The notes under the pieces are model-generated. The model was not told the DNA's origin. It did not search any database and worked only from the letters and a program-made list of their open reading frames with translations. The position numbers and the translations under genes were made by a program. From NCBI GenBank assembly GCA_022225965.2, contig JAKJXP020000019.1, forward strand, positions 186,001 to 250,000: 64,000 bases of DNA. Direction: 5' to 3'. Within the stretch, counting starts at the first letter, position 1. Each line of letters opens with the position of its first letter. This document shows, piece by piece, positions 1 through 64,000 of the stretch. This DNA is from Diatrype stigma (Eukaryota; Ascomycota; Sordariomycetes; Xylariales; Diatrypaceae).

Positions 1-1153
1 TCTTATTTTGCCTCTCAATACTCAACTACCGTACCAGCGTAACATAGGCTGCATATGAACCTACGCACATACTACCCGTACCTCATCGTGTCATCATACC
101 TACCCTATGCCCTGCGGCCCATGCCATATACAACTCGGGTTCATGTTCTTCCAATCTTCTCCCTTTAAATCTACCAACACACATAAACCCTTCTTCCAAT
201 TATCTAACCTTGGTTTGCCACGCCTCCGTTGAACACCCACATATATTAACACACGGACATATACCTACACCCTGAAATCTTCTTGTAATGACTGAGGTCT
301 GAAGGGTCGAGAGTGAGGCTAATCCTAGCATGAAGCTCTTGACGTCTCCACGCACTTGAACCCATCTCGCCCATCCACTTTCACGGCATTCGCTAGCTTG
401 CCCTACCACCCTCTACATACATGCCCATATTATACAAAGTGCCTTATACGTACACTTATACCACTACCTTATACCACTACCTCATACCCAAGGTGGTTCC
501 GCAGCCCCACCGCCACCCGTACCGTCTGTTTGGGTCGGGCTCTGTTTTGATATCTGGTCCATTATTTATTTATTAATGTCGACATCCCGTCATATTTCTC
601 GGTTGTAGATATTTGTGGCAAGGCTGTATACAATCTGTCTAGACTTATTGAAATCCCCTGACTCGTTATCCCCGAACCCGGGGTATTGCCCCTGATTCAT
701 ACCTCGAACGGCAGTGGCGGCGGCGGCGCGGCGGCGGTATGCCCTTGTAAACCGGGATCTGCCAACCCACCTCAGCTCGGCATCCATTCCGCCCAGCATT
801 TCTGGAGTTTGCGGGTTTTCAACACCAATCAGCTTGCACCAGCATTCCTAGGCACTACCTACTAATACAACACAAAATCGGACTCCTCGAGCGTTATAAA
901 CACTGCCCCCCTGGACCATTGCAAGCACTATTCATTTACCTTGACTATTTACGAACATCACTTAGCTTAGCTTGACGTGCCTGTTCCGCCGTTCCATCTC
1001 CCCTCATACATATGTCGCTATTACCCCCTGCTTCAAGAACCAATCAGACGGGTCGATCAGGTGTTTCAGCTCCGCTGCGTTCACCTGGTGCTGGAACAGT
1101 ATCACCACAGCTTGCGAGGCGTCCATACATATCTACATGTGAGACATGGGATT
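1..1153. other. Intergenic / upstream region, no gene seen
   Basis: No reading frame here looks like a protein-coding gene. The stretch is pyrimidine-rich on the plus strand, with many short ACCTAC/TACCTA words. It probably contains the promoter and 5' leader of the zinc-cluster gene that follows. Several short ATG-started frames precede its proposed start, so the leader could carry upstream ORFs. Confidence 0.5.
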
Positions 1154-3195
1154 ATGGCGCATAATCCGGATGCAGAGCCTCATAAACGAAAAAGAGACAT
1201 ATCCGACGATAATGGCAGTCAGACAGAGCATGCTGCTGACCGCATACCACAACCTCCTCCGCCTCAGTCAGGTACGTCTCCCCTATACTTACAGATCATC
1301 GTAGGTCTGCTTGTTGTCTGAAAAATTTCGACCATGGTTCTGAACACAAAACACACATCTCCTTTCCTGGGCACTAGCTCTGCTTCTTGAGCCGATACTT
1401 GAAGAAACTCACATCGTTGGGACATGATTTTTTATCGACTACAATCCTGTGTCCAATGCTTCCCATAACATAACATCCACATATTATGCATACACCTATC
1501 AGTTTTAGCCATTCACTACGCCATCAAGGGAGCAACTTAGTATACTAACTATCTGGCAAGGGAACCACGTACCAATAAACTTCCTGTCCAAAGCTCATTC
1601 GACCAAACTCAAGCTCATCCAAGGCGATCCAGATACCTTCTCCGACGTATTGACGTTAATCAACGAGTACGAGGGTGAGCATTCCCGTCGATTTCGGTCG
1701 TCGTCTTTCAAACAAGTCGTCCCATAACTGACAAGTCACACAAGGCGTCTTGACTCGACATGAAAGTCTTGCCTCTAACCTGGGCGCAAAGCTCACGGGA
1801 CCCCGCTTGCTTAAGGCAATGGAGGGGGCCTTCGAGGGTTCCATATCGACAACCCCCCCTCAAAGTATTTATAGCTCCGATCCTGTAACATGGCTTGACA
1901 TCGTGGAGTTCGCCAAATCTAAACCCAGCGAGTTCACCCTGACCGTTATGCCCAATGGTACGCGGTGCTGCCAGCTCCCGCTCAAAGGTGTCCAGGTAGA
2001 AATCAGCGAGGATGACTGGAGGCTGATAGTCTCGGGTGCCCTTGACAGGTTTAGACTTGTACCTCCGCAGCCACTGGAAGAAGACGAGACGGCGGAATAT
2101 GCGACCCTCGATATACTTGAGCAACGTCTGAACATTTTGATTAAAAGAGCAGATGAGGTGGCGCGAAAAGCACGCCAACTGAACTATCACCTGAGCGGTC
2201 GAAAGGCATCGATCAATAGTCATCGCGCTGCACAATCTGGATCCAGCTCGGGCTTCTCTGCTGTCAACCAAGTTCGCCCCCCAAACGCGAATCCGGCCTA
2301 CGACCTGCATGCGGATCTCCTGCAGCAATTCCTCAGCCCGGCGCCTCCAACACCTGCCTCTGGCCACCGGTTATCCTCCGTCAGTTCCGTGCCACCGACA
2401 CCCAGTGCCATGACTACAGCGGCTTCAACACCACGGACGTCTATACAACAACAGGTATTCATGTCTAGCAATCGCCCGTCTCCCGGGGCACACCCTCCCG
2501 AACCGGCGATGAGGAATTTAGAGGAAGAGAACCGGGCTCTAGTTACGTCTAGGATCGAGAAGCTAGCCCGAGGAGATGTCATCGTACCGCCATGTGATAG
2601 GTGTCGAAGACTCAAGACACAGTGTATCAAGCACCTTACTGCCTGTCTTGGATGTACCAAGAAACACGCCCGGTGCATATGGAAAGCGCTCACTGAAGAG
2701 GAGATAGCGTGGTTAAAAGGAGAAACCGGTGGAGGGGATGATAATGACGACGGAGATGAACTACCACGAGCGTTCAGCGATCCCGGCCCTAGCTCTGGCC
2801 CTGGCCCTGGCCCTGGCCCACCGCACATGGAACCCGGAGAGACTCCTAGACGGGACATCGATCGCAGCGGCACCGGAGGAGATGACGGTAGTAGTAGTAG
2901 CCTGGGTAGGACCGGATCGAGGATAGCGATAGGAAGTAGGCACGCGGACGATATATGGAGAAAAGGGCCGGAGACGTCCGCATCTGCGTCGTCGTCGTCG
3001 GCCCGGCTCGAGTCGATGGATATCGACCCGAGAGACGTTCGCCCGCAGGCCCCCGAAGCCGAAAGTAGCGGCAGTAGCAGCGGCTACAGAGACCAGACAA
3101 GATTAAGCCACATGGCCTCTGTGGCTTCGGCGGCGGCGGCGGCAGCAGACGCTGCCGCTCTAGCAGCTGCGCGCGGAAGCCCGCGCCAGCCCTAG
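1154..3195 (+). CDS. Zn(II)2Cys6 zinc-cluster protein with internal zinc domain
   Basis: Proposed exons are 1154-1271, 1561-1674 and 1745-3195, all phase-consistent, giving 560 aa. The zinc cluster CX2CX6CX6CX2CX6C is complete, with cysteines from about residue 361 (CDRC) to 388 and basic residues RRLK between the second and third. This is the fungal Gal4-type binuclear cluster, so the protein is probably a nuclear DNA-binding regulator. Two things differ from the usual plan. The cluster lies in the C-terminal half, and I saw no fungal_trans middle domain after it. The N-terminal 130 residues look like a folded conserved domain. The C-terminal 170 residues are low complexity (Gly-Pro repeats, Ser runs, Ala-rich tail) and probably disordered. 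The first intron would be about 290 nt, long for this genome, and an extra small exon near 1377-1420 cannot be excluded. Target genes cannot be inferred. Confidence 0.8.
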
Positions 3196-4691
3196 TAATT
3201 TTACGTTGAACACATTTGAAACATCTTGAGGGTTGCTTTGTTTTCTTATTTCATTAGTGAGCACAATGGAATGTCCAAGGGATAAAAAGGGAAAGGAACA
3301 CGGGAACAGGGATGGGACGGGATAAGCCTCTGGGATTGGGATGGAATGGCATCGGCATTGTTGCTTGCACATAGCATACAGTAGCGATGTAGGAGGAAAT
3401 TAATCAAATGTATATGTGGAACGAACGGGATGGATTGAAAACCAACAAAAGTTAGGTTTTTAAGAGACGCCTTCCTGGTATATACACTGATACGTTATCG
3501 GACATTTTTCACGTTGTGGTCTTATACATGAAACTGCTTAGATGCATGTATGAGTGGACTTGGATGGACTGGATCACTTGGTTGACAAAGGGAAATGAGT
3601 TTGATGCGACAGGAATGAATGAATGAATTCATGAGAAATTGTCATTTTTATTAACTGCTGAATTTCATCGATGGTGTTTATTAAAACTATCGGATTATGA
3701 ACCCCTTATTATTAGGAGAATATTCAATTCCATCTTGATGATATCTTCATATATACATATCTAGTACATATCTAGAGAAATCTGATTAGTGATGAGTATG
3801 CAATAAACTACGTGGTTGTATTGAATTACGGACCTGAGCATATGTCCCGTTTTATTTATATTGGTTGCATCTTCCAGGCCATCACTTTGATTTTTGCTAT
3901 AGGGCTGACTACCATAGGTAGTACCTGGTATTTAGATAGGCACCGCTTTGGTGATCCTATACTCCAGACTAGCTAGTGGGGTAATACAGCACAAATTGGT
4001 TTTCCCCTTTCTTCCACCGCTTACCAGGCATTTGGGACGACATACAGTCACCCACGTTAGCCACAAAAATAGATGTCATCGACATTGCAGTATTGGAAGG
4101 CGGCAGACGAAGTACTGTACATACATACATGTAGGTTAGGTACCGCAACAGAATGGCAATGGCCCCCACTAGAGAGAAATATAGAGACGACCTAAAAAGG
4201 TAATCATGAGCAATTCGAAGCGACGGCAGCAGCCCGATAAGGCATGATAAGGGCGATAGGAGATAAGGATAAGAGAGCAGCAAAAAAGTTATTATCGATA
4301 ATCTATGTCGTAACCCTCCAAGGTTGTGTCTCTTCCACTTCTTGTACTACTTCACATTGCCTACCTTGGCTATCCACCACCAGATGTTCTCCGATCTAGT
4401 TCAGTCTATACCAGCAATATATCAGAAATATCGAATATCGACGGATCGAAGGATCGCAGAATATACGATATCGCGATAACACGATAGCATCGAATACAGC
4501 TCTTATCTTTTATGTCTCCTTCATACTAAGCGATCATCAGTCAGAACCGCCACCCGTCTTTCCAGGCCAATTTTTGCCACGACTGGTGGTGATTAGGTAG
4601 ATCCCTCCCGGCAAGCCCGGAGTGAGTGCGGACAGCTCCGTAGCTCCCTTACCATCATCGGCCGCGGTCCCGAGTCCGATCAGCTACCGCT
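3196..4691. other. Intergenic region, no gene seen
   Basis: This AT-rich spacer of about 1.5 kb holds only short unconvincing frames. It must contain the 3' end of the zinc-cluster gene and the promoter of the carrier gene. Runs such as cgaatatcgacggatcgaagg (4430s) are locally repetitive but match no feature I recognise. Confidence 0.5.
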
Positions 4692-6109
4692 ATGGACGCC
4701 TCCAAAGAACACAGGCATGCCGGGGCGCCGATAGCCCCGCCGCACTCGACGTTGCCGCAGTCGCGCGAGCTCGGCGGGGCGCTCCCCGAGAACAAGCTCC
4801 CCACCACCAAACAGTCGCCATTCGCAAAATCATGGCCACATCTAGTCGCCGGCGGGTACGTCAGATCCAATGCTGCCTTTCCTCTTCTCTGCTTGCTCCT
4901 CGTCTAGGCCCTAGGGAACGACTGTCCCGTCCCTACTTCGATAGCACAGGATACACAAGATATACACAGGACGTCATACATGTACATACATGAATGACGA
5001 GAGCGGAACAAATTGTATTTTCCAGGCTAACATACAATTTCTCCCTGTCTTTTCCCACTTGTAGGATTGGAGGCATGACGGCCGCGGTCCTGACCGCCCC
5101 CCTCGACGTCCTCAAGACCCGGCTGCAGTCCGACTTCTACCAGGCGCAGCTGCGGGCTGCGCGCGCGGCCACGGGCCAGGCCCGCCTGGGCCCCTTACGG
5201 TCCGTCGGCTACCACATGGCGGAGACGCTGCAGATCCTGCGGGACGTGCACCGGCTCGAGGGCTGGCGCGCGCTGTTCAAGGGGCTCGGCCCCAACCTCG
5301 TCGGCGTCGTGCCCGCCCGCAGCTGCAACTTCTACGTCTACGGCACCGGCAAGCGCGTGTACTCGCACCTTTTCGCGACCGAGGAGGAGCTCCGAAATGG
5401 CAGCGGTGTCAGCGAGAAGCCACTCGTCCACCTTATGAGCGCCGTCACGGCCGGCATCGCGACCGGCACGGTAACGAACCCGATCTGGCTGGTCAAGACG
5501 CGGCTGCAGCTGGACAAGAACCACGCGGCGGACCTCGTCGCCGACAAGAACCACCAGCCCCGGGGCAGCGGCACCGCCGCCGACCCCGCCGCCCGCGCCT
5601 TCCGCCGCTACCGCAACTCGTGGGACTGCATCCGGCAGACGATGCACAACGAGGGGCCACGGGGGTTCTTCCGCGGGCTCAGCGCCAGCTACCTGGGCGT
5701 GACCGAAAGCACGCTGCACTGGATGGTGTACGAGGAGATCAAGACGCAGCTGCGGGCGCGGGCGGCGCGGGTGGCGGCCTCCGGTCGTCCCCGCACCTGG
5801 TGGGACTCCACGGTCGACTGGTGCGGCAACTTCGCCGGCGCCGGCGCCGCCAAGGGCTTCGCCAGCATCCTGACGTACCCGCACGAGGTGGCGCGCACGC
5901 GGTTGCGCCAGGCACCCCGTGCCGAGGCCGGCCGCCCCGGCCCCAAGTACACGGGGCTCGTCCAGTGCTTCCGCCTCGTCTGGAAGGAGGAGGGCATGGT
6001 CGGCCTCTATGGCGGCCTCACCCCCCACCTCATGCGCACCATCCCCTCCGCCGCCATCATGTTCGGCATGTACGAGGGTATCCTGAAGCTGCTGGGCGCC
6101 AAGAGCTAG
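4692..6109 (+). CDS. RIM2: Mitochondrial pyrimidine nucleotide carrier (Rim2 / SLC25A33-36 type)
   Basis: Exons 4692-4855 and 5065-6109 join in phase to give LVAGG-IGGMTAAVLTAPLDVLKTRLQ, the start of the first carrier repeat. Three mitochondrial carrier signatures are visible: PLDVLKTRLQ, NPIWLVKTRLQ and YPHEVARTRLR. The variant NPIWLVKTRLQLDK together with YPHEVARTRLRQ is typical of the Rim2/PNC group, which exchanges pyrimidine (deoxy)nucleotides across the inner mitochondrial membrane to supply mtDNA and RNA synthesis. Other family matches are FKGLGPNLVGVVPARS, GLSASYLGVTE and GLTPHLMRTIPSAAIMFG. The predicted length, about 402 aa, fits the family. The gene is strongly GC-rich, which creates long meaningless frames on the other strand. 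The start chosen is the ATG at 4692. The intron has a clean GTACGT donor and GTAG acceptor. Confidence 0.93.
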
Positions 6110-8015
6110 ACACAGCGGCAGCTACCTGGGTGTTGGCGTTGGGACGGGTCAGGCGCTCCTGACTGACTGACTGACTGACTGGAGAGGAGAGAATATGCTC
6201 GCCTGTCTGTCTACTCGTCATTTTTCACTTGGGGTGTTCGCCCCTTGCCCTTCGGTCGAGGCATAATACCCCGCCAAGATGATGGAGACGACGTCACGAA
6301 GTCCCTCGTTCCTGGAAGATATGACAAGGGGGAGGGGGAATCGAAGTTCCCCCATCATATTATTACGACTACCGATCATCGTTTCTGTACAAGTCTCCCT
6401 AAACCCTCTCCCGCACATGTACGACAGGACGGCAGCTCGCACGGATTCGATCTTCCATATTACTACGACCACCATCACTACGACCATCATAAACAGAACA
6501 TCTTCACTCTACCTTTATTCCCTACACGCGGCCTAAGGAACATCCCCTGACCTTGTGGTGGGGTCATATCCCGGCACCGGTGATTTTGTACCATCATAGA
6601 ACACGGATTAGACATTTGCGGGTGGACTGTTCTTTTCAAACGCAAGGACTGGATACTTGAGCAGGTTGGCTACCAGCTCTGTTCGGCGTATCATCACATC
6701 AGTCCACAGCCCCGGCATACATACATATATCTATGCGCATATCCTTCTGCCTGTTCGTCCATATATCTATCTTTCTATCCATCTACTTTGGCGTTCAAAA
6801 AGAAGGAAGGGCGGGGGGCCCGTCGACGGCGGATTGGGAAAGCATGGTAAGGGGAAAGGATCCAAAAGCAACTCACTCTGGTTTATATCTATTTGCCTCA
6901 GCTGTTTCATCGCCGAGGGCCCAAATGTGCATGCATAGGCATATACATCGTACGGCTTACGCAAGCTGCTGGGTTAGGTGGGGCTTCACTTAGACGGCGG
7001 CGGTAACGGCGCTTGGCTCTGGGGAAAGCGAGAAAGGAAGAAAAGCATAGAGAGGGGGCGTTGGACAATGTGTATAGATCGGCATGGGGAAGAGATGTAG
7101 GTACTGTGTATTAGTAAGTGAGAAAGTAAATACCTAAGTGTCGCGCGACCAGCTGTGATGACCTCGCAGATCTGTACCTACCTAGTTATATGATATGAGA
7201 TTCACAATCTTGAAGAAAGTATACCCAACCCCGTTGCTGTTATGTATCAGATGCAGTATTTCGGTGTCGGTCTATATATGGTTCATTTTACGCTTAGGTA
7301 TGCTATGCTGGATATCCCCGAATCGCTCAACACCAGGAACCGAATGTCACGATGCCCGTTGTCGTTCGATTTCGGCGTTATGGATATCTCACCCTACCTT
7401 CAGACTTCGGTATATGGTCATGCAGTCAAAGCCTCGGAAAATCTGGAACCCTGGATTAGATGAAGAGGCGCGCGAGTTGAAGCTTGATCCAGCCACCAAT
7501 GATATCACAAGTGACCTATGCGTCTATAATATATAGCATGGACAAAGCAGGGTATCGTAGCATATTGGCTTTCTGTTGCGGAGAAATGCATCCAATATCC
7601 CATGCCGTGCTCATCATCTTTGGGTTCGAGTAAACTGCCTTCTCCTTGAACGCCACACGACACCACCTGCATGCAATGCGTGATGCAACAACCTCCTCTG
7701 CCGAAGTGGCAACTGAGCGCACTCACTCCTTGCACAGGAAGTCTGGACGCGTAGGGGATACATTTCATAGTAGGTGGTGCCTCATTGAGAGCGCAAGCCT
7801 TTAACCAGGCAGAATGCGTCTCCCGCACTATAGAACGCTTGGATGCTGTGGAGGATTTTGCTGTGGCCGCTTACATGGATATATATTGATCATGATAATT
7901 GCGGTTGCTCGCCTAAATGGAAAGCATCCAATTGCGACCTTTGCCCCAAGTGCCGTGCGGAGGCGCAGGGTCCCAACCCCAGATGGATGGATTGAGCCGC
8001 CTGGGGAAGTTTGAT
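6110..8015. other. Intergenic region, no gene seen
   Basis: About 1.9 kb between the carrier and the tyrosinase. Frames of 60-110 codons exist on both strands, but none has recognisable motifs or a sensible splice structure. It includes tandem-like stretches of tactacgaccaccatcac near 6460 and ends in the tyrosinase promoter. Confidence 0.5.
6161..6180 (+). repeat. (GACT)5 microsatellite
   Basis: Five perfect GACT tetranucleotides sit about 50 nt after the carrier stop codon, probably in its 3' UTR. It is a simple repeat with no function visible. Confidence 0.9.
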
Positions 8016-8024
8016 CTATATATA
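8016..8024 (+). promoter_or_regulatory. TATA-like box upstream of tyrosinase gene
   Basis: The sequence CTATATATA lies about 120 nt before the tyrosinase ATG, followed by a C run and a pyrimidine-rich leader. The spacing is reasonable for a fungal core promoter. This is inference from sequence only. Confidence 0.45.
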
Positions 8025-8140
8025 CCCCCCTTGAAAATTTTCCCAGTCGTACTTCGTAGGGATGATCGTCTGGTCTCTCATGTCCAACTCGACTCAAACT
8101 CTACCTCTCTCAAGAAAGGTAGTTAGTCAGCTAGTTCAAC

Positions 8141-9797
8141 ATGTGGGCGATCTGCAGCGCCCTTCTGCTGCCCTCACTCCTTGCTGGGGTGGAGGCGAGG
8201 GTGGCCCCTAGGGGTTATACCTCGAAGATAGATGTGTAAGTCCCATACTTACCCACCGGTATCCGTGTCTTGCTTGGGCTAACCAAGGGAATCGACACGT
8301 CCCAGGGTTCGCAATCCCGCCTACCCACTCGACGTCGTCGACAAGCTGGAGGAGGCCACCATGCCCAAGGTCGAGGCCTGGCTGGACAAGAAGATTGCTG
8401 CGGGCACGAACAACAACTGCACTCTGGAGACGGCGAGAGTGCGCAGAGAATGGTCGGTCTTCTTTACCTACATGTTTTCATCTTCATAGTTACGCCGCCT
8501 GCCAAACTCCTCTTGCAAACGCACTGACGTCGTTTTAAACAGGAGTGATCTTTCCGAGGAGCAGAGACAGGAGTATACCGCCGCCGTGACTTGCCTGATG
8601 AAGCTGCCCCCCAAGACCGACAGGGAGACGTTTCCCGGGGCCCTGAGCCGGTTTGACGACTTCGTCGCGTATCACATGACGCACGCCATGCAGCTTCACG
8701 ACAACCTGCACCTGTTCGGCGCTCACAAGTACTACGTCTGGCTGTTCGAGGAGGCACTTCGCAACGAGTGCGGATATACCGGTTACCAGCCCGTATGTGA
8801 AAGTTTCAAAGCACACCCCAGCACCCAGACAAAACGTGGTTCTCGGAATTCCTGTTGCTGACTATGTAGTAGTATATGAACTACGACCGCTACGCCGAGG
8901 ACCCGATCCACTCGCCCCTGCTCAACGGCAACGCATCCAGCCTGGGGGGCAACGGGGAGTACGAGCCCACGTACAAGGGCGTCCCCCAGCCAGGCCGGAC
9001 GCCCAATATCATCGCGTCGGGCGGTGGCGGGGGTTGCGTCACCGAGGGGCCTTTCTCCGAGTATGTTGCCTGCCCCAAAATGATCACCTTGCTATCTACC
9101 GGCAGTCCTACCGGTACCTCCTCGCGAGTGGATAACAGATGGCTGATGCAGCAAACAGCATGGTCGTCAGTCTCGGGCCCACCGCCATGTCCACGGGGAC
9201 CAACGTTCCCAAGAACCCCCGGGCCGACGGCACGGGCTCGAACCCGCGCTGCCTGCGCCGCGACGTGAACCGCAACGCGGCGATGGGCGCCACGGCCGAC
9301 CGCGCTTTCAGCCTGATCAACGGAAACGACGAGATGAACGGCTTCTACAACCAGCTACTGGGGACGCCGCCGCCCAAGAACGACTCCTACCCGTGGGGGG
9401 TAAGTTCGCATTTCTATTTTTATTTCGCGAGGTGACGATGCGTGGTCAAAGCTGACTGAGTGACCACTGAAATCAGATCCACACGTCCGGCCACTACGTC
9501 GCCGCCGTGGACCCGGGTGGTGACCCGATGACCTCGCCCGGCGACCCGATCTTCTACTTCCACCACACCTCGCTCGACCGTCTGTGGTGGATCTGGCAGA
9601 TGCAGGACGCGGAGAAGCGCCTGTACGCTCTCCCCAACGGTACCATGCCGATGGACATGAAGAACCATCGACGGCAGATGACGGACCCCATGGACACCAT
9701 AGTCGATATGGAGTGGCTGGGTCCCCCGATCAAGCTTCTGGAGACGCACGACCAGCTCGGCGGGAATGGCGGGGCCTTCTGTTATGTCTATGTCTAG
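8141..9797 (+). CDS. Secreted tyrosinase-family copper oxidase with atypical CuA motif
   Basis: Six exons (8141-8235, 8306-8452, 8543-8792, 8873-9060, 9159-9399, 9477-9797) join in phase to 413 aa. The N terminus, MWAICSALLLPSLLAGVEA, is a clear signal peptide. The family oxidises phenols or catechols at a dicopper centre. CuA ligands appear as H125, H133 and H142, with the 8- and 9-residue spacings I expect for the family. CuB ligands are H309, H313 and H336, inside HTSGH and FYFHHTSLDRLWWIWQ. CuB is canonical. CuA is not: the usual WHR around the third histidine is AHK, and the usual YQPYWxW is YQPYMNY. Copper binding is therefore likely, but substrate entry or hydroxylase activity may be changed. 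The lack of a long C-terminal extension suggests the short secreted type rather than melanin tyrosinase. It lies 30 kb from the RiPP locus with housekeeping genes between, so a shared role is unlikely. Confidence 0.88.
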
Positions 9798-10290
9798 TTA
9801 TGACGGTCTGGGGGAGAAGCTGTTGACGGATCACGGAGCAGACAATAACGAGAGGATGGCACAAGCATGGAGAGAAATGCTGTTCATGGGACCACATAGC
9901 AGACTGCCCGAAATCAGTCACTTGTTATGGTAGTGCTAAAACATAGTTTTACTCGGCTAGGAATGATATAAAACCCCTTGAAATCGAACGCAGTGGACGT
10001 AAGAGCCGTAAGCAGGATTTAGAAATGAGTACAAAGTGCAATGAAACATCCGACATGATAATATGGAATCAGAACAATAGGAACGAAAAAAGAGCCAACT
10101 GTCTAACAAGTTCATCCCTGCTTTAACAGCAACAACAAACGAAGAAGGGAAAGAAAACGAGACGGATCCCGGGGTAGCAGGTATGAAGGCTTATTATCAC
10201 AATCTTGTACAACCTTATACTCGTACTCATCCGCCCCAGTTGATTGTGACTATAAAATGACCGCCTGATCTTCCCCACCACTTGAAGCCG
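9798..10290. other. Convergent intergenic spacer
   Basis: About 490 nt between the tyrosinase and HET gene, which converge. It contains the two 3' ends and nothing else that I recognise. Confidence 0.6.
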
Positions 10291-12386
10291 TTATACCAAG
10301 GTGATCTTATGTCGCCCGTCAGCTGTACGTCCGTGAGATGGCACATCATAGTCCTCCAACTCCTTGATCATAGCGGCAAGTGCGTATAGTGCAGGAAAGT
10401 TGTCCCTAGAGGGCCCGCCCGTCTCGTCTTTCATGCGTTCTGGGAGTTCAATATTGTCCCAGTTTCGGGTTGCCCCTTGCGAATCGTAATAGAATCTTAC
10501 TAGGCCGACTCGTTGGTAGACCCCCCGACGTGGCGTCACAGAAAGCAGCAAGGCATACGTCTCATGTAGACCTTGGCTAACGTAGAACAGTGGTAGCAAA
10601 TAGTATTCATTGGCCATATATTCCTCCCGAGGCAAAGACCCTTGTGAGTGCGGCGCGTCCAACGTGACGGAACTGCTTAGTCCAAAACGCTCCAGAGCCG
10701 AACTTAGCTGTTGCTCTTTGTCGTAATGCGAAGATCTTGCAACGTCTGCTTCTCTTGGTAGGGGGGATACCCAACCCCTCAAGCTAATCCTCCCGTCCCT
10801 CACTGAGCCATAAATGTTGTAACTTTGGGGCATCATCATTACATCGATGATGTCTATGAGGTCGAACCTTGTTTTCTGAACCATAGGGTTATAGTAAACT
10901 CTCGTGCCTGAAGATGCCCAGGACCAGGAAGGGGCAATGTACTCTGATAACTCGGTAGCTTGAACAGGTCCAGCTGTTCCCCAGGCCAAATGGGCTGTGA
11001 GATTGTTCTTCCACAGTCCGGCCAGATATTCTCCTTGGATTGTTTCGTGGAACGTTTTGGCGATCCCCGTAAGAGCAACCAATCTATCGGTGGACATGGT
11101 GAGCTGGGTTCCACTGTAAATCCCAACAATCCTCTGCCATACATCGTGTGGCTTTCCACGGGATAATGTTCTAAGCGAGTCAGGACGATGGCTGCTGCTG
11201 CCTTCATATACTCTTGAGTATCTATGCCCCCGAGACCTATACTGTTCGATTGATAAAGGCGTAGAGGAATCTGCGAATTCTGAGCTAAACTCTTCCGCGC
11301 ACTCGAAGTATACCCTATCTCTAGTGAAGGCTATGTTTCTCCGCGCCAACATACGCTCTTGGAGCACCCATCCACGCGCGTTCAAGCCCGTTCTCTCGAA
11401 TTCTTCAAATTTCCATAAATTGGTTGGAAGAAGCAATCTCGTGTCTTGTCCCAGATGGATACGGTATGGCCATATGGATAACGGATCCCGTTCGAAGAAG
11501 AGCCCCTCGCTATCGTTGCTAACGGAAGAAGCGGCAATGTTACAGTATCCGTTTTTGTAAACAAGGTCCATTTGGCTACTTTGATCATGCCAGTCGTTCT
11601 TGGAGTCTTGGAATATGCACTGACTTCTCAATCAGCATTCGCTCGACGAGAAATCGGCAGAATGGGATGGGGGGCAAATACCAGGGAGTCTATCCAGATA
11701 AGATCGATACCCAACCTATCCGCCACAATCGCTGCCTCGATGTATTTCTTGGGCATTGTATCGGCGGGTATCTCTCTTTCGTATTGACTTCTTGTCTCCG
11801 ACGTCAACTTGGGTGTTGCGTCGGTATTATACCATCGATGGCTCAGCGTCACATATGGCTTTCCACTCAAGCTATTATTGGTTGAGATTATGCGAAAGCT
11901 CCTCGAACCCTGTGGTGACTTCCTGATCTCGACCAGCCTTTTCGGAACCCAGGTAGAGGTGGCACGACACTCATCGTGTCTCAATTCACAATTCTCCAAA
12001 CGGCTGGCTACATAGTGCCAGGATTGCGGCGAACCCGTATTAGGACGAATTCCCGACCAATTATAGTCGTATTCTGTATCTTTTACAACACCCCAACGCA
12101 AGTATCTGTTTTTTAGATAGACGTCTGATCCGATCCAGGCGGCTCCATCAGCAACGAAATAAGTTGTTTCGCATCTTGGCCTTTGCGCCTCAAGGGAGTC
12201 AATGCTTTCATTTCCAAAGATCTCCCTGGCGACCATACGACAGAAATGACAAGAACTGCGGAAGCCGACGATCAGGTCATCTATACTGCGATGGAGCATC
12301 TCTGATATGCGAGGACCACCAGTAAATAATTTAGGTGTTAAGACCTCCTGGCATCGAACGCATGGCGGCATTTGAGTGGAATCCAT
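10291..12386 (-). CDS. Heterokaryon incompatibility (HET) domain protein
   Basis: Two exons on the minus strand (12386-11682 and 11619-10291) with a 62-nt intron give about 677 aa. An in-frame ATG at 12458 would add 24 residues. The HET domain is recognisable from its order of motifs: YVTLSHRW (usual form Y.xLSYxWG), then IEAAIVADRLGIDLIWIDSL spliced to CIFQDSKNDW, then YKNGYCNIAAS. The N terminus has several CxxC/CxxCR motifs (CVRC, CHFC) and ends its first block before the HET core, as in many fungal HET proteins. HET proteins act in non-self recognition and regulated cell death after hyphal fusion. The 400-residue C-terminal half contains WSWASSGTRV, a common post-HET motif, but no other domain I recognise. 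Partner and allelic specificity cannot be read from sequence. Confidence 0.88.
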
Positions 12387-12458
12387 TACGAATAGACGGG
12401 GTAGGGGTAAGTCGACTAATGCACATGAATGATAAGTTTGTGTTGGCAATATAGTCAA

Positions 12459-14965
12459 TGGTTAAGCCAGCGATTCAGAACTGAAATTAGGCAACGATGA
12501 GTTCAGCTCGATGGGAAATGACGGGGCATAGGATCAGAAATATATGTAGAAACAAGAATTCTCTCGTCTTCTCATCTGATGTGATCTAGGGGATAACGAG
12601 CGGGGTTGGAACCAATAGGGATTCTGCACGGCAAAATTATCTGAGGGACAAAACGCCTCACGGTTTCAATGCTACCCTATGATTCAAGGTCACATAAAGA
12701 CATATCCTCGTAATGGCGATTTGTGTTATAACTAGGCATCAAGGGCCTGAACTCATCAAGGGTGACGTATGGATATGTGTGCAAAAGCCTGCTCAGCAAT
12801 GATATGTAAGACGGGATGCGAATGCACCCTATGCTAGAGCAGGTTATGGCATATCAGGGTGTAGCGAGGCTCAGAGGAGTGTTCATATTATAGTCATACT
12901 TCGTAGAGGTAAATACAGCATCTTTCGTAACAACATAACGAGGCGACACAAATCTTAGCGAAATAGACCTCATGGTCTTCCTATTCCTTACGTATAAAGA
13001 TCGACCTTCAAGTCGCCAAAGAAGATACGGTCAGGATAGAAGCCGTCTTCATCATAGCCCCCGACCAGCTCCCGGGTGCGAGGAGAGTCCGCATCCGCAG
13101 ACCACGGTCCGGCAAGGTTCTTTTCTGCGTTAACAGACCGCACATATTACGTGTAATAAACATGCCCACATATCTTCCAACTTCAAAGAAAAAGGGGTTC
13201 GCGGTGGAAAGAAAAGAAGGACTGACGCGACAGGAAACCTATAGCCATTCGGCCCCGTTACCACGATCCACTCCTCCGCCCTTCCCGCCGACTCGGGTAC
13301 CACCCTATACTAGATCATGGCCGCCGACCGCGCCACGTCCGCCACGATCTGCATCACGGGCACACCCGCATCGCAGCTACAGACGACCGTGTCCCCGTCA
13401 GCGAGCGCGAAGCCGCGGCGCTCGCGCCCCAGCACAACCGTGACACCCTCTTCGGCCAGCCGTTGCATCGCGACGGGCGAGATAGCCCGGGTCCTGCGCC
13501 AGGACGGGCCACGCGGGGGGTGGGGGCTGCCGAGACCCAGGTTTCTGCCGCCACAGCCAGCGCGGCGGCATGCTTGCACACACGGGATGGGGCTGGTATC
13601 TAGGAAGCCGTCGACGTAGCGCTTAGTCTTCCTGACGTCCGGGAAGTTCGGATCCGGGCGGGCGGGCGGTGTGCCTCGAGCGAACCCAGCGCGAAAAAGA
13701 CGGACGTACCTGCTTCGTCGATTTTCGGGCAAACACAAACACATCCGCCGCCGCTTGGGAGGGCGCTCAGCTCGCCGTATGCGGGCCGGTTGGGCCGGGT
13801 CTCGTCCCACGCGGCTTTCCATACGCGCATGCTCGACGGGTTGTTGTGTTTTGTGCTTCTTCTAATAGGACGGCTGTAACGGCATGGGTGGTGAGTGAGT
13901 GCCTTGACACACCGTCGCTTACCGCGTCACAGCTTTGGCGGGTTTCTAGGAGGTACGCCTATCTTCGTAGCAAATGACCTCGAGTTCCTCCTCGGCTTGG
14001 TGGTCCGTCCATATACTACTGGTAACTATATCTTGAATTAAGGGGAAGCATACCTTTGCATGTTCTCCGAAATCAGCTACAATCCTGGGAAAGCTGCTTG
14101 GATCCTGCCGCAAAGCGTTCCACGATGTACCTAGAAGACACACATATATGCAAGCCCAGGGTGGTGATTAGGGCCGTCAGTTGGGAGGACTTTCTCTCTG
14201 AGCTCTCCATCCACTACCTAGTCCAGTATGAACCATCCGATCCCAGCAGTGTCAGAACCCTGAATTGGAGTAGCAAGGTGAGACAGTAACAAGGCACTAC
14301 CTACTGCTACGAATCATGGCGACACTCTGCCTCGAGGTTGCGAAACATGTCCTTGTCCACATCTTAGCACCCGAGTCGTACAGGGCCCGGACATACTGGC
14401 CTAGCTGGCGGCCATCCTTACTGATCTCGTCAACCCGTACTGCGGCGGTTTCTTCACGGCCTGGTGTAGAACTGGGCCTGACAACTTCATTTTCTTCGAC
14501 GCCGGCCTTGCCGTGATCGGGCAAGAGCGGTAGATCGAGTTTACTCGCACAGAGTCCAAGACAATATTGCAGATTAACTACATCCGAGCGAATGTGACCG
14601 ATGGCCCCAAATATTTCATCTCATACATTACGCCGTTCTACTTTTGCTCTCCTAGTAATACTCCCCTGTTATTTCTATTCTCTTTACGCCCCAGATAATA
14701 GGAAACCGACCCGCACGTGAAACAAACAAAGTCCTTCATTGCAACAAAACAGCGATGAACCATAGCAAATCATTATAGTTGTTAGTACGTAGACGAGTGG
14801 TTTTTTTGAGAGTGGTATACATGGAGGGAGACAGACAGCGGAGGTATATGCCCGACCCCTTACAGAAGATTTCTTGCTCGCATCCTACAAAGTAAGGTGA
14901 CAGACAACTAATTACTTTGCCCGGCCTCCCTTTTCCTTGACCGATGAGAGTCTAGGGCTGCTGAA
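12459..14965. other. Intergenic region with one unexplained GC-rich block
   Basis: A 2.5-kb stretch with no confident gene. From about 13250 to 13830 it is sharply more GC-rich than its surroundings and keeps an open minus-strand frame (listed separately). Around 14380-14530 the plus strand has short protein-like fragments in shifting frames, which may be an old gene relic. The rest is ordinary AT-richer intergenic DNA. Confidence 0.4.
13310..13822 (-). pseudogene. Unidentified GC-rich open frame, possible gene remnant
   Basis: A 170-codon minus-strand frame lies in a GC-rich island. Its C-terminal half looks protein-like: AMQRLAEEGVTVVLGRERRG followed by ALADGDTVVCSCDAGVPV and a hydrophobic helix-like end. 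The N-terminal part is Arg/Pro-rich and looks non-coding. I could not assign a family or find good flanking exons. It could be the last exon of an unrecognised gene, a decayed gene, or a GC-driven chance frame. Confidence is low. Confidence 0.25.
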
Positions 14966-17900
14966 TTACTGGGTGGCCTCGTTTCCCTCACTGGCTGGCT
15001 TCGGGACGCTCTTCTCAGCCTCCTTCTCACCAGCCTTGCTCTCGGACGCCTCCTTGGGGACTTCCTCGCCACCCTTCTGCTTGGTCTGCTGGTCTGCGCC
15101 CTCGACGTCCGGGTGCGGCGGCGCAACACCACCCGCTTGCTGTCCTACAACTTCAGCAGCAACCTCGTTGCCGGCAGCATCGAGGACGCGCGTCCTCGTC
15201 TCGTACTTGGTCTTGAACTCGACCTTGCCCTTGAGCGCTTCCACCTGCTCCTCGTTGAGCAGGTTGCCGTTCTGATCACGGTACTCAATTCGCTCCTCCT
15301 TGGATAGCAACTTCTGGCCCTGCGGTTCGAACTTGGGCGCACCTGAGATGGCCTCGTTCGGAGCCTGGTTTTGAACTGGCGGCGGTTGTGCTACTGGTGC
15401 ATTGACAGCTGGCTGGGAGGTGTGGGCGCCTTTTCCAGCTGCTACTTCTAACGTGCGGTAAGCATCATACTAAGAACACGTTAGTCACCTGCTGCTTTAC
15501 CCCTGTTTCGGTACATGAATGATACCCGGTACATACGTCGGATATCTCATGATGCGAAATCGCGAAGATCGCCGGGGAATGCCTTCCTTAACTTCTCCCT
15601 CTCGAAGGCATGCCTTGGGGAGGAATACTCACATTATCTAGGAAAGTGTTGCAGTCCCAGTCCCAGGTTTCGAAAAGCTTGACACGCTGGCATTCAGCCT
15701 TGGTCCAGGGGTTTCCGTAAGCCAGGGGCGAGAAAAGCGCGAAAACAACACCGGCAATAGCAAGAATGACGACGGCGCCAACCTTGTTGAATATCGGGTT
15801 GTTTCGGAGACCGGTGAAGGAGAAGCGAGCCGTCACGAAATCGAAGATCTGGCAGAAGGCCATGATGGCGAAGACCAAGGCAGGGAAGTAGTGGTGCAAG
15901 AATAGCTGACGTGCCATGAGGAAGAAGGGGAAGTAGTGCAGGGCCCATCCAAGAACAGATGTTCCAATCTCGTAGTCGAATCTCTTGAAATTGGTGTTAG
16001 AGTAGTCCTTGTAGCTTCGCTGCCATCGGATGACGGCGACGGCCTTGAAGATGACGTAAACAACTACGGCGAGAGAAGACGACCACCAGATCATAGGGTT
16101 GCCAATAAGGTAAATTTGGCGATGGTTTCGGCCCCAGAAGTTGATACCACGACGGAGGACGGGCCACGAGTCGGGTCGAGAGTCCCATGCGTGAGATTCA
16201 ACCAAGCCTGCATTAGTCTTCCACATAACCTTTTGCAACTCCCAGAACTTGCCGAGGAATCCGGGGCGGGCGTAGTTGACCTTCTCGGCGTCGGCTGGAA
16301 GCGAGGGGTGGTAGTTGGACTCGATGTACCATAAGCTGTTGGGTAGCGTACCACTTTTAGCGCAAGTGACTTCCTGTTGCTCAGATGCCCAGTCCGGTAG
16401 CTTGACTTTGTGGGAGAAGAGGGCACAACCGGTCATGACGTGGACAAGTCGGAACTTGGTCTCAATGGTCCTGAGCCTACCCTGGGAGACGCCACTGGCG
16501 CTCTGCTTCTTGACAATCTCGACTCGGAAGAGGTCATTAGCATCCCCTTCGAACCCCTCATACCCGTAAGCGGAAACCTCGTTCTGCCAATCCTGCTCTG
16601 AGACAGGAGGGCGGATATCGTGGGAGTGGACCCGACGGTGTGTGGAGATATGATAAAGACGAAGAAGGGCACCGTCCCGGACGAAGTTTTCGGTAATGTT
16701 CGAAACACGGTCCCAAGCCTGGGTTCCATTGATCATTTCGCCGTTAGGGTCCAAGGGCTGCGTCTGGTTCTCAACCAACCAGATGTTATTGTCGTCCTTG
16801 TGGGGATACAGAGTAATCTGTTGCTGCTGACTACCGGTAGGATACATCAAGGGGTGCGAATGCAGATAACCACCCTGAGTGTTCGCATGGCGGATCGTGA
16901 TGCGGCTGCCAAAGGCGACATCTGCGGGGGTGTCTTGCATGCCCTTGTTGTTCAGCGTAGCCTGGAACTCGGAACTCATGAAGCCATCTCCGTCACCGGG
17001 GTTCTGTAGGACCAGAAAGTGGATAGAAAACATGGCCATGTAGAAGGTGACGGGAATGACGATCAGGCAGAAGGCACGGGCGAGGAAGTGCTTCGCGAAG
17101 ATGCGCATAGTGACCGTCTTAGTATCGCCAAGCAGCACCCAGAGCTGGACCAGAGTCAAGGCTCCAACCCATGCAACGGTAAATAAACCAACCCATTTGA
17201 TGCTACCAGTGATGCCCAGACCCAGACCGGTCATGGCGAGCCAAAACCACCAGCTTGGGTCAAAGGCCTTCGAGGGACCTTGCTCATGTTGGTTTGTGAA
17301 GGAGGTGAAAGCGAGGGCGGTGAAAGCGGTGGCGAGGACGAGGGGAGAGTCGAGGAGGATCAGACGCGCCTGGGTAAGAAGACCGTTCTCTATACCCAAC
17401 TGTAAGCAATTGGTCTTGAAGACGAGACATATTAGAGTGCTGGGGAAGTTTACGTACCAAAGATGATCAACGAGGCACCAAGAGCGGCGGTGGCAGTCCG
17501 GCAACCGGCAGCCTTTAGGGTTAGGAACACGGTGGGGACAAGAAGGATACCACAGATGGCCGGGAACATGCGCATAGCAACGTATGGAACACCGGGCTCC
17601 AGATAGTCCTTGCCGATCTCCTTGAAGTCGAAGTTGCCGTCGAAACCAGCGAGCCATCCAAAGAGGGTAATGAGGAGCTTCGCAAGGGGCGGGTGAACAT
17701 CCATGAAGAACTTGCCCTTGATATACTTGGAGGCAAACCCACCGAAGCTATTAGACGGAGACCACGCATGTTAGCTTTTTTTCTTTCTCGTTGTACGAAT
17801 ACTCTGACTCGGTAGATTGTAGGAGAAGGGAGGAGTTAACTGAGACATAGGGCGACATACTGGACTTCATCGAAGACGACACTTGTGGGTTGGTAGATGC

Positions 17901-18102
17901 GGAACAGGCGCACAACGGCACCCAGAATGGTCACGATGAGCATGACGACATAGTCGGACACGGGGAGGAGGAAGATATCGTTATCCTCGACGCCTTCGGA
18001 AGTATAATCATCGTGTACTTTGACCGACTTCTTCGACTTGGGCTGGGAATACAAGCCATCTTTTGCTAGAGGCGGCGGCGCTTTGGCCGTGGATTTTGCC
18101 AT
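14966..18102 (-). CDS. PMT1: Dolichyl-phosphate-mannose-protein mannosyltransferase, PMT1 subfamily
   Basis: Four exons (18102-17861, 17747-17458, 17389-15633, 15469-14966) join in phase to 930 aa. The enzyme transfers mannose from dolichyl-phosphate mannose to Ser/Thr of secretory proteins in the ER. The N terminus is cytosolic, followed by a membrane segment and the catalytic loop 1 with FDEVHFGGFASKYI and DVHPPLAKLL. The central luminal MIR region has HSHPLMYPTGSQQQQ and LHSHDIRPPVSE. Multiple C-terminal membrane segments follow, with HYFPFFLMARQLFLHHYFPA. The spacer GNFDFKEIG and the YPHKDDNN segment resemble yeast Pmt1 more than Pmt2 or Pmt4, as does the long charged C-terminal tail with EERIEYRDQNGNLLNEEQV. 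In yeast Pmt1 works as a heterodimer with Pmt2. Nothing is missing or broken. Confidence 0.92.
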
Positions 18103-19628
18103 GATTGCGTTCCGATGACTGGCAATGGGTGGCTAGGTCCGAATCCTGTGAACAATAGGGATTTCAAGAGGGAGTAGGGCGAGGAGAGGGGCAGAAGAGG
18201 GATGCGTGGCCTCTTCTCGGGTTGTGCCTCGTGCCTCGTTCCAACTGGTAACCGTTACCCGAAAGTAGAATGATAGAAATGAGTAAAGGAAATGTGTGAT
18301 ACTCGGGACTAGATGTAAGTGATCAATGAAAGTCAAGAAGCGAAGCAGATCATTATAACAAGATCACGAATAAAAGTGACATTTCAGAAAGAATACGAAG
18401 ATTGCAGAGGCCGTCGTCGTCAAGGAAATTACCCCTTGGTGAGTTGTAGAGTCGACGATTACTTGCTGGGCGGTGGACAGGTTGAGAAGCAGCTGAAGGA
18501 TATTTTAGTTGACTCTCTTTTGGTTAGGTAGGGGTGGTTAACCGCCACGAACCGCGTGAACTTTCACAGACCCCTGTACCTATAGCAGCTATAGGTAGCT
18601 ACTACCTAACTGTACCTACCTACGTAGCTAGTTAAACCTTGTTCCTGTATGTAAATTAGTAACATGTATGTACATTCGTACCTGATAATGTTCGTATTGC
18701 AACATCGCCGGACATCACTAGCCGCGTCGTGCTGTGCCAATGGCTCCCTGGGCACTTTCCCGCTCTTCTGCTGATGCTACAGTGGCCTCATCACTCACAG
18801 GGAAAGAGACCCAAGTTTACGGGTTGCGGGTCTTCCCTCGACGGGGCCGATTCAGCCCAGTATCGATAAATATAGGTACTTGTACGTCGCACATACATGA
18901 TTTACATACCTAGGTACCAACATAGGTATCTATTCAGAGCAAATTAGCTACGCTGCAAAGTGTCCAATGGAAGAATAAAACCTGGATTAAACGTATATTT
19001 ATGAAAAGATCCCGGGAAGCTGCTCGATATTGTCATGCAGCTTTTCCGCTTGAGTACCTAGGTAATTTCATATGTATACACTTGCCTGCCTTCAGCCATC
19101 TGAGAAAAATTGTCTGTACCTGGTAGCATATAGGTTCCATATTATGTGAAATGAGACGCAGCTGAAAGGCTGCTTATACCTAGTAAAGTACGTACAAATA
19201 CGACCTTATGCTTGTAAAGAAATTAGTTGTTGAGACGTTGTTCCGCTTAGATACATACAAGTACAGGCTTCGTAGGCGTAGCGCAAGGCTGAGAGCACGG
19301 GCCAGTAAATCGGTAGTACCCATAAAGTTTGAGGTTTGCCCAAGCTTTGGCCCACGGCTTAGCTAATTACATGTATGTATGTACCTACCTAGGTATGTAT
19401 GTAACTGCCTACATAGTCATGGAGGTAGGTACATACATACATACAGCATGGCTTATCGGAAATATCCAGCCTCGATAATCGAAGAGCTTCCAAGGTTGCC
19501 AATGAAAACTTCCCGCGTCGTAGTCGTCCAAGGAGATCACTGCCAACGCCCACGCCCACGCCCACCTCCGCGCCAACGATCATTGATCCCTACATCAACT
19601 CGAAGGAGGGTCTTTAATCGTCATTAGA
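18103..19628. other. Divergent intergenic region, no gene seen
   Basis: About 1.5 kb between the divergently transcribed PMT and SF3a1 genes, so it should hold both promoters. It is dense in TACCTA/TAGGTA words (for example near 18580-18640, 18900-18930, 19050-19070, 19370-19445). No convincing frame or RNA gene was found. Confidence 0.6.
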
Positions 19629-21495
19629 ATGGCCGCAACTACTAACGGCGATGCAGCATCAGCAGCTTCCGCCGTTCTCGATGACATCAAGCCTCCCCAG
19701 GGTGTTGTTCTGCCGCCAAAAGAGTTCCGAAGTGAGTCGCGACGAACCCTCGTGTCGTTTCTGCCACGCTCTCGTGCTGTGATGCATGTGCTAATCCAAT
19801 ATCCCATCTCTAGCAATTCTCGAAAAGACGGCCGGCTTCGTCGCTCGAAATGGCATCGCATTTGAAGGTAATACTACTCTTAGCTCCCTCTGCGTAATTG
19901 ACGCGACGATATACCGTGTTTATTTGTTGCTGACCATGCGCTCCACACAACCTACAGATCGCATTCGGGAGAAGGAGAAGAACAATCCCAAATTCAGCTT
20001 CCTGAGCAATACCGACCCATACAATCCTTTCTACCTATGGAGATTAAGCGAGATCAAGGAAGGACGGGGCACCGCCGTAGCCGCTGGTCGCGTGGGCGAG
20101 GCCGCCGCCCCCGTTCCGGAGAAACCCGCCGGCCCTCCCAAGCCGCCGGATTTCCAGTTCTCTGCGCGTATGCCCAATATCAGCGCCCAGGATCTGGAAG
20201 TTGTGAAACTGACTGCACTGTTTGTCGCAAAGAATGGCCGACAGTTTATGACCGCCCTCTCCCAGCGTGAAGCTGGCAACTACCAGTTTGACTTCCTGCG
20301 GCCGAACCACAGTCTCCACAACTTCTTCCAGCACCTTATCGATCAATATTCCATGCTCTTACGCGCTGGCGGCATCGACGGCGAGGGTGGTAGGGTCCAG
20401 CAGGAACGCATTGCCGAGCTACAACGTAATGTTGACGACAAGTACCACATCCTTACCCGGGCAAAGCAAAGAGCGGAGTGGTTGAAGCACCAGGAAGATG
20501 AGAAGCAGAAGAAGGAAGAAGAGGAGGAGAAGGAGCGTATAACATATGCACAGGTCGACTGGCACGATTTCGTCGTGGTCGAGACGGTCGTTTTCACAGA
20601 AGCCGACGACCAGGCAAACCTGCCCCCTCCAACTTCGCTCTCCGACCTGCAATACGCGTCTTTAGAACAGAAAGCTAGAGTCTCTGTCAGCGCCAGCCTA
20701 CGCATCGAAGAAGCCATGCCCGACGACGAAGATCATTCCTATAATGGATACCCATCACAGCCCACTTACAACCTTCCACAGCACCCTGCTTACCCACCTC
20801 AACAACAGCCTTATCAGCCGGTACACACACCAACCCCTCCACAAGCCGCTTACAAGATGGCACCGCCACCACCCCCGCCAAACGGCACCAGGGAAGACGA
20901 AGAAGGCCGGAAGATACGCGAGAGAGAAGAGGCACGGCTACGGATGCAGCAGGCGCAGGCGGAGGCCAAGGGCGGGGCGACGCCGATGAAAATCAAGGAC
21001 AACTACGTGCCGCGGGCGGCGCAGCGGACGGCGCACCGACAGGGGGCGCAGCAGCTGGCGCTGTGCCCGAACTGCAAGCAGCAGGTGCCGATGGGCGAGC
21101 TCGAGGAGCACATGCGGATCGAGCTGCTGGACCCGTCGTGGAAGGAGCAGAAGGCCAAGTCGGACTCGCGGTACGCGACCACGAACCTGTCACACTCGGA
21201 CGTCGCCAACAACCTGAAGCGCTTCGCCAGCCAGCGCGGCGATCTGTTCGACGGCGTCACCGGCCAGCCCATCACCGAGGAGGAGGCCGCTCGCCGCAAG
21301 CGCGCCGCCATCAATAGCTACGATGGCAACCTCGAGGGCCGCAGCCAGGCCCACGTTGCACATTTGCAGAGCGTGAATGTGGACGAGCAGATCGCTCGCA
21401 TCCACCAGCGCTTCGCCAAGGATAAGGAGCTAGCTGCTGCTCAGGCTGCTGCTGGCGCGGCACCGGGGGCGCAGCAAAATCAGGGTGGGCAATGA
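19629..21495 (+). CDS. PRP21: Splicing factor 3a subunit 1 (SF3A1 / Prp21)
   Basis: Exons 19629-19731, 19814-19867 and 19958-21495 join in phase to 564 aa. This is a core U2 snRNP protein; SF3a is needed for prespliceosome assembly. Two SURP modules are visible. The first is ILEKTAGFVARNGIAFE and onward to PFYLWRLSEI (split by two introns). The second starts LTALFVAKNGRQFMTALSQ and continues FDFLRPNHSLHNFFQHLIDQY. Next come a charged coiled-coil segment (about residues 190-230) and the conserved block ITYAQVDWHDFVVVETV. A Pro/Gln-rich linker is followed by CPNCKQQVPMGELEEHMRIELLDPSWKEQ. The human protein ends in a ubiquitin-like domain. This one ends after LDPSWKEQ plus an Ala/Gln-rich tail, as I would expect for a fungal orthologue. 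Confidence 0.93.
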
Positions 21496-22642
21496 AGTGC
21501 GTGAGTGAGTGGTACCCAGCATGGATCGAGCATAATGAATTGAATCGAATCGAGGGGTTGGCGGGCGGCGTTTGCATTATTCCGACACCTGTGTTTTTTA
21601 ATCAGATATAACAGTGTATTATTTGCTATTGGGGTTTGGTTGTTTCTGAAGCCGATCGACCCACCGAGTGACTGACTCATCCGCTTCCATACGTGGGAGC
21701 GTGGGTGGGCTTCGACGTTCGATGCGATTACGAGCAGGTGGTGATGAATGGTGCAGTGCCACGGAAGAGTGATCGAGGTTGGCTCCTAAATCAGGGGTAT
21801 ACATACACTGGCCCGCATTCGCCCCATGCCACCCGGATATAAAGCGAAAGGTGTATTTGATTATGCGCATCATGTGGGAGAGCAAGTGATGTACGTAAAT
21901 AGGCGGGAACAAGGCCCAGGAGGACGGGCGGAGAGAGGTGGATAGATGAAAGAATGAATGAACAGGCAAAAAAACACGGTACGCGGAAAGGCATGCAATG
22001 CCATGTATCCCATCTTTTTCAAACCCTACCTACTTTGTCACAAGGAACTCCCCGAACAATACCAGAAGTTGAGATAGGATAATACCTAGAACAATTAACG
22101 AACCAGTATTGCATGGTGTGTTGTTTCGCATCTTTTCCCGGCTACCTGCTCCGTTCCATACTACAACGCATTTGTTTGATCACCCCTACCCAGGTACCTA
22201 CCTACCCCTTTTCATGTTCGGTTTCTATATCATCTCAGGGGAGAACTGGGGATGGGGTTCCAAACCAGCCCTTAAAGTACTGGATTGGATGACGAATTCT
22301 CATCCCATCTAAGTTAGGTCACTTGTAGGGGCGCCTAGCTAAAAGGAAAAAGACGAGAGAAATATGCTGATGGCTGAACTGGTTCGGCTTTTGTGTACAC
22401 ATCCTAGTTAGGCGTGGGCTGGTAGGTATTCCGTAGGTACACTGATGTTAAAAGGGGTAATAGGAATATGTCAAGAAGGGGAGAGGGATCAGCTAATGAT
22501 CACCTTCTCATCCCATCCCAGCGGCTAGATTGCGCGCGTAGGTAAATCATCTCGTACTTGATTTATCTAGCTCCCCGTCACCCTCAAAATCGCACCAGTA
22601 GGCAACTACCATTACTACTGCAGCTACAAATGACTAGTACAC
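21496..22642. other. Convergent intergenic region, no gene seen
   Basis: About 1.1 kb between the convergent SF3a1 and UBX genes. Only short frames are present. TACCTA/TAGGTA words cluster at 22020-22210 and 22420-22440. Confidence 0.6.
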
Positions 22643-24517
22643 TCACGCAGCGATTCCGCTTTTCTCATCTATGCCTTCCTCTTCTTCCTCCTCGTCGTCC
22701 TCGTCATCATCATCATCCTCATCGCTCAAATCCTCCACAATCAGATTCCCCGACCGCCCTATGCGCTGCCTCAGCGTAGCCGGCTTCCCGTCTTCGCCTC
22801 GCTCGTCCGGGCCGTAGACGACGCGTGGCAGCGGGCTCGCGATGCGGAACTTGTACTCGTGCTCGTAGCCCTCGGGGGCCTCGTAGTCATCGTCGTCCGC
22901 TGCCGCTCCATCTTCTTCTTCTCCCCCTTTCTCGTTCTCGACGTCTCCCCCCGTCTTAGCAGTAGCACGCGCCGCCTCCCGCTCCTGCAGCAGATCGAAG
23001 CACTCGACGAACGCGTAGAGCTCCTCGACCGTAGCATCGGCGCGGAACCTGCGCACGACGCGGCCGCCGGCCCCCAGGCCCTCGAAGCGCTCCGGCATCT
23101 TGAGCGCGAGGCGCACGACCTCCCCGCCCGCGTTCGGCTCCGGCTCGGGCCGCACGGTGGTGGCCCGCCACCGCCGCCACTGCTGGCGCTGCTGCTCGCG
23201 GCGGTGGGCGTCGGCGGCGCGCTCGCGGGCGCGCCTCTCGGCGTCGCGGGCGGCGGCCTCGGCCTCGCGGCGCTGGCGCGCGCGCTCGCGGTCGAGGGCG
23301 AGCGAGCGCTCGTACGCCGAGTCCTGCTCGCTGCGCAGCGAGCGCGCCACCTCGTGCGCGGTGCGCTCGGCGCGCGCCGCCGCCAGGTCCGGCGCGTACT
23401 TGGTCATGGCGGACTGGAGCTCGGCGAGGTAGGCCGAGGGGGGCAGGGGGCCGGCGAGCCGCTTGACGATGCTCATGCGGGTGCTGTTGCTGCCGGATGT
23501 GGTGGAGGAGTGGTGCTCGCGCGGCGTGAGGCAGATCAGGCAGGAGAAGGGGAACTTGGTGCAGTTGTACTCGGCGGCGACCTGGTAGGCTTCCGAGTCG
23601 AGCACGTTGCCGCCCCAGACGAGCAGGTTGCTGTTCGGGTCTGTGAGGAAGCCCACCACGGCGTCCGAGAGCAAAGTCTCGCGCGTGAAGGGCGCCGTGT
23701 CGTCGTGTTCGGGCGATACGAGGATCACGAGCAGGAACTTGAGGTCCTTCTTGGCCAGGTCCAGCGCCTGCGCGAACCCGCCCTCGAAGAACGGTATCCG
23801 CGCCGCCGCCGCCGCCGTGTTGTTCTCCGAGGAGGAAGAGGAGGAGACGTCGCCGTACTCCTCTTCAAACTCGCGCCGGAACCGCGCCGCGGCGTCCCGC
23901 GGTGGGAGCATCCTACGACCCCCGCCTGTTATCGAAGCGGCAGCGTTGTTGCCGCGGCCGGTGGCGCTCCCGGCAGCCCCGAGCCCGATGCCCCACGCCC
24001 CGCTGCTGTTCATGGACGAGAGCGACGCCGTGAGCGCGCGGGGCCGTATCGCGGCCGGCAGGAACGAGAGGATGTAGACGAAGGTGCGGAACAGCGCCGA
24101 CACGGCCCGGTACCCGACGTTGAAAGGCGCGAAGAGCAGCGCCAGGAGGAGCGGGGGGCGGTGCGTCGGCGTCTGCGGCTGCGGCACGATCCGTGGTGCC
24201 GGCTCGGGGCGGTCGCCGGTTCGGTTCGCTCGCCGCGAGGAGGATGGGGGCGATATGCGGTCGAAGCTCTCCTGGAGGTTCTCGTGGCGCGAGGCCTGCT
24301 GCGGGATGTGGTCCTGTGCGGCGAGGGCCTCGGCGAGGGGGTCGGGGCCCTCGCCGTCGAAGAACTTGGACACGGCGATCTGCACGTTCCATTGCGAGCG
24401 TTGGAGGAGCGGTATCGCGTCCTTGGTGTCTTGGGCTGTCACGGCGGTGTATTGTTCCAGAGCGGACCGTTGATCCGCCGAGAGTTGGCTGATGTCGAGG
24501 TTCGTATCGTTTGCCAT
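22643..24517 (-). CDS. UBX-domain protein of the ER membrane (Ubx2 / FAF2-UBXD8 type)
   Basis: A single exon of 624 aa starting at MANDTNLDISQL (24517); an upstream in-frame ATG at 24589 would add 24 less typical residues. Domain order fits Ubx2/FAF2. First is an N-terminal UBA-like helix bundle (DQRSALEQYTAVT, RSQWNVQIAVSKFFDGE). A hydrophobic hairpin follows (PPLLLALLFAPFNVGYRAV to YILSFLPAAI). Then a thioredoxin-like UAS domain (FAQALDLAKKDLKFLLVIL to VWGGNVLDSEAYQVA), a long Arg/Ala/Glu coiled coil, and a C-terminal UBX domain beginning VVRLALKMPERFEGL. Family members recruit Cdc48/p97 to ER and lipid-droplet membranes for ER-associated degradation. The UBX domain has a Glu/Asp-rich insertion and the protein ends in an acidic tail of about 20 D/E residues. 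The first coding exon is strongly GC-rich, producing a long false antisense frame. Confidence 0.88.
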   Translation of the reverse strand: MANDTNLDISQLSADQRSALEQYTAVTAQDTKDAIPLLQRSQWNVQIAVSKFFDGEGPDPLAEALAAQDHIPQQASRHENLQESFDRISPPSSSRRANRTGDRPEPAPRIVPQPQTPTHRPPLLLALLFAPFNVGYRAVSALFRTFVYILSFLPAAIRPRALTASLSSMNSSGAWGIGLGAAGSATGRGNNAAASITGGGRRMLPPRDAAARFRREFEEEYGDVSSSSSSENNTAAAAARIPFFEGGFAQALDLAKKDLKFLLVILVSPEHDDTAPFTRETLLSDAVVGFLTDPNSNLLVWGGNVLDSEAYQVAAEYNCTKFPFSCLICLTPREHHSSTTSGSNSTRMSIVKRLAGPLPPSAYLAELQSAMTKYAPDLAAARAERTAHEVARSLRSEQDSAYERSLALDRERARQRREAEAAARDAERRARERAADAHRREQQRQQWRRWRATTVRPEPEPNAGGEVVRLALKMPERFEGLGAGGRVVRRFRADATVEELYAFVECFDLLQEREAARATAKTGGDVENEKGGEEEDGAAADDDDYEAPEGYEHEYKFRIASPLPRVVYGPDERGEDGKPATLRQRIGRSGNLIVEDLSDEDDDDDEDDEEEEEEGIDEKSGIAA

Positions 24518-25327
24518 GATTGCTAGGATGAAAGTATGACAGAGTAGGTTGGATGGTGCGATGTAAGACAATACGCAAGTAGCTAGCAAGATGGGATAGC
24601 TCCAAATAGCAGTATTATCTCCAGTTATCCATGTGCCGTACTAGCTACTTTCTCACCATGCAGCTTTTCTTCGTGGATTACTGACTAAGTGGTGTGGTGG
24701 TGTATATGTAAGTAGGTAGGTTGTCGACAGCTGTGGCAAAGCTTGGACGTCGTCAAGTCAGACTGAACAATACCAGATGATCCAGAGATAGATGCAGCTG
24801 CAATATCGAGAACCTATCAGAGCCAGAGGTTTCCAGAAGGAATATAAGACCCTTCGTGATCGTTGCCAAGCTGCTTCGTAAATCGTTTGGTTGAATGTCG
24901 GTTGGTACGAGACCACATGCAGGTATCTATCTATTCATTGAACCTTGAAAACGGAAACCTGAAATAATAACTCGATTCCGGCCCTGCTTGAAGTGCAAGA
25001 GTGTAAAAAGGCCACAGTCGGAATCGGGAAGTGAGCCCTCGAGAATGGCACTCGAGAAATACACGTGCGCGGGATTCGAGATCAAGCATCCGTGTCTAGT
25101 TTGTCGTAATTAACGGTTGCTATACGAAGCACTGCTGCTACTGGTTCCTTATGACGATGATGCAACCTGGACTCCAGCTGCCAGATAGCCTTAAGTTCCC
25201 TTCCACGTTAGCTTGGCAGCTTGATTAGTTTGGCTTGACCAGGCTGGTAGCTGTCCCAACTTGGGTAAGGTTCCCTAGCTATGGATTACCTAATCGTAGA
25301 GAACGGTTGAAACCTTAACTACCTACC
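24518..25327. other. Intergenic region before transposon
   Basis: About 800 nt upstream of the UBX gene, which should hold its promoter. It runs up to the TA dinucleotide at the left border of the mobile element. No gene seen. Confidence 0.6.
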
Positions 25328-25329
25328 TA

Positions 25330-25409
25330 CTCACTCCGCCTAATATCGGCCCATTCGCTGACGCTCACTCCGGTCGCCAAGTCCTACATTGGACATGTAA
25401 TTGTACTAG
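25330..25409 (+). repeat. Left terminal inverted repeat
   Basis: Starts CTCACTCCGCCTAATATCGG and ends TTGTACTAG. It pairs with 31385-31464 on the other strand over its full length with two differences. It keeps normal GC content although the DNA inside is heavily mutated. Confidence 0.9.
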
Positions 25410-25820
25410 CGTATATACTTTTGAATGCCATACAATTTGTATGTCTAAAAATGTATCTCTCTTAAGGTAAATAATTCCATTTATGTTTATAACGGTATTT
25501 GGCATGTAAGCTATTAATTGCAATTTGACGCCTAATCCGGCTGTCATTATTCCTAATAATGCTGTCGCTATAAATTAATATAGAAATTACACTAATTATA
25601 ATAGCTTATTAACCTAGTTGCATATTATATGGTTACATATATATAGCCAAAACACCAAAAATCTATAAATATCTTACGTTATTAGCTTCATTTTTGCTAA
25701 ATTCGGAATAAATCGTACGTAATACGGACCATAACTTGGCATACCGGCTTATCCAGTTATGCATTTTTTAAAAGTTGCACTTATATAAATATACTTTCCG
25801 GTTTATATAAATTATATAAA

Positions 25821-26030
25821 TGTAAATCCGGGCATTCCCCATAATGCCAAGGATCGGAAAATCGAAATATAAAATTCTAGCAGCTTAAAGCGTATAACTG
25901 TATTTAGCTTTAATTTAATAATAAGTCCGGACCTTTAATATAATCCTAAATAAATTGCTAATAGCAGTAATTCCTTAAGGATTCGAAAGACCGGACGTAA
26001 AAATATAAATAGCTATTTTTATAAGCTAAC
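25821..26030 (+). repeat. 5' LTR of gypsy element (right edge approximate)
   Basis: Begins TGTAAATCCGG and aligns with 31176-31384 through ATAATGCCAAGG, TAAAGCG, AAGTCCGGA and GCTAATAGCAGTAATTCC. Most differences are transitions of RIP type. Similarity fades after about 26025, so the right edge is uncertain by perhaps 15 nt. Confidence 0.75.
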
Positions 26031-27800
26031 GCCAATAACGCAAAATTTACCTTATTTTTTTACGAATTCTTTCCGATAACCGACGATAGCAAAAAGCAAC
26101 GCTAATATGGAGAAACAGCCCAAAAGCGTTCCGGCCTAAGGCGGCATCTTCGCCGAATTCTTTACGAATGTAAAGCCCGTTTAAAAAAACGGCATATTAT
26201 ACGAACTTTTCGATAAAGAATTCGAAAATATCAAACGAAGAAATACCTCGATAAAAAACAACCTAAATTACTTAATAAATAAAGTTACGAAAATAACCGC
26301 GTATTTCGATATTAAGCCTAAAAGCAAAAAAATCGAAACGCCGAATTAACAATTTCGCCGAAAAAGTAAATAAATTTAATAATAACAACAACAATCCATA
26401 TCTAATACCGAAAAAACGGCTACCGCTGGCAATACGAAATCGCCAATTAGTTTTCGTAAATCGCCCGAATTTAATTAAAACCAATATATATCGTATATTT
26501 AGCGCCCATTTTATTACGATAAATCGCGAATAAAGGAAAAAATTAATATGGCATATATACCGCCCGTTATAAATTATATTTAAAATCCGCAAAAAGAACG
26601 GATAAAAAAGGTATAACCCCCGATTATATTTCCGAACGATGCCGTAAAAATGAGCCATACCGAGGCGAAAAACAAAATAACGATACCTTTAAACTTTCGC
26701 CTGGTTTAAACCGATAATTAAATTTTAAAAAAGCTAAAGGAAATTTAAGAACGCCTTTTAGCAATATTAGTTTCATACGATCTTTGGATATACAGAATTA
26801 CGGACGAATTTACCGGCGATTTCTAATAAATAAAAATATATATTTGCAACAATAAGCCTAATTAAATAACGTTCGTAAAATATATCCTTTAAGTTTTAAA
26901 CGATTATAATGCTTTTTTAAAAACGTTAATTTATTTCGTAACGTTATTTCCGTATTAAAATGAAAATATATTAAACTTTATAAAACGCATTTACGAAGTC
27001 TTTTATAAAATGCCGAAAAATATTCGTAATAATTATTATATAAAAGAAATTCTTATCGATACGTTACGTAATAACTTGCTTAATATATAATTAATTTTTA
27101 ACGATCGATTCGAAAACTTTAATAACGCATAAAAAGTTAAAATAATTATTTAATAAGCCAAATTAATTACCCATTAAGCGATTAAAGGAAAAATTTACGG
27201 CACTTTTTCGGTTACCGTTTAATTTTAAAAAAAAATAACGCTATTTTATAATTTAACCGTTATAAGGGCTATATAAGCTAAATCCGGTACAATCCAATTA
27301 AAGCTCCCGGATATAATAACTATCGTATCTTAAACCGCGAAATTCGAAAAAATTACCGATCTTCGCAACGAAAGCCGTAACGTTTACGCCGCGGCCGAAT
27401 AGGGCTTCGCCGCGAAAGCCAAAAACAATAAATGCTTTAATTATAATAAGCAAGGCCATTAAATTAAGAACTGCAAAATAAAAGCGAAATTTCCGAAAAA
27501 TATATAATACGCAAGTACGGATAAAAAAATTACCTTTAAAGGAATCCTATATTAAAACGTCATTAATAATAAATTCCGATTAGCCTTTAATAAATTTAAA
27601 AAAAATAAACGGCCCCATATATATTTCGCCGGCGCCGAAAGTAATAGCGAAAACGACTTCGAAAAAAATCCCGCCGAATAGTTATAAAATAATAAAAGGT
27701 TCGATCGTAATCTTAACGAATTTCTTAAGTAATTCGAAAATAACGAATAAAAGCGCCGCGTTTATTTAATAAAAGTAAATGCCGATAATAAACCATTCCT
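26031..27800 (+). pseudogene. gag relic of gypsy element
   Basis: No intact frame. A nucleocapsid-type CCHC zinc knuckle is recognisable at 27433-27474 as CFNYNKQGH-stop-IKNC. The second Cys (TGT) reads Tyr (TAT), and a probable Trp codon is now a stop, both as RIP would produce. The upstream region with repeated acidic/basic short frames fits a decayed capsid region. Not functional. Confidence 0.6.
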
Positions 27801-30800
27801 TAATAAGAATAAACCTTTACGAAAAGGGTACGATAAAAATTATAATTTCTTTTTTACGGAAATAATCGACGGAAATGAATTCATAATTTTCTTAAATTAC
27901 GGATATATTTTTTGTTATATTTCCGAATTAATAACAGTTACGCTAAAAACGTATAATTTTTCGAAACCGTTAATAATGCGAAAAATTAAAGGCATAGGAT
28001 CGAAAATTTCGCGTAACGTAATAATTACCGCCCGGTTCTTAATGCCCGGTAATAATATTATTTCGTTTCGAATATTAACGGAAGTTATTCCCGACGGTAT
28101 TTTCTCCGATAATTTAATTCTTAAGAAAAGTTTATTCCATAAGTTAGGTATATATTATAAAAAAAAGGAAAAAAACGAAGTAATTATTTTAACTAAAATT
28201 ATCGAAAAGTTTATAATTTATTTAATTGCTTTATTACGTATCTTTTACGTTTTCGAAACGGCCTACGTAATAGCCGAACCTAACCTAATAACTTAATATA
28301 CACTTATTTTAATAAATAATAAGGCCATTAGTAAATATTTTTTATAATACGTTTATAATTTCCCAAAACTATTCGGGCTCGTTTCGAAAAAAGTTATTAC
28401 GAATATACGCATTCGCTATTATATCGATATTAGAAATAACAAATTCATTAAATTCTTTTTACGTCGATATAGCCCTGTTTAATTTCGGATATTTCGTAAG
28501 TTCGTTAAAAAGCATTTAGAAATAATTATACGTATCGGTACGGATTTATAAAATTTGCTTACGTTATTTATACCTAAAAAAGCACCGGATTAAATAACGA
28601 AGCCTAATAAATTCGATAAAAACGTAATATGGCGATTTTGCTATAATTATCGAAAATTTAATAAAATTTAACGGAAAAACGCTTATTCGTTTTTTAATGC
28701 GATAAATGAAATCCAATAAACGGCCGAATATTGTTAATATTATTTTATCGACCTTAAAAATAGTTTTTAATAAATTAAGATTTACGAACCAAATATCGAA
28801 AAAACCGTTTTCGTAATTTTATTTGGCATTTACGAATAATTAATAATGCCTTTCGGGCTTTATAACGTCTTAGTAATTTTTTAAGCATTAATAAAAAAAA
28901 TTCTCAAATTATTTCGCGAATTTATTTCGAATATGCTAAATAATATGGCCGTATAAATTAATATATTCGAATAATTTTATAAACGTATATTCGCTTTATT
29001 TAAAAGGCTTTCCAGTTACGGAATAATCGTAAACTTAATGAAGTTCTTAATATTCGTTAAAAAGGGGATTTTTTTAGGCTTCGTAATTTCCGAAAAGAAA
29101 ATCGAAACCGATTTAATTAAAATCGCGGCTATTCGAAATAAGCTTAAGCCGGTAATAATAACCGAAATTTAAGCGTTTATAAATGTCGCCGATTATTTGC
29201 GGCATTTAATTAATAGGTATTCAGAAATCGCTAAGCTATTTATAACCCTTATAGGCGGCCCGAAAAATGAACGTATTAAGTTATTTTCCGAAGTTATAAT
29301 AAGTTGGAAAATAATTCGCGAAATAATTATAATAACGTCCGTAATTCGGAAATTCGATTAACGCCGCCCGATTATTCTCGAGGCAAACGTTTCGTAATGA
29401 TTCGTCGGTATAACGTTATTATAACCTTATATAAAAGCAATAAACGCCTTCGTTTTATACTTAATTATTTATTTTTCGAAAAAGTTTATAAAAACCTAAT
29501 TACGATATTCCGCTTAAAAAAGGAATTTTTCGATATTATGTTAGTATTTTAATATTAGCGGCATTAAATTAAAAGCAACGATATAATAGTAATTATTAAT
29601 TACGAATCGTTAAAAACAATTAATACGAAAGCCGAATAATCGGCCCGCATATTATGCTTCCTTAATGCCATCGAATATTTCGGAATTCGTATCGTATACC
29701 GTTCGGACCGAACGAATATTCTTGCTGATTATTTTTCGAAATCCCAAGAAGCCGTAATAATGGCAGCCAAAAAAACCGAATCGATTCGTTACGCCGATTA
29801 ATTAAACCGATTAAATTTCTAAGTTATTTTCGAAATCCTTTTATATAATATTTTTTTATTTTTAGTTATATAATAAGAATAAATTAATAAGCACTTTGTT
29901 ATATACTAAAATAAGCTATATAAAGTAATTAGGTACGAAAAAATACCCGGTAATCCTTTATACGTAAAAAGTATCGTTACGAAAGCGCAAACTTTATAGG
30001 AAATCCTCGAATACGATAAATTCTTAATATAATTAAGACGGATTTATTACGACTAAAGCCATTCGATTATTAAAATAACGCTTTGCGATATATAAAAGCA
30101 ATTCTGGCATTCGAAAATCGTTTTCGTTACGTAACAAATAATTATTAAATGCCCGGCTTGCCAATTAATAAAAAAACCGAATTCCTTATTATTAAACTTA
30201 TAATCCGTATAACTTCCGGTATTCTTAATTAAATGAATAATCGATTATACGTCGATAGGCTCGTTTACGATTTTTATGGCTATTAAATACGTTACGGAAT
30301 AAATAAAAGCTAACGTTATTCCTTTTGCCCAATTCGGGAATACGATTCCTATATTCTTTCGTATCGGACGTATTTACGGTATTTCCAAAAAATAAATTAA
30401 TAATAACGCCGGCGCTTTTAAAAATAAAGCCGCAAATGCTTAAAATAAAAAATAAGGCTTTATTATAAAGGCTATTATATTAAGGCGCCTAAAAAGCAAC
30501 GGAAAAATAAAAAAGATTAATAAGGACTTAAAGAAAATTATATTATGCAAATATTAAGCAAATCTTACGGTTCGTTTGTTATTCGAATTATTGCAACGAA
30601 CGGTAATTATTTATAACTGCATTTTTAAATCGAACGGTTATAGCCCATATTTCTTATTATTTGGTATAATTTCCTTTTAAAAATAAACCTTATTGGAATT
30701 TTACGAATATTTTCGCGAATCGACGGAAAAAAAAAGCTTTAAAATAATAAATTATTAATAGCAAATCATAAAGTACCGCTTATAAAAGCCCGCTTTAATA

Positions 30801-31100
30801 ATATAAAAACGTTTCGTAATAAGATATAAACGTACCTTTAAAAAAAAAGAAGCTTATTAAAACGTATGTTCCGAATAATTAGGTTTTTCGCATTCGTTAA
30901 TGCTAAAAAAAGTACGAATCCTATTACGATAAGCCTTAAAGCGTAATTAACTATTATTCCGATAATACGTATTATTTACGAAATTTTAAAAAAATCCAAT
31001 TATAAAATAAATATAACGGGACGAATTTATTTCCGGCCTTCGTAAAGAACGGGCATTCCGTATGTAATATATAATATACGAATAAGCAATTTTTGAAATA
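27801..31100 (+). pseudogene. pol relic (protease, RT, RNase H, integrase)
   Basis: Reverse transcriptase is recognised from FIDLKNSF then two stops then IKI near 28744, from MPFGLYNVLVIF at 28846 (usual MPFGLCNAPATF), and from FLGFVIS at about 29070. RNase H ends near ADYFSKS (about 29725). An integrase zinc-finger half, KCPACQLIKKPN, lies at about 30147. Stops interrupt every few codons. A later chromodomain could not be recognised. The relic cannot encode an active enzyme. Confidence 0.7.
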
Positions 31101-31175
31101 AAATCGTCGGCACTTAATAAAAAAAGAAATTAACGATGGTAATTAAAAACGATTATAATAAAAAAGGGAAATAAT

Positions 31176-31384
31176 TATGGATCCGAATATTTCCCATAAT
31201 GCCAAGAATCGGAAAATCGGAATATAAAATTCTAACAACTTAAAGCGCATAATTATATTTAACTTTAATTTAACAACAAGTCCGGATCTTTAATATAATC
31301 CTAAGTGAATTGCTAATAGCAGTAATTCCCTAGGGGTTCGAAGGACCGGGCGCAGAAGCACATGGACTTGGTTATATATAAGCA
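31176..31384 (+). repeat. 3' LTR of gypsy element
   Basis: Begins TATGGATCCGAATATTTCCC after a purine-rich tract and matches the 5' LTR. Its last 70 nt are less mutated than the left copy (for example CCGGGCGCAG against CCGGACGTAA), so the RIP damage drops off toward this edge. It runs almost directly into the right TIR. Confidence 0.75.
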
Positions 31385-31464
31385 CTAGTACAATTACATA
31401 TCCAATATAGGACTTGGCGACCGGAGTGAGCGTCAGCGAATGGGCCGATATTAGGCGGAGTGAG
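31385..31464 (-). repeat. Right terminal inverted repeat
   Basis: Reverse complement of the left TIR with two C/T differences, followed by TA. Contains CTTGGCGACCGGAGTGAGCG, unchanged between copies. Confidence 0.9.
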
Positions 31465-31466
31465 TA

Positions 31467-32470
31467 CCTGGAAGTTCCGAGGAGCAGCTGCGAGGCACCT
31501 GTGTGACAGCCTCTGAGGCTGAGAGAGTGGGATATCCTGGCCGTCTTGGCTGTGAGCCTGGATGCATGGGCCCCTCCAACTCCTCCTTGGCCTTATCTCT
31601 GCCCCTTATCGCTTATCGTCACCTATGTATATATGTACATCCACTGCAACCTTGGACACTCTCAGCGCGAAGTCTATACAGTCTACAGTACAGTCTATAC
31701 ATACCTACATACCTACATACATACATACAGACCTGCCCCCTGTCCCCATAGCCCATAGCCCGCAGCCCGCAGCCCGCAGCCCGCAGCAGCCCGCACTTGG
31801 TAGAGGGTGCTGTATCGGCAAGTACCCTGTAACTAGCCCGTAGCCTCCTCCGACCCCAATTGATCTCGAAACACTTGCGTGGACACAATCACATTATTAT
31901 ACCAGAGCTTGCAGAATAGAACATTCACGGGCGAGGTGCCGCCCTTATAGATACGTGGAAGATGGGAATCCTTTGACGGTTTTGGTAAGTATCAGATCAT
32001 ATAACTACTTAAGAGTTAATACATGCCATTAGTTCGGTCTATCCATCTCATTCGTCCCAACCTTACCCGGTTGCTGGTGTTCTGGTGCTCTGGCGTCCTC
32101 GTACCAAGACAAAGAGCAACCAAGAGCCCCTCCATCTTACCCGTCCACAGCTTGCGTTACCTCCCACATCCATCGAGTCTCTCCGTCGACGCCTGCCCTC
32201 CCCTTACCTCCCCCCTACCTAAATAGTGGCTCTAGTGGCCTTGGTGGCCTGTATACTATCCTGTACTGCTCGGTAACCAAATGGCTCGCTAATTGCTCTG
32301 CAGTAGGAGCTGTGTTGAAAGGGGTCGGCAGCTACGACGACCTCCCACCCTCGAGAGTCGCCGTTGCTCCACGACGGAAACACGAGACCGCAACCCCAGC
32401 TACGACCACGACACGAGGACGGAAGCGATATAGTTGCACCCGATGATTTTGCTACTGCGACCCTATACAC
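31467..32470. other. Intergenic region upstream of PAN3 gene, with simple repeats
   Basis: About 1 kb with no convincing gene. It contains a CATA/CCTA-rich microsatellite (about 31700-31730) and a tandem array of the heptamer CAGCCCG (about 31755-31795). The last part should include the promoter and leader of the PAN3 gene. Confidence 0.6.
31755..31795 (+). repeat. CAGCCCG heptamer tandem repeat
   Basis: Five to six copies of CAGCCCG (one imperfect), GC-rich. A simple tandem repeat with no visible function. Confidence 0.8.
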
Positions 32471-35400
32471 ATGGCGAACACGCGCTTCGGAAACGCCGAC
32501 CGGGGCCGGCAAATGGCCTCCCCGCGACCTAAGACCCGTGGTAGGTGCCGGTGCCGCGTGCTCTCGACCCCATCCTCTCATCATCTGGTGCTTCGTAGAA
32601 GAGGTCGCAGACAGGACAGACCTATCCGGATCTATTCAGTCTCGCCCCATTGCACTGGTTGTCGCCATCGCGCTTATATTCCTCCTCCTGCTCTTGTCTC
32701 ATTGTCATCGTCGTTGGCACCCGCATCCTATACAGTGTCTGTCTAACATGACCTGTTCCTTCCTAGACACGAAGGATACTCTCTGTCGAAACGTCCTCAT
32801 ATATGGCCATTGCCGCTACGAAGATCAGGGTTGCGCCTTCAACCATGACCAACACAAGAATACATCGAACTCTACCGATAGGTAAGTTGATTGTTTGTAG
32901 TCTTGTCCAGCCTTACCTTCATCTATTTGGTCCCGGTGTCTTGGACTTTACTGTTATCGACCTCGCTATCCCGTTTCCGCCAAAGCCTCCGATCCAGTAT
33001 AGGAATGGAAGAGTGCTTTCAGTTGGGATTACAACATCAATACGTGATCGGTTCCATACTATTAGTAGGCCTTTAGGCCAATCCGAACATGCGAGGAAGG
33101 AGGTGGACGCGAAGGGGTCCAACCAGGGATTTACAGCAAGTTCGACGAGGTGAAGGCTTAGAGCCTACAGATGCCTCTTCACCCCCCTCGGAGCGTGAAT
33201 CTCCTATACTCCAGGCGGCAGCGACGGTTCCCATCAGGAGGAGGGTGCGTCGACGTCCTACTGTGCCATTCCTGGCTGGTCCCAATAGTCCTCGTGCAAT
33301 CGAGGCTACCTGTACAGACGGACCTCCCACTCTCTCCCACAATATTCAAAGCCGGCCTAGTACCAGCATGGCGTCCAATGGCGATTCTAGTGTGCCTGGC
33401 GTCATTCCTCCACCTGGGGAACTGGATCTCCCTGAAGGACCAGACCCATTATGTTCCAGAGCAGCCTCAGAGCCCGTAGATGCGCCAGGGCCGAAGTCTT
33501 TGTCCATTACGCTTGGGTCAATAGATTATATTGTTTCGCCTAGAGGCATCTCCCCTCATCCGATGAAGTCATCCCAAGGGATTCGGACTGAATATGCTAA
33601 CCAGCACCTTGGTGGCAGCTCTAAGAAATCGCTAAACGTCGACTCGCCCTCGTTTACCCCAGCCCAACTTCCATCAGGCAAGAAATCAACCTTCTCTACC
33701 AATGCAACGCCCTTCACTCCACGAGGGGCTGCTAGCTGTAAGAATCGACGACCCTTTATCTTGACGAAGACTTTTCTTACATAAACCATAGCCGCCAATC
33801 CCGTCCTGCCACAGGATACCAGCGCGTCTCTCTTCAAAACGGGCCAATTCTCTGATTTCACACCACAGAATTACGACCTAAATACCGGGGTATGTCGTAC
33901 CGATAAACATTCAAACCTGAACCTGATGTATAGTCATTACAAATCAAGCTGACTTCCAAGTAGAGTAACGCCAATGGTTCAACGGACACTAGTTCACTTG
34001 GCTATGATCCTTTCACTATGTCCGGTGTTGGCCATTCGTTGCCTGCGACAGCTTTCAACCCATATGCCGAAGACCATACTAACTTGGCCGCCGGAGCTGC
34101 CCCTTATTATGCAGCCCAGACCGCATATACAACCCCTCTGCAACCGGTAATATCTCATATTATGACAAGAATGTGATAAGTTTCTAACTGTTGCTAGTTG
34201 AATTACCACCTTTATAACCCTGTCACGCCTTCCAGAGAAAATTTACAGCCGTTCCAGAGACACGTGCAAGGGTTCTTCATCCCAGACAGCGTAAGGGAAG
34301 AGCTAACGAAGAAATCTGAAGCTGCAAGACAAGTCCTTCCCAGTTAGTCTCACCATGCTATATTGCCCAGTGTATCTCTAACCAATGCAGACTCGCAACT
34401 CCCCTCGCCGTCGCATTACCACACCCTTGTTCCCATAGATAACAGAGTCAGGCCTGCGTCTGGGTTCTTCGGTTTCATCAGTTGGGTTTATAAAGCTAGT
34501 TCTAAGAAAACTGGAAATATATACTGTTTGAGGCGCATCGAAGGTTTGTTCAGGAATCCTCCGTGCTAGTCGATTTTACTAACCGCTGCCGCTCCAGGTT
34601 ATCGTCTGACAAATGAGGACGCGTTTCTGAAGATAATAGGGGCATGGAGGAAAATTTCGCACCCCAGTATCGTCACCCTTGTTGAAGCTTTTACGACGCG
34701 AGACTTTAACGATAGCTCTCTGGTCTTTGCTCATCACTACCATCCACTTTCTCAGACCCTCTCTGACTATCACTTCTCATCTGATCGTTTCAGCAGACGT
34801 GTATCTTCCGTCCCAGAAAAGGTGTTATGGAGCTATCTCGTGCAAATCGCTGGTGCGCTCAAGGTCATTCATAATGCCAAGCTTGCTGCCCGTTGCATTG
34901 ATGCCACAAAGGTGATTCTAACAGACAAGAACCGCGTCAGGCTGAGTGCCTGCGCCGTTCTCGACGTGCTCCATCTGGAAGCCCGTCGACCAATCGATGA
35001 TTTACAGCAGGAGGATTTCTTGCACCTTGGGAAGCTCATTCTCGGCATCGCAACAAACACGTTGCCGAGAAATATCCAGGACGTATGGGCGTCGTTAGAT
35101 CAACTCGGCAGGGTTTACAGCCCGGAACTGAAAGACAGGGTATCTTGGCTACTAAGTCCGTCACCACAGACTCCCAACCCTGGTCTTAATGCGCAGCCAA
35201 AGACGGCTGAACAATTGCTCTTCGATCTGGCGCAACACACAGCGGATGTTCTCGACGCATCTCTCAACTTACAGGATGAGACGACGGCATACTTAGGGCG
35301 GGAGCTCGAGAATGGCCGTCTCTTCCGGCTGGCGGCCAAGCTGGGCGTCATCAATGAGCGGCCCGAATTCGACGGCGACCCCAACTGGTCTGAGACGGGG

Positions 35401-35667
35401 GAACGCTATACGCTCAAGCTTTTCCGAGATTATGTGTTCCACCAGGTAGATGCGGCGGGCAATCCGGTCGTAGACCTGGGTCACATAGTCTCTTGTCTCA
35501 ACAAGCTCGATGTCGGGGTTGATGAGAAGGTATACCTAACGAGCCGCGACAACCAGACAGCCTTCATTGTCACCTACAAGGAGCTTAAGAAGCAGGCCCA
35601 GACTGCCTTCGGCGACCTGCTTAAGGGGTCCTCGTCGTCCAAGCAGCAGTCTGGTAGGGGCTATTAG
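32471..35667 (+). CDS. PAN3: PAN2-PAN3 deadenylation complex subunit PAN3
   Basis: PAN3 tethers the PAN2 nuclease to poly(A)-binding protein for mRNA deadenylation. Exon 1 (32471-32540, MANTRFGNADRGRQMASPRP) and exon 2 (32767-32881) encode the CCCH zinc finger: CRNVLIYGHCRYEDQGCAFNH, written here as C-x8-C-x6-C-x3-H. A later exon ends at 33737 with KKSLNVDSPSFTP and TPFTPRGA, a PAN3 hallmark. Further exons are 33792-33889, 33964-34146, 34198-34342, 34391-34543 and 34598-35667, all in phase. They give the PAM2-type linker (LFKTGQFSDFTPQNYDL), the pseudokinase domain (IGAWRKISHPSIVTL to VLWSYLVQIAGALKVIHNAKLAARCID), a coiled coil and the C-terminal knob (YVFHQVDAAGNPVVDLGHIVSCLNKLD). The start of the third exon is unresolved; it must lie after the in-frame stop at 33074 and before about 33600. 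Confidence 0.92.
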
Positions 35668-36713
35668 GAGGCTCCGACAACGAGAGCTAGGACCAGATAT
35701 AGATGTCATACCAAAAGCGGACAGCCATACCCCGCAAAGAATGAGCCCCCATCCGGGGCACCTCGAGGTCCAAGAGGGAACTGGTCTTCTAGGCGACATC
35801 TTACGGCATCGATCTAAGAAAGGGAGATGGTGAACCCTGGGGGGCAGTAGCAACATCGTGGTCGTGATGATTAGTAGGCATACTTTGAATATGCCGATGA
35901 TTGATTGGTTACGCCTAGCGTGTCTGGGGAACAAACGAGAAAAGGTGGAAGGTGGAAAGTGACGCGGACAGGGACCGACTATGGCGCGAGGAAAAGAAAC
36001 CAGCTTTCGTCCTGTTTGACTAGGCTGTCGTTCTAGTTGAGATCCCTCATGCTGACAAGAGTCAAATAGTGACTGAGAGAAGATGGACACGATAAAGAGA
36101 GCCAAGTAGGATAGGTAGCGAAGCAAACACAGACTAGAGCAAAAAAACAACAACGCAGACAGACAGACAGACAGACAGATACATGACTTATGAAACAGAG
36201 CTTTCTATTGACTACTCGTTTACCTATGTGGATGTGAAAGCAGGGGGGGGGCAATCAGCAGAGGGGGCGGGGTGGGTAAGTAGTATGAAGTAGTAACCAT
36301 CCACTTGAGAGCGATCCTTGATAGTACGCCCTCTGTCGCTTGCATCGCTGGGCAATGTATGAAGTCACAGAAACAGCATATGATCAGACTTTCCTACTTC
36401 GCTTCTTGGTAAGCTTCTTGAATTGCTATTTGTGTTTAATATTCTACGTGACCTTACTGACATGAGGCTATAAGGTTTGTCTCGATGAGCACACTGTTAT
36501 AATGAAGTGCCCCGACATGGTATGGATGTTTGCCTCCCTTCATCTGCTCCAGATAGGCCCTGGTCCTGAATGGCGATTTCGACCACAAGCCTTCACGTCT
36601 CTCAAAGAAACAGGACAAACCCCAGGGTGATGACGGCAGGGAAGCTGGTAGGACATGTTATCGTTTGTCGTCAGTGTGTCTCATAATAGAGATAAAGAGG
36701 CTATTAACACTAC
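35668..36713. other. Convergent intergenic region with CAGA microsatellite
   Basis: About 1 kb between PAN3 and the convergent HxxHC gene. It contains a (CAGA)n run at about 36153-36177. No gene seen. Confidence 0.6.
36153..36177 (+). repeat. (CAGA)n microsatellite
   Basis: About six consecutive CAGA tetranucleotides. Simple repeat. Confidence 0.85.
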
Positions 36714-37912
36714 TCATTCTTCTTCGTCGTACGGGTCGGGATGCTGGGCATTCCCATGCTGATGCTCGTGTTCTTCATTTTCTTCTTCTCCTCCTTCTCC
36801 CCCCGCCCCTTCCGCCCCCTCCTTATCATACGGGTCCTTCCCATCCCCCCCATCCTCCCCGTCCTCACTCCCATGTCTATGCGGCTTCGCGACATGGATC
36901 TGATCCGAATGCAGCGCGACGCCCGCCTCAGCCGCAACGCTATCGGGATCGACGCCCTTCTTCATCAGCATCGCCATGCAGTGCTGGATGTGCATGAGGG
37001 TATCGTAGCGCTTCTCAATGACGAGTGGCTGCACATCAGCACCATCACCATCATCAGCACCACCAAACTCCCACTCCCACTCCCGCCTGCCCTCTTCCTC
37101 CTCGCGCCGCTTCCCGGCCTCCCACATCTTGCGCCAGTAGTACACGCAGTGCAGCACGTGCCACTCGTGCGTGGCGAAGAAGTGCGCCGGCTCCCCGCGC
37201 CGCGCCGCCTCGGGCAGCAGGCTGACCTCCTCCACCGTCAGCGCTTGGGTTTGGTTCTGGTCCGCCCAGTACCCCCACGTGTTGCCCCAGCGGTCCGGGG
37301 GCACTGCGACGAAGACACACCTGCAGTCAGCATTTTATTTGTTCTGCGGTTTTGTCTTTAAAAAGACCAAGGGCAAAAGATTAGGGATTAGGTAAGTAAC
37401 GCACAAGGGCCCGCCGCCTCGAATTCCGCCGTGATGGCCTCCGACCGGCAGTGCGGCGGCAGCCACGCCGCCGCGAGCGAGTCGTACACGCACCCGTTGG
37501 CGCGCGCCTCCGCCACCGTCTCCCCGCAGTTGCAGGAGAGCGTGCGCGCCGCCGTCGACCCGGACCTGGACATGGACAGGATGGGCAAGAGCGGACGGGA
37601 TAGGAGGGACGCGCCGCCGTATAGCGCTAGTAGTGCGACGGCGACGTGGAAGGTCCACGAGAGCCCTCGTTTGATGATCATGGCTTGAGAGGGACGGGTT
37701 CTTGCGGTTATCTGGCTGCCGCCGATCTTGGCCTCCTCGTCATCGTCGTCGGCGACGTCAGGAAGGCTCGTGTAGGCAGCAGCAGCAGTTCCGGAGCCAA
37801 ATTGGCCCCCCGGCACTGGGAATCTAACATGAGTCGGAATTGTCAGAACGATCACGTCTTTTCTCAATACTGAATTGGTTGATATGGGTAAAGCATACTT
37901 CCACCAGCCCAT
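36714..37912 (-). CDS. Single-pass membrane protein with two HxxHC motifs (distant UstYa-like)
   Basis: Exons 37912-37405 and 37303-36714 join in phase to about 365 aa. The start is uncertain: another ATG precedes MIIKRGLSW, and a further intron near the N terminus is possible. A single membrane segment lies at about residues 86-108 (WTFHVAVALLALYGGASLL). The lumen-side part has a Cys-rich block, CNCGETVAEARANGCVYDSL, then AAAWLPPHC, then HEWHVLHC (H218-C222) and a second motif HIQHC (H274-C278). Two HxxHC motifs after one transmembrane helix is the plan of UstYa/DUF3328 oxidases. The surrounding sequence differs, and I recognise it only as a widespread uncharacterised fungal family. The tail is Glu/Gly/His-rich and low complexity. 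It lies 1.6 kb from the RiPP precursor, so membership of that cluster is possible but unproven. Confidence 0.7.
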
Positions 37913-39554
37913 GTTGTTCTCACCCAGGTTTAACTGCGTAAACTTCGAGCTCCGTCCCTGGAAACTTGGGGTTTTCAGTCAATGTCAATGTGATCACTGG
38001 ATACAAGAGTCGAAGTCCAAGTGAGGCACCCTACGACTAGCGAGCACGTAAGTATAAGCTAGAGGTATTAAGGTGATGCTACTACGCTCTGGCCCTGGGA
38101 CAAGCGAACCTTGCCGACACACTCGTTCAAGTCCCCTGTGTAGGGCTTAGTTATATTTTCGTAGTCGGGGTTACTCACTGTGCCTATTCTGACAGTCGTT
38201 AAGGTTATTCTAACGGTCTCGAACCAGGCTCGGAAGCATACCCTGTACCGATCCCCTGCATACCTTAGGTGAACCTTTAGTACGGGATCACGGATGCCCT
38301 GCTGGCGATGGTGAGATATTGTTCAATGATTCCATCAGTGATCAGTAATCGTACTACAGCATTTACATCATCACTCCGCCGGCGGGGGTCTCGGCAAGGC
38401 ACAAGCTAACCCGTGATGTCCTGATAGTCGGTGTGATGCCGACGCCTATACAATAAGACATACATAATGCGATCAAGGCGAGCTCGATACAAGGTTGATG
38501 ATAGTTATATTCCCGCCACCTTCTCGTTTCGTTCTAATCTCAGATCCTACCAGAAATAGCTGGGGTAGGAAGATGCCTCCGCCCGCCCCCTCCTCCGAAG
38601 ATATCTACACCCAATACGAGTTTTCCAACATCTAGGCCCAGATCTGATTGTGGTCCAGATGACATGCTTCGATATGCATGCAACAGTGTAAGTAGGTAGC
38701 ACCACGAGAAGCATCTGCCCAATCCCGTTCCGATGCCATATGCGAATATGATTGGGCAAAGCTGACAGGGGTATCTGAACAAAAGGGGTATATTCAACGA
38801 AGGAAAGGCTTCGCACATAGCTCATAGCCAATCATCAACTTAGTAGCTATACTCAAAGCACAAGAATCCATATTGATGCCTAGGTTTAAATTCTGTGGAA
38901 CTCTAGAGCGAAGTGTTGCGTAAATAATACCCGGAGGAGTATCGATCGCGATGATATCACCTATAGTGAAAAGGCGTATGTTATGAGTTTGATATATGCT
39001 AGTAGGTAAGCCAAGAAATGTCTCTTATCTCCATGCAGTAGAAAGCACGAAGGATCACTTCGACATGCCAATTCTGTCTTGACTAGCCACCCGGCCTAGC
39101 TTTATAAGGGCGAGAATGCTAATAAACAGGGGCGTGTGTGGCACGGTTCATATGCTTTATGGGGCACTCGAAGATAGAACAGTAAGCGGGTACATGGCCG
39201 TACATGATGACTACTGGTTATTGAACAGAATGCTCAACTCTTATACGTAGAGACCTTTTCAGCTAACAGATTGAATTGTTAGGAGTACCTTAAGTGAGCA
39301 GCTTTATGCGAAATGCCCATACAAGTATATCTCGATTCAATTGACGTTCTAATTCCTCCCCTGCCTAGTATCCTCTACTGCCTTATCGTTGCTGTATATT
39401 GTCCAGCATCACGTTCTCAAGGTTCTCTAGATGTAGAATTGTAGAAGTTCTTATTGCTGCCTACTAAGCTACCTAGCAAGCTATGCCTTCGTGCAACTGG
39501 CGGCTCATATCTCTGTTTCACCGTTCCTGTCTGAAGTGTTCCCCAGTATTTCCC
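37913..39554. other. Intergenic region, no gene seen
   Basis: About 1.6 kb holding the promoter of the HxxHC gene and the 3' end of the precursor gene. Frames up to 94 codons exist on the minus strand (38540-38831) but show no motif. No RNA gene recognised. Confidence 0.55.
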
Positions 39555-40029
39555 TTATGCCTCTGTCTCCCTCTTGGGGTAGAAAGGGATCGCCTCAGAG
39601 TCCGAGTCCCTCTTGGGATAGAAAGGGATCGCCTCGGAATCTGAATCTCGCTTGGGGTAGAAAGGGATAGCCTCAGAATCGGATTCTCTTTTGGGGTAAA
39701 AGGGGATGGCTTCAGAATCCGAATCCCTCTTGGGGTAAAAGGGGATGGCCTCAGAATCGGATTCTCTCTTGGGATAGAAAGGGATAGCCTCAGAATCAGA
39801 GTCCCTCTTGGGATAGAAGGGAATGGCCTCGGAGTCCGAGTCCCTCTTGGGGTAGAAGGGGATGGCTTCAGAGTCCTTCTCGGCGACTCTCGTCTCTATA
39901 ACCTTGATAAGCAACCCCTCAAGAACTATGGACATATAATACCGGGCTAGGATAGACTATTCTCTTACCTAGCGGAGCGGCGGCCACAAGTCCGGCAAAG
40001 GCGAGGATGAACAGCTGCTTGGATTGCAT
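39555..40029 (-). CDS. Dikaritin-type RiPP precursor peptide with eight core repeats
   Basis: Exon 1 (40029-39969) encodes a signal peptide beginning MQSKQLFILAFAGLVAAAP. Exon 2 runs to 39555. The acceptor is ambiguous: a 43-nt intron ends at 39926 and a 73-nt intron ends at 39896; both keep frame, and the longer is more typical. After a short pro-region come eight copies of DSEAIPFYPKR joined by DS or ES, a 13-residue (39-nt) period, then ETEA and stop. Every copy ends in KR, the Kex2 processing site. Each has one Tyr, next to Phe and Pro. This matches UstA, PhomA and GigA-type precursors (ustiloxins, phomopsins, epichloecyclins): signal peptide, identical repeats, KR after each. The core sequence matches none of the dikaritin cores I remember. 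A UstYa gene lies next to it, head to head. Confidence 0.87.
39570..39875 (-). repeat. Eight tandem 39-nt coding repeats of the RiPP precursor
   Basis: Units start at 39875, 39836, 39797, 39758, 39719, 39680, 39641 and 39602 on the minus strand; the last is cut to 33 nt. Nucleotides differ at many third positions (KR is coded by AAG AGG, AAG CGA and AAA AGA), while the 11 residues DSEAIPFYPKR are identical in all eight. Only the linker residue before Ser varies (D or E). Confidence 0.95.
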
Positions 40030-40151
40030 GGTGATGAATGATGAGCCTTTCGTTTTATTATTGAGATAGTGGTGTCTTCGGGAAGTGTATGAATGTGAAG
40101 ATAACTACAGTGACGGTTATACAGCAGCGTACGGCTCTTGTTTGAGGATCT

Positions 40152-40168
40152 TATATAGTGCCATTGGG
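40152..40168 (-). promoter_or_regulatory. CCAAT and TATATAA elements of precursor gene
   Basis: On the minus strand CCCAATGG (40161-40168) is followed by CACTATATAAG, with TATATA at 40152-40157, about 125 nt before the precursor ATG. This is a strong core promoter by fungal standards and fits a highly expressed small secreted peptide. The 624-nt space between precursor and UstYa start codons is shared by both divergent genes. Confidence 0.55.
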
Positions 40169-40653
40169 TTCGGTAACCGCGGATGAACTACCCCTCAAAC
40201 TTCCCCTGCCCGTTTACCATGCCGCATGTGCAGGGGAGCGAAGTAGATAGGTAATAATCTTCCGTCCATTGACACTACGTAGGTGGCTTGTTATAATGCA
40301 TGCGTGGTGGCAGATGATGGGCAGTGGTGTTGATTGCAGGTGTTTTTAACCATTAAACCTGGTATCGTTAAGCATTTCGGTTTACTCATCGTTCCACCCC
40401 ATGATGCAAAACGGGAACTAACTGGAAGAGAAAGGTGGTTTCCCCACATGGCTATATCGTGGGAACCCACGGAGTGCTCGGCAAACTAGTTTCCCTGGCT
40501 GGGAATCGCAGCGGGTTTTGTCCGATAGCTTTGGACTACTATCATTCCCAAGGCAGCATTACCCCCGAGGATCCAGGAACTCTACATCCCTAGCTGAAGA
40601 GCAAGTTCACATCACCCCAAATACTATGTCTGCCGTCCATTCGCCCAGCCGTC

Positions 40654-41633
40654 ATGGATAGCGTAGGTAAACAAAATCTATTGAGTTCACCTCACAGTTC
40701 TTGTGACTATGTGACCTCACCTGGAGATGAGGACTTGGAGAGATCGTTTCTGTGGCCCAGCGGGGAGAAGCGCCCAGGTCGTGGCCTCCGACATCTTTCA
40801 GCACCAAAGAGCCGAATATGGGCAAGCCCGGGTCTATGGCTCACCGTCATGAACTTTGGACTGTTTGTTTTCTCTGGGTTGATGCTATGGGCGTCAAGGA
40901 AGCAGAATATAAGCGACCAAGACATGTGGAAAGCCACATCCTATTTCTGTAAGTGACCAAACCACGCAGCCGGTCAGCCAACAAATCAGCTAACCTACCT
41001 ACCATCAACGTAGCGCCAATCCTAGAGCGGTTTGATATACCTAAAATAAGCCGCGTAACTAATGGTACTCTTTACGACACCAATCCGCCTTCTATCCTGC
41101 GGATGCGGACAGGCGAACAGGCAGATACGGAGTGGCATCGTATCGGAGACCATGTATGGCCGCTCGTTATCAGCGCGGACGATGTGCGGGCGCTCGGCAA
41201 GGACCCCGAGGTCGCCGTGAGGATACCCGACGACCTAGGTTACGGGCCCGATGCGTACATCGCCCAGACCGAGGTCTTCCACCACCTGCACTGCCTCGAC
41301 ATGCTCCGGAGGGAAACATCGTATGCCCACTACTACGAAGAGAAAGAAGGGCCGTTCCCGGGCAGTGCTCAGCACCAGGCCCATATTGGGCATTGCTTCG
41401 ATATTTTAGCGCAGGCGATCAAGTGTACCGGCAGCGTCGACATGATCACGTTCAACTGGGTCGAGGAGTGGGATCAGCCGTTTCCGGACTTCGCTAACCA
41501 TAAGGTCTGCCGTAATTTTGACAGCCTGCTGGACTGGGTGAATGCCAATGCGATAGAGCCGGAGGACTTTCAGAAGATGAAGACGCCACCACCTGGGTAT
41601 GCAGTGTTGCCAGCACCCAGACCTGCATCATAA
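40654..41633 (+). CDS. UstYa-family (DUF3328) oxidase, probable RiPP cyclase
   Basis: Exons 40654-40948 and 41014-41633 join in phase to 304 aa. One transmembrane helix sits at about residues 60-80 (GLWLTVMNFGLFVFSGLMLW) after a short cytosolic N terminus. The body carries both family motifs: H188-x-x-H191-C192 in HHLHCLDMLRR and H222-x-x-H225-C226 in HIGHCFDILAQAIKC. UstYa-family proteins carry out oxidative macrocyclisation through Tyr in ustiloxin, asperipin and related RiPPs, and other oxidations in different pathways. Here the neighbour is a repeat precursor with one Tyr per repeat, so cyclisation of that peptide is the likely job. Other conserved features are SPILERFDIPK near the start of the domain and WPLVISADDVRAL. 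The start codon gives a normal family length. Confidence 0.9.
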
Positions 41634-43270
41634 GAGTAGGGCTTCATAGATTAGGATCAAAAAATTTATTACCCATTCATAATATTTTTATGATATCTCG
41701 GTCTTTGCAATGTTTCCCAAATGACCTGGAGAAGCACGAAGAAATGTTGTTATCAAGAAACTCGTTACCTAGGGAGAACAATGAGGTTACCCATGACGAT
41801 CCCGTTGATACGAACTTGAGAATGGTGGCAACGTTTCTCAAGGGCGAGGGCATAGATAGTTAAAGAAGAGTCACTAGGCTTCTGTCATATGATAATGTAA
41901 TATTCAGGGACATAGGGGTCTACATGGATCCCATATATGCACTAGTGGGGGCATATACGGCTATATTAGGAGGCGGTTCCTTCCCCTATATATTCTAGAT
42001 GCTCAAGAATTATTCTGTTTCCCACCTCACTCCGTGATTTTCTACTTATCCACAACACCAAATGCGTGAAGGAGGAGGCAAGCTTCGCTTTTTTGAAGGA
42101 TAAATGAGTTAGTAAGTTGCTACTTAGATATACTCACTAATATCATGTTATATCCGACTGGTCGTAGCAATTCTGGGCTTGAATTTCCCCTTTCGAGTCA
42201 ATATTCAGTAATACTGATTTGTACAGTGATAACCCCTATACTCATGTTGAGAGTAAGAGAGGATCAGTGCAACATACCCCACAGAATCTTTTATGATTGA
42301 ATATAATGCCTAAGTGTGGTTTCAACAGCTATCTTCTATGATCTGTCGAAAGCCAAGCTTACACATAATTACATCCTCTAGAAGATAATGAGTGGTAGTG
42401 CCTCGCAGCGATTTGTTGGGTGAGTATTATGGTAACTTATAGCTCTGAAGACATCCCCGTGGTTTCGCTATCCCAAGACTAAGTCACGACACCAAATAAG
42501 CAAGTAGAATGAGACTCAGAGCCTCCTTGCTCTCCTCAGAGCTTATTTGCACCTTGAAGTTCCCAAGCCAGAACAGCCGAGTGAATCTGTTCGCCCGCAA
42601 GTCTTAGCATACAGCCCCAAAGCCTATTGAAAACACATCGCCAGTAGGACTTCGCATCTTTCAGGCAGTTTAGGTACTAAAATAATTGAAAAGGAGGTTG
42701 TGGCGTTGACCATAGATTTGAGGAAGTACCGAGAAGCTGATCGTATCCTTTAGATCAAACATGGAGAAACGGGCATATGTGCTCTATGAACTCACAGAAT
42801 TGTTCAGCTTTTGCACTCATGAAGCGCATTTCAGTAGTTTCTCTGTTGCACTACGTACATACGGGTATGGTGTGATATGATGGCTTCCTATAGTCCAAAG
42901 TATCCAGACTGGATTATGGCATCATGCGACTATGACCTGCCTGGCTGTACAACTGTGGCTTCCATTCAAGAGCTACAACTACATCCGGGTAGCTCGGCGT
43001 AGCATATTGACCTGGTTCCATAGGGGAACATATTTCCCTATGGGACTCAGTGCTAGGTCTGATAACACCCCCCCCCCCCCCCCCGTCATGTTCACCTTGA
43101 AGCAAGAGGACCTTTACGGTTTGCCGACTGGAACTATGAAGGTTACTACGGTGCACTGAGGCAAAATAAGGTAATGAATTGAAATTTCAAACTTCTATAC
43201 GCGCACGCTTTGCTATGCAGTGATTGTCGCACTTCCCGACAGCCTTGAATCGGCCCTGATCTGCTAATAG
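41634..43270. other. Intergenic region between convergent UstYa and MFS genes
   Basis: About 1.6 kb, AT-rich, with no gene recognised. It has a C17 homopolymer at 43068-43084. Confidence 0.6.
43068..43084 (+). repeat. C17 homopolymer tract
   Basis: Seventeen consecutive C residues after GATAACA. Length may vary between isolates and may be imprecise in the assembly. Confidence 0.85.
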
Positions 43271-45059
43271 CTAATATACATAGACGAATTCGTCGTTCGT
43301 CGAGTCCGTCAAGTCCTTGAACGCATTTTCGCCCGCTTGGAAGCCACTTTCATCGCCCTGTTTCGCACTACTGGTATACTTATGATCCATACTAGCATCG
43401 TGAAGCTTGGCCGGCTTCCCGTTGCTGACGCGTCTTCGCTCCTGCATCCGGTTCAGAACCAGGAGGTTAACGACTTGGCACGCAACAATAGCGAGCAAGA
43501 CGCAGGTGACGATCATAACCTTCTCCAGGCCCGACTTGTAGTACGGCGCGTCGTTCTCATTAAACAGCAGAGGGCCGATGATGTTGCCGGCGGAGACGCC
43601 GATGTTGAAGAAGGCCAGGATGACGGACTTCTTGGTGGAGCCGCCAATGTTGGAGATCATCCAGGAGATGAGCAGCGGGTTCGCGCCGAAGAGGAAGGCG
43701 AGCATGTAATAAGCTGCGAGCAGCGGGGGCATGTGCTGGTAGTCCAGGAGGTACAGCATGACGGCGCCCGCGAGGACGGGCAGCAAGACGGCCCCGAGGA
43801 AAGGCGACTTGACACGGCAGCGGTGGGAGAGGTAGGACGACGGGAAGATGATCAGAAGCTGGACAGCGCCGAAGGGGATGTTCATCAACGACGAGGTATT
43901 GGAATCGAAGCCGAACCCGCTCAGGATGATGGGGCCAAACGTGTTGGTGACCATAGCAGTGACGTTGAGACACACAGCCATGCCGAAGAAGAACCAGCTC
44001 TTCGGCTCGAGGATAGCCTCCAGCGCCTGGGCCCACTTGAACTCGCGGGATCCGGTACCAGTCTGGTTGGCTCGGAGCCGCTCGATGGCCTGCAGCTTCT
44101 CGTAATCCGTCAGGAACCGGGCCGACGCGACATCGCTGTCGATGACGATGTAGATGATCACGGCCGTGATGACCGTGACCAGGCCAACTAAGATAAACAG
44201 GATGCGCCAGGAGGAGATAAGAGGGGACTCGATTTGACCGAGACCGTACGAGATGGCAGCTACAATCATGGTCGAGAGACCGTTCGTGCCGTACCAGGCC
44301 GCCACACGTATGGGCTGCTCCGCTCGGCGATACCACTGCGAGGTAATGACCGAGAAGAGAGGCAGGCAGGCGGCCTCGAAGAGACCGAGCAAGAACCTAG
44401 TTGCGACCAGGCCGCCGTAGCTATTACACGCCCCCATGCACGCCTGAGCGGTGCCCCACCCAAAGACCAGAACGGCCATCAGGACGCGGTGCGGCACCCG
44501 GACCACGAGCCAGGAGGAGAAGGGAAGCCAGACCAGCTGCGCGATGGCCGAGGTGGAGCTCACCATGGAGTACTGGTTGCCGGTCAGGTTGCAGTCGGCG
44601 CGCATCCCCAAGATGGCGCCGTAGCCGAGGGCGGATTTGTCGAGGATCTGGAGGAAGTAGACCCAGACGAGCACGGTCAGGATGTGCTTGTCGGTCTTTC
44701 GACGGATGCGCTTGTTCTATTACATGTATGTGTGGTTAGTTACAAGAATAGTTATTGGCTCGAGGCTCGAGCAAGCCCAGTATACTAATACTCACATCTT
44801 CCTCGGTCAACTCGACACTCTGGTCGCCGATGAGGTCCGCCGCTCGGTCCGCACCTTTGGTGGGAGCGTGATTCTTCTTGAAGTCGGCCTCGGCATCCTC
44901 GATACGCAGCTGCGATATAGCATCCTCGGTCTTGGAGTTATCGGCGGCCATGGCGTCGGATATTGGCGATGTCTCAAAGCCTAGGCTGGCGGGAGTCGGA
45001 TCTTGGATGGATGCAAATTGAAAGACGTTCAGATGCTGGCCGCTGCCATCTGAAGTCAA
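43271..45059 (-). CDS. MFS transporter, anion:cation symporter (allantoate permease-like) family
   Basis: Exons 45059-44796 and 44716-43271 join in phase to about 569 aa; a second in-frame ATG (44951) would give 36 residues fewer. The N-terminal 88 residues are hydrophilic. About twelve membrane segments follow, starting LTVLVWVYFLQILDKSALGY. Family marks include LDKSALGYGAILGMR, ATRFLLGLFEAACLP, WYRRAEQPIRVAAWYGTNGL and SVILAFFNIGVSAGNIIGPL. This is the Dal5/Tna1-like group, which takes up organic anions such as allantoate and nicotinate. In the RiPP setting it could import a precursor or export product, as MFS genes do in asperipin-type clusters. It could also be an unrelated nutrient permease. 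The sequence does not settle the direction or the substrate. Confidence 0.88.
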
Positions 45060-46400
45060 CGACTCCTTATACCTCTCATGATTCGGAGAGGGTCCGGCCT
45101 TTCTTTCGACGTCCCCATGTCTGCGCTTCCCCGATTTCGAGATAGTACCAACATATATATGCCACTTATAGCACTAATAGCCTAGATCGTGTCCCGTGGG
45201 GGAACACTAGTTGTCTAGCTGTTGACTAGATCGTAGACTATGATGATGCGGGGGCTCGTGGGGGTCAAATCCCCTACAAGCTTCATGGGGTAACACGGGG
45301 TTGATCTGGGGAATCGACCCCGACAATAGTTGGGGTTCGAAGGGATAGTACGATATTATGGGGAGGTTGGATCACGAGAGGGGAAGTCCCCATAGCGGTG
45401 ATTGTCCAGACCTGTTTTGAGCCGTAAAGCCTGATGACGTAGGTCGTCCTTTGCCATGGGGGAAGCGGAATCTTTCCGTAATCTAGTGGCGGATCATTGT
45501 GAATAGCGGCGGAATGAGGAGTCACAACAACGGCGGCGGCTTTGATATATTTATTATATATGGTCATGTAGACAAGTCAGGACAGGAAATCTCTCAGTTC
45601 CATCTATGACAATGAAGACATCCTGGCGACTAGTGGTTCATATACCTGTAGGACATATAACGAAGGAGACAAGACACGGCTGTGATCCGATACACGACGT
45701 GTTCTTATTTGAACGTATTTCATTAATTATACATGATAGGCTTTATAGTCTGGGTACAGATCGTATCTATAGTTAATGTAAAGGATAAGTTATCTCAGGG
45801 GGTATGTGCTGTATGGTAGCCCGCCCCTTGGTGGGGGAAGCTAAGGGATACGGGCTAGAGAGCTGAGTGAATATAAGTGGGATTTGGCTCACATGACAGA
45901 GCCTGCTCAAGCAATACAATTACCTCTTGCCTGACCGCATCTTCCCATAGGTACGATAGGGCTAAACTCGGTCTTTTATGATGTTGTTGCTATCTAGTAC
46001 GTATTGCCCTGCAACTAAGTACAAGCCTTTTACCAACTGCATCAGAGCATCCATCCTCTGCCTAAAGGTACGAGACATGATTCCTGTCCGCACCCTTTGC
46101 TTCTTCCCTCATTAGTTATAATTAGTACAGGGTTTAACACTTCCCGGTCATTTGCTTGGTGCCCTAATACCTAGATAACCTAGGTTTCATGAAGGCTCAT
46201 GACATGGGGTTATGTGAGGAATGTATTAGAGAAGCAGCGATCCATCTAGATCCATCAGCTACCCTATATAATGGTGCCCCCCTCGGTTCTCATGGGAAGG
46301 CAGGGTTCGATGTTCATTATATACTATCGATACTGATAGCATCGTACGCATATTATGCCTTTCAGTATGTTGAAAAATCCCTTTGATACTCGCTTATGAC
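45060..46400. other. Intergenic region, no gene seen
   Basis: About 1.3 kb upstream of the MFS gene. Near 45090 the promoter region contains CGGAGAGGGTCCG, a CGG-N7-CCG palindrome of the kind bound by Zn2Cys6 factors, but one copy is weak evidence. Short frames at 45283-45567 (minus) and 46189-46386 (plus) show no motif. Confidence 0.5.
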
Positions 46401-47305
46401 CTACTCGGGCAGTACATCCAGCTCTTCGTAGTATCGGTAGATACCTAGCGTATACCCCTGCCGCCTTTCACTGGCAAGATACGCGGAAATCCTGGGCCGC
46501 GATTTGACGGCTTCATAATGCTGGAAAAGACGATTATACTTCCCAGACTCCTTGGCTGCAGATATGACTTTGGGAAAGGCGTACTGGGTGCCATCGAGGC
46601 ACTGCCATATCCCGTGTTAGACCCTGGTGAATGCGCGATGCTGTATGGCTTGGGCATGTTGATAGCATAAGGGAAAGGAATAGATACGACAGTAATAGGT
46701 ACGTGATTCGCGTCAAGTATGGAAATAAAGCAACTCACCTGAAATAAGACCAGATCTGCGTATGTCAAGGTACCTCCATACAGCCAGGGACCATCGCCAC
46801 TAGCCTCACCCTTGAGCACCTTTTCGAAATACCCAAGGTGCTTAGGCAAGCGAGTCTTGATGAATTCCTTGCTCCGGCGTATAGCTTCGGTCTTCTGGTC
46901 CTCGTAGTACAGCTCTTTGGCAATAGGGTGGTGGCAGTCGTGAACCTCGTTGCTGAGGCCGTCCAGGGCAGTCAGCACGAGTCCGTTGATCTTATAGATA
47001 TCGTTCTCCTTGCCGGGACCGGTAGGCACAAGCCCCAGCCTCGGGCCCAGGTACGACAGGATATTCGATGTCTGGGAGATCAACAAGTCGCCGTGCCTCA
47101 GGATTTGGGGTGCGTAGGGAGGCGGGTTGGTTGCGTCCCCAAGATTATCGTCGCCCATCTGAGCCCAGACAATGTCGCCGCATGCCTGCATGCCCAGCCT
47201 AGCTGTATCGGAGTACGATGCCCCGGCCTCCTCTAGCGCAAGGCGAATATGCTCGCCACGGCCCGGGGCACCGGGCCAGTAAAGCAGTTCGTAGGTCGCT
47301 GCCAT
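46401..47305 (-). CDS. Cytosolic glutathione S-transferase (sigma/prostaglandin-D-synthase-like)
   Basis: Exons 47305-46739 and 46601-46401 join in phase to 255 aa. The N-terminal thioredoxin-like domain starts YELLYWPGAPGRGEHIRLALEEAG, with YAPQILRHGDLLISQTSNIL holding the glutathione contact (QTSNI; the usual form is QSxAI). The helical C-terminal domain has WLYGGTLTYADLVLFQCLDG across the splice site and ends RRQGYTLGIYRYYEELDVLPE. GSTs of this type conjugate or isomerise small electrophiles. In the cluster context it may detoxify or add thiol to a reactive intermediate; ordinary detoxification is equally possible. The first frame continues past the true 3' splice donor, which can mislead automated calls into a wrong C terminus. 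Confidence 0.88.
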
Positions 47306-47734
47306 TCTGGAATCACGGTGTCGCCGAGACGGCGAGACCAATTGTTGTGTGTTAGTGTACTCGCTGATTTCGGGAGTTGACCTGTAGTGGCACTTTGGCA
47401 GTGTGGCAGTGTAGGATTGAATGGAGCAGGAAAGAGTGAGCTGTCAGCTCGCAAAAGGGGACAGCAAGGGGCTCTATCTGGTTTGTAACTTAGTGTTGCT
47501 GACTGCCTTTATGCTATACCCCGCGCACAGAGCGGCAGAGCGGCAGTGCGGCACAGCTAGATCCAGTGTCCACTGGGTATCTGGACATCCGAAGTTTCCG
47601 ACCGTATCGCATAAAGTGATTGGGTAGCGAGCGAAGTACTGGGGATGAGAAGTATATTGAAGATCGATACTTGTCCCGGGGATTTATAAGTACTATTAGG
47701 GAGCTGCCTAGTTTGGGATGGCAAAGTGCCTATT
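47306..47734. other. Spacer upstream of GST gene
   Basis: About 430 nt between the GST start and the 3' end of the reductase gene. Likely GST promoter; no other feature seen. Confidence 0.6.
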
Positions 47735-49036
47735 CTACCCCCTTTTCAACCGCTCGACTAGCTTCAGTATAGATTCCACGGTATCCACGACACTCTCCTC
47801 CAAGCCCCTGTATTCCAGACCCAGGACCTGTCTGGATTTGCTATTATCGAAACCGTACACGTCGTCAGGGAAGTCATCCTCTACCTCCGCCGGCGGCAGC
47901 TTCGCCGCCAGTTCCGGATACCGGCTTCGGATGATATCCGCGACCCTCTTCGTGGAGTAATGCCCACCAACGACGTAGAACCGGTTCCCTCCCGCCCCTG
48001 GCAGCATCAAGGCTCGCACGTGTGCGAGCGTCACGTCACGGACGTCCACCCACGTGAAAACCGGCGCCGTGGGCCGGAGCGCCTCTTTCAATTTACCCGA
48101 AATCAGGTCTCGGATTATGTGGTTCGATGTGTTGACCGCTTCGAGGCTCGGGAGGCTCCCCTGAACGGGGCCGAATGTGTATGTGTTGTTGATGACCACC
48201 AAATCGAAGTTCGGCTTCTCCTCGGCGACGAACGCCCATGCCGCCTTTTCGGAGAGGACCTGGAACTGGTCAGCACTCTCTACTACTCGCCTGGATGCAA
48301 GACTCGAATATCCGATCATTTTCGTCGGGGTGACTTACCTTACTTGCTCTATAGGTCTTCCCCGGATCCATGGCGTCTTCCCAAGTCAAGGGAGCCCAGT
48401 GTGTCTCATTATACACCTTCTCGTGGTTCTCGAAGTTGAGCATGGCTGCGGAGGAGGACGTGATCACTATCCTCTTGACTCCCGGGGCATAGGCCTTGGC
48501 CGACTTCAGCACCCCAACGGTGCCCTTGATAGCAGGGTCTAAGAACTCCTTGATAGGGTCATCCACGACGAGGGAATACGGCGACGCGGTATGAACTACA
48601 TAGTCAATCGACGGGTCTTGTTTGAATACCTGGGAGGTCGAGTCTGTTAGCTAGGTACTAATAGTATCTGACAGCGAACAAGTCTTAACTTACGACATCG
48701 AAAGCTCCGTCTTTCGCGATATTCTCGACTATGGCGTAGGTCACAGCGTCCTGTTGAGAGGGGTTGACTGCTTCAACTATCCTACGGCCCTTTTCATCTG
48801 ACCTAGTTGTCACTATGACTTGAAAGCTATAACCATATCAGCGTCTCCGTTGGAACACTTTTGATAGAAGGGGCGATTTACCCAGCATCTAGAAGAGCAT
48901 CGAGAATATGCGATGCGATGAAACCGCTACCCCCTTGAATATGTAGGTATTAGCATGCGAGTCGAACCTGACAGAACGATAGTATGTCTGACTTACCAGT
49001 CAGGAGCACTTTGCCCTTTGCTGAGCCGGTTGCCAT
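47735..49036 (-). CDS. NAD(P)-dependent dihydroflavonol-reductase-like / extended SDR enzyme
   Basis: Five exons (49036-48997, 48933-48882, 48826-48694, 48629-48339, 48259-47735) join in phase to 346 aa. The Rossmann motif TGGSGFIASHIL is at residues 13-24, VTTRSDEKG follows beta-2, and DYVVHTASPYSLVVDDP and VITSSSAAM are typical of the group. The catalytic pair is Y168 and K172 in YRASK. Relatives include dihydroflavonol 4-reductase, cinnamoyl-CoA reductase and yeast Gre2, which reduce aldehydes and ketones. In the RiPP locus it could reduce a keto or imine intermediate, as a reductase does in the asperipin-2a cluster; this is inference. It is divergent from the FAD monooxygenase, with a shared 570-nt promoter region. 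Confidence 0.9.
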
Positions 49037-49606
49037 TGTATTCGTGATCGGGGTGTTACCTATGCGTAAGAGTATGGCCACCGTGTGACAATGTGGACTA
49101 TATTTTTAATGTGGCACACAGAAAGGTGAGCATGGGTTATCTATTTGAATTAATAAGCTGTCGACATCGGGCGGGACTCAAGTTGCGTGAGACGAACAGG
49201 GGCTTATTTCCGCCCCGGAACTCCGAATGGAAATGGTGTAATTACCCCACCACAAGCCGGATGTAAGAACTGTAAAGAACAGGATGTCATATCACGCAAC
49301 CTCGATACATGTGATTGGCACGGTCTCAATTGCAAAACCGACCCCGATGCAGTGTAACGTCTACGGAGCCGAGCAGAGTGAGAGATAGAGATAGCACGGT
49401 CAAAAGCTCGGTAGCAGCATATAGGTATAGCTACCGAGGTCATCTAGATCCAAGGAGGGATTGTTCGCCTGCTGTCACCCTTGTAATGAACAATGAGGGC
49501 GAGACTTATTTCTAGGGTACTACCACCCTAAACAACTTCGGGAAATATATCGTAGATCTTTGAATCCTTGAACTACTGTATTAAGTCATCATCATCTACC
49601 CACACA
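49037..49606. promoter_or_regulatory. Shared divergent promoter region, reductase / FAD monooxygenase
   Basis: 570 nt between two divergent start codons. It contains CGGAACTCCG near 49216 (CGG-N4-CCG half-site pair), a possible binding site for a zinc-cluster factor. No TATA box stands out. Co-regulation of the pair is plausible but not shown. Confidence 0.4.
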
Positions 49607-51485
49607 ATGTCCCTACCGTCAGGCACAGCAACACCAGAGTCCGGCTCCGACCTCGAGCATGTCGAAGATACCGCGGACCATCCAAGCGCGGACGAAGAAG
49701 AAGAACGAGACGGCACCGGCTCCGACTCCGACAGCGTCACGCGGCGACGGCTACACGTAGCCATCATCGGCGGCGGTATCACAGGCCTGACGCTCGCGCT
49801 GGGCCTCTCGGCCCGCGGGGTGCGGTACACGGTGTACGAGCGATCCGCCAGCCTGCGGGAGACCGGGGCCGGAGTAGGTCTCAGCTCGAACGCGGAGCGG
49901 GCTCTGCGCGCCGTCGACGCGCGCGCCCATGCCGCTTTCAAGCGCGTCGCGGCGCCCGGCGCGAGCGGCGGCGACTGGTTCGATTGGGTCGACGGCACGA
50001 CGGACCAGCTGGCCTTCCGGCTGCGGACGCGAATAAACGACGACGGCGACAGTGGTGGTGGTGATGGGGAGGGCGAGGGCGAGGCGTTCCAGGGCTGTCG
50101 ACGGTCGGATCTGCTTGAGGGGTTGGCGCGGCTCGTGGAGCTGGAGGAGGGGGATGTGCGGTTTGGGAAGGCGGTTGATGCGATTGAGGGGTGGGGAAAG
50201 GAGGGTGGGGATGAGGGGGTTGAAGAGGGAAAAAGGGAAGTGGGTAAGGTCGTACTGAGGTTTAGAGATGGGACGACTGAGGAGGCTGATGTTGGTAAGT
50301 ACCTGCCTACTCGAAACATATAGCTCGGGCTGCTATCTTGGCTGTTGCATATTGACAAGCGTGCCTGTCGGGTCACAGTGATCGGCTGCGATGGCATCCA
50401 CTCGCGAGTCCGACAGCTCCTGCTCGGGGAGGATAACCCGGCCTCATACGCGACATACACGCAGAAATTCTGCTTCCGGACTGTTATTCCCATGGCGCAG
50501 GTGAAAACCCGCCCGGAACTCGCGCACAGGATGAATGCGCGGGTCATGTTCAACGGGCCTGGAGCGCACATTAGTAAGACGCCCCTAGACTCACTTACAG
50601 ATACCTAGCCCTATCTTGTTTCCGGCTTACGAAACAGGGGGCACTAGGTGCTGACTCGAAAATTCTGCAGTGACGTATCCCATCGGCGCCGAGGCAGATA
50701 TCCTGAACATACTTCTTGTCATTTCCGATCCTCCATCCTCGTCACCTCCAGCCGTCCCTCATCAGCACCAGGAGAAGGCAAAGCCCAACGGGCTGGAGAC
50801 AGCAAAAAGGTTACCGGCAGCCAGGGCCTCGAAGCGCGACGCCGTCACCGCTTTCGCCACATGGCACCCCACGATACGCGGCATCGTGGATCTCCTACCT
50901 GACGACGAGGACGGAGACGGAGAAGATGGCGAAGACAAGGGAGCCCTCAGGTGGGACATCTACGACATGCACGAGCACCCGGCACCACACTACGTGCGTG
51001 GCCGTGTGTGCCTAGCGGGCGATGCAGCGCACGCTTCCACACCGCATCTCGGGTCGGGGGCCGGCTTCGGGATCGAGGACGCGCTGGCGCTGGCGACAGT
51101 GCTGGAGGCGCTTGATAAGGAGGTCACTGCTACTGATGCTGCTAACAACGGTAGCGGAGAGTTAGAGCCAGTGGTAGGGAAAGAGATTGTGGGAAACGGG
51201 TCGACGAGAGGAAACGGTAGAGCGAGGCTCTGCCGCGCCGCGCTTGCAGCGTACAACGATGTCCGCTACGAACGGACGCAGTGGTTGCCGGGGGCATCGC
51301 GCGAGGCGTGCGCGCTGTTCGAGTGGGAGGACGAGGCGGGACGGCACGGGAAGAAGGATCCAGCGTGGTTTGGTAGTGAGATCACCCGGCGGTTCTATTA
51401 TATCTGGAAGTATGATGTCGACGGGATGGTCCAGGATGTGGCCACGAAGTTTAGGGAAAGGGTGGGGGATAATGGGACGTTATGA
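49607..51485 (+). CDS. FAD-dependent monooxygenase (salicylate-hydroxylase-like)
   Basis: Exons 49607-50294, 50379-50573 and 50671-51485 join in phase to 565 aa. The FAD Rossmann motif is VAIIGGGITGLTLALGLSARG (GGGITG at 55-60). The DG motif is VIGCDGIHSRVRQLL across the first splice site, and the GD motif is VCLAGDAAHASTPHLGSGAG with GIEDALALATVLEAL. These three motifs in order define group A flavoprotein monooxygenases, which hydroxylate aromatic or other activated carbons using NAD(P)H and O2. The first 45 residues are acidic and low complexity. There is a second Gly/Asp-rich insertion near residue 145-165. In the RiPP context it might hydroxylate Tyr or Phe side chains; FAD monooxygenases are also found in the ustiloxin cluster. 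An independent degradative role is possible. Confidence 0.9.
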
Positions 51486-52573
51486 ACGGACGTGGCACGA
51501 CGAAATATGGGCAACTCTTCAGGCCAAGAAGAAGAGAGACTATGCGGGATTTTGCCGAATCATTCAACGAAGTTCATGTTACCTAAGACGAGGTTATCTG
51601 TTGAACCGGACGCTATCACAATAACCCCCCTATTTACTGCCTCCACAGGATATTGTCGTATCGGCAGGCTGCTATTCTCTGTATCGTTGAGCAAGTTCGT
51701 TACATTTTACCCCCATATGAAAAAATCTATATGCGAAGGCCAGACCGTTAGGAAAATGGTTGATAGGCGGGAGTTAGAGCTTATACAGTATGTCGCGATA
51801 TAGTTAAGATACAGGGGCTAGATAGGAGAGCTGAGATTACATAATCGAGGGATCGGCACCTAGGGGCTTTAGCGCACGTTATATACTACCGGTGCAGTAT
51901 GTCGGTATGTATGTATGTCGGTATGTATATAAAGAAAGCTCTGCTGCCCCTTCGGCTAGAGATCGATTCTTTCCTTCTGTACCTTATGACAAGAAATCTG
52001 TTTCCGCATCACTACATACGTACTTGATCCACTAAGCGCGACATGCAATGTTCCATCTTGATGTTTTCGCGTACGTAAGATATGGGATGGACCATGGGAA
52101 TAATCCGGAATATGACTAATTCATCATCCATTGGCACTCCTAATATAGCGATACTTATAGGGCGACGGTCCCACCGCTGAAGCCCCACTAGCAAAATCCT
52201 ATCAGCCCTATAAGTGTCCGATAGGAGATTTCACGACTGCGTCATGCAATATATCGATGGAACTTTTAACTCGATACTGATTCAAGTCATGAATCCGTAC
52301 GTCCATACCCTGAATCAACGAACTCCTATCTGCGTTTTCCTCATGTTGTGCTAAAAACGTTGATGAATGGCATTGTGAAGCTTCATTGTCTTATCTTATC
52401 TCAACTTTTCACTTGGTACCGAGAACAAGTTGAAGCAAAACCCAACATCCAACAGCATGCCCACCATTGGCCGTCCTGCTCCTTGTAGTTGACCTTATCT
52501 CCTATGGGTGAACGCGTCTGGGTTCATTACAGGCCAAGTTTGCACCCGCCTGTCGTTTGGACAGGCCTAAACC
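51486..52573. other. Intergenic region, no gene seen
   Basis: About 1.1 kb with a short TGTATGTCGG-type direct repeat near 51900-51925. It should include the helicase-nuclease promoter. No gene recognised. Confidence 0.55.
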
Positions 52574-54781
52574 ATGGCCTTTGGACGCACAAGGAGGCTA
52601 GTGCCCTGGCTTGTACGGCGTTTAGCTACCCAAGCCCAGACCGCTTCCGGGCCTGTGCCCGAGACGAACATAGGGCGCATATTCAAGCCCTCGCGTGAGC
52701 AACAGGCCATCGTGGAAGCTTCAACTGTCCAGAATGTTGTCGTATCTGCGCGGCCGGGGTCCGGAAAGACGGCTACTGCCGAGGCGATCGTTGCTGCGAA
52801 TTTTGGCCTCCGAACCGTGGTCCTGACGTACTCCAAACGCCTGCAGCTTGAGACGGCGCGGCGGCTGGAGGACTACCCTCGGTGCGATGTATACACTTTC
52901 CATGGGGTCGCGGGTCGGCTCTACAACACGGTAGCACACAATGACACCCTGTTGCGGTCTCTGAGGAGAGAGGGTGAAACGCCGGTTTGGACGGGACAGC
53001 CCTACGACATTGTAGTTCTTGACGAGCTACAAGACTGCACCGATGATCTCTTCTGGCTCATCTGCACTTTCATTTCGTCTATAACGCATGCCGCGGGTGG
53101 CAAAGCACCCAAGATAGTGGCGCTCGGGGACGAGCGACAGGCCATCTATGCTTTCCGCGGTGCTGACTCTCGATACCTAAGCCTCATACCATCGACGATG
53201 GCAAACCTGTCACCCTACCCATGGCTTGCTCTCTCGCTTAGCAAAAGCTTCCGCCTGTCGGAAGAGACTTCCCACTTCGTCAATGATGTTTTTCTAGGGG
53301 GTGAAGAGTATATCACTGGCACGCACAAAGCACCGAGGCCTACATATCTACATGCAGATCTCTTCGACGTAAAAAGGCTTGCCAAGAAACTAGTACCCCT
53401 GATATTACAATATAAACCCGAGCGGTCGGCGATTCTCGCACCGTTCGTTCGTTCTAACCGAGCCCTTGCTCTCTTAACTAATTACTTGTCGGAGCGGTAC
53501 GGGATCCAAATTGCCGTATCCACGTCAGACGATGTTCCCCTGGATGACCTCGTCGTGGGTGGCAAGCTATGCGTATCGACCTACCATCAGTTCAAGGGGA
53601 GCGAGCGCGATCTGGTCATTGTCTATGGGGTAGATGCCGGTTATTTCGAGTTCCTTGGCCGCGGCCTGCCGGATGACAGGTGTCCCAACGAGACTTTTGT
53701 AGCACTCACCCGGGCTAAGAAGAAGCTCGTCGTACTACACAACCAAGAAAGTTCGCCTATGCCCTTCATGTCTCTGAAGCATCTCCCGGAGAGAGCCAAC
53801 TACCAGAATATTGCACCGCAGAGCATGAAATTTCCCCAGCCGGTCGGCCGTCCGCTCCAGCTGGATCTACTCCTGCCTATGAAATGTCCGGTATCCGACA
53901 TGGTACGCCACGTCCCCGAGGAGGATATGGAGGCCATCGTCAAAGGGGAAATAACAATCAAAGTGGTAGCGCCCGGACTGCCAACAAGCCTGCACATCCA
54001 GGCGCCCGAAATAACGTTGACGGACCCAGTAAAGATGCACTATGAAGCCGTGAGCGATATCAACGGTCTAGCGGTGGTCGCCGCATTTGAGCACTCCCAG
54101 AAAAACAATCTATCGACCCTGGATTGCACGCCCGAACAGTTAGAATCAGTCCCATCCGACGAAATCCAGAAAGCGGCCTGGTTCTGCCAGGAGGCATGCC
54201 GTTACGAGGCCCAAGTATCGGGGTACAAGTCCCGGAGCATCCAGATGCAGGGCCACGCGTTTGACTGGCTCGGCCCGCACCTGCGGGCGGCGAAGGAGCG
54301 CCTGACGGAGCAGCTAGTCGGGGACGACGAGCTGCAGTTCGAGGCGAGGCTGCAGGAGAAGTTCGAGGTCCAGGAGCTCACGACGGACGATTCCCAGGTG
54401 ACGCGGATCGTGGGGAGGGCGGACATCGTGCAGCACCACGGCGACGGCAGCCGGGGCCGGCGCAGGGGCAAGGACGTCACCGTCTGGGAGATCAAGTTCG
54501 TCTCCAAGCTGACGCTGCAGCACGCCGTCCAGGCCTGCTCGTACGCCTACCTGTGGGCTAAGAACTACCGCACGGCGATCCTGCCCCGCATCGTGCTGTT
54601 CAACGTCCGCGACGGCGAGAAGTGGGAGATCACGGCGCCTGGGGGCGTGGCGGGCTTGCGTGGAGTCATCGAGGGGGTCTTGAGGGCCAAGTATACCCAG
54701 AAGGGGGTGGAGCCCACGGAGGTGTTCCTGAAGAAGTGTGCTAAGGCTAGAGAGGAGGTCGAGCGAATGTGGAAAGAATAG
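52574..54781 (+). CDS. UvrD-like SF1 helicase fused to PD-(D/E)XK nuclease, likely mitochondrial
   Basis: One uninterrupted exon of 735 aa. The N terminus MAFGRTRRLVPWLVRRLATQ is Arg/Leu-rich without acidic residues, like a mitochondrial presequence. SF1A helicase motifs appear in order: Q motif SREQQAIVEA (40-49), Walker A ARPGSGKT (59-66), Walker B LDELQD (149-154), motif III ALGDERQAIYAFRGAD (183-198), motif IV region FRLSEE, motif V STYHQFKGSERD (335-346) and motif VI FVALTRAKKKL (375-385). The C terminus carries a RecB-like nuclease core: GRADI near residue 613, WEIK near 638 and QHAVQACSYAYLW near 649, matching D...E-x-K...Q-x3-Y. Coupled helicase-nuclease activity would suit DNA break or replication-intermediate processing. 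The Walker B variant DELQD (usual DEAQ or DExQ) is the only departure. Similar genes exist in other fungi as far as I know, but their function is little described. Confidence 0.85.
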   Translation: MAFGRTRRLVPWLVRRLATQAQTASGPVPETNIGRIFKPSREQQAIVEASTVQNVVVSARPGSGKTATAEAIVAANFGLRTVVLTYSKRLQLETARRLEDYPRCDVYTFHGVAGRLYNTVAHNDTLLRSLRREGETPVWTGQPYDIVVLDELQDCTDDLFWLICTFISSITHAAGGKAPKIVALGDERQAIYAFRGADSRYLSLIPSTMANLSPYPWLALSLSKSFRLSEETSHFVNDVFLGGEEYITGTHKAPRPTYLHADLFDVKRLAKKLVPLILQYKPERSAILAPFVRSNRALALLTNYLSERYGIQIAVSTSDDVPLDDLVVGGKLCVSTYHQFKGSERDLVIVYGVDAGYFEFLGRGLPDDRCPNETFVALTRAKKKLVVLHNQESSPMPFMSLKHLPERANYQNIAPQSMKFPQPVGRPLQLDLLLPMKCPVSDMVRHVPEEDMEAIVKGEITIKVVAPGLPTSLHIQAPEITLTDPVKMHYEAVSDINGLAVVAAFEHSQKNNLSTLDCTPEQLESVPSDEIQKAAWFCQEACRYEAQVSGYKSRSIQMQGHAFDWLGPHLRAAKERLTEQLVGDDELQFEARLQEKFEVQELTTDDSQVTRIVGRADIVQHHGDGSRGRRRGKDVTVWEIKFVSKLTLQHAVQACSYAYLWAKNYRTAILPRIVLFNVRDGEKWEITAPGGVAGLRGVIEGVLRAKYTQKGVEPTEVFLKKCAKAREEVERMWKE

Positions 54782-55491
54782 AGCATTTCTCAGTCTCAAC
54801 ATTGCCAGATCAGTGTGGTGTACGACTTGGCGTAATGATAGAACCCATTGCTGGCTGGTGAACGTTATGTACGATTATTTTGAATGTCACACGACGTCGA
54901 AGGATAAAAAGCGAGGCTTACTATATATTGTACTATTACCCCCATTGCCTCTTGCACAGCAGATTTGGGCTTATGGGATTATATATGGAGGGAGGGGGGG
55001 GGGGCTCTATTTAACTAATATAAAGGTCTGATCTTCCTCACCTACTGATACCATTCTCCCTGCCTATTCAATTATGTAGCAGATATCATAACATGAGTGC
55101 CATTTTATAGATATATCACCATCATTAATGGAGCCCTACATAACTGCATTAGAATAGAACAGCTACGTGTTGCCGTACGATGGGTCATATTTTAACTCCT
55201 ATCGCCTAGCCATACTTATTAATACCGGAGAAGTAGCATCGGCCTATCCCATGATACAGCATATGTCCGTATTTCACTTCCAATGAATACCTGTGGCGCC
55301 TTTTAGATTTAGGATAGAATCATCAGACTGATGGAAACAAACCCACAGGCAAAGATTAAAGCAATGACAATTTGAAGCCAAAGGGGATAGCAGTGCAGAT
55401 ATACCTTGTTAGACGAAATATACCCTTCATCCCCTAGCCATAACCTTGTGGCATAAACATAGGTGTACAATAACCACCACATGCCACCACA
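54782..55491. other. Convergent intergenic region, no gene seen
   Basis: About 700 nt, AT-rich, between the helicase and the convergent methyltransferase, with a short G run near 54990. No gene seen. Confidence 0.6.
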
Positions 55492-56950
55492 TCATGATAC
55501 CCCCACCTTCTCGCCCCAAGACAAGAAGACCCTTCTCCGCATCTTCTCTCTGTCTTCCTTATCGGTAGCGTGTCCTGAGCCGTGTCCAAACATGAAACCG
55601 GCCCCAAGATCCACGAGGGTGAAATTCTGCCCGGCCCCAGCCTTCTCGTAGATCTCCCTGATCCCTCGCTCGGTGAACCCGTGGTGCTGCGTGATGGTGT
55701 GGTGCGCCTGTTGCCACTGCTGTGCCACGGAGGCCCCAGCATCATTGTCCCCACTACCATCCTCACCGTGATCACCGCCGCGGCCGCCGTCCTCGTCGTC
55801 GTCATCACGCGGCGCCATGAAATCCCAGATGAGCAGCACGCCGCCGGGCTTCAGGCGCGCGACGAGCCGGGCCGCCGCCAGCGCCGGGTCGGCGAAGTGG
55901 TGGAGCCCGCCGCCGACGACCGCGATGTCGAAGTCCCGGAACTGCGGAGGCGAGAGGCCGGGCGGGTCCGGGTCCGACGCCGAGACTAGGTCGCCGACCA
56001 CGGCGAACATCTCGTCTTCCGAAATGCCCTATATAGGAGATGGGTTTCCCGCATTTTCTATCAGCCAATCATGTACCTGAACTCCTGCGTATCTATTACC
56101 TGATAAATCGATTGTCCGGACTGCCTAACACTCCACCACCCACCACATGAGGGTAGAAAGGAAAAGGGCCATAGAGACAACCAACGATACTGTCTTCAAG
56201 GGGGGCAGAGGGAGCAATACGTATTGTACTGTATAACGTAACTTACCTGGTTCCGGGCGCGGGCGTTATACGCCGCGACCATGTTCTCGGACAAGTCGAT
56301 AGAGACGCATTGCGTGACGTAGGGAGCGAAAGCCTACACACCCAGGTAGGGTAAAGCCAGGTCAGTAAAAATCAAGCAAAGCAACATCTGGTGTTCCTTC
56401 GAAGCCAGAATCCGTGCTGCCAAAACTATTACACTGATTATCACTGCGGCCGCGTCGAAAAGAGATCCATCCTTTCCGAAACAACAAAAAAAAAGGCAAA
56501 ATGATAAACAAATAAAAATAAAAATGAGGGGGCAGAGAGAGAGAGAGAGAAACAGAGCGGGAGTTAGGAAAGGGGCCAGTAAGCTGGTCTACTCACCCTC
56601 GACATCATCCCAGTACCGCCAGCGTAGTCTAGCAGTCTCACATGCTTCTTTTGCTTCTTCTCCCCTTTCGCACCCTCGACGTCGAGTGGCATCTTCCGGT
56701 CCAGCTGCGATGGCTCATCCTTGCCCCTATCTTCATCCTCTTCGTCATCCTCATCGTCATCGTCATCGTCATCAACCCAATCGACACCAATGAGGTCCAG
56801 CCGCGACCGCAGCTCCGCCGTCAGCCTCTCGGCTAGCTTCTCGTGCCTGGAGTCATACGTAGCCGCCTGCTCACTGTAGGAATGGTTTGTCCAGGAGGCG
56901 GGCGGCACGAGCAGAGATCCCTTCGCTCGGTGAGGGATCCCCGCCCGCAA
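55492..56950 (-). CDS. Class I SAM-dependent methyltransferase (5' end unresolved)
   Basis: Three exons are clear: one ending at 56597, then 56333-56247, then 56028-55492, all in phase. The first contains SYSEQAATYDSRHEKLAERL, an acidic insertion and motif I, LLDYAGGTGMMSR. The second gives AFAPYVTQCVSIDLSENMV (motif post-I with acidic residue D). The third has motif II-III, DIAVVGGGLHHFADP and LKPGGVLLIWDFMAP. The fold is a small-molecule methyltransferase of the UbiE/Methyltransf_11-25 type; the substrate is unknown. The Asp/Glu insertion in exon 1 and a Gly/Asp/His-rich insertion after DFMAP are low complexity. I found no in-frame ATG in the first exon upstream of the conserved block, so the start lies in a further exon or at a different frame. 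The listed upper coordinate marks only the open frame. Confidence 0.75.
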
Positions 56951-59027
56951 CCGCTCGCCAGCCCGTTACACGTCAGCCACTTCATTCATTCAGCCAGGCG
57001 ACTGGGCTTGCTGGGACAATCCGGCCCAATGCCAAGATGGGGCGATCGACAGCAAGAAGAAAACAAATGAAATGCCAAAGAAAGGGAGGCGAGGGCGAGG
57101 CCGGGCGGGGTTGGGGGGGCCACGGGGAATTAGTGATAACGTCATATTGGCATGTAACCCACGACCCAGTAGGTCGGTAGACCAGCCTATAATTATCCCC
57201 CTTCCCGCCTCCCCCCTTCCCTCCAAGTCATCCGCCTACCACCGCCACATAGTCACCCACCCTCTCGCGCACATACACGAGGCGCGCAGACAACCCAATC
57301 CACCACGTGCGCAAGTATTTGGGGGCTTCGTAGGCTGTAGGCTGTGCTAGGCCAGCTGATGAAGCCCGCCCGCCTCGCCTAGCCCGTCTTTCCCGCCTAG
57401 CTAAGCCGAGGGATGCCGGCGGGCGGACGAGCGGACAGGTGGTGGAGTGAGAGTGCTAGTGACAGCGACAGCGACAGCGGCAGTGAGCGATGAAGCAATT
57501 TCAGTCCAATTCAGTTCGGCTCCCCGGTGTAGGTAGCTACCTGGCATGTCTGAACCGCTCCGTTCCGTTCTGCTGGTTGTGGCTGGCGCAATATGCCTAA
57601 ACAACACGACCTGCCTCGCTCCTTTCTCCCACGGCCTCTCTTTCTTTTCTCACTTGAGAGGAGGGAATTCGCAGACCAGACCAGACCAGAGGACGCCGGA
57701 GGCGTCAGACGTGATGTCGTGGAATGCCAATGAGATGGAAATAGATGGACAAATGGATCAATGAATACGGAAGGAGGCGAGCGAATCAAGACCAACGGAT
57801 GGTCCTATGTATATGGGTATGTGATGGGTATGTGCAACTTACTCAAAATACGACCGATTGGCGTCAACTACTGTATCCGGCGCCGCAAGAGTATGGTCGT
57901 GATTATGCTGACAGCGGTGGCACATTTTCATTGGCGCTTATCAAAGTGACCTTCTTGAGGTGTGCGAAGACGACGGATAGAAGAAGAAAGGTTTGTTGAT
58001 TTGATTTCAAGCCTTGCAGGTAGGTATTCGGTGTGTTCGAAGAGTTATGTTGCCCAGTAGTTGTAACTGTAGTTGTAGCTAGTTACATAACGCACGCTTC
58101 CTCCTAATTGAGGGGTCTCTTTTTTGCCTGACATCTTTCACTCTTGTATATACTCGCAACGGCGACTTTTCGCGACATTATCGTGAAGTTTTCGCCCCCT
58201 TTCCTGCCGCGGAAACTTCTCGGTGACATGTTTGAAGTTGACTATTACTTACCTAAGCAAACGGCAAAGACAGCAAATCCCCGGATTGATTCTATTATGC
58301 CTACTGGTACGTATATGCGACGGTTCGTCTATCGGCCGATAGGCGCATCTTGCCGAGACCACAGCTTTATATAGCAGGTCCCTAGCTCCGGAGACCCCAC
58401 CGGACAGGACAATAAGCCAGCAACGAGGTTCGGTTCGTTCGCTAGGTTGAGTCCCTCATTGCCTGAGTTCGTCATGGCCATAATGAATATCATCACCATC
58501 GCATCGCCATCATGACCCCGATCATGACCCGGTTGCTTCTCCTTCTCATCGCACGCAGCATTATCCGTTAGGCACGGCGGCAGACGGGTGAGCAACCAGG
58601 ATGATAGGTGATGCAACGCTGCTGCTTTTTAGATGGAATTTCTGCGCGTCCTGTCGGTAACCAGTTTGGCAAGAAACCTGGCCGAGCCGGCCTGGCTGGC
58701 GGGCGGATCGTGGGATAGATGAGAAGAAAGGCCCCTCTAACCAACTACCTGACCAACCAACCCCGAGTCGAGGGAATCAGGAAGGACATCGGAAGGAAGC
58801 GGGCTTGCATGCCTTGATCTCGAACCGCCATTCGGAGAGAGCCTCCCGCGCTTGCATGTGCCTGTTTTTGGAGCCTGACCAGCGGAGCGAGCGGCCGGAC
58901 GAGGGGGGGTTGGTTGTCCTTTATGCCAGCTGGTTACTGGTCATTTTCGGCCGACGCTCACGTACGTATATTACGCACGTATAATGCCATCGTATATAGT
59001 GGGGGAACGAATGGGGGTTTGAAGGGA

Positions 59028-59045
59028 GGGGGGGGGGGGGGGGGG
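59028..59045 (+). repeat. G18 homopolymer tract
   Basis: Eighteen consecutive G residues inside a longer purine-rich stretch (59005-59075). Length may be imprecise in the assembly. Confidence 0.85.
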
Positions 59046-61925
59046 TGAAAGGGGAAAGGGAGGAGGGAGTGTGCGTATAGAATAGCACCGCACCCCGTAT
59101 GCGAATAACTGACATGCTTATGAATAATACCTGCTGCCTACGTATGTACAAGTTGTTATAGGGCCCAGGTAAGCAAGCATGCCGGCATGCTGGCTTGAAA
59201 CCGGAGAATGCGCGTGTTGCATGTTTCGGTTGCATTGGGGACGACCCAGCTGCAGGCTCTCGCATCGGTCCGTGATCACAGGGTGCGGTGCGGTACGGCA
59301 CACGCCAGCGGGAAATAACCGCACTTTAGTATATAGTACAAGTATATACTATAGGTAGATGATTGAAACAAACATAGTTGCCAACTGCCTACCGTACCTA
59401 CGCACGTAAAACTGGCGACTTTGGGTTAATGATAGGTCAATTAGACTACGGAAAGGTGGCTTCCCATTGAGGCTGTCATGCTTGCGCCCCTTGATTCCGA
59501 GCATAGCGCAGCCGTGGTGGCGCACACGAATACGACTGAATGATAGACATGTGCATAGTGGAGGAGGTGGTGGTGGGAGTACCATAGAGATGAACATCAC
59601 ATCGCATGCCATTGCATCTCCTCGGATGGCACCGCATTGCATGGGTCCTTCGGGCACCAAAGAAGGATCCACGACTTAGTTAATAGGGTGCCAGGTGCCA
59701 GACACGGACAGGGCATCCTCGGCATGTGCGGGACAAGAAGAGAAACCCGAACAGAGCCCAAGGTTGTTATGAATTGCGATACCGTGACTTGGTTGTACAT
59801 ATTTCCGTACAGGCGTTCGTTCTTTCGTTCGCATGTCGATGTTGCCGTTGTTGTGTGGAGATGCGAGATGCGGGATGCGAGATGTAAGATGGAAGGTAAC
59901 TAGATGGAGGATGGAATCAACCTGAACCTTTCTGAATGCGGCGCGGTGCGGTGCGACGGGACGCACGTACGTTATTCTCGGATTGTGTAACCTTCGTCCC
60001 GTTCTAAAACCACCGTCCCGCGGCAGGGGAGGCCATATAAAACGGTTAAAGAAGGCGTTGATCGCTGTTCGATCGCCGGCCTATCCAGTCAGACCTTCGT
60101 CGCTTAACAAGGGCTATCCTCATTCGTGATAGTATGGTATAATAGCTATCGTTCGTTATAGCGAACGGTCTTGTTTCTCACGATGATTTCATATATATAT
60201 GATAGACACCTAATTACATGAATGTCGCTCAAGGGGCGGGATGGATCCGAGCCATGTGGCAGCGTAAGCCGGCTACGAAACCACGAACCGAGATACCCGG
60301 TGTAAAACGTGAAACTGGGATCCCGTCGTATTCGAATTCCCTTCCCTTGTGTATCCCTTGTGTAGGTACTTACACACGTCGTAGATCGAAACAGTGAAAT
60401 ATGTTGACATCGAAAACATCACTCCCAATGGCATTGATCCGGACAACAGTTGCTGACGACTTACGAGTGTATGTGTATTCGCAAAACACCTAAATCGGCT
60501 TGATACGCCGTCTAAGCAACCAAAATGCCTACTCATTAAGATACGCGGCACGGAATCATGACTGCGGGCATACGATTCAGAGTTACACATAATTAATTAC
60601 AGCGCCTCATCACGCTGTAAGCTGTAAAACCGTAAAGCCGTCAAGCCGTGGAGTAGACAGACTATCATGTAAGTATTTACGTACGCAGTATACGCCCATC
60701 TATCATATATATGCATCATACGGACGTGCCATCCATCACTCACGCCCAGGCCGCCCGCCCGTTTGACTGAGTCAGTATAGGTCTTTCTCCTGCGATTTCC
60801 CCAGAAGAATTACCGAGGTGCGGCATGAGTCGTCAGAGCCCGGTGCAGCCCGGCGGCAGAACCCCTTCTTCACCGCCGCTTCTCGCCTGCTCAGACGAGG
60901 AAAGGAATAACAGCGGCGGGATTACTGATCGAAAAGATAACCGCAAGGGCGTGATGGGAATCGTTTGCGGAAACAATGGGCATATGCCCCCCCTTTTTTG
61001 GGAACCGCCAGATGCGTTTCGTGCGTGTAAGTCGCCAGGGGTGGGAAACAACACATACCTATACAAGGACCTACCGATGCAACTACATATGTAGGTTAGT
61101 ACCTCGGTAGCTACCTGGTATGCTAGGTCTACCTACATTAGTAGCTTACGTGAGCAAGGTAGTTCTTATAAGTCAGTAAGTAAGGTAAATAAAGTCGGAG
61201 GTTGGGCGGTGGTTTCACCTCGACCACAAGCATGGAATCGAGCATCGCCCACGACATGTAACCATGGAGCTACGCACTCACGTATGTATTGTACTGATTC
61301 GGTGTCTGATACATAGCGCGCTTGCAGCCCGTCAGCATTAGGTTCTGGAACGCGGATTACTATATCCCTGCCGTTGGCGCTTGGTCCCGCTGGCTGCTGC
61401 TGCTAGGCTCGGATTGTCTGGGGATACCTGCTAGTTGGTAGTTAGTTGACACGGAGCAAGTGGGATATGTATGAATATAAGTCGGTACTAGGTTTGGTAT
61501 AATCACTAGTATGTATGCAGGAAGGGATGGAGGGATGAAGGGATGGGTGCAGGAGCACACACATGCTGCACAACCGGCGTGATCACGGACGGACCATAGT
61601 AGGCAGTCGAAGCGGCTATCGTGACAAGCATCAATGACGAACCTCGACTGCGGTCGGTGGGGTTGCGCTGGTTTTGGATATAGAGAGTATTGGAGATAGT
61701 TCGGATACAGCAAACGGGGTGGGTTGTGGGGAGCGGAATTAACTAGGTAGATCTGCCCTGCCTGCCTGCCACGCCGCATCGGTGCTATCGACCGGTATCC
61801 TGTGTTATATTGTCTTGTCTTGTCTTGCCTGTGGGCAGGGTACATGCCACCACGACGATCTCGGGTAATGCTCGTACGTTTATGATATACGGGCGCATCC
61901 TTCGCAAGATGGGGTTTTCAGATTT

Positions 61926-61945
61926 GGACTGGACTGGACTGGACT
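61926..61945 (+). repeat. (GGACT)4 microsatellite
   Basis: Four perfect GGACT pentamers. Simple repeat. Confidence 0.85.
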
Positions 61946-62393
61946 GAATATCCGTGATGCACGGGATAACTAACGGGGCCACGCGCCAGAAAAGGAGGCC
62001 TTGACGAGGCAGATACCCCTTACTACAAAGGTATTATATCGTCGTTCCACCATATGCTCTATGCATGGGATTTACATGTGGAAACGGCCATTGAGACACA
62101 AGCGACGCTAGGTCTGATAGCGAGTCAGGTTTGCTTGAATGTTTCATTCTCTTGACCGGTTGGCCGTAACCAGACCCTCAATGTATCTTTGCACGACATG
62201 CGTGATATTGAACCTTTGGGTATACTACCAAGTATGTAGTTTACGTGTTAGTATACTGATACCGGGTATCTGCCGCCATACGCAGGAATCGATGTACTAC
62301 ATAGTACGTGGTATGTACACATGCCCAGGTAGTTTATGTAGCCAAGCTTGACCCTGGCACTGCCTATCTCTACATATGAGTGACAGGGCATAC

Positions 62394-62440
62394 GGGCACA
62401 CAGGCACACAGGCACACAGGCACACAGGCATACAGGCATA
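62394..62440 (+). repeat. GGCACACA-type octamer tandem repeat
   Basis: Five to six copies of an octamer (GGCACACA, with GGCATACA variants at the right end and GGGCATAC at the left). Simple tandem repeat. Confidence 0.85.
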
Positions 62441-63716
62441 CGACAGCTACCGCTTGTTTGTGTGAGGTGAGATCTTAACGCGCGAAGCTTTCGAGACGAG
62501 GAGATACGCACGTCCCCGGATTAGGGTAAGATGAGAAGGGAAATGGTAGATACGGCGGCTATGCATGCGGCGTGTGCGACCATGGACGGATACGATATAT
62601 CGGTACAGCAGGACTGCGGTACCGCGGTACTGCGGTACGTACAACCCCAGCTCCGGATGGCTAGGCGGTTAACAGTCCCATGGTAAATCAAACCTCCAAG
62701 TGAGGACAACCTATCACCGCCATTATGACCGAGTGGAAGGAAGGGTGCATGTATTCGCACGTACTTACTTACCAGTCCAACAGCGGAGTGTGTATTGTAC
62801 CATGTAGGCAGGCAGTAGTTACATAGTAGACTGCCTATCAACAGTTGCGACGAATCGTTGAGAGTTGAGGCCTGCCGAACCAGCCATCGTGGCTTCACTA
62901 TGGGATCTATGGACCCAGGGAACCCATATGGAGTGGACACCAACTAGACATCAACCTTGATAGCACGGATAATAATGGCACTGCTCCTCCTGGTCTTACT
63001 GCATATGGAGATGATGATGATGACACGATGGAGGATGATGGCTGAAGGCGGAAGGGCGTTCTTCTCGGTGGGGTAGAACCTGATATCCTCCTCCTCCCCA
63101 GGGCCCCAGTTGCCCAGTAAGATTGAGACACACTGTGCGGTGGCCCTGGGGGCATTGGGGGCCGACGTGGAGAAATGGCGTTTCGTTAATGTGTGAATAT
63201 CGTTGTAGCGACAGGGATTGCCGTCCCACGCCTCGATGTTGACAATCCATCACCATACATGTCTACCTAGGTATGTATTAGTCTACCTATCAGGTACATA
63301 ATGGACTGGGCGTGTGTATGAGGCATGTACACATATATGTACGTAGGCGACAGGGTAATGTCTTTCTCTGGATGCGATTGGGGGTACCAGGTGTGTTCGT
63401 TCTTGGGTTGTGACCCCCTTTAGTTCCCTTTAGTTCTCCAGCGGGAATACTTTGCGGCTGGCGAACCCGGCCCCAGCCATGTATATAGGATCATGGATCA
63501 TGGTATCGGCATGATAACAAAGACGGCAGGATGCGATAACAAATCCCATGCACACGCAACTACCGTCTTCGGTTCGTCAGGATCAAACAAACGTGCGCGA
63601 GCGAGGTCCAGGAACCCCATGCAACCGACTTCAAGGTGTTGGGTGGCTCGGCATGTATATACATGTAAAGTATGTACATGTAGTGGTTATGGGCCAGGGC
63701 GGACGGAAGAGAGGGG

Positions 63717-63765
63717 TTCGGGTTCTGGTTCTGGTGCTGGTGCTGGCTCTGGTTGTGGTTCTGAT
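63717..63765 (+). repeat. GGTTCT/GGTGCT hexamer-like repeat
   Basis: Imperfect tandem hexamers GGTTCT, GGTGCT, GGCTCT, GGTTGT. Purine/pyrimidine-skewed simple repeat with no coding sense. Confidence 0.75.
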
Positions 63766-64000
63766 AGGGGGATAAAAAGGATTAATTAGCGGTTCGGCCA
63801 GTTCAACTAGCGTTCTGCCTACCTAGGTAGACTAGCTGACTAGGTAGGTACATACCTGGACTACATACCTAGCTAAGCACTAAACTGGCTGGCCCGCTCC
63901 CCGCTGCCCCCTTGTGAGATCGTGCGCTGGAGAAAATAATACATACCGGGCTAAAATACCACTAAAATAATGGGAAGGGCGGGCATTGATAAATAACACC

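Follow-up and report, generated by a model that had tools for sequence, protein, structure and literature searches.

A Kex2-repeat precursor with a conserved IPFY core paired with a UstYa-family gene in Diatrype stigma: very probably a fungal RiPP locus

Organization of the locus

The window (the whole 64-kb stretch of Diatrype stigma DNA that was analyzed) contains two divergent genes, one encoding a small, repeat-bearing precursor and the other a UstYa-family oxidase. These genes and their surroundings, as annotated by Pfam on 50 of the 194 window ORFs of at least 90 amino acids, are as follows.

32319-35664, Pan3 (Pfam), on the opposite side of the pair from the transporter and enzymes below
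36714..37681, minus strand, candidate distant UstYa-like protein, exons at approximately 37681-37405 and 37303-36714 (HxxHC motifs, profile comparison)
39555..39895, minus strand, precursor exon 2: eight copies of (D/E)SDSEAIPFYPKR, the first copy being EKDSEAIPFYPKR, then the tail ETEA and the stop codon
39896..39968, minus strand, precursor intron in its preferred 73-nt form, GT...AG (predicted splice choice)
39969..40029, minus strand, precursor exon 1: predicted signal peptide MQSKQLFILAFAGLVAAAPL, with a hydrophobic stretch by hydropathy
40030..40653, intergenic region of 624 bp between both start codons (from coordinates)
40654..41633, plus strand, UstYa/DUF3328 oxidase, exons 40654-40948 and 41014-41633 (PF11807, E 1.3e-48)
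43271..44716, minus strand, MFS transporter, anion:cation-symporter-like (Pfam MFS_1, E 2.4e-31)
46448-47443, glutathione S-transferase (Pfam)
48273-48650, 3-beta-HSD/NAD-binding ORF, weak (Pfam)
49556-51482, FAD-binding oxidoreductase, in pieces (Pfam)

The gene pair, its repeats, cleavage sites, and motifs, and the conservation of core and pair can be read directly in the sequence. The two genes stand head to head, and the 624 bp between them are a probable shared promoter.

The precursor gene

The precursor gene runs from 40029 to 39555 on the minus strand and is spliced, with eight SEAIPFYPKR repeats. A first-pass annotation had described a secreted small protein made of eight identical cores, each ending in KR. 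A signal peptide, MQSKQLFILAFAGLVAAAP, is indeed present, but it occupies a separate exon (40029-39969) outside the uninterrupted ORF that bears the repeats. Likewise, SEAIPFYPKR is identical in 8/8 copies and every copy ends in KR, but the full 13-residue units differ: the first has EKD ahead of SEAIPFYPKR, and the others have DSD or ESD. In-phase acceptors giving introns of 43, 73, or 82 nt were judged plausible; the others (a 22-nt intron, or acceptors inside the first repeat) are unlikely. With the 73-nt intron, the protein is 133 amino acids long. Its eight KR-terminated units and hydrophobic N terminus make it a Kex2-processed repeat protein (KEP).

Could such an array arise by chance or by recent slippage? 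Tandem Repeats Finder places it at 39568-39876, with a period of 39 nt, 7.9 copies, and scores of 380 and 449. Of the differences in the ten core codons, counted over the 28 repeat pairs, 123 are synonymous and 0 nonsynonymous (pS 0.65, pN 0), so these appear to be old repeats kept to one protein sequence rather than a recent slippage array. On these counts the gene is under strong purifying selection at the protein level. We also scanned for ORFs with at least three dibasic sites at which at least 6 of the 8 preceding residues are alike, with the remainder of the window and 75 mononucleotide-shuffled sequences as controls. The scan flagged no ORF of the 64-kb window except the precursor and 0 of the 75 shuffled 10-kb sequences. 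Judged by the repeat scores, the empty shuffles, the synonymous-only differences, and an annotated relative that shares the core (described below), the repeats exceed chance.

The UstYa oxidase gene

The oxidase gene has one intron (40949-41013) and encodes 304 amino acids. Its second-exon reading frame alone matches Pfam PF11807 at E 1.3e-48 with 166 bits (cut-off 25), and the divergent single-pass protein with two HxxHC motifs that had been noted at first sight is borne out. A single transmembrane (TM) helix is predicted by hydropathy at about residues 60 to 80, and the motifs, HHLHC (188-192) and HIGHC (222-226), both lie C-terminal of it. Their six His and Cys residues are invariant in 20/20 alignment rows, including the window protein, and in 44/44 homologues; the two alignments took 19 and 44 of the 49 homologues, with unnamed, partial, or closely similar records omitted. 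AlphaFold models the Monosporascus orthologue (79% identity) with the motifs on helices 185-200 and 217-237. That model is of moderate confidence (pLDDT 74.8, pTM 0.58), with a low-confidence N-terminal part, and neither a sequence search (E up to 1) nor a fold search (E <= 0.001) returned a solved structure of a homologue, so no finer structural reading is drawn. NCBIfam gave no match to this protein or to the second HxxHC protein. As far as the sequence goes, the domain plan of a TM helix and two HxxHC helices is the same as that of the copper- and O2-dependent DUF3328 proteins. Among these, CctR is described as a dimer that is anchored in the membrane, depends on O2, and has a binuclear copper site built from HxxHC(x)nHxxHC, and ApnU and AprY are cited as copper- and O2-dependent (PMC12435403).

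Of 511 candidates in a search with the oxidase, 49 proteins matched at E <= 1e-3. They come from Monosporascus, Biscogniauxia, Parahypoxylon, Colletotrichum, Seiridium, Polytolypa, Emydomyces, and many Aspergillus, with further matches in Knufia, Bisporella, Bimuria, and unnamed metagenome records. The best is from Monosporascus sp. MG133, a member of the Xylariales (Sordariomycetes) by taxonomy look-up. Taxonomy look-ups gave the classes of Polytolypa, Cadophora, Seiridium, Knufia, Emydomyces, and Monosporascus; for the other genera in the comparison we assume the classes generally given to them. In a tree of 29 of the 49 homologues and the window protein (unnamed, partial, or closely similar records again omitted), the Sordariomycetes (13 rows, 95/84) stand apart from the Eurotiomycetes (15 rows, 99/98), a split that fits descent over recent transfer, the root being placed by midpoint only. 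Bisporella and Bimuria join on long branches, and the program warns about this join.

Relatives of the precursor and the IPFY core

The precursor itself was used in a search whose candidates had to share 5-residue words with the query. Among 3945 candidates, the one match at E <= 1e-3 was AJ80_09370 of Polytolypa hystricis, a member of the Eurotiomycetes (taxonomy look-up). Its units are EDSEAIPFYPKR, EDSEAIPFCPKR, and EVIPFYEKR, and one core is identical to that of the window. The Polytolypa UstYa orthologue, AJ80_09369, was found by the separate oxidase search, and its locus tag adjoins that of AJ80_09370; the longest contig listed is 33,158 bp in either record. Searches run independently with the precursor and the oxidase thus converge on adjacent Polytolypa genes. 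The database check proposed for the repeats therefore showed that the core is not unique, and it did turn up IPFY relatives, one of them beside an orthologous UstYa gene.

A profile of the two precursors found four further proteins at E <= 1e-3, and one weak match (E 0.8), among 5360 candidates. The four are from Cadophora sp. (Leotiomycetes; unit EDAEAIPFYKKR), a JGI metagenome, Aspergillus coremiiformis, and Seiridium unicorne (Sordariomycetes; DEAIPFYPKR twice), and the weak one is unnamed. The N terminus of the window precursor resembles those of the Polytolypa protein (P0050, MQLKQL...) and the A. coremiiformis protein (P0053, MQLRHI...). Across the seven precursors, IPFY occurs in 18/20 KR-to-KR units, with IPFC (Polytolypa) and IPVV (Cadophora) in the other two. 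This conservation is partly selected for, because the search demanded shared 5-residue words and precursors lacking the core would escape it. The word-based search found no annotated precursor match in Colletotrichum, which has many UstYa matches, or in Aspergillus species with a UstYa match; in A. coremiiformis a precursor is present, and UstYa is absent among the 49 matches listed. The pair is seen directly in one other genome, that of Polytolypa (by locus tag).

Which residues make up the core? The first-pass annotation drew it as EAIPFYP. The IPFY(P) part of that proposal holds, but the EA and what lies upstream resemble a trimmed spacer, and the residue following Tyr varies among the precursors (P, K, E, or S). 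Ahead of IPFY, the 18 units have a spacer of 6 residues in 15 cases, 3 in two (Seiridium), and 25 in one. The spacer reads DS-DS-EA here, with a single XA dipeptide, and AE-DA-EA or HN-EA-EA in relatives. These six residues may be dipeptide spacers of the kind that Ste13 removes, and the core is probably better narrowed to IPFY(P).

Other loci in the genome

PF11807 has 23 exon-level matches in 15 places of the 49.0-Mb, 224-contig genome. When 10-kb stretches around these places were scanned for repeats, 4 of the 15 were flagged: the precursor locus and places on C85, C119, and C154. The flagged repeat on C85 is ARGDDAVAYNPAVYVMEKR. On C119 the coding frame is not the flagged one but the one with the signal, and its NDYAIRAE-type repeats have single-Arg sites in place of dibasic ones. 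A genome search with the precursor as query returned its own locus and an unlike repeat protein on C74 (E 1.7e-4), so no second IPFY gene copy was found in this genome.

Extent of the cluster and a second HxxHC protein

Past the oxidase gene, the next recognizable gene encodes the MFS transporter, whose best NCBIfam match, below cut-off, is TIGR00893 (D-galactonate transporter); its membership in a cluster with the pair is putative. No links to the pair were found for this transporter, the glutathione S-transferase, the 3-beta-HSD ORF, the FAD-binding oxidoreductase, or Pan3. The 50 of 194 ORFs scanned with Pfam include no gene for a tyrosinase, methyltransferase, or peptidase next to the pair, and a weak methyltransferase-like ORF lies 14 kb away. 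A larger cluster reaching a tyrosinase gene (8490-9794), 30 kb off, was rejected: genes for a protein-mannosyltransferase (PMT), a PRP21-like protein, and Pan3 intervene, as does a GC-poor stretch at 26-32 kb (28-36% GC). A DOPA-dioxygenase partner, considered from a Colletotrichum fusion record (P0028), was also set aside, since PF08883 matches only contig C160 in this genome.

A further candidate lies 1.9 kb past the precursor stop codon. Near its N terminus the product has a hydrophobic stretch, less marked than the one in UstYa, and further on a Cys-rich segment (CGxxxxEAxxxGC...C) followed by HVLHC and HIQHC. Pfam gave no UstYa match for it, only a sub-threshold match to DinB_2. Four other places in the same genome match it (E 9e-16 to 0.005). 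The weakest, C34:279797-280051, has two HxxHC motifs, and a UstYa gene (C34:281622) is found about 1.6 kb away; another two of these places are within 15 kb on contig C34. Compared with a 20-row UstYa alignment, the single sequence scores Prob 4, E 0.01. Aligned with three of the four paralogous places (L048, with stops in frame, was omitted), it reaches Prob 91, E 9e-7, against an 11-row UstYa alignment. The best of 30 column shuffles gave E 0.11 and the reversed profile E 0.15. Because masking the HxxHC columns raises E to 0.37, the match rests on the two motifs. The product of 36714..37681 is thus a candidate distant UstYa-like protein and cluster member.

Proposed pathway and alternatives

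Taken as a whole, the locus is probably best explained as the two-gene core of a fungal RiPP pathway, whose precursor would be cut by Kex2 and Kex1, oxidized by UstYa, trimmed by a Ste13-type enzyme, and secreted. Dikaritin precursors are reported to undergo Kex2/Kex1 cleavage and then modification by UstYa-family proteins (PMC9769878, PMC10512285). Here, the signal peptide would take the precursor into the secretory pathway, where Kex2 would cut after each KR and Kex1 would strip the KR, leaving eight peptides of the form (D/E)SDSEAIPFYP. UstYa, anchored in the membrane and with a copper pair presumably held in its two HxxHC helices, would then oxidize the peptide with O2. The likeliest bond would join the phenol oxygen of Tyr to the beta-carbon of Ile (Ile-Pro-Phe-Tyr), or to that of Phe. 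These links are favored because epichloecyclin has the same order, with Ile first, and because the bond in asperipin runs from Tyr-O to the beta-carbon of Phe (PMC12186524). Finally, a dipeptidyl aminopeptidase of the Ste13 type would trim the acidic spacer, DS-DS-EA, back to the modified core, which would then be secreted. An N-terminal Ile-Pro would be a good substrate for a Ste13-like dipeptidyl aminopeptidase as well. If the core were modified first, this would account for the trimming not going on into Ile-Pro. We infer the expression of the genes, the order of the steps, the copper, the bond, and the product.

Must the oxidation close a ring? By analogy with the known systems, cyclization through the sole Tyr is plausible. 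UstYa could instead hydroxylate, halogenate, or desaturate Ile, Pro, Phe, or Tyr and leave a modified linear peptide, an outcome that we consider rather unlikely. DUF3328 proteins have been implicated in halogenation and hydroxylation (PMC12435403) and, besides cyclization, in desaturation (PMC10512285), and the one Polytolypa unit with IPFC speaks for a ringless product, as a Tyr-linked ring would not tolerate Cys. The retention of IPFY in nearly all units argues the other way, as does the reported enrichment of Tyr in KEPs with a DUF3328 neighbor, 65.6% versus 38.2% (PMC7329392).

A linear, unmodified hormone or pheromone-like signal, with the neighboring UstYa acting on some other substrate, is less probable still. 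It would account for the six-residue acidic spacers that follow KR and end in EA, which are like the XA dipeptides removed by Ste13 from alpha-pheromones (PMC9769878, PMC6339444); spacer EA is also a pheromone hallmark, and deep conservation suits a signal. Yet the precursor and UstYa genes adjoin in two fungal classes (here and, by locus tag, in Polytolypa), pheromone-type KEPs are reported to be nearly always without a DUF3328 neighbor (PMC7329392), and the WxW motif is absent from the precursor units. A structural role for the repeat protein at the surface or in the wall, as for Rep1, with incidental KR sites, seems very improbable. The protein is small, secreted, and repetitive, and Ustilago Rep1 peptides form amyloid-like fibrils (PMC9769878), but every repeat ends in KR, the core is only about seven residues long, and UstYa adjoins the repeat gene in two lineages.

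Significance of a conserved core

The oxidized-RiPP reading can be carried further, though only tentatively. The IPFY peptides may be an undescribed, deeply conserved fungal RiPP family that has kept the same core and UstYa partner since before the split of Sordariomycetes and Eurotiomycetes, with a second class of HxxHC copper protein, one for which Pfam has no model, taking part. If core and partner have been kept so long, a hormone-like signal is likelier than a fast-changing toxin; a developmental role has been reported for Neurospora POI2, with which the IPFY peptides may be compared (PMC7329392). The dikaritins reported up to the end of 2022 number just five (PMC10512285). With one core and an adjoining oxidase gene, a precursor such as this offers a clean case for learning which two residues a UstYa enzyme links. 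One short core conserved across fungal classes points to a common receptor or target, and the question of toxin or hormone becomes testable by deletion in several genera. The part worth following is this cross-class conservation of a short core with its oxidase.

Comparison with known systems

The assignment made at first reading, a dikaritin-like pairing of a Kex2-repeat precursor with UstYa, agrees with the PF11807 match, the KR repeats, the invariant His and Cys residues, and the Polytolypa pair. We take a dikaritin to be a KEP precursor modified by a UstYa homologue; at the gene level, a KEP gene lies beside a UstYa-family gene both here and, by locus tag, in Polytolypa, and the pair is very probably a RiPP locus. 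An older five-gene definition (Ding et al., quoted in PMC12048977) includes a tyrosinase, a methyltransferase, several DUF3328 proteins, and a transporter or peptidase, a set that the present locus does not reproduce: among the 50 of 194 ORFs scanned it has one clear DUF3328 protein, one distant HxxHC protein, and an adjoining MFS transporter. Later clusters, such as that of asperipin-2a, are described as likewise without some of those genes (PMC12048977). The KEP and DUF3328 architecture is a known and widespread kind: a survey of 1461 strains reports a DUF3328 neighbor beside 1758 of 7878 KEPs (PMC7329392).

Among the characterized systems, epichloecyclin (GigA) has a similarly secreted, KR-separated repeat precursor, and its reported link runs from Ile to a Tyr further along the core, the same order as in IPFY (PMC9233826); the cores, compared by description, differ. 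Asperipin-2a (aprA/aprY) is also made from a repeat precursor with one UstYa-family enzyme and no tyrosinase (PMC6514808). Its core is FYYTGY with two Tyr ethers, compared with one Tyr here, and its cluster is described with an isoflavone reductase and a transporter, whereas the nearest MFS protein here resembles an uptake-type subfamily. Ustiloxin and phomopsin (UstA/PhomA, UstYa/UstYb) share the KEP precursor, the UstYa-family oxidase, and a core with Tyr and Ile. Their core has Tyr first (YxIx; PMC7329392), a pattern that IPFY does not follow, and they carry tyrosinase and methyltransferase genes, neither of which adjoins the pair here among the scanned ORFs. Alpha-pheromone precursors of ascomycetes share the signal peptide, the KR sites, and perhaps the XA-type spacer dipeptides but have a pheromone core and almost never a DUF3328 neighbor, in contrast to the IPFY core and adjoining UstYa here. 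KEP type G-6 of Umemura 2020, a possible match for the precursor, has Tyr and several Asp in the unit, as here, and 46 of 49 members have DUF3328. Its genera, compared by description only, include Monosporascus, Hypoxylon, Colletotrichum, and Aspergillus; Histoplasma and Blastomyces are also listed, and both are absent from the 49 UstYa matches.

Is the locus, then, new, as had been thought probable? The core is not printed in the main texts searched, whose supplements (outside the search) may hold it, that of the survey PMC7329392 included; shorter and variant strings with IPFY do occur in papers, by their titles none on fungal peptides. IPFY is also not among the conserved Pezizomycotina motifs, found in at least four species, that are named in Le Marquer 2019. 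The core is, however, already encoded in public fungal proteins. Unprinted in those main texts and set in a common architecture, the locus adds a case to a known kind, one whose core is unusually conserved: apparently a new, old, and conserved example of the Kex2-repeat and UstYa pairing.

Surroundings of the precursor/UstYa locus

The window carries two domain-bearing genes that adjoin one another, the first about 30 kb from the precursor/UstYa locus:

8490-9794, +, tyrosinase-domain gene
10294-11631, -, HET-domain gene

Between 26001 and 32000, GC content falls to 28-36%, versus 51% overall, and long ORFs are few; this stretch may be a mutated repeat region. The unnamed family with two HxxHC motifs, represented in the window at 36714-37681, has three further matches near one UstYa gene elsewhere in the genome (G000:C34:279797-292873). 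In Colletotrichum scovillei, protein P0028 is annotated as a fusion of a UstYa orthologue with a DOPA 4,5-dioxygenase domain (PF08883), and two further Colletotrichum UstYa orthologues are named DOPA-dioxygenase, which suggests that UstYa and DOPA-dioxygenase genes are adjacent there.

Other repeat proteins in the genome

Secreted (for C85, probably secreted) repeat proteins of the same genome (G000; C, contig; L, stretch cut from it). All but the C74 protein come from the repeat scan around UstYa places.
C154:56100-66099 (L042 1915-2766), -, RRGDLDVGQCGTVDE..GKILxRCVGFD units
C85:122000-131999 (L030 6985-7664), +, ARGDDAVAYNPAVYVMEKR repeats, KEP candidate
C74:239428-242682 (L026), -, PVADQDAAKFYDRS repeats
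C119:28100-38099 (L033 6770-7417), +, NDYAIRAE/KDYAIRSE-type repeats

The C85 protein is probably a secreted KEP, and the second-best UstYa match of the genome sits about 2 kb from it. A UstYa gene likewise lies about 2 kb from the C154 protein, whose repeat is unusual in that each unit contains two Cys. For the C74 protein, the closest UstYa match on the contig is about 187 kb away. UstYa exons occur within about 2 kb of the C119 protein, the DYAI core of which resembles the EDYXI motif of ustiloxin and phomopsin.
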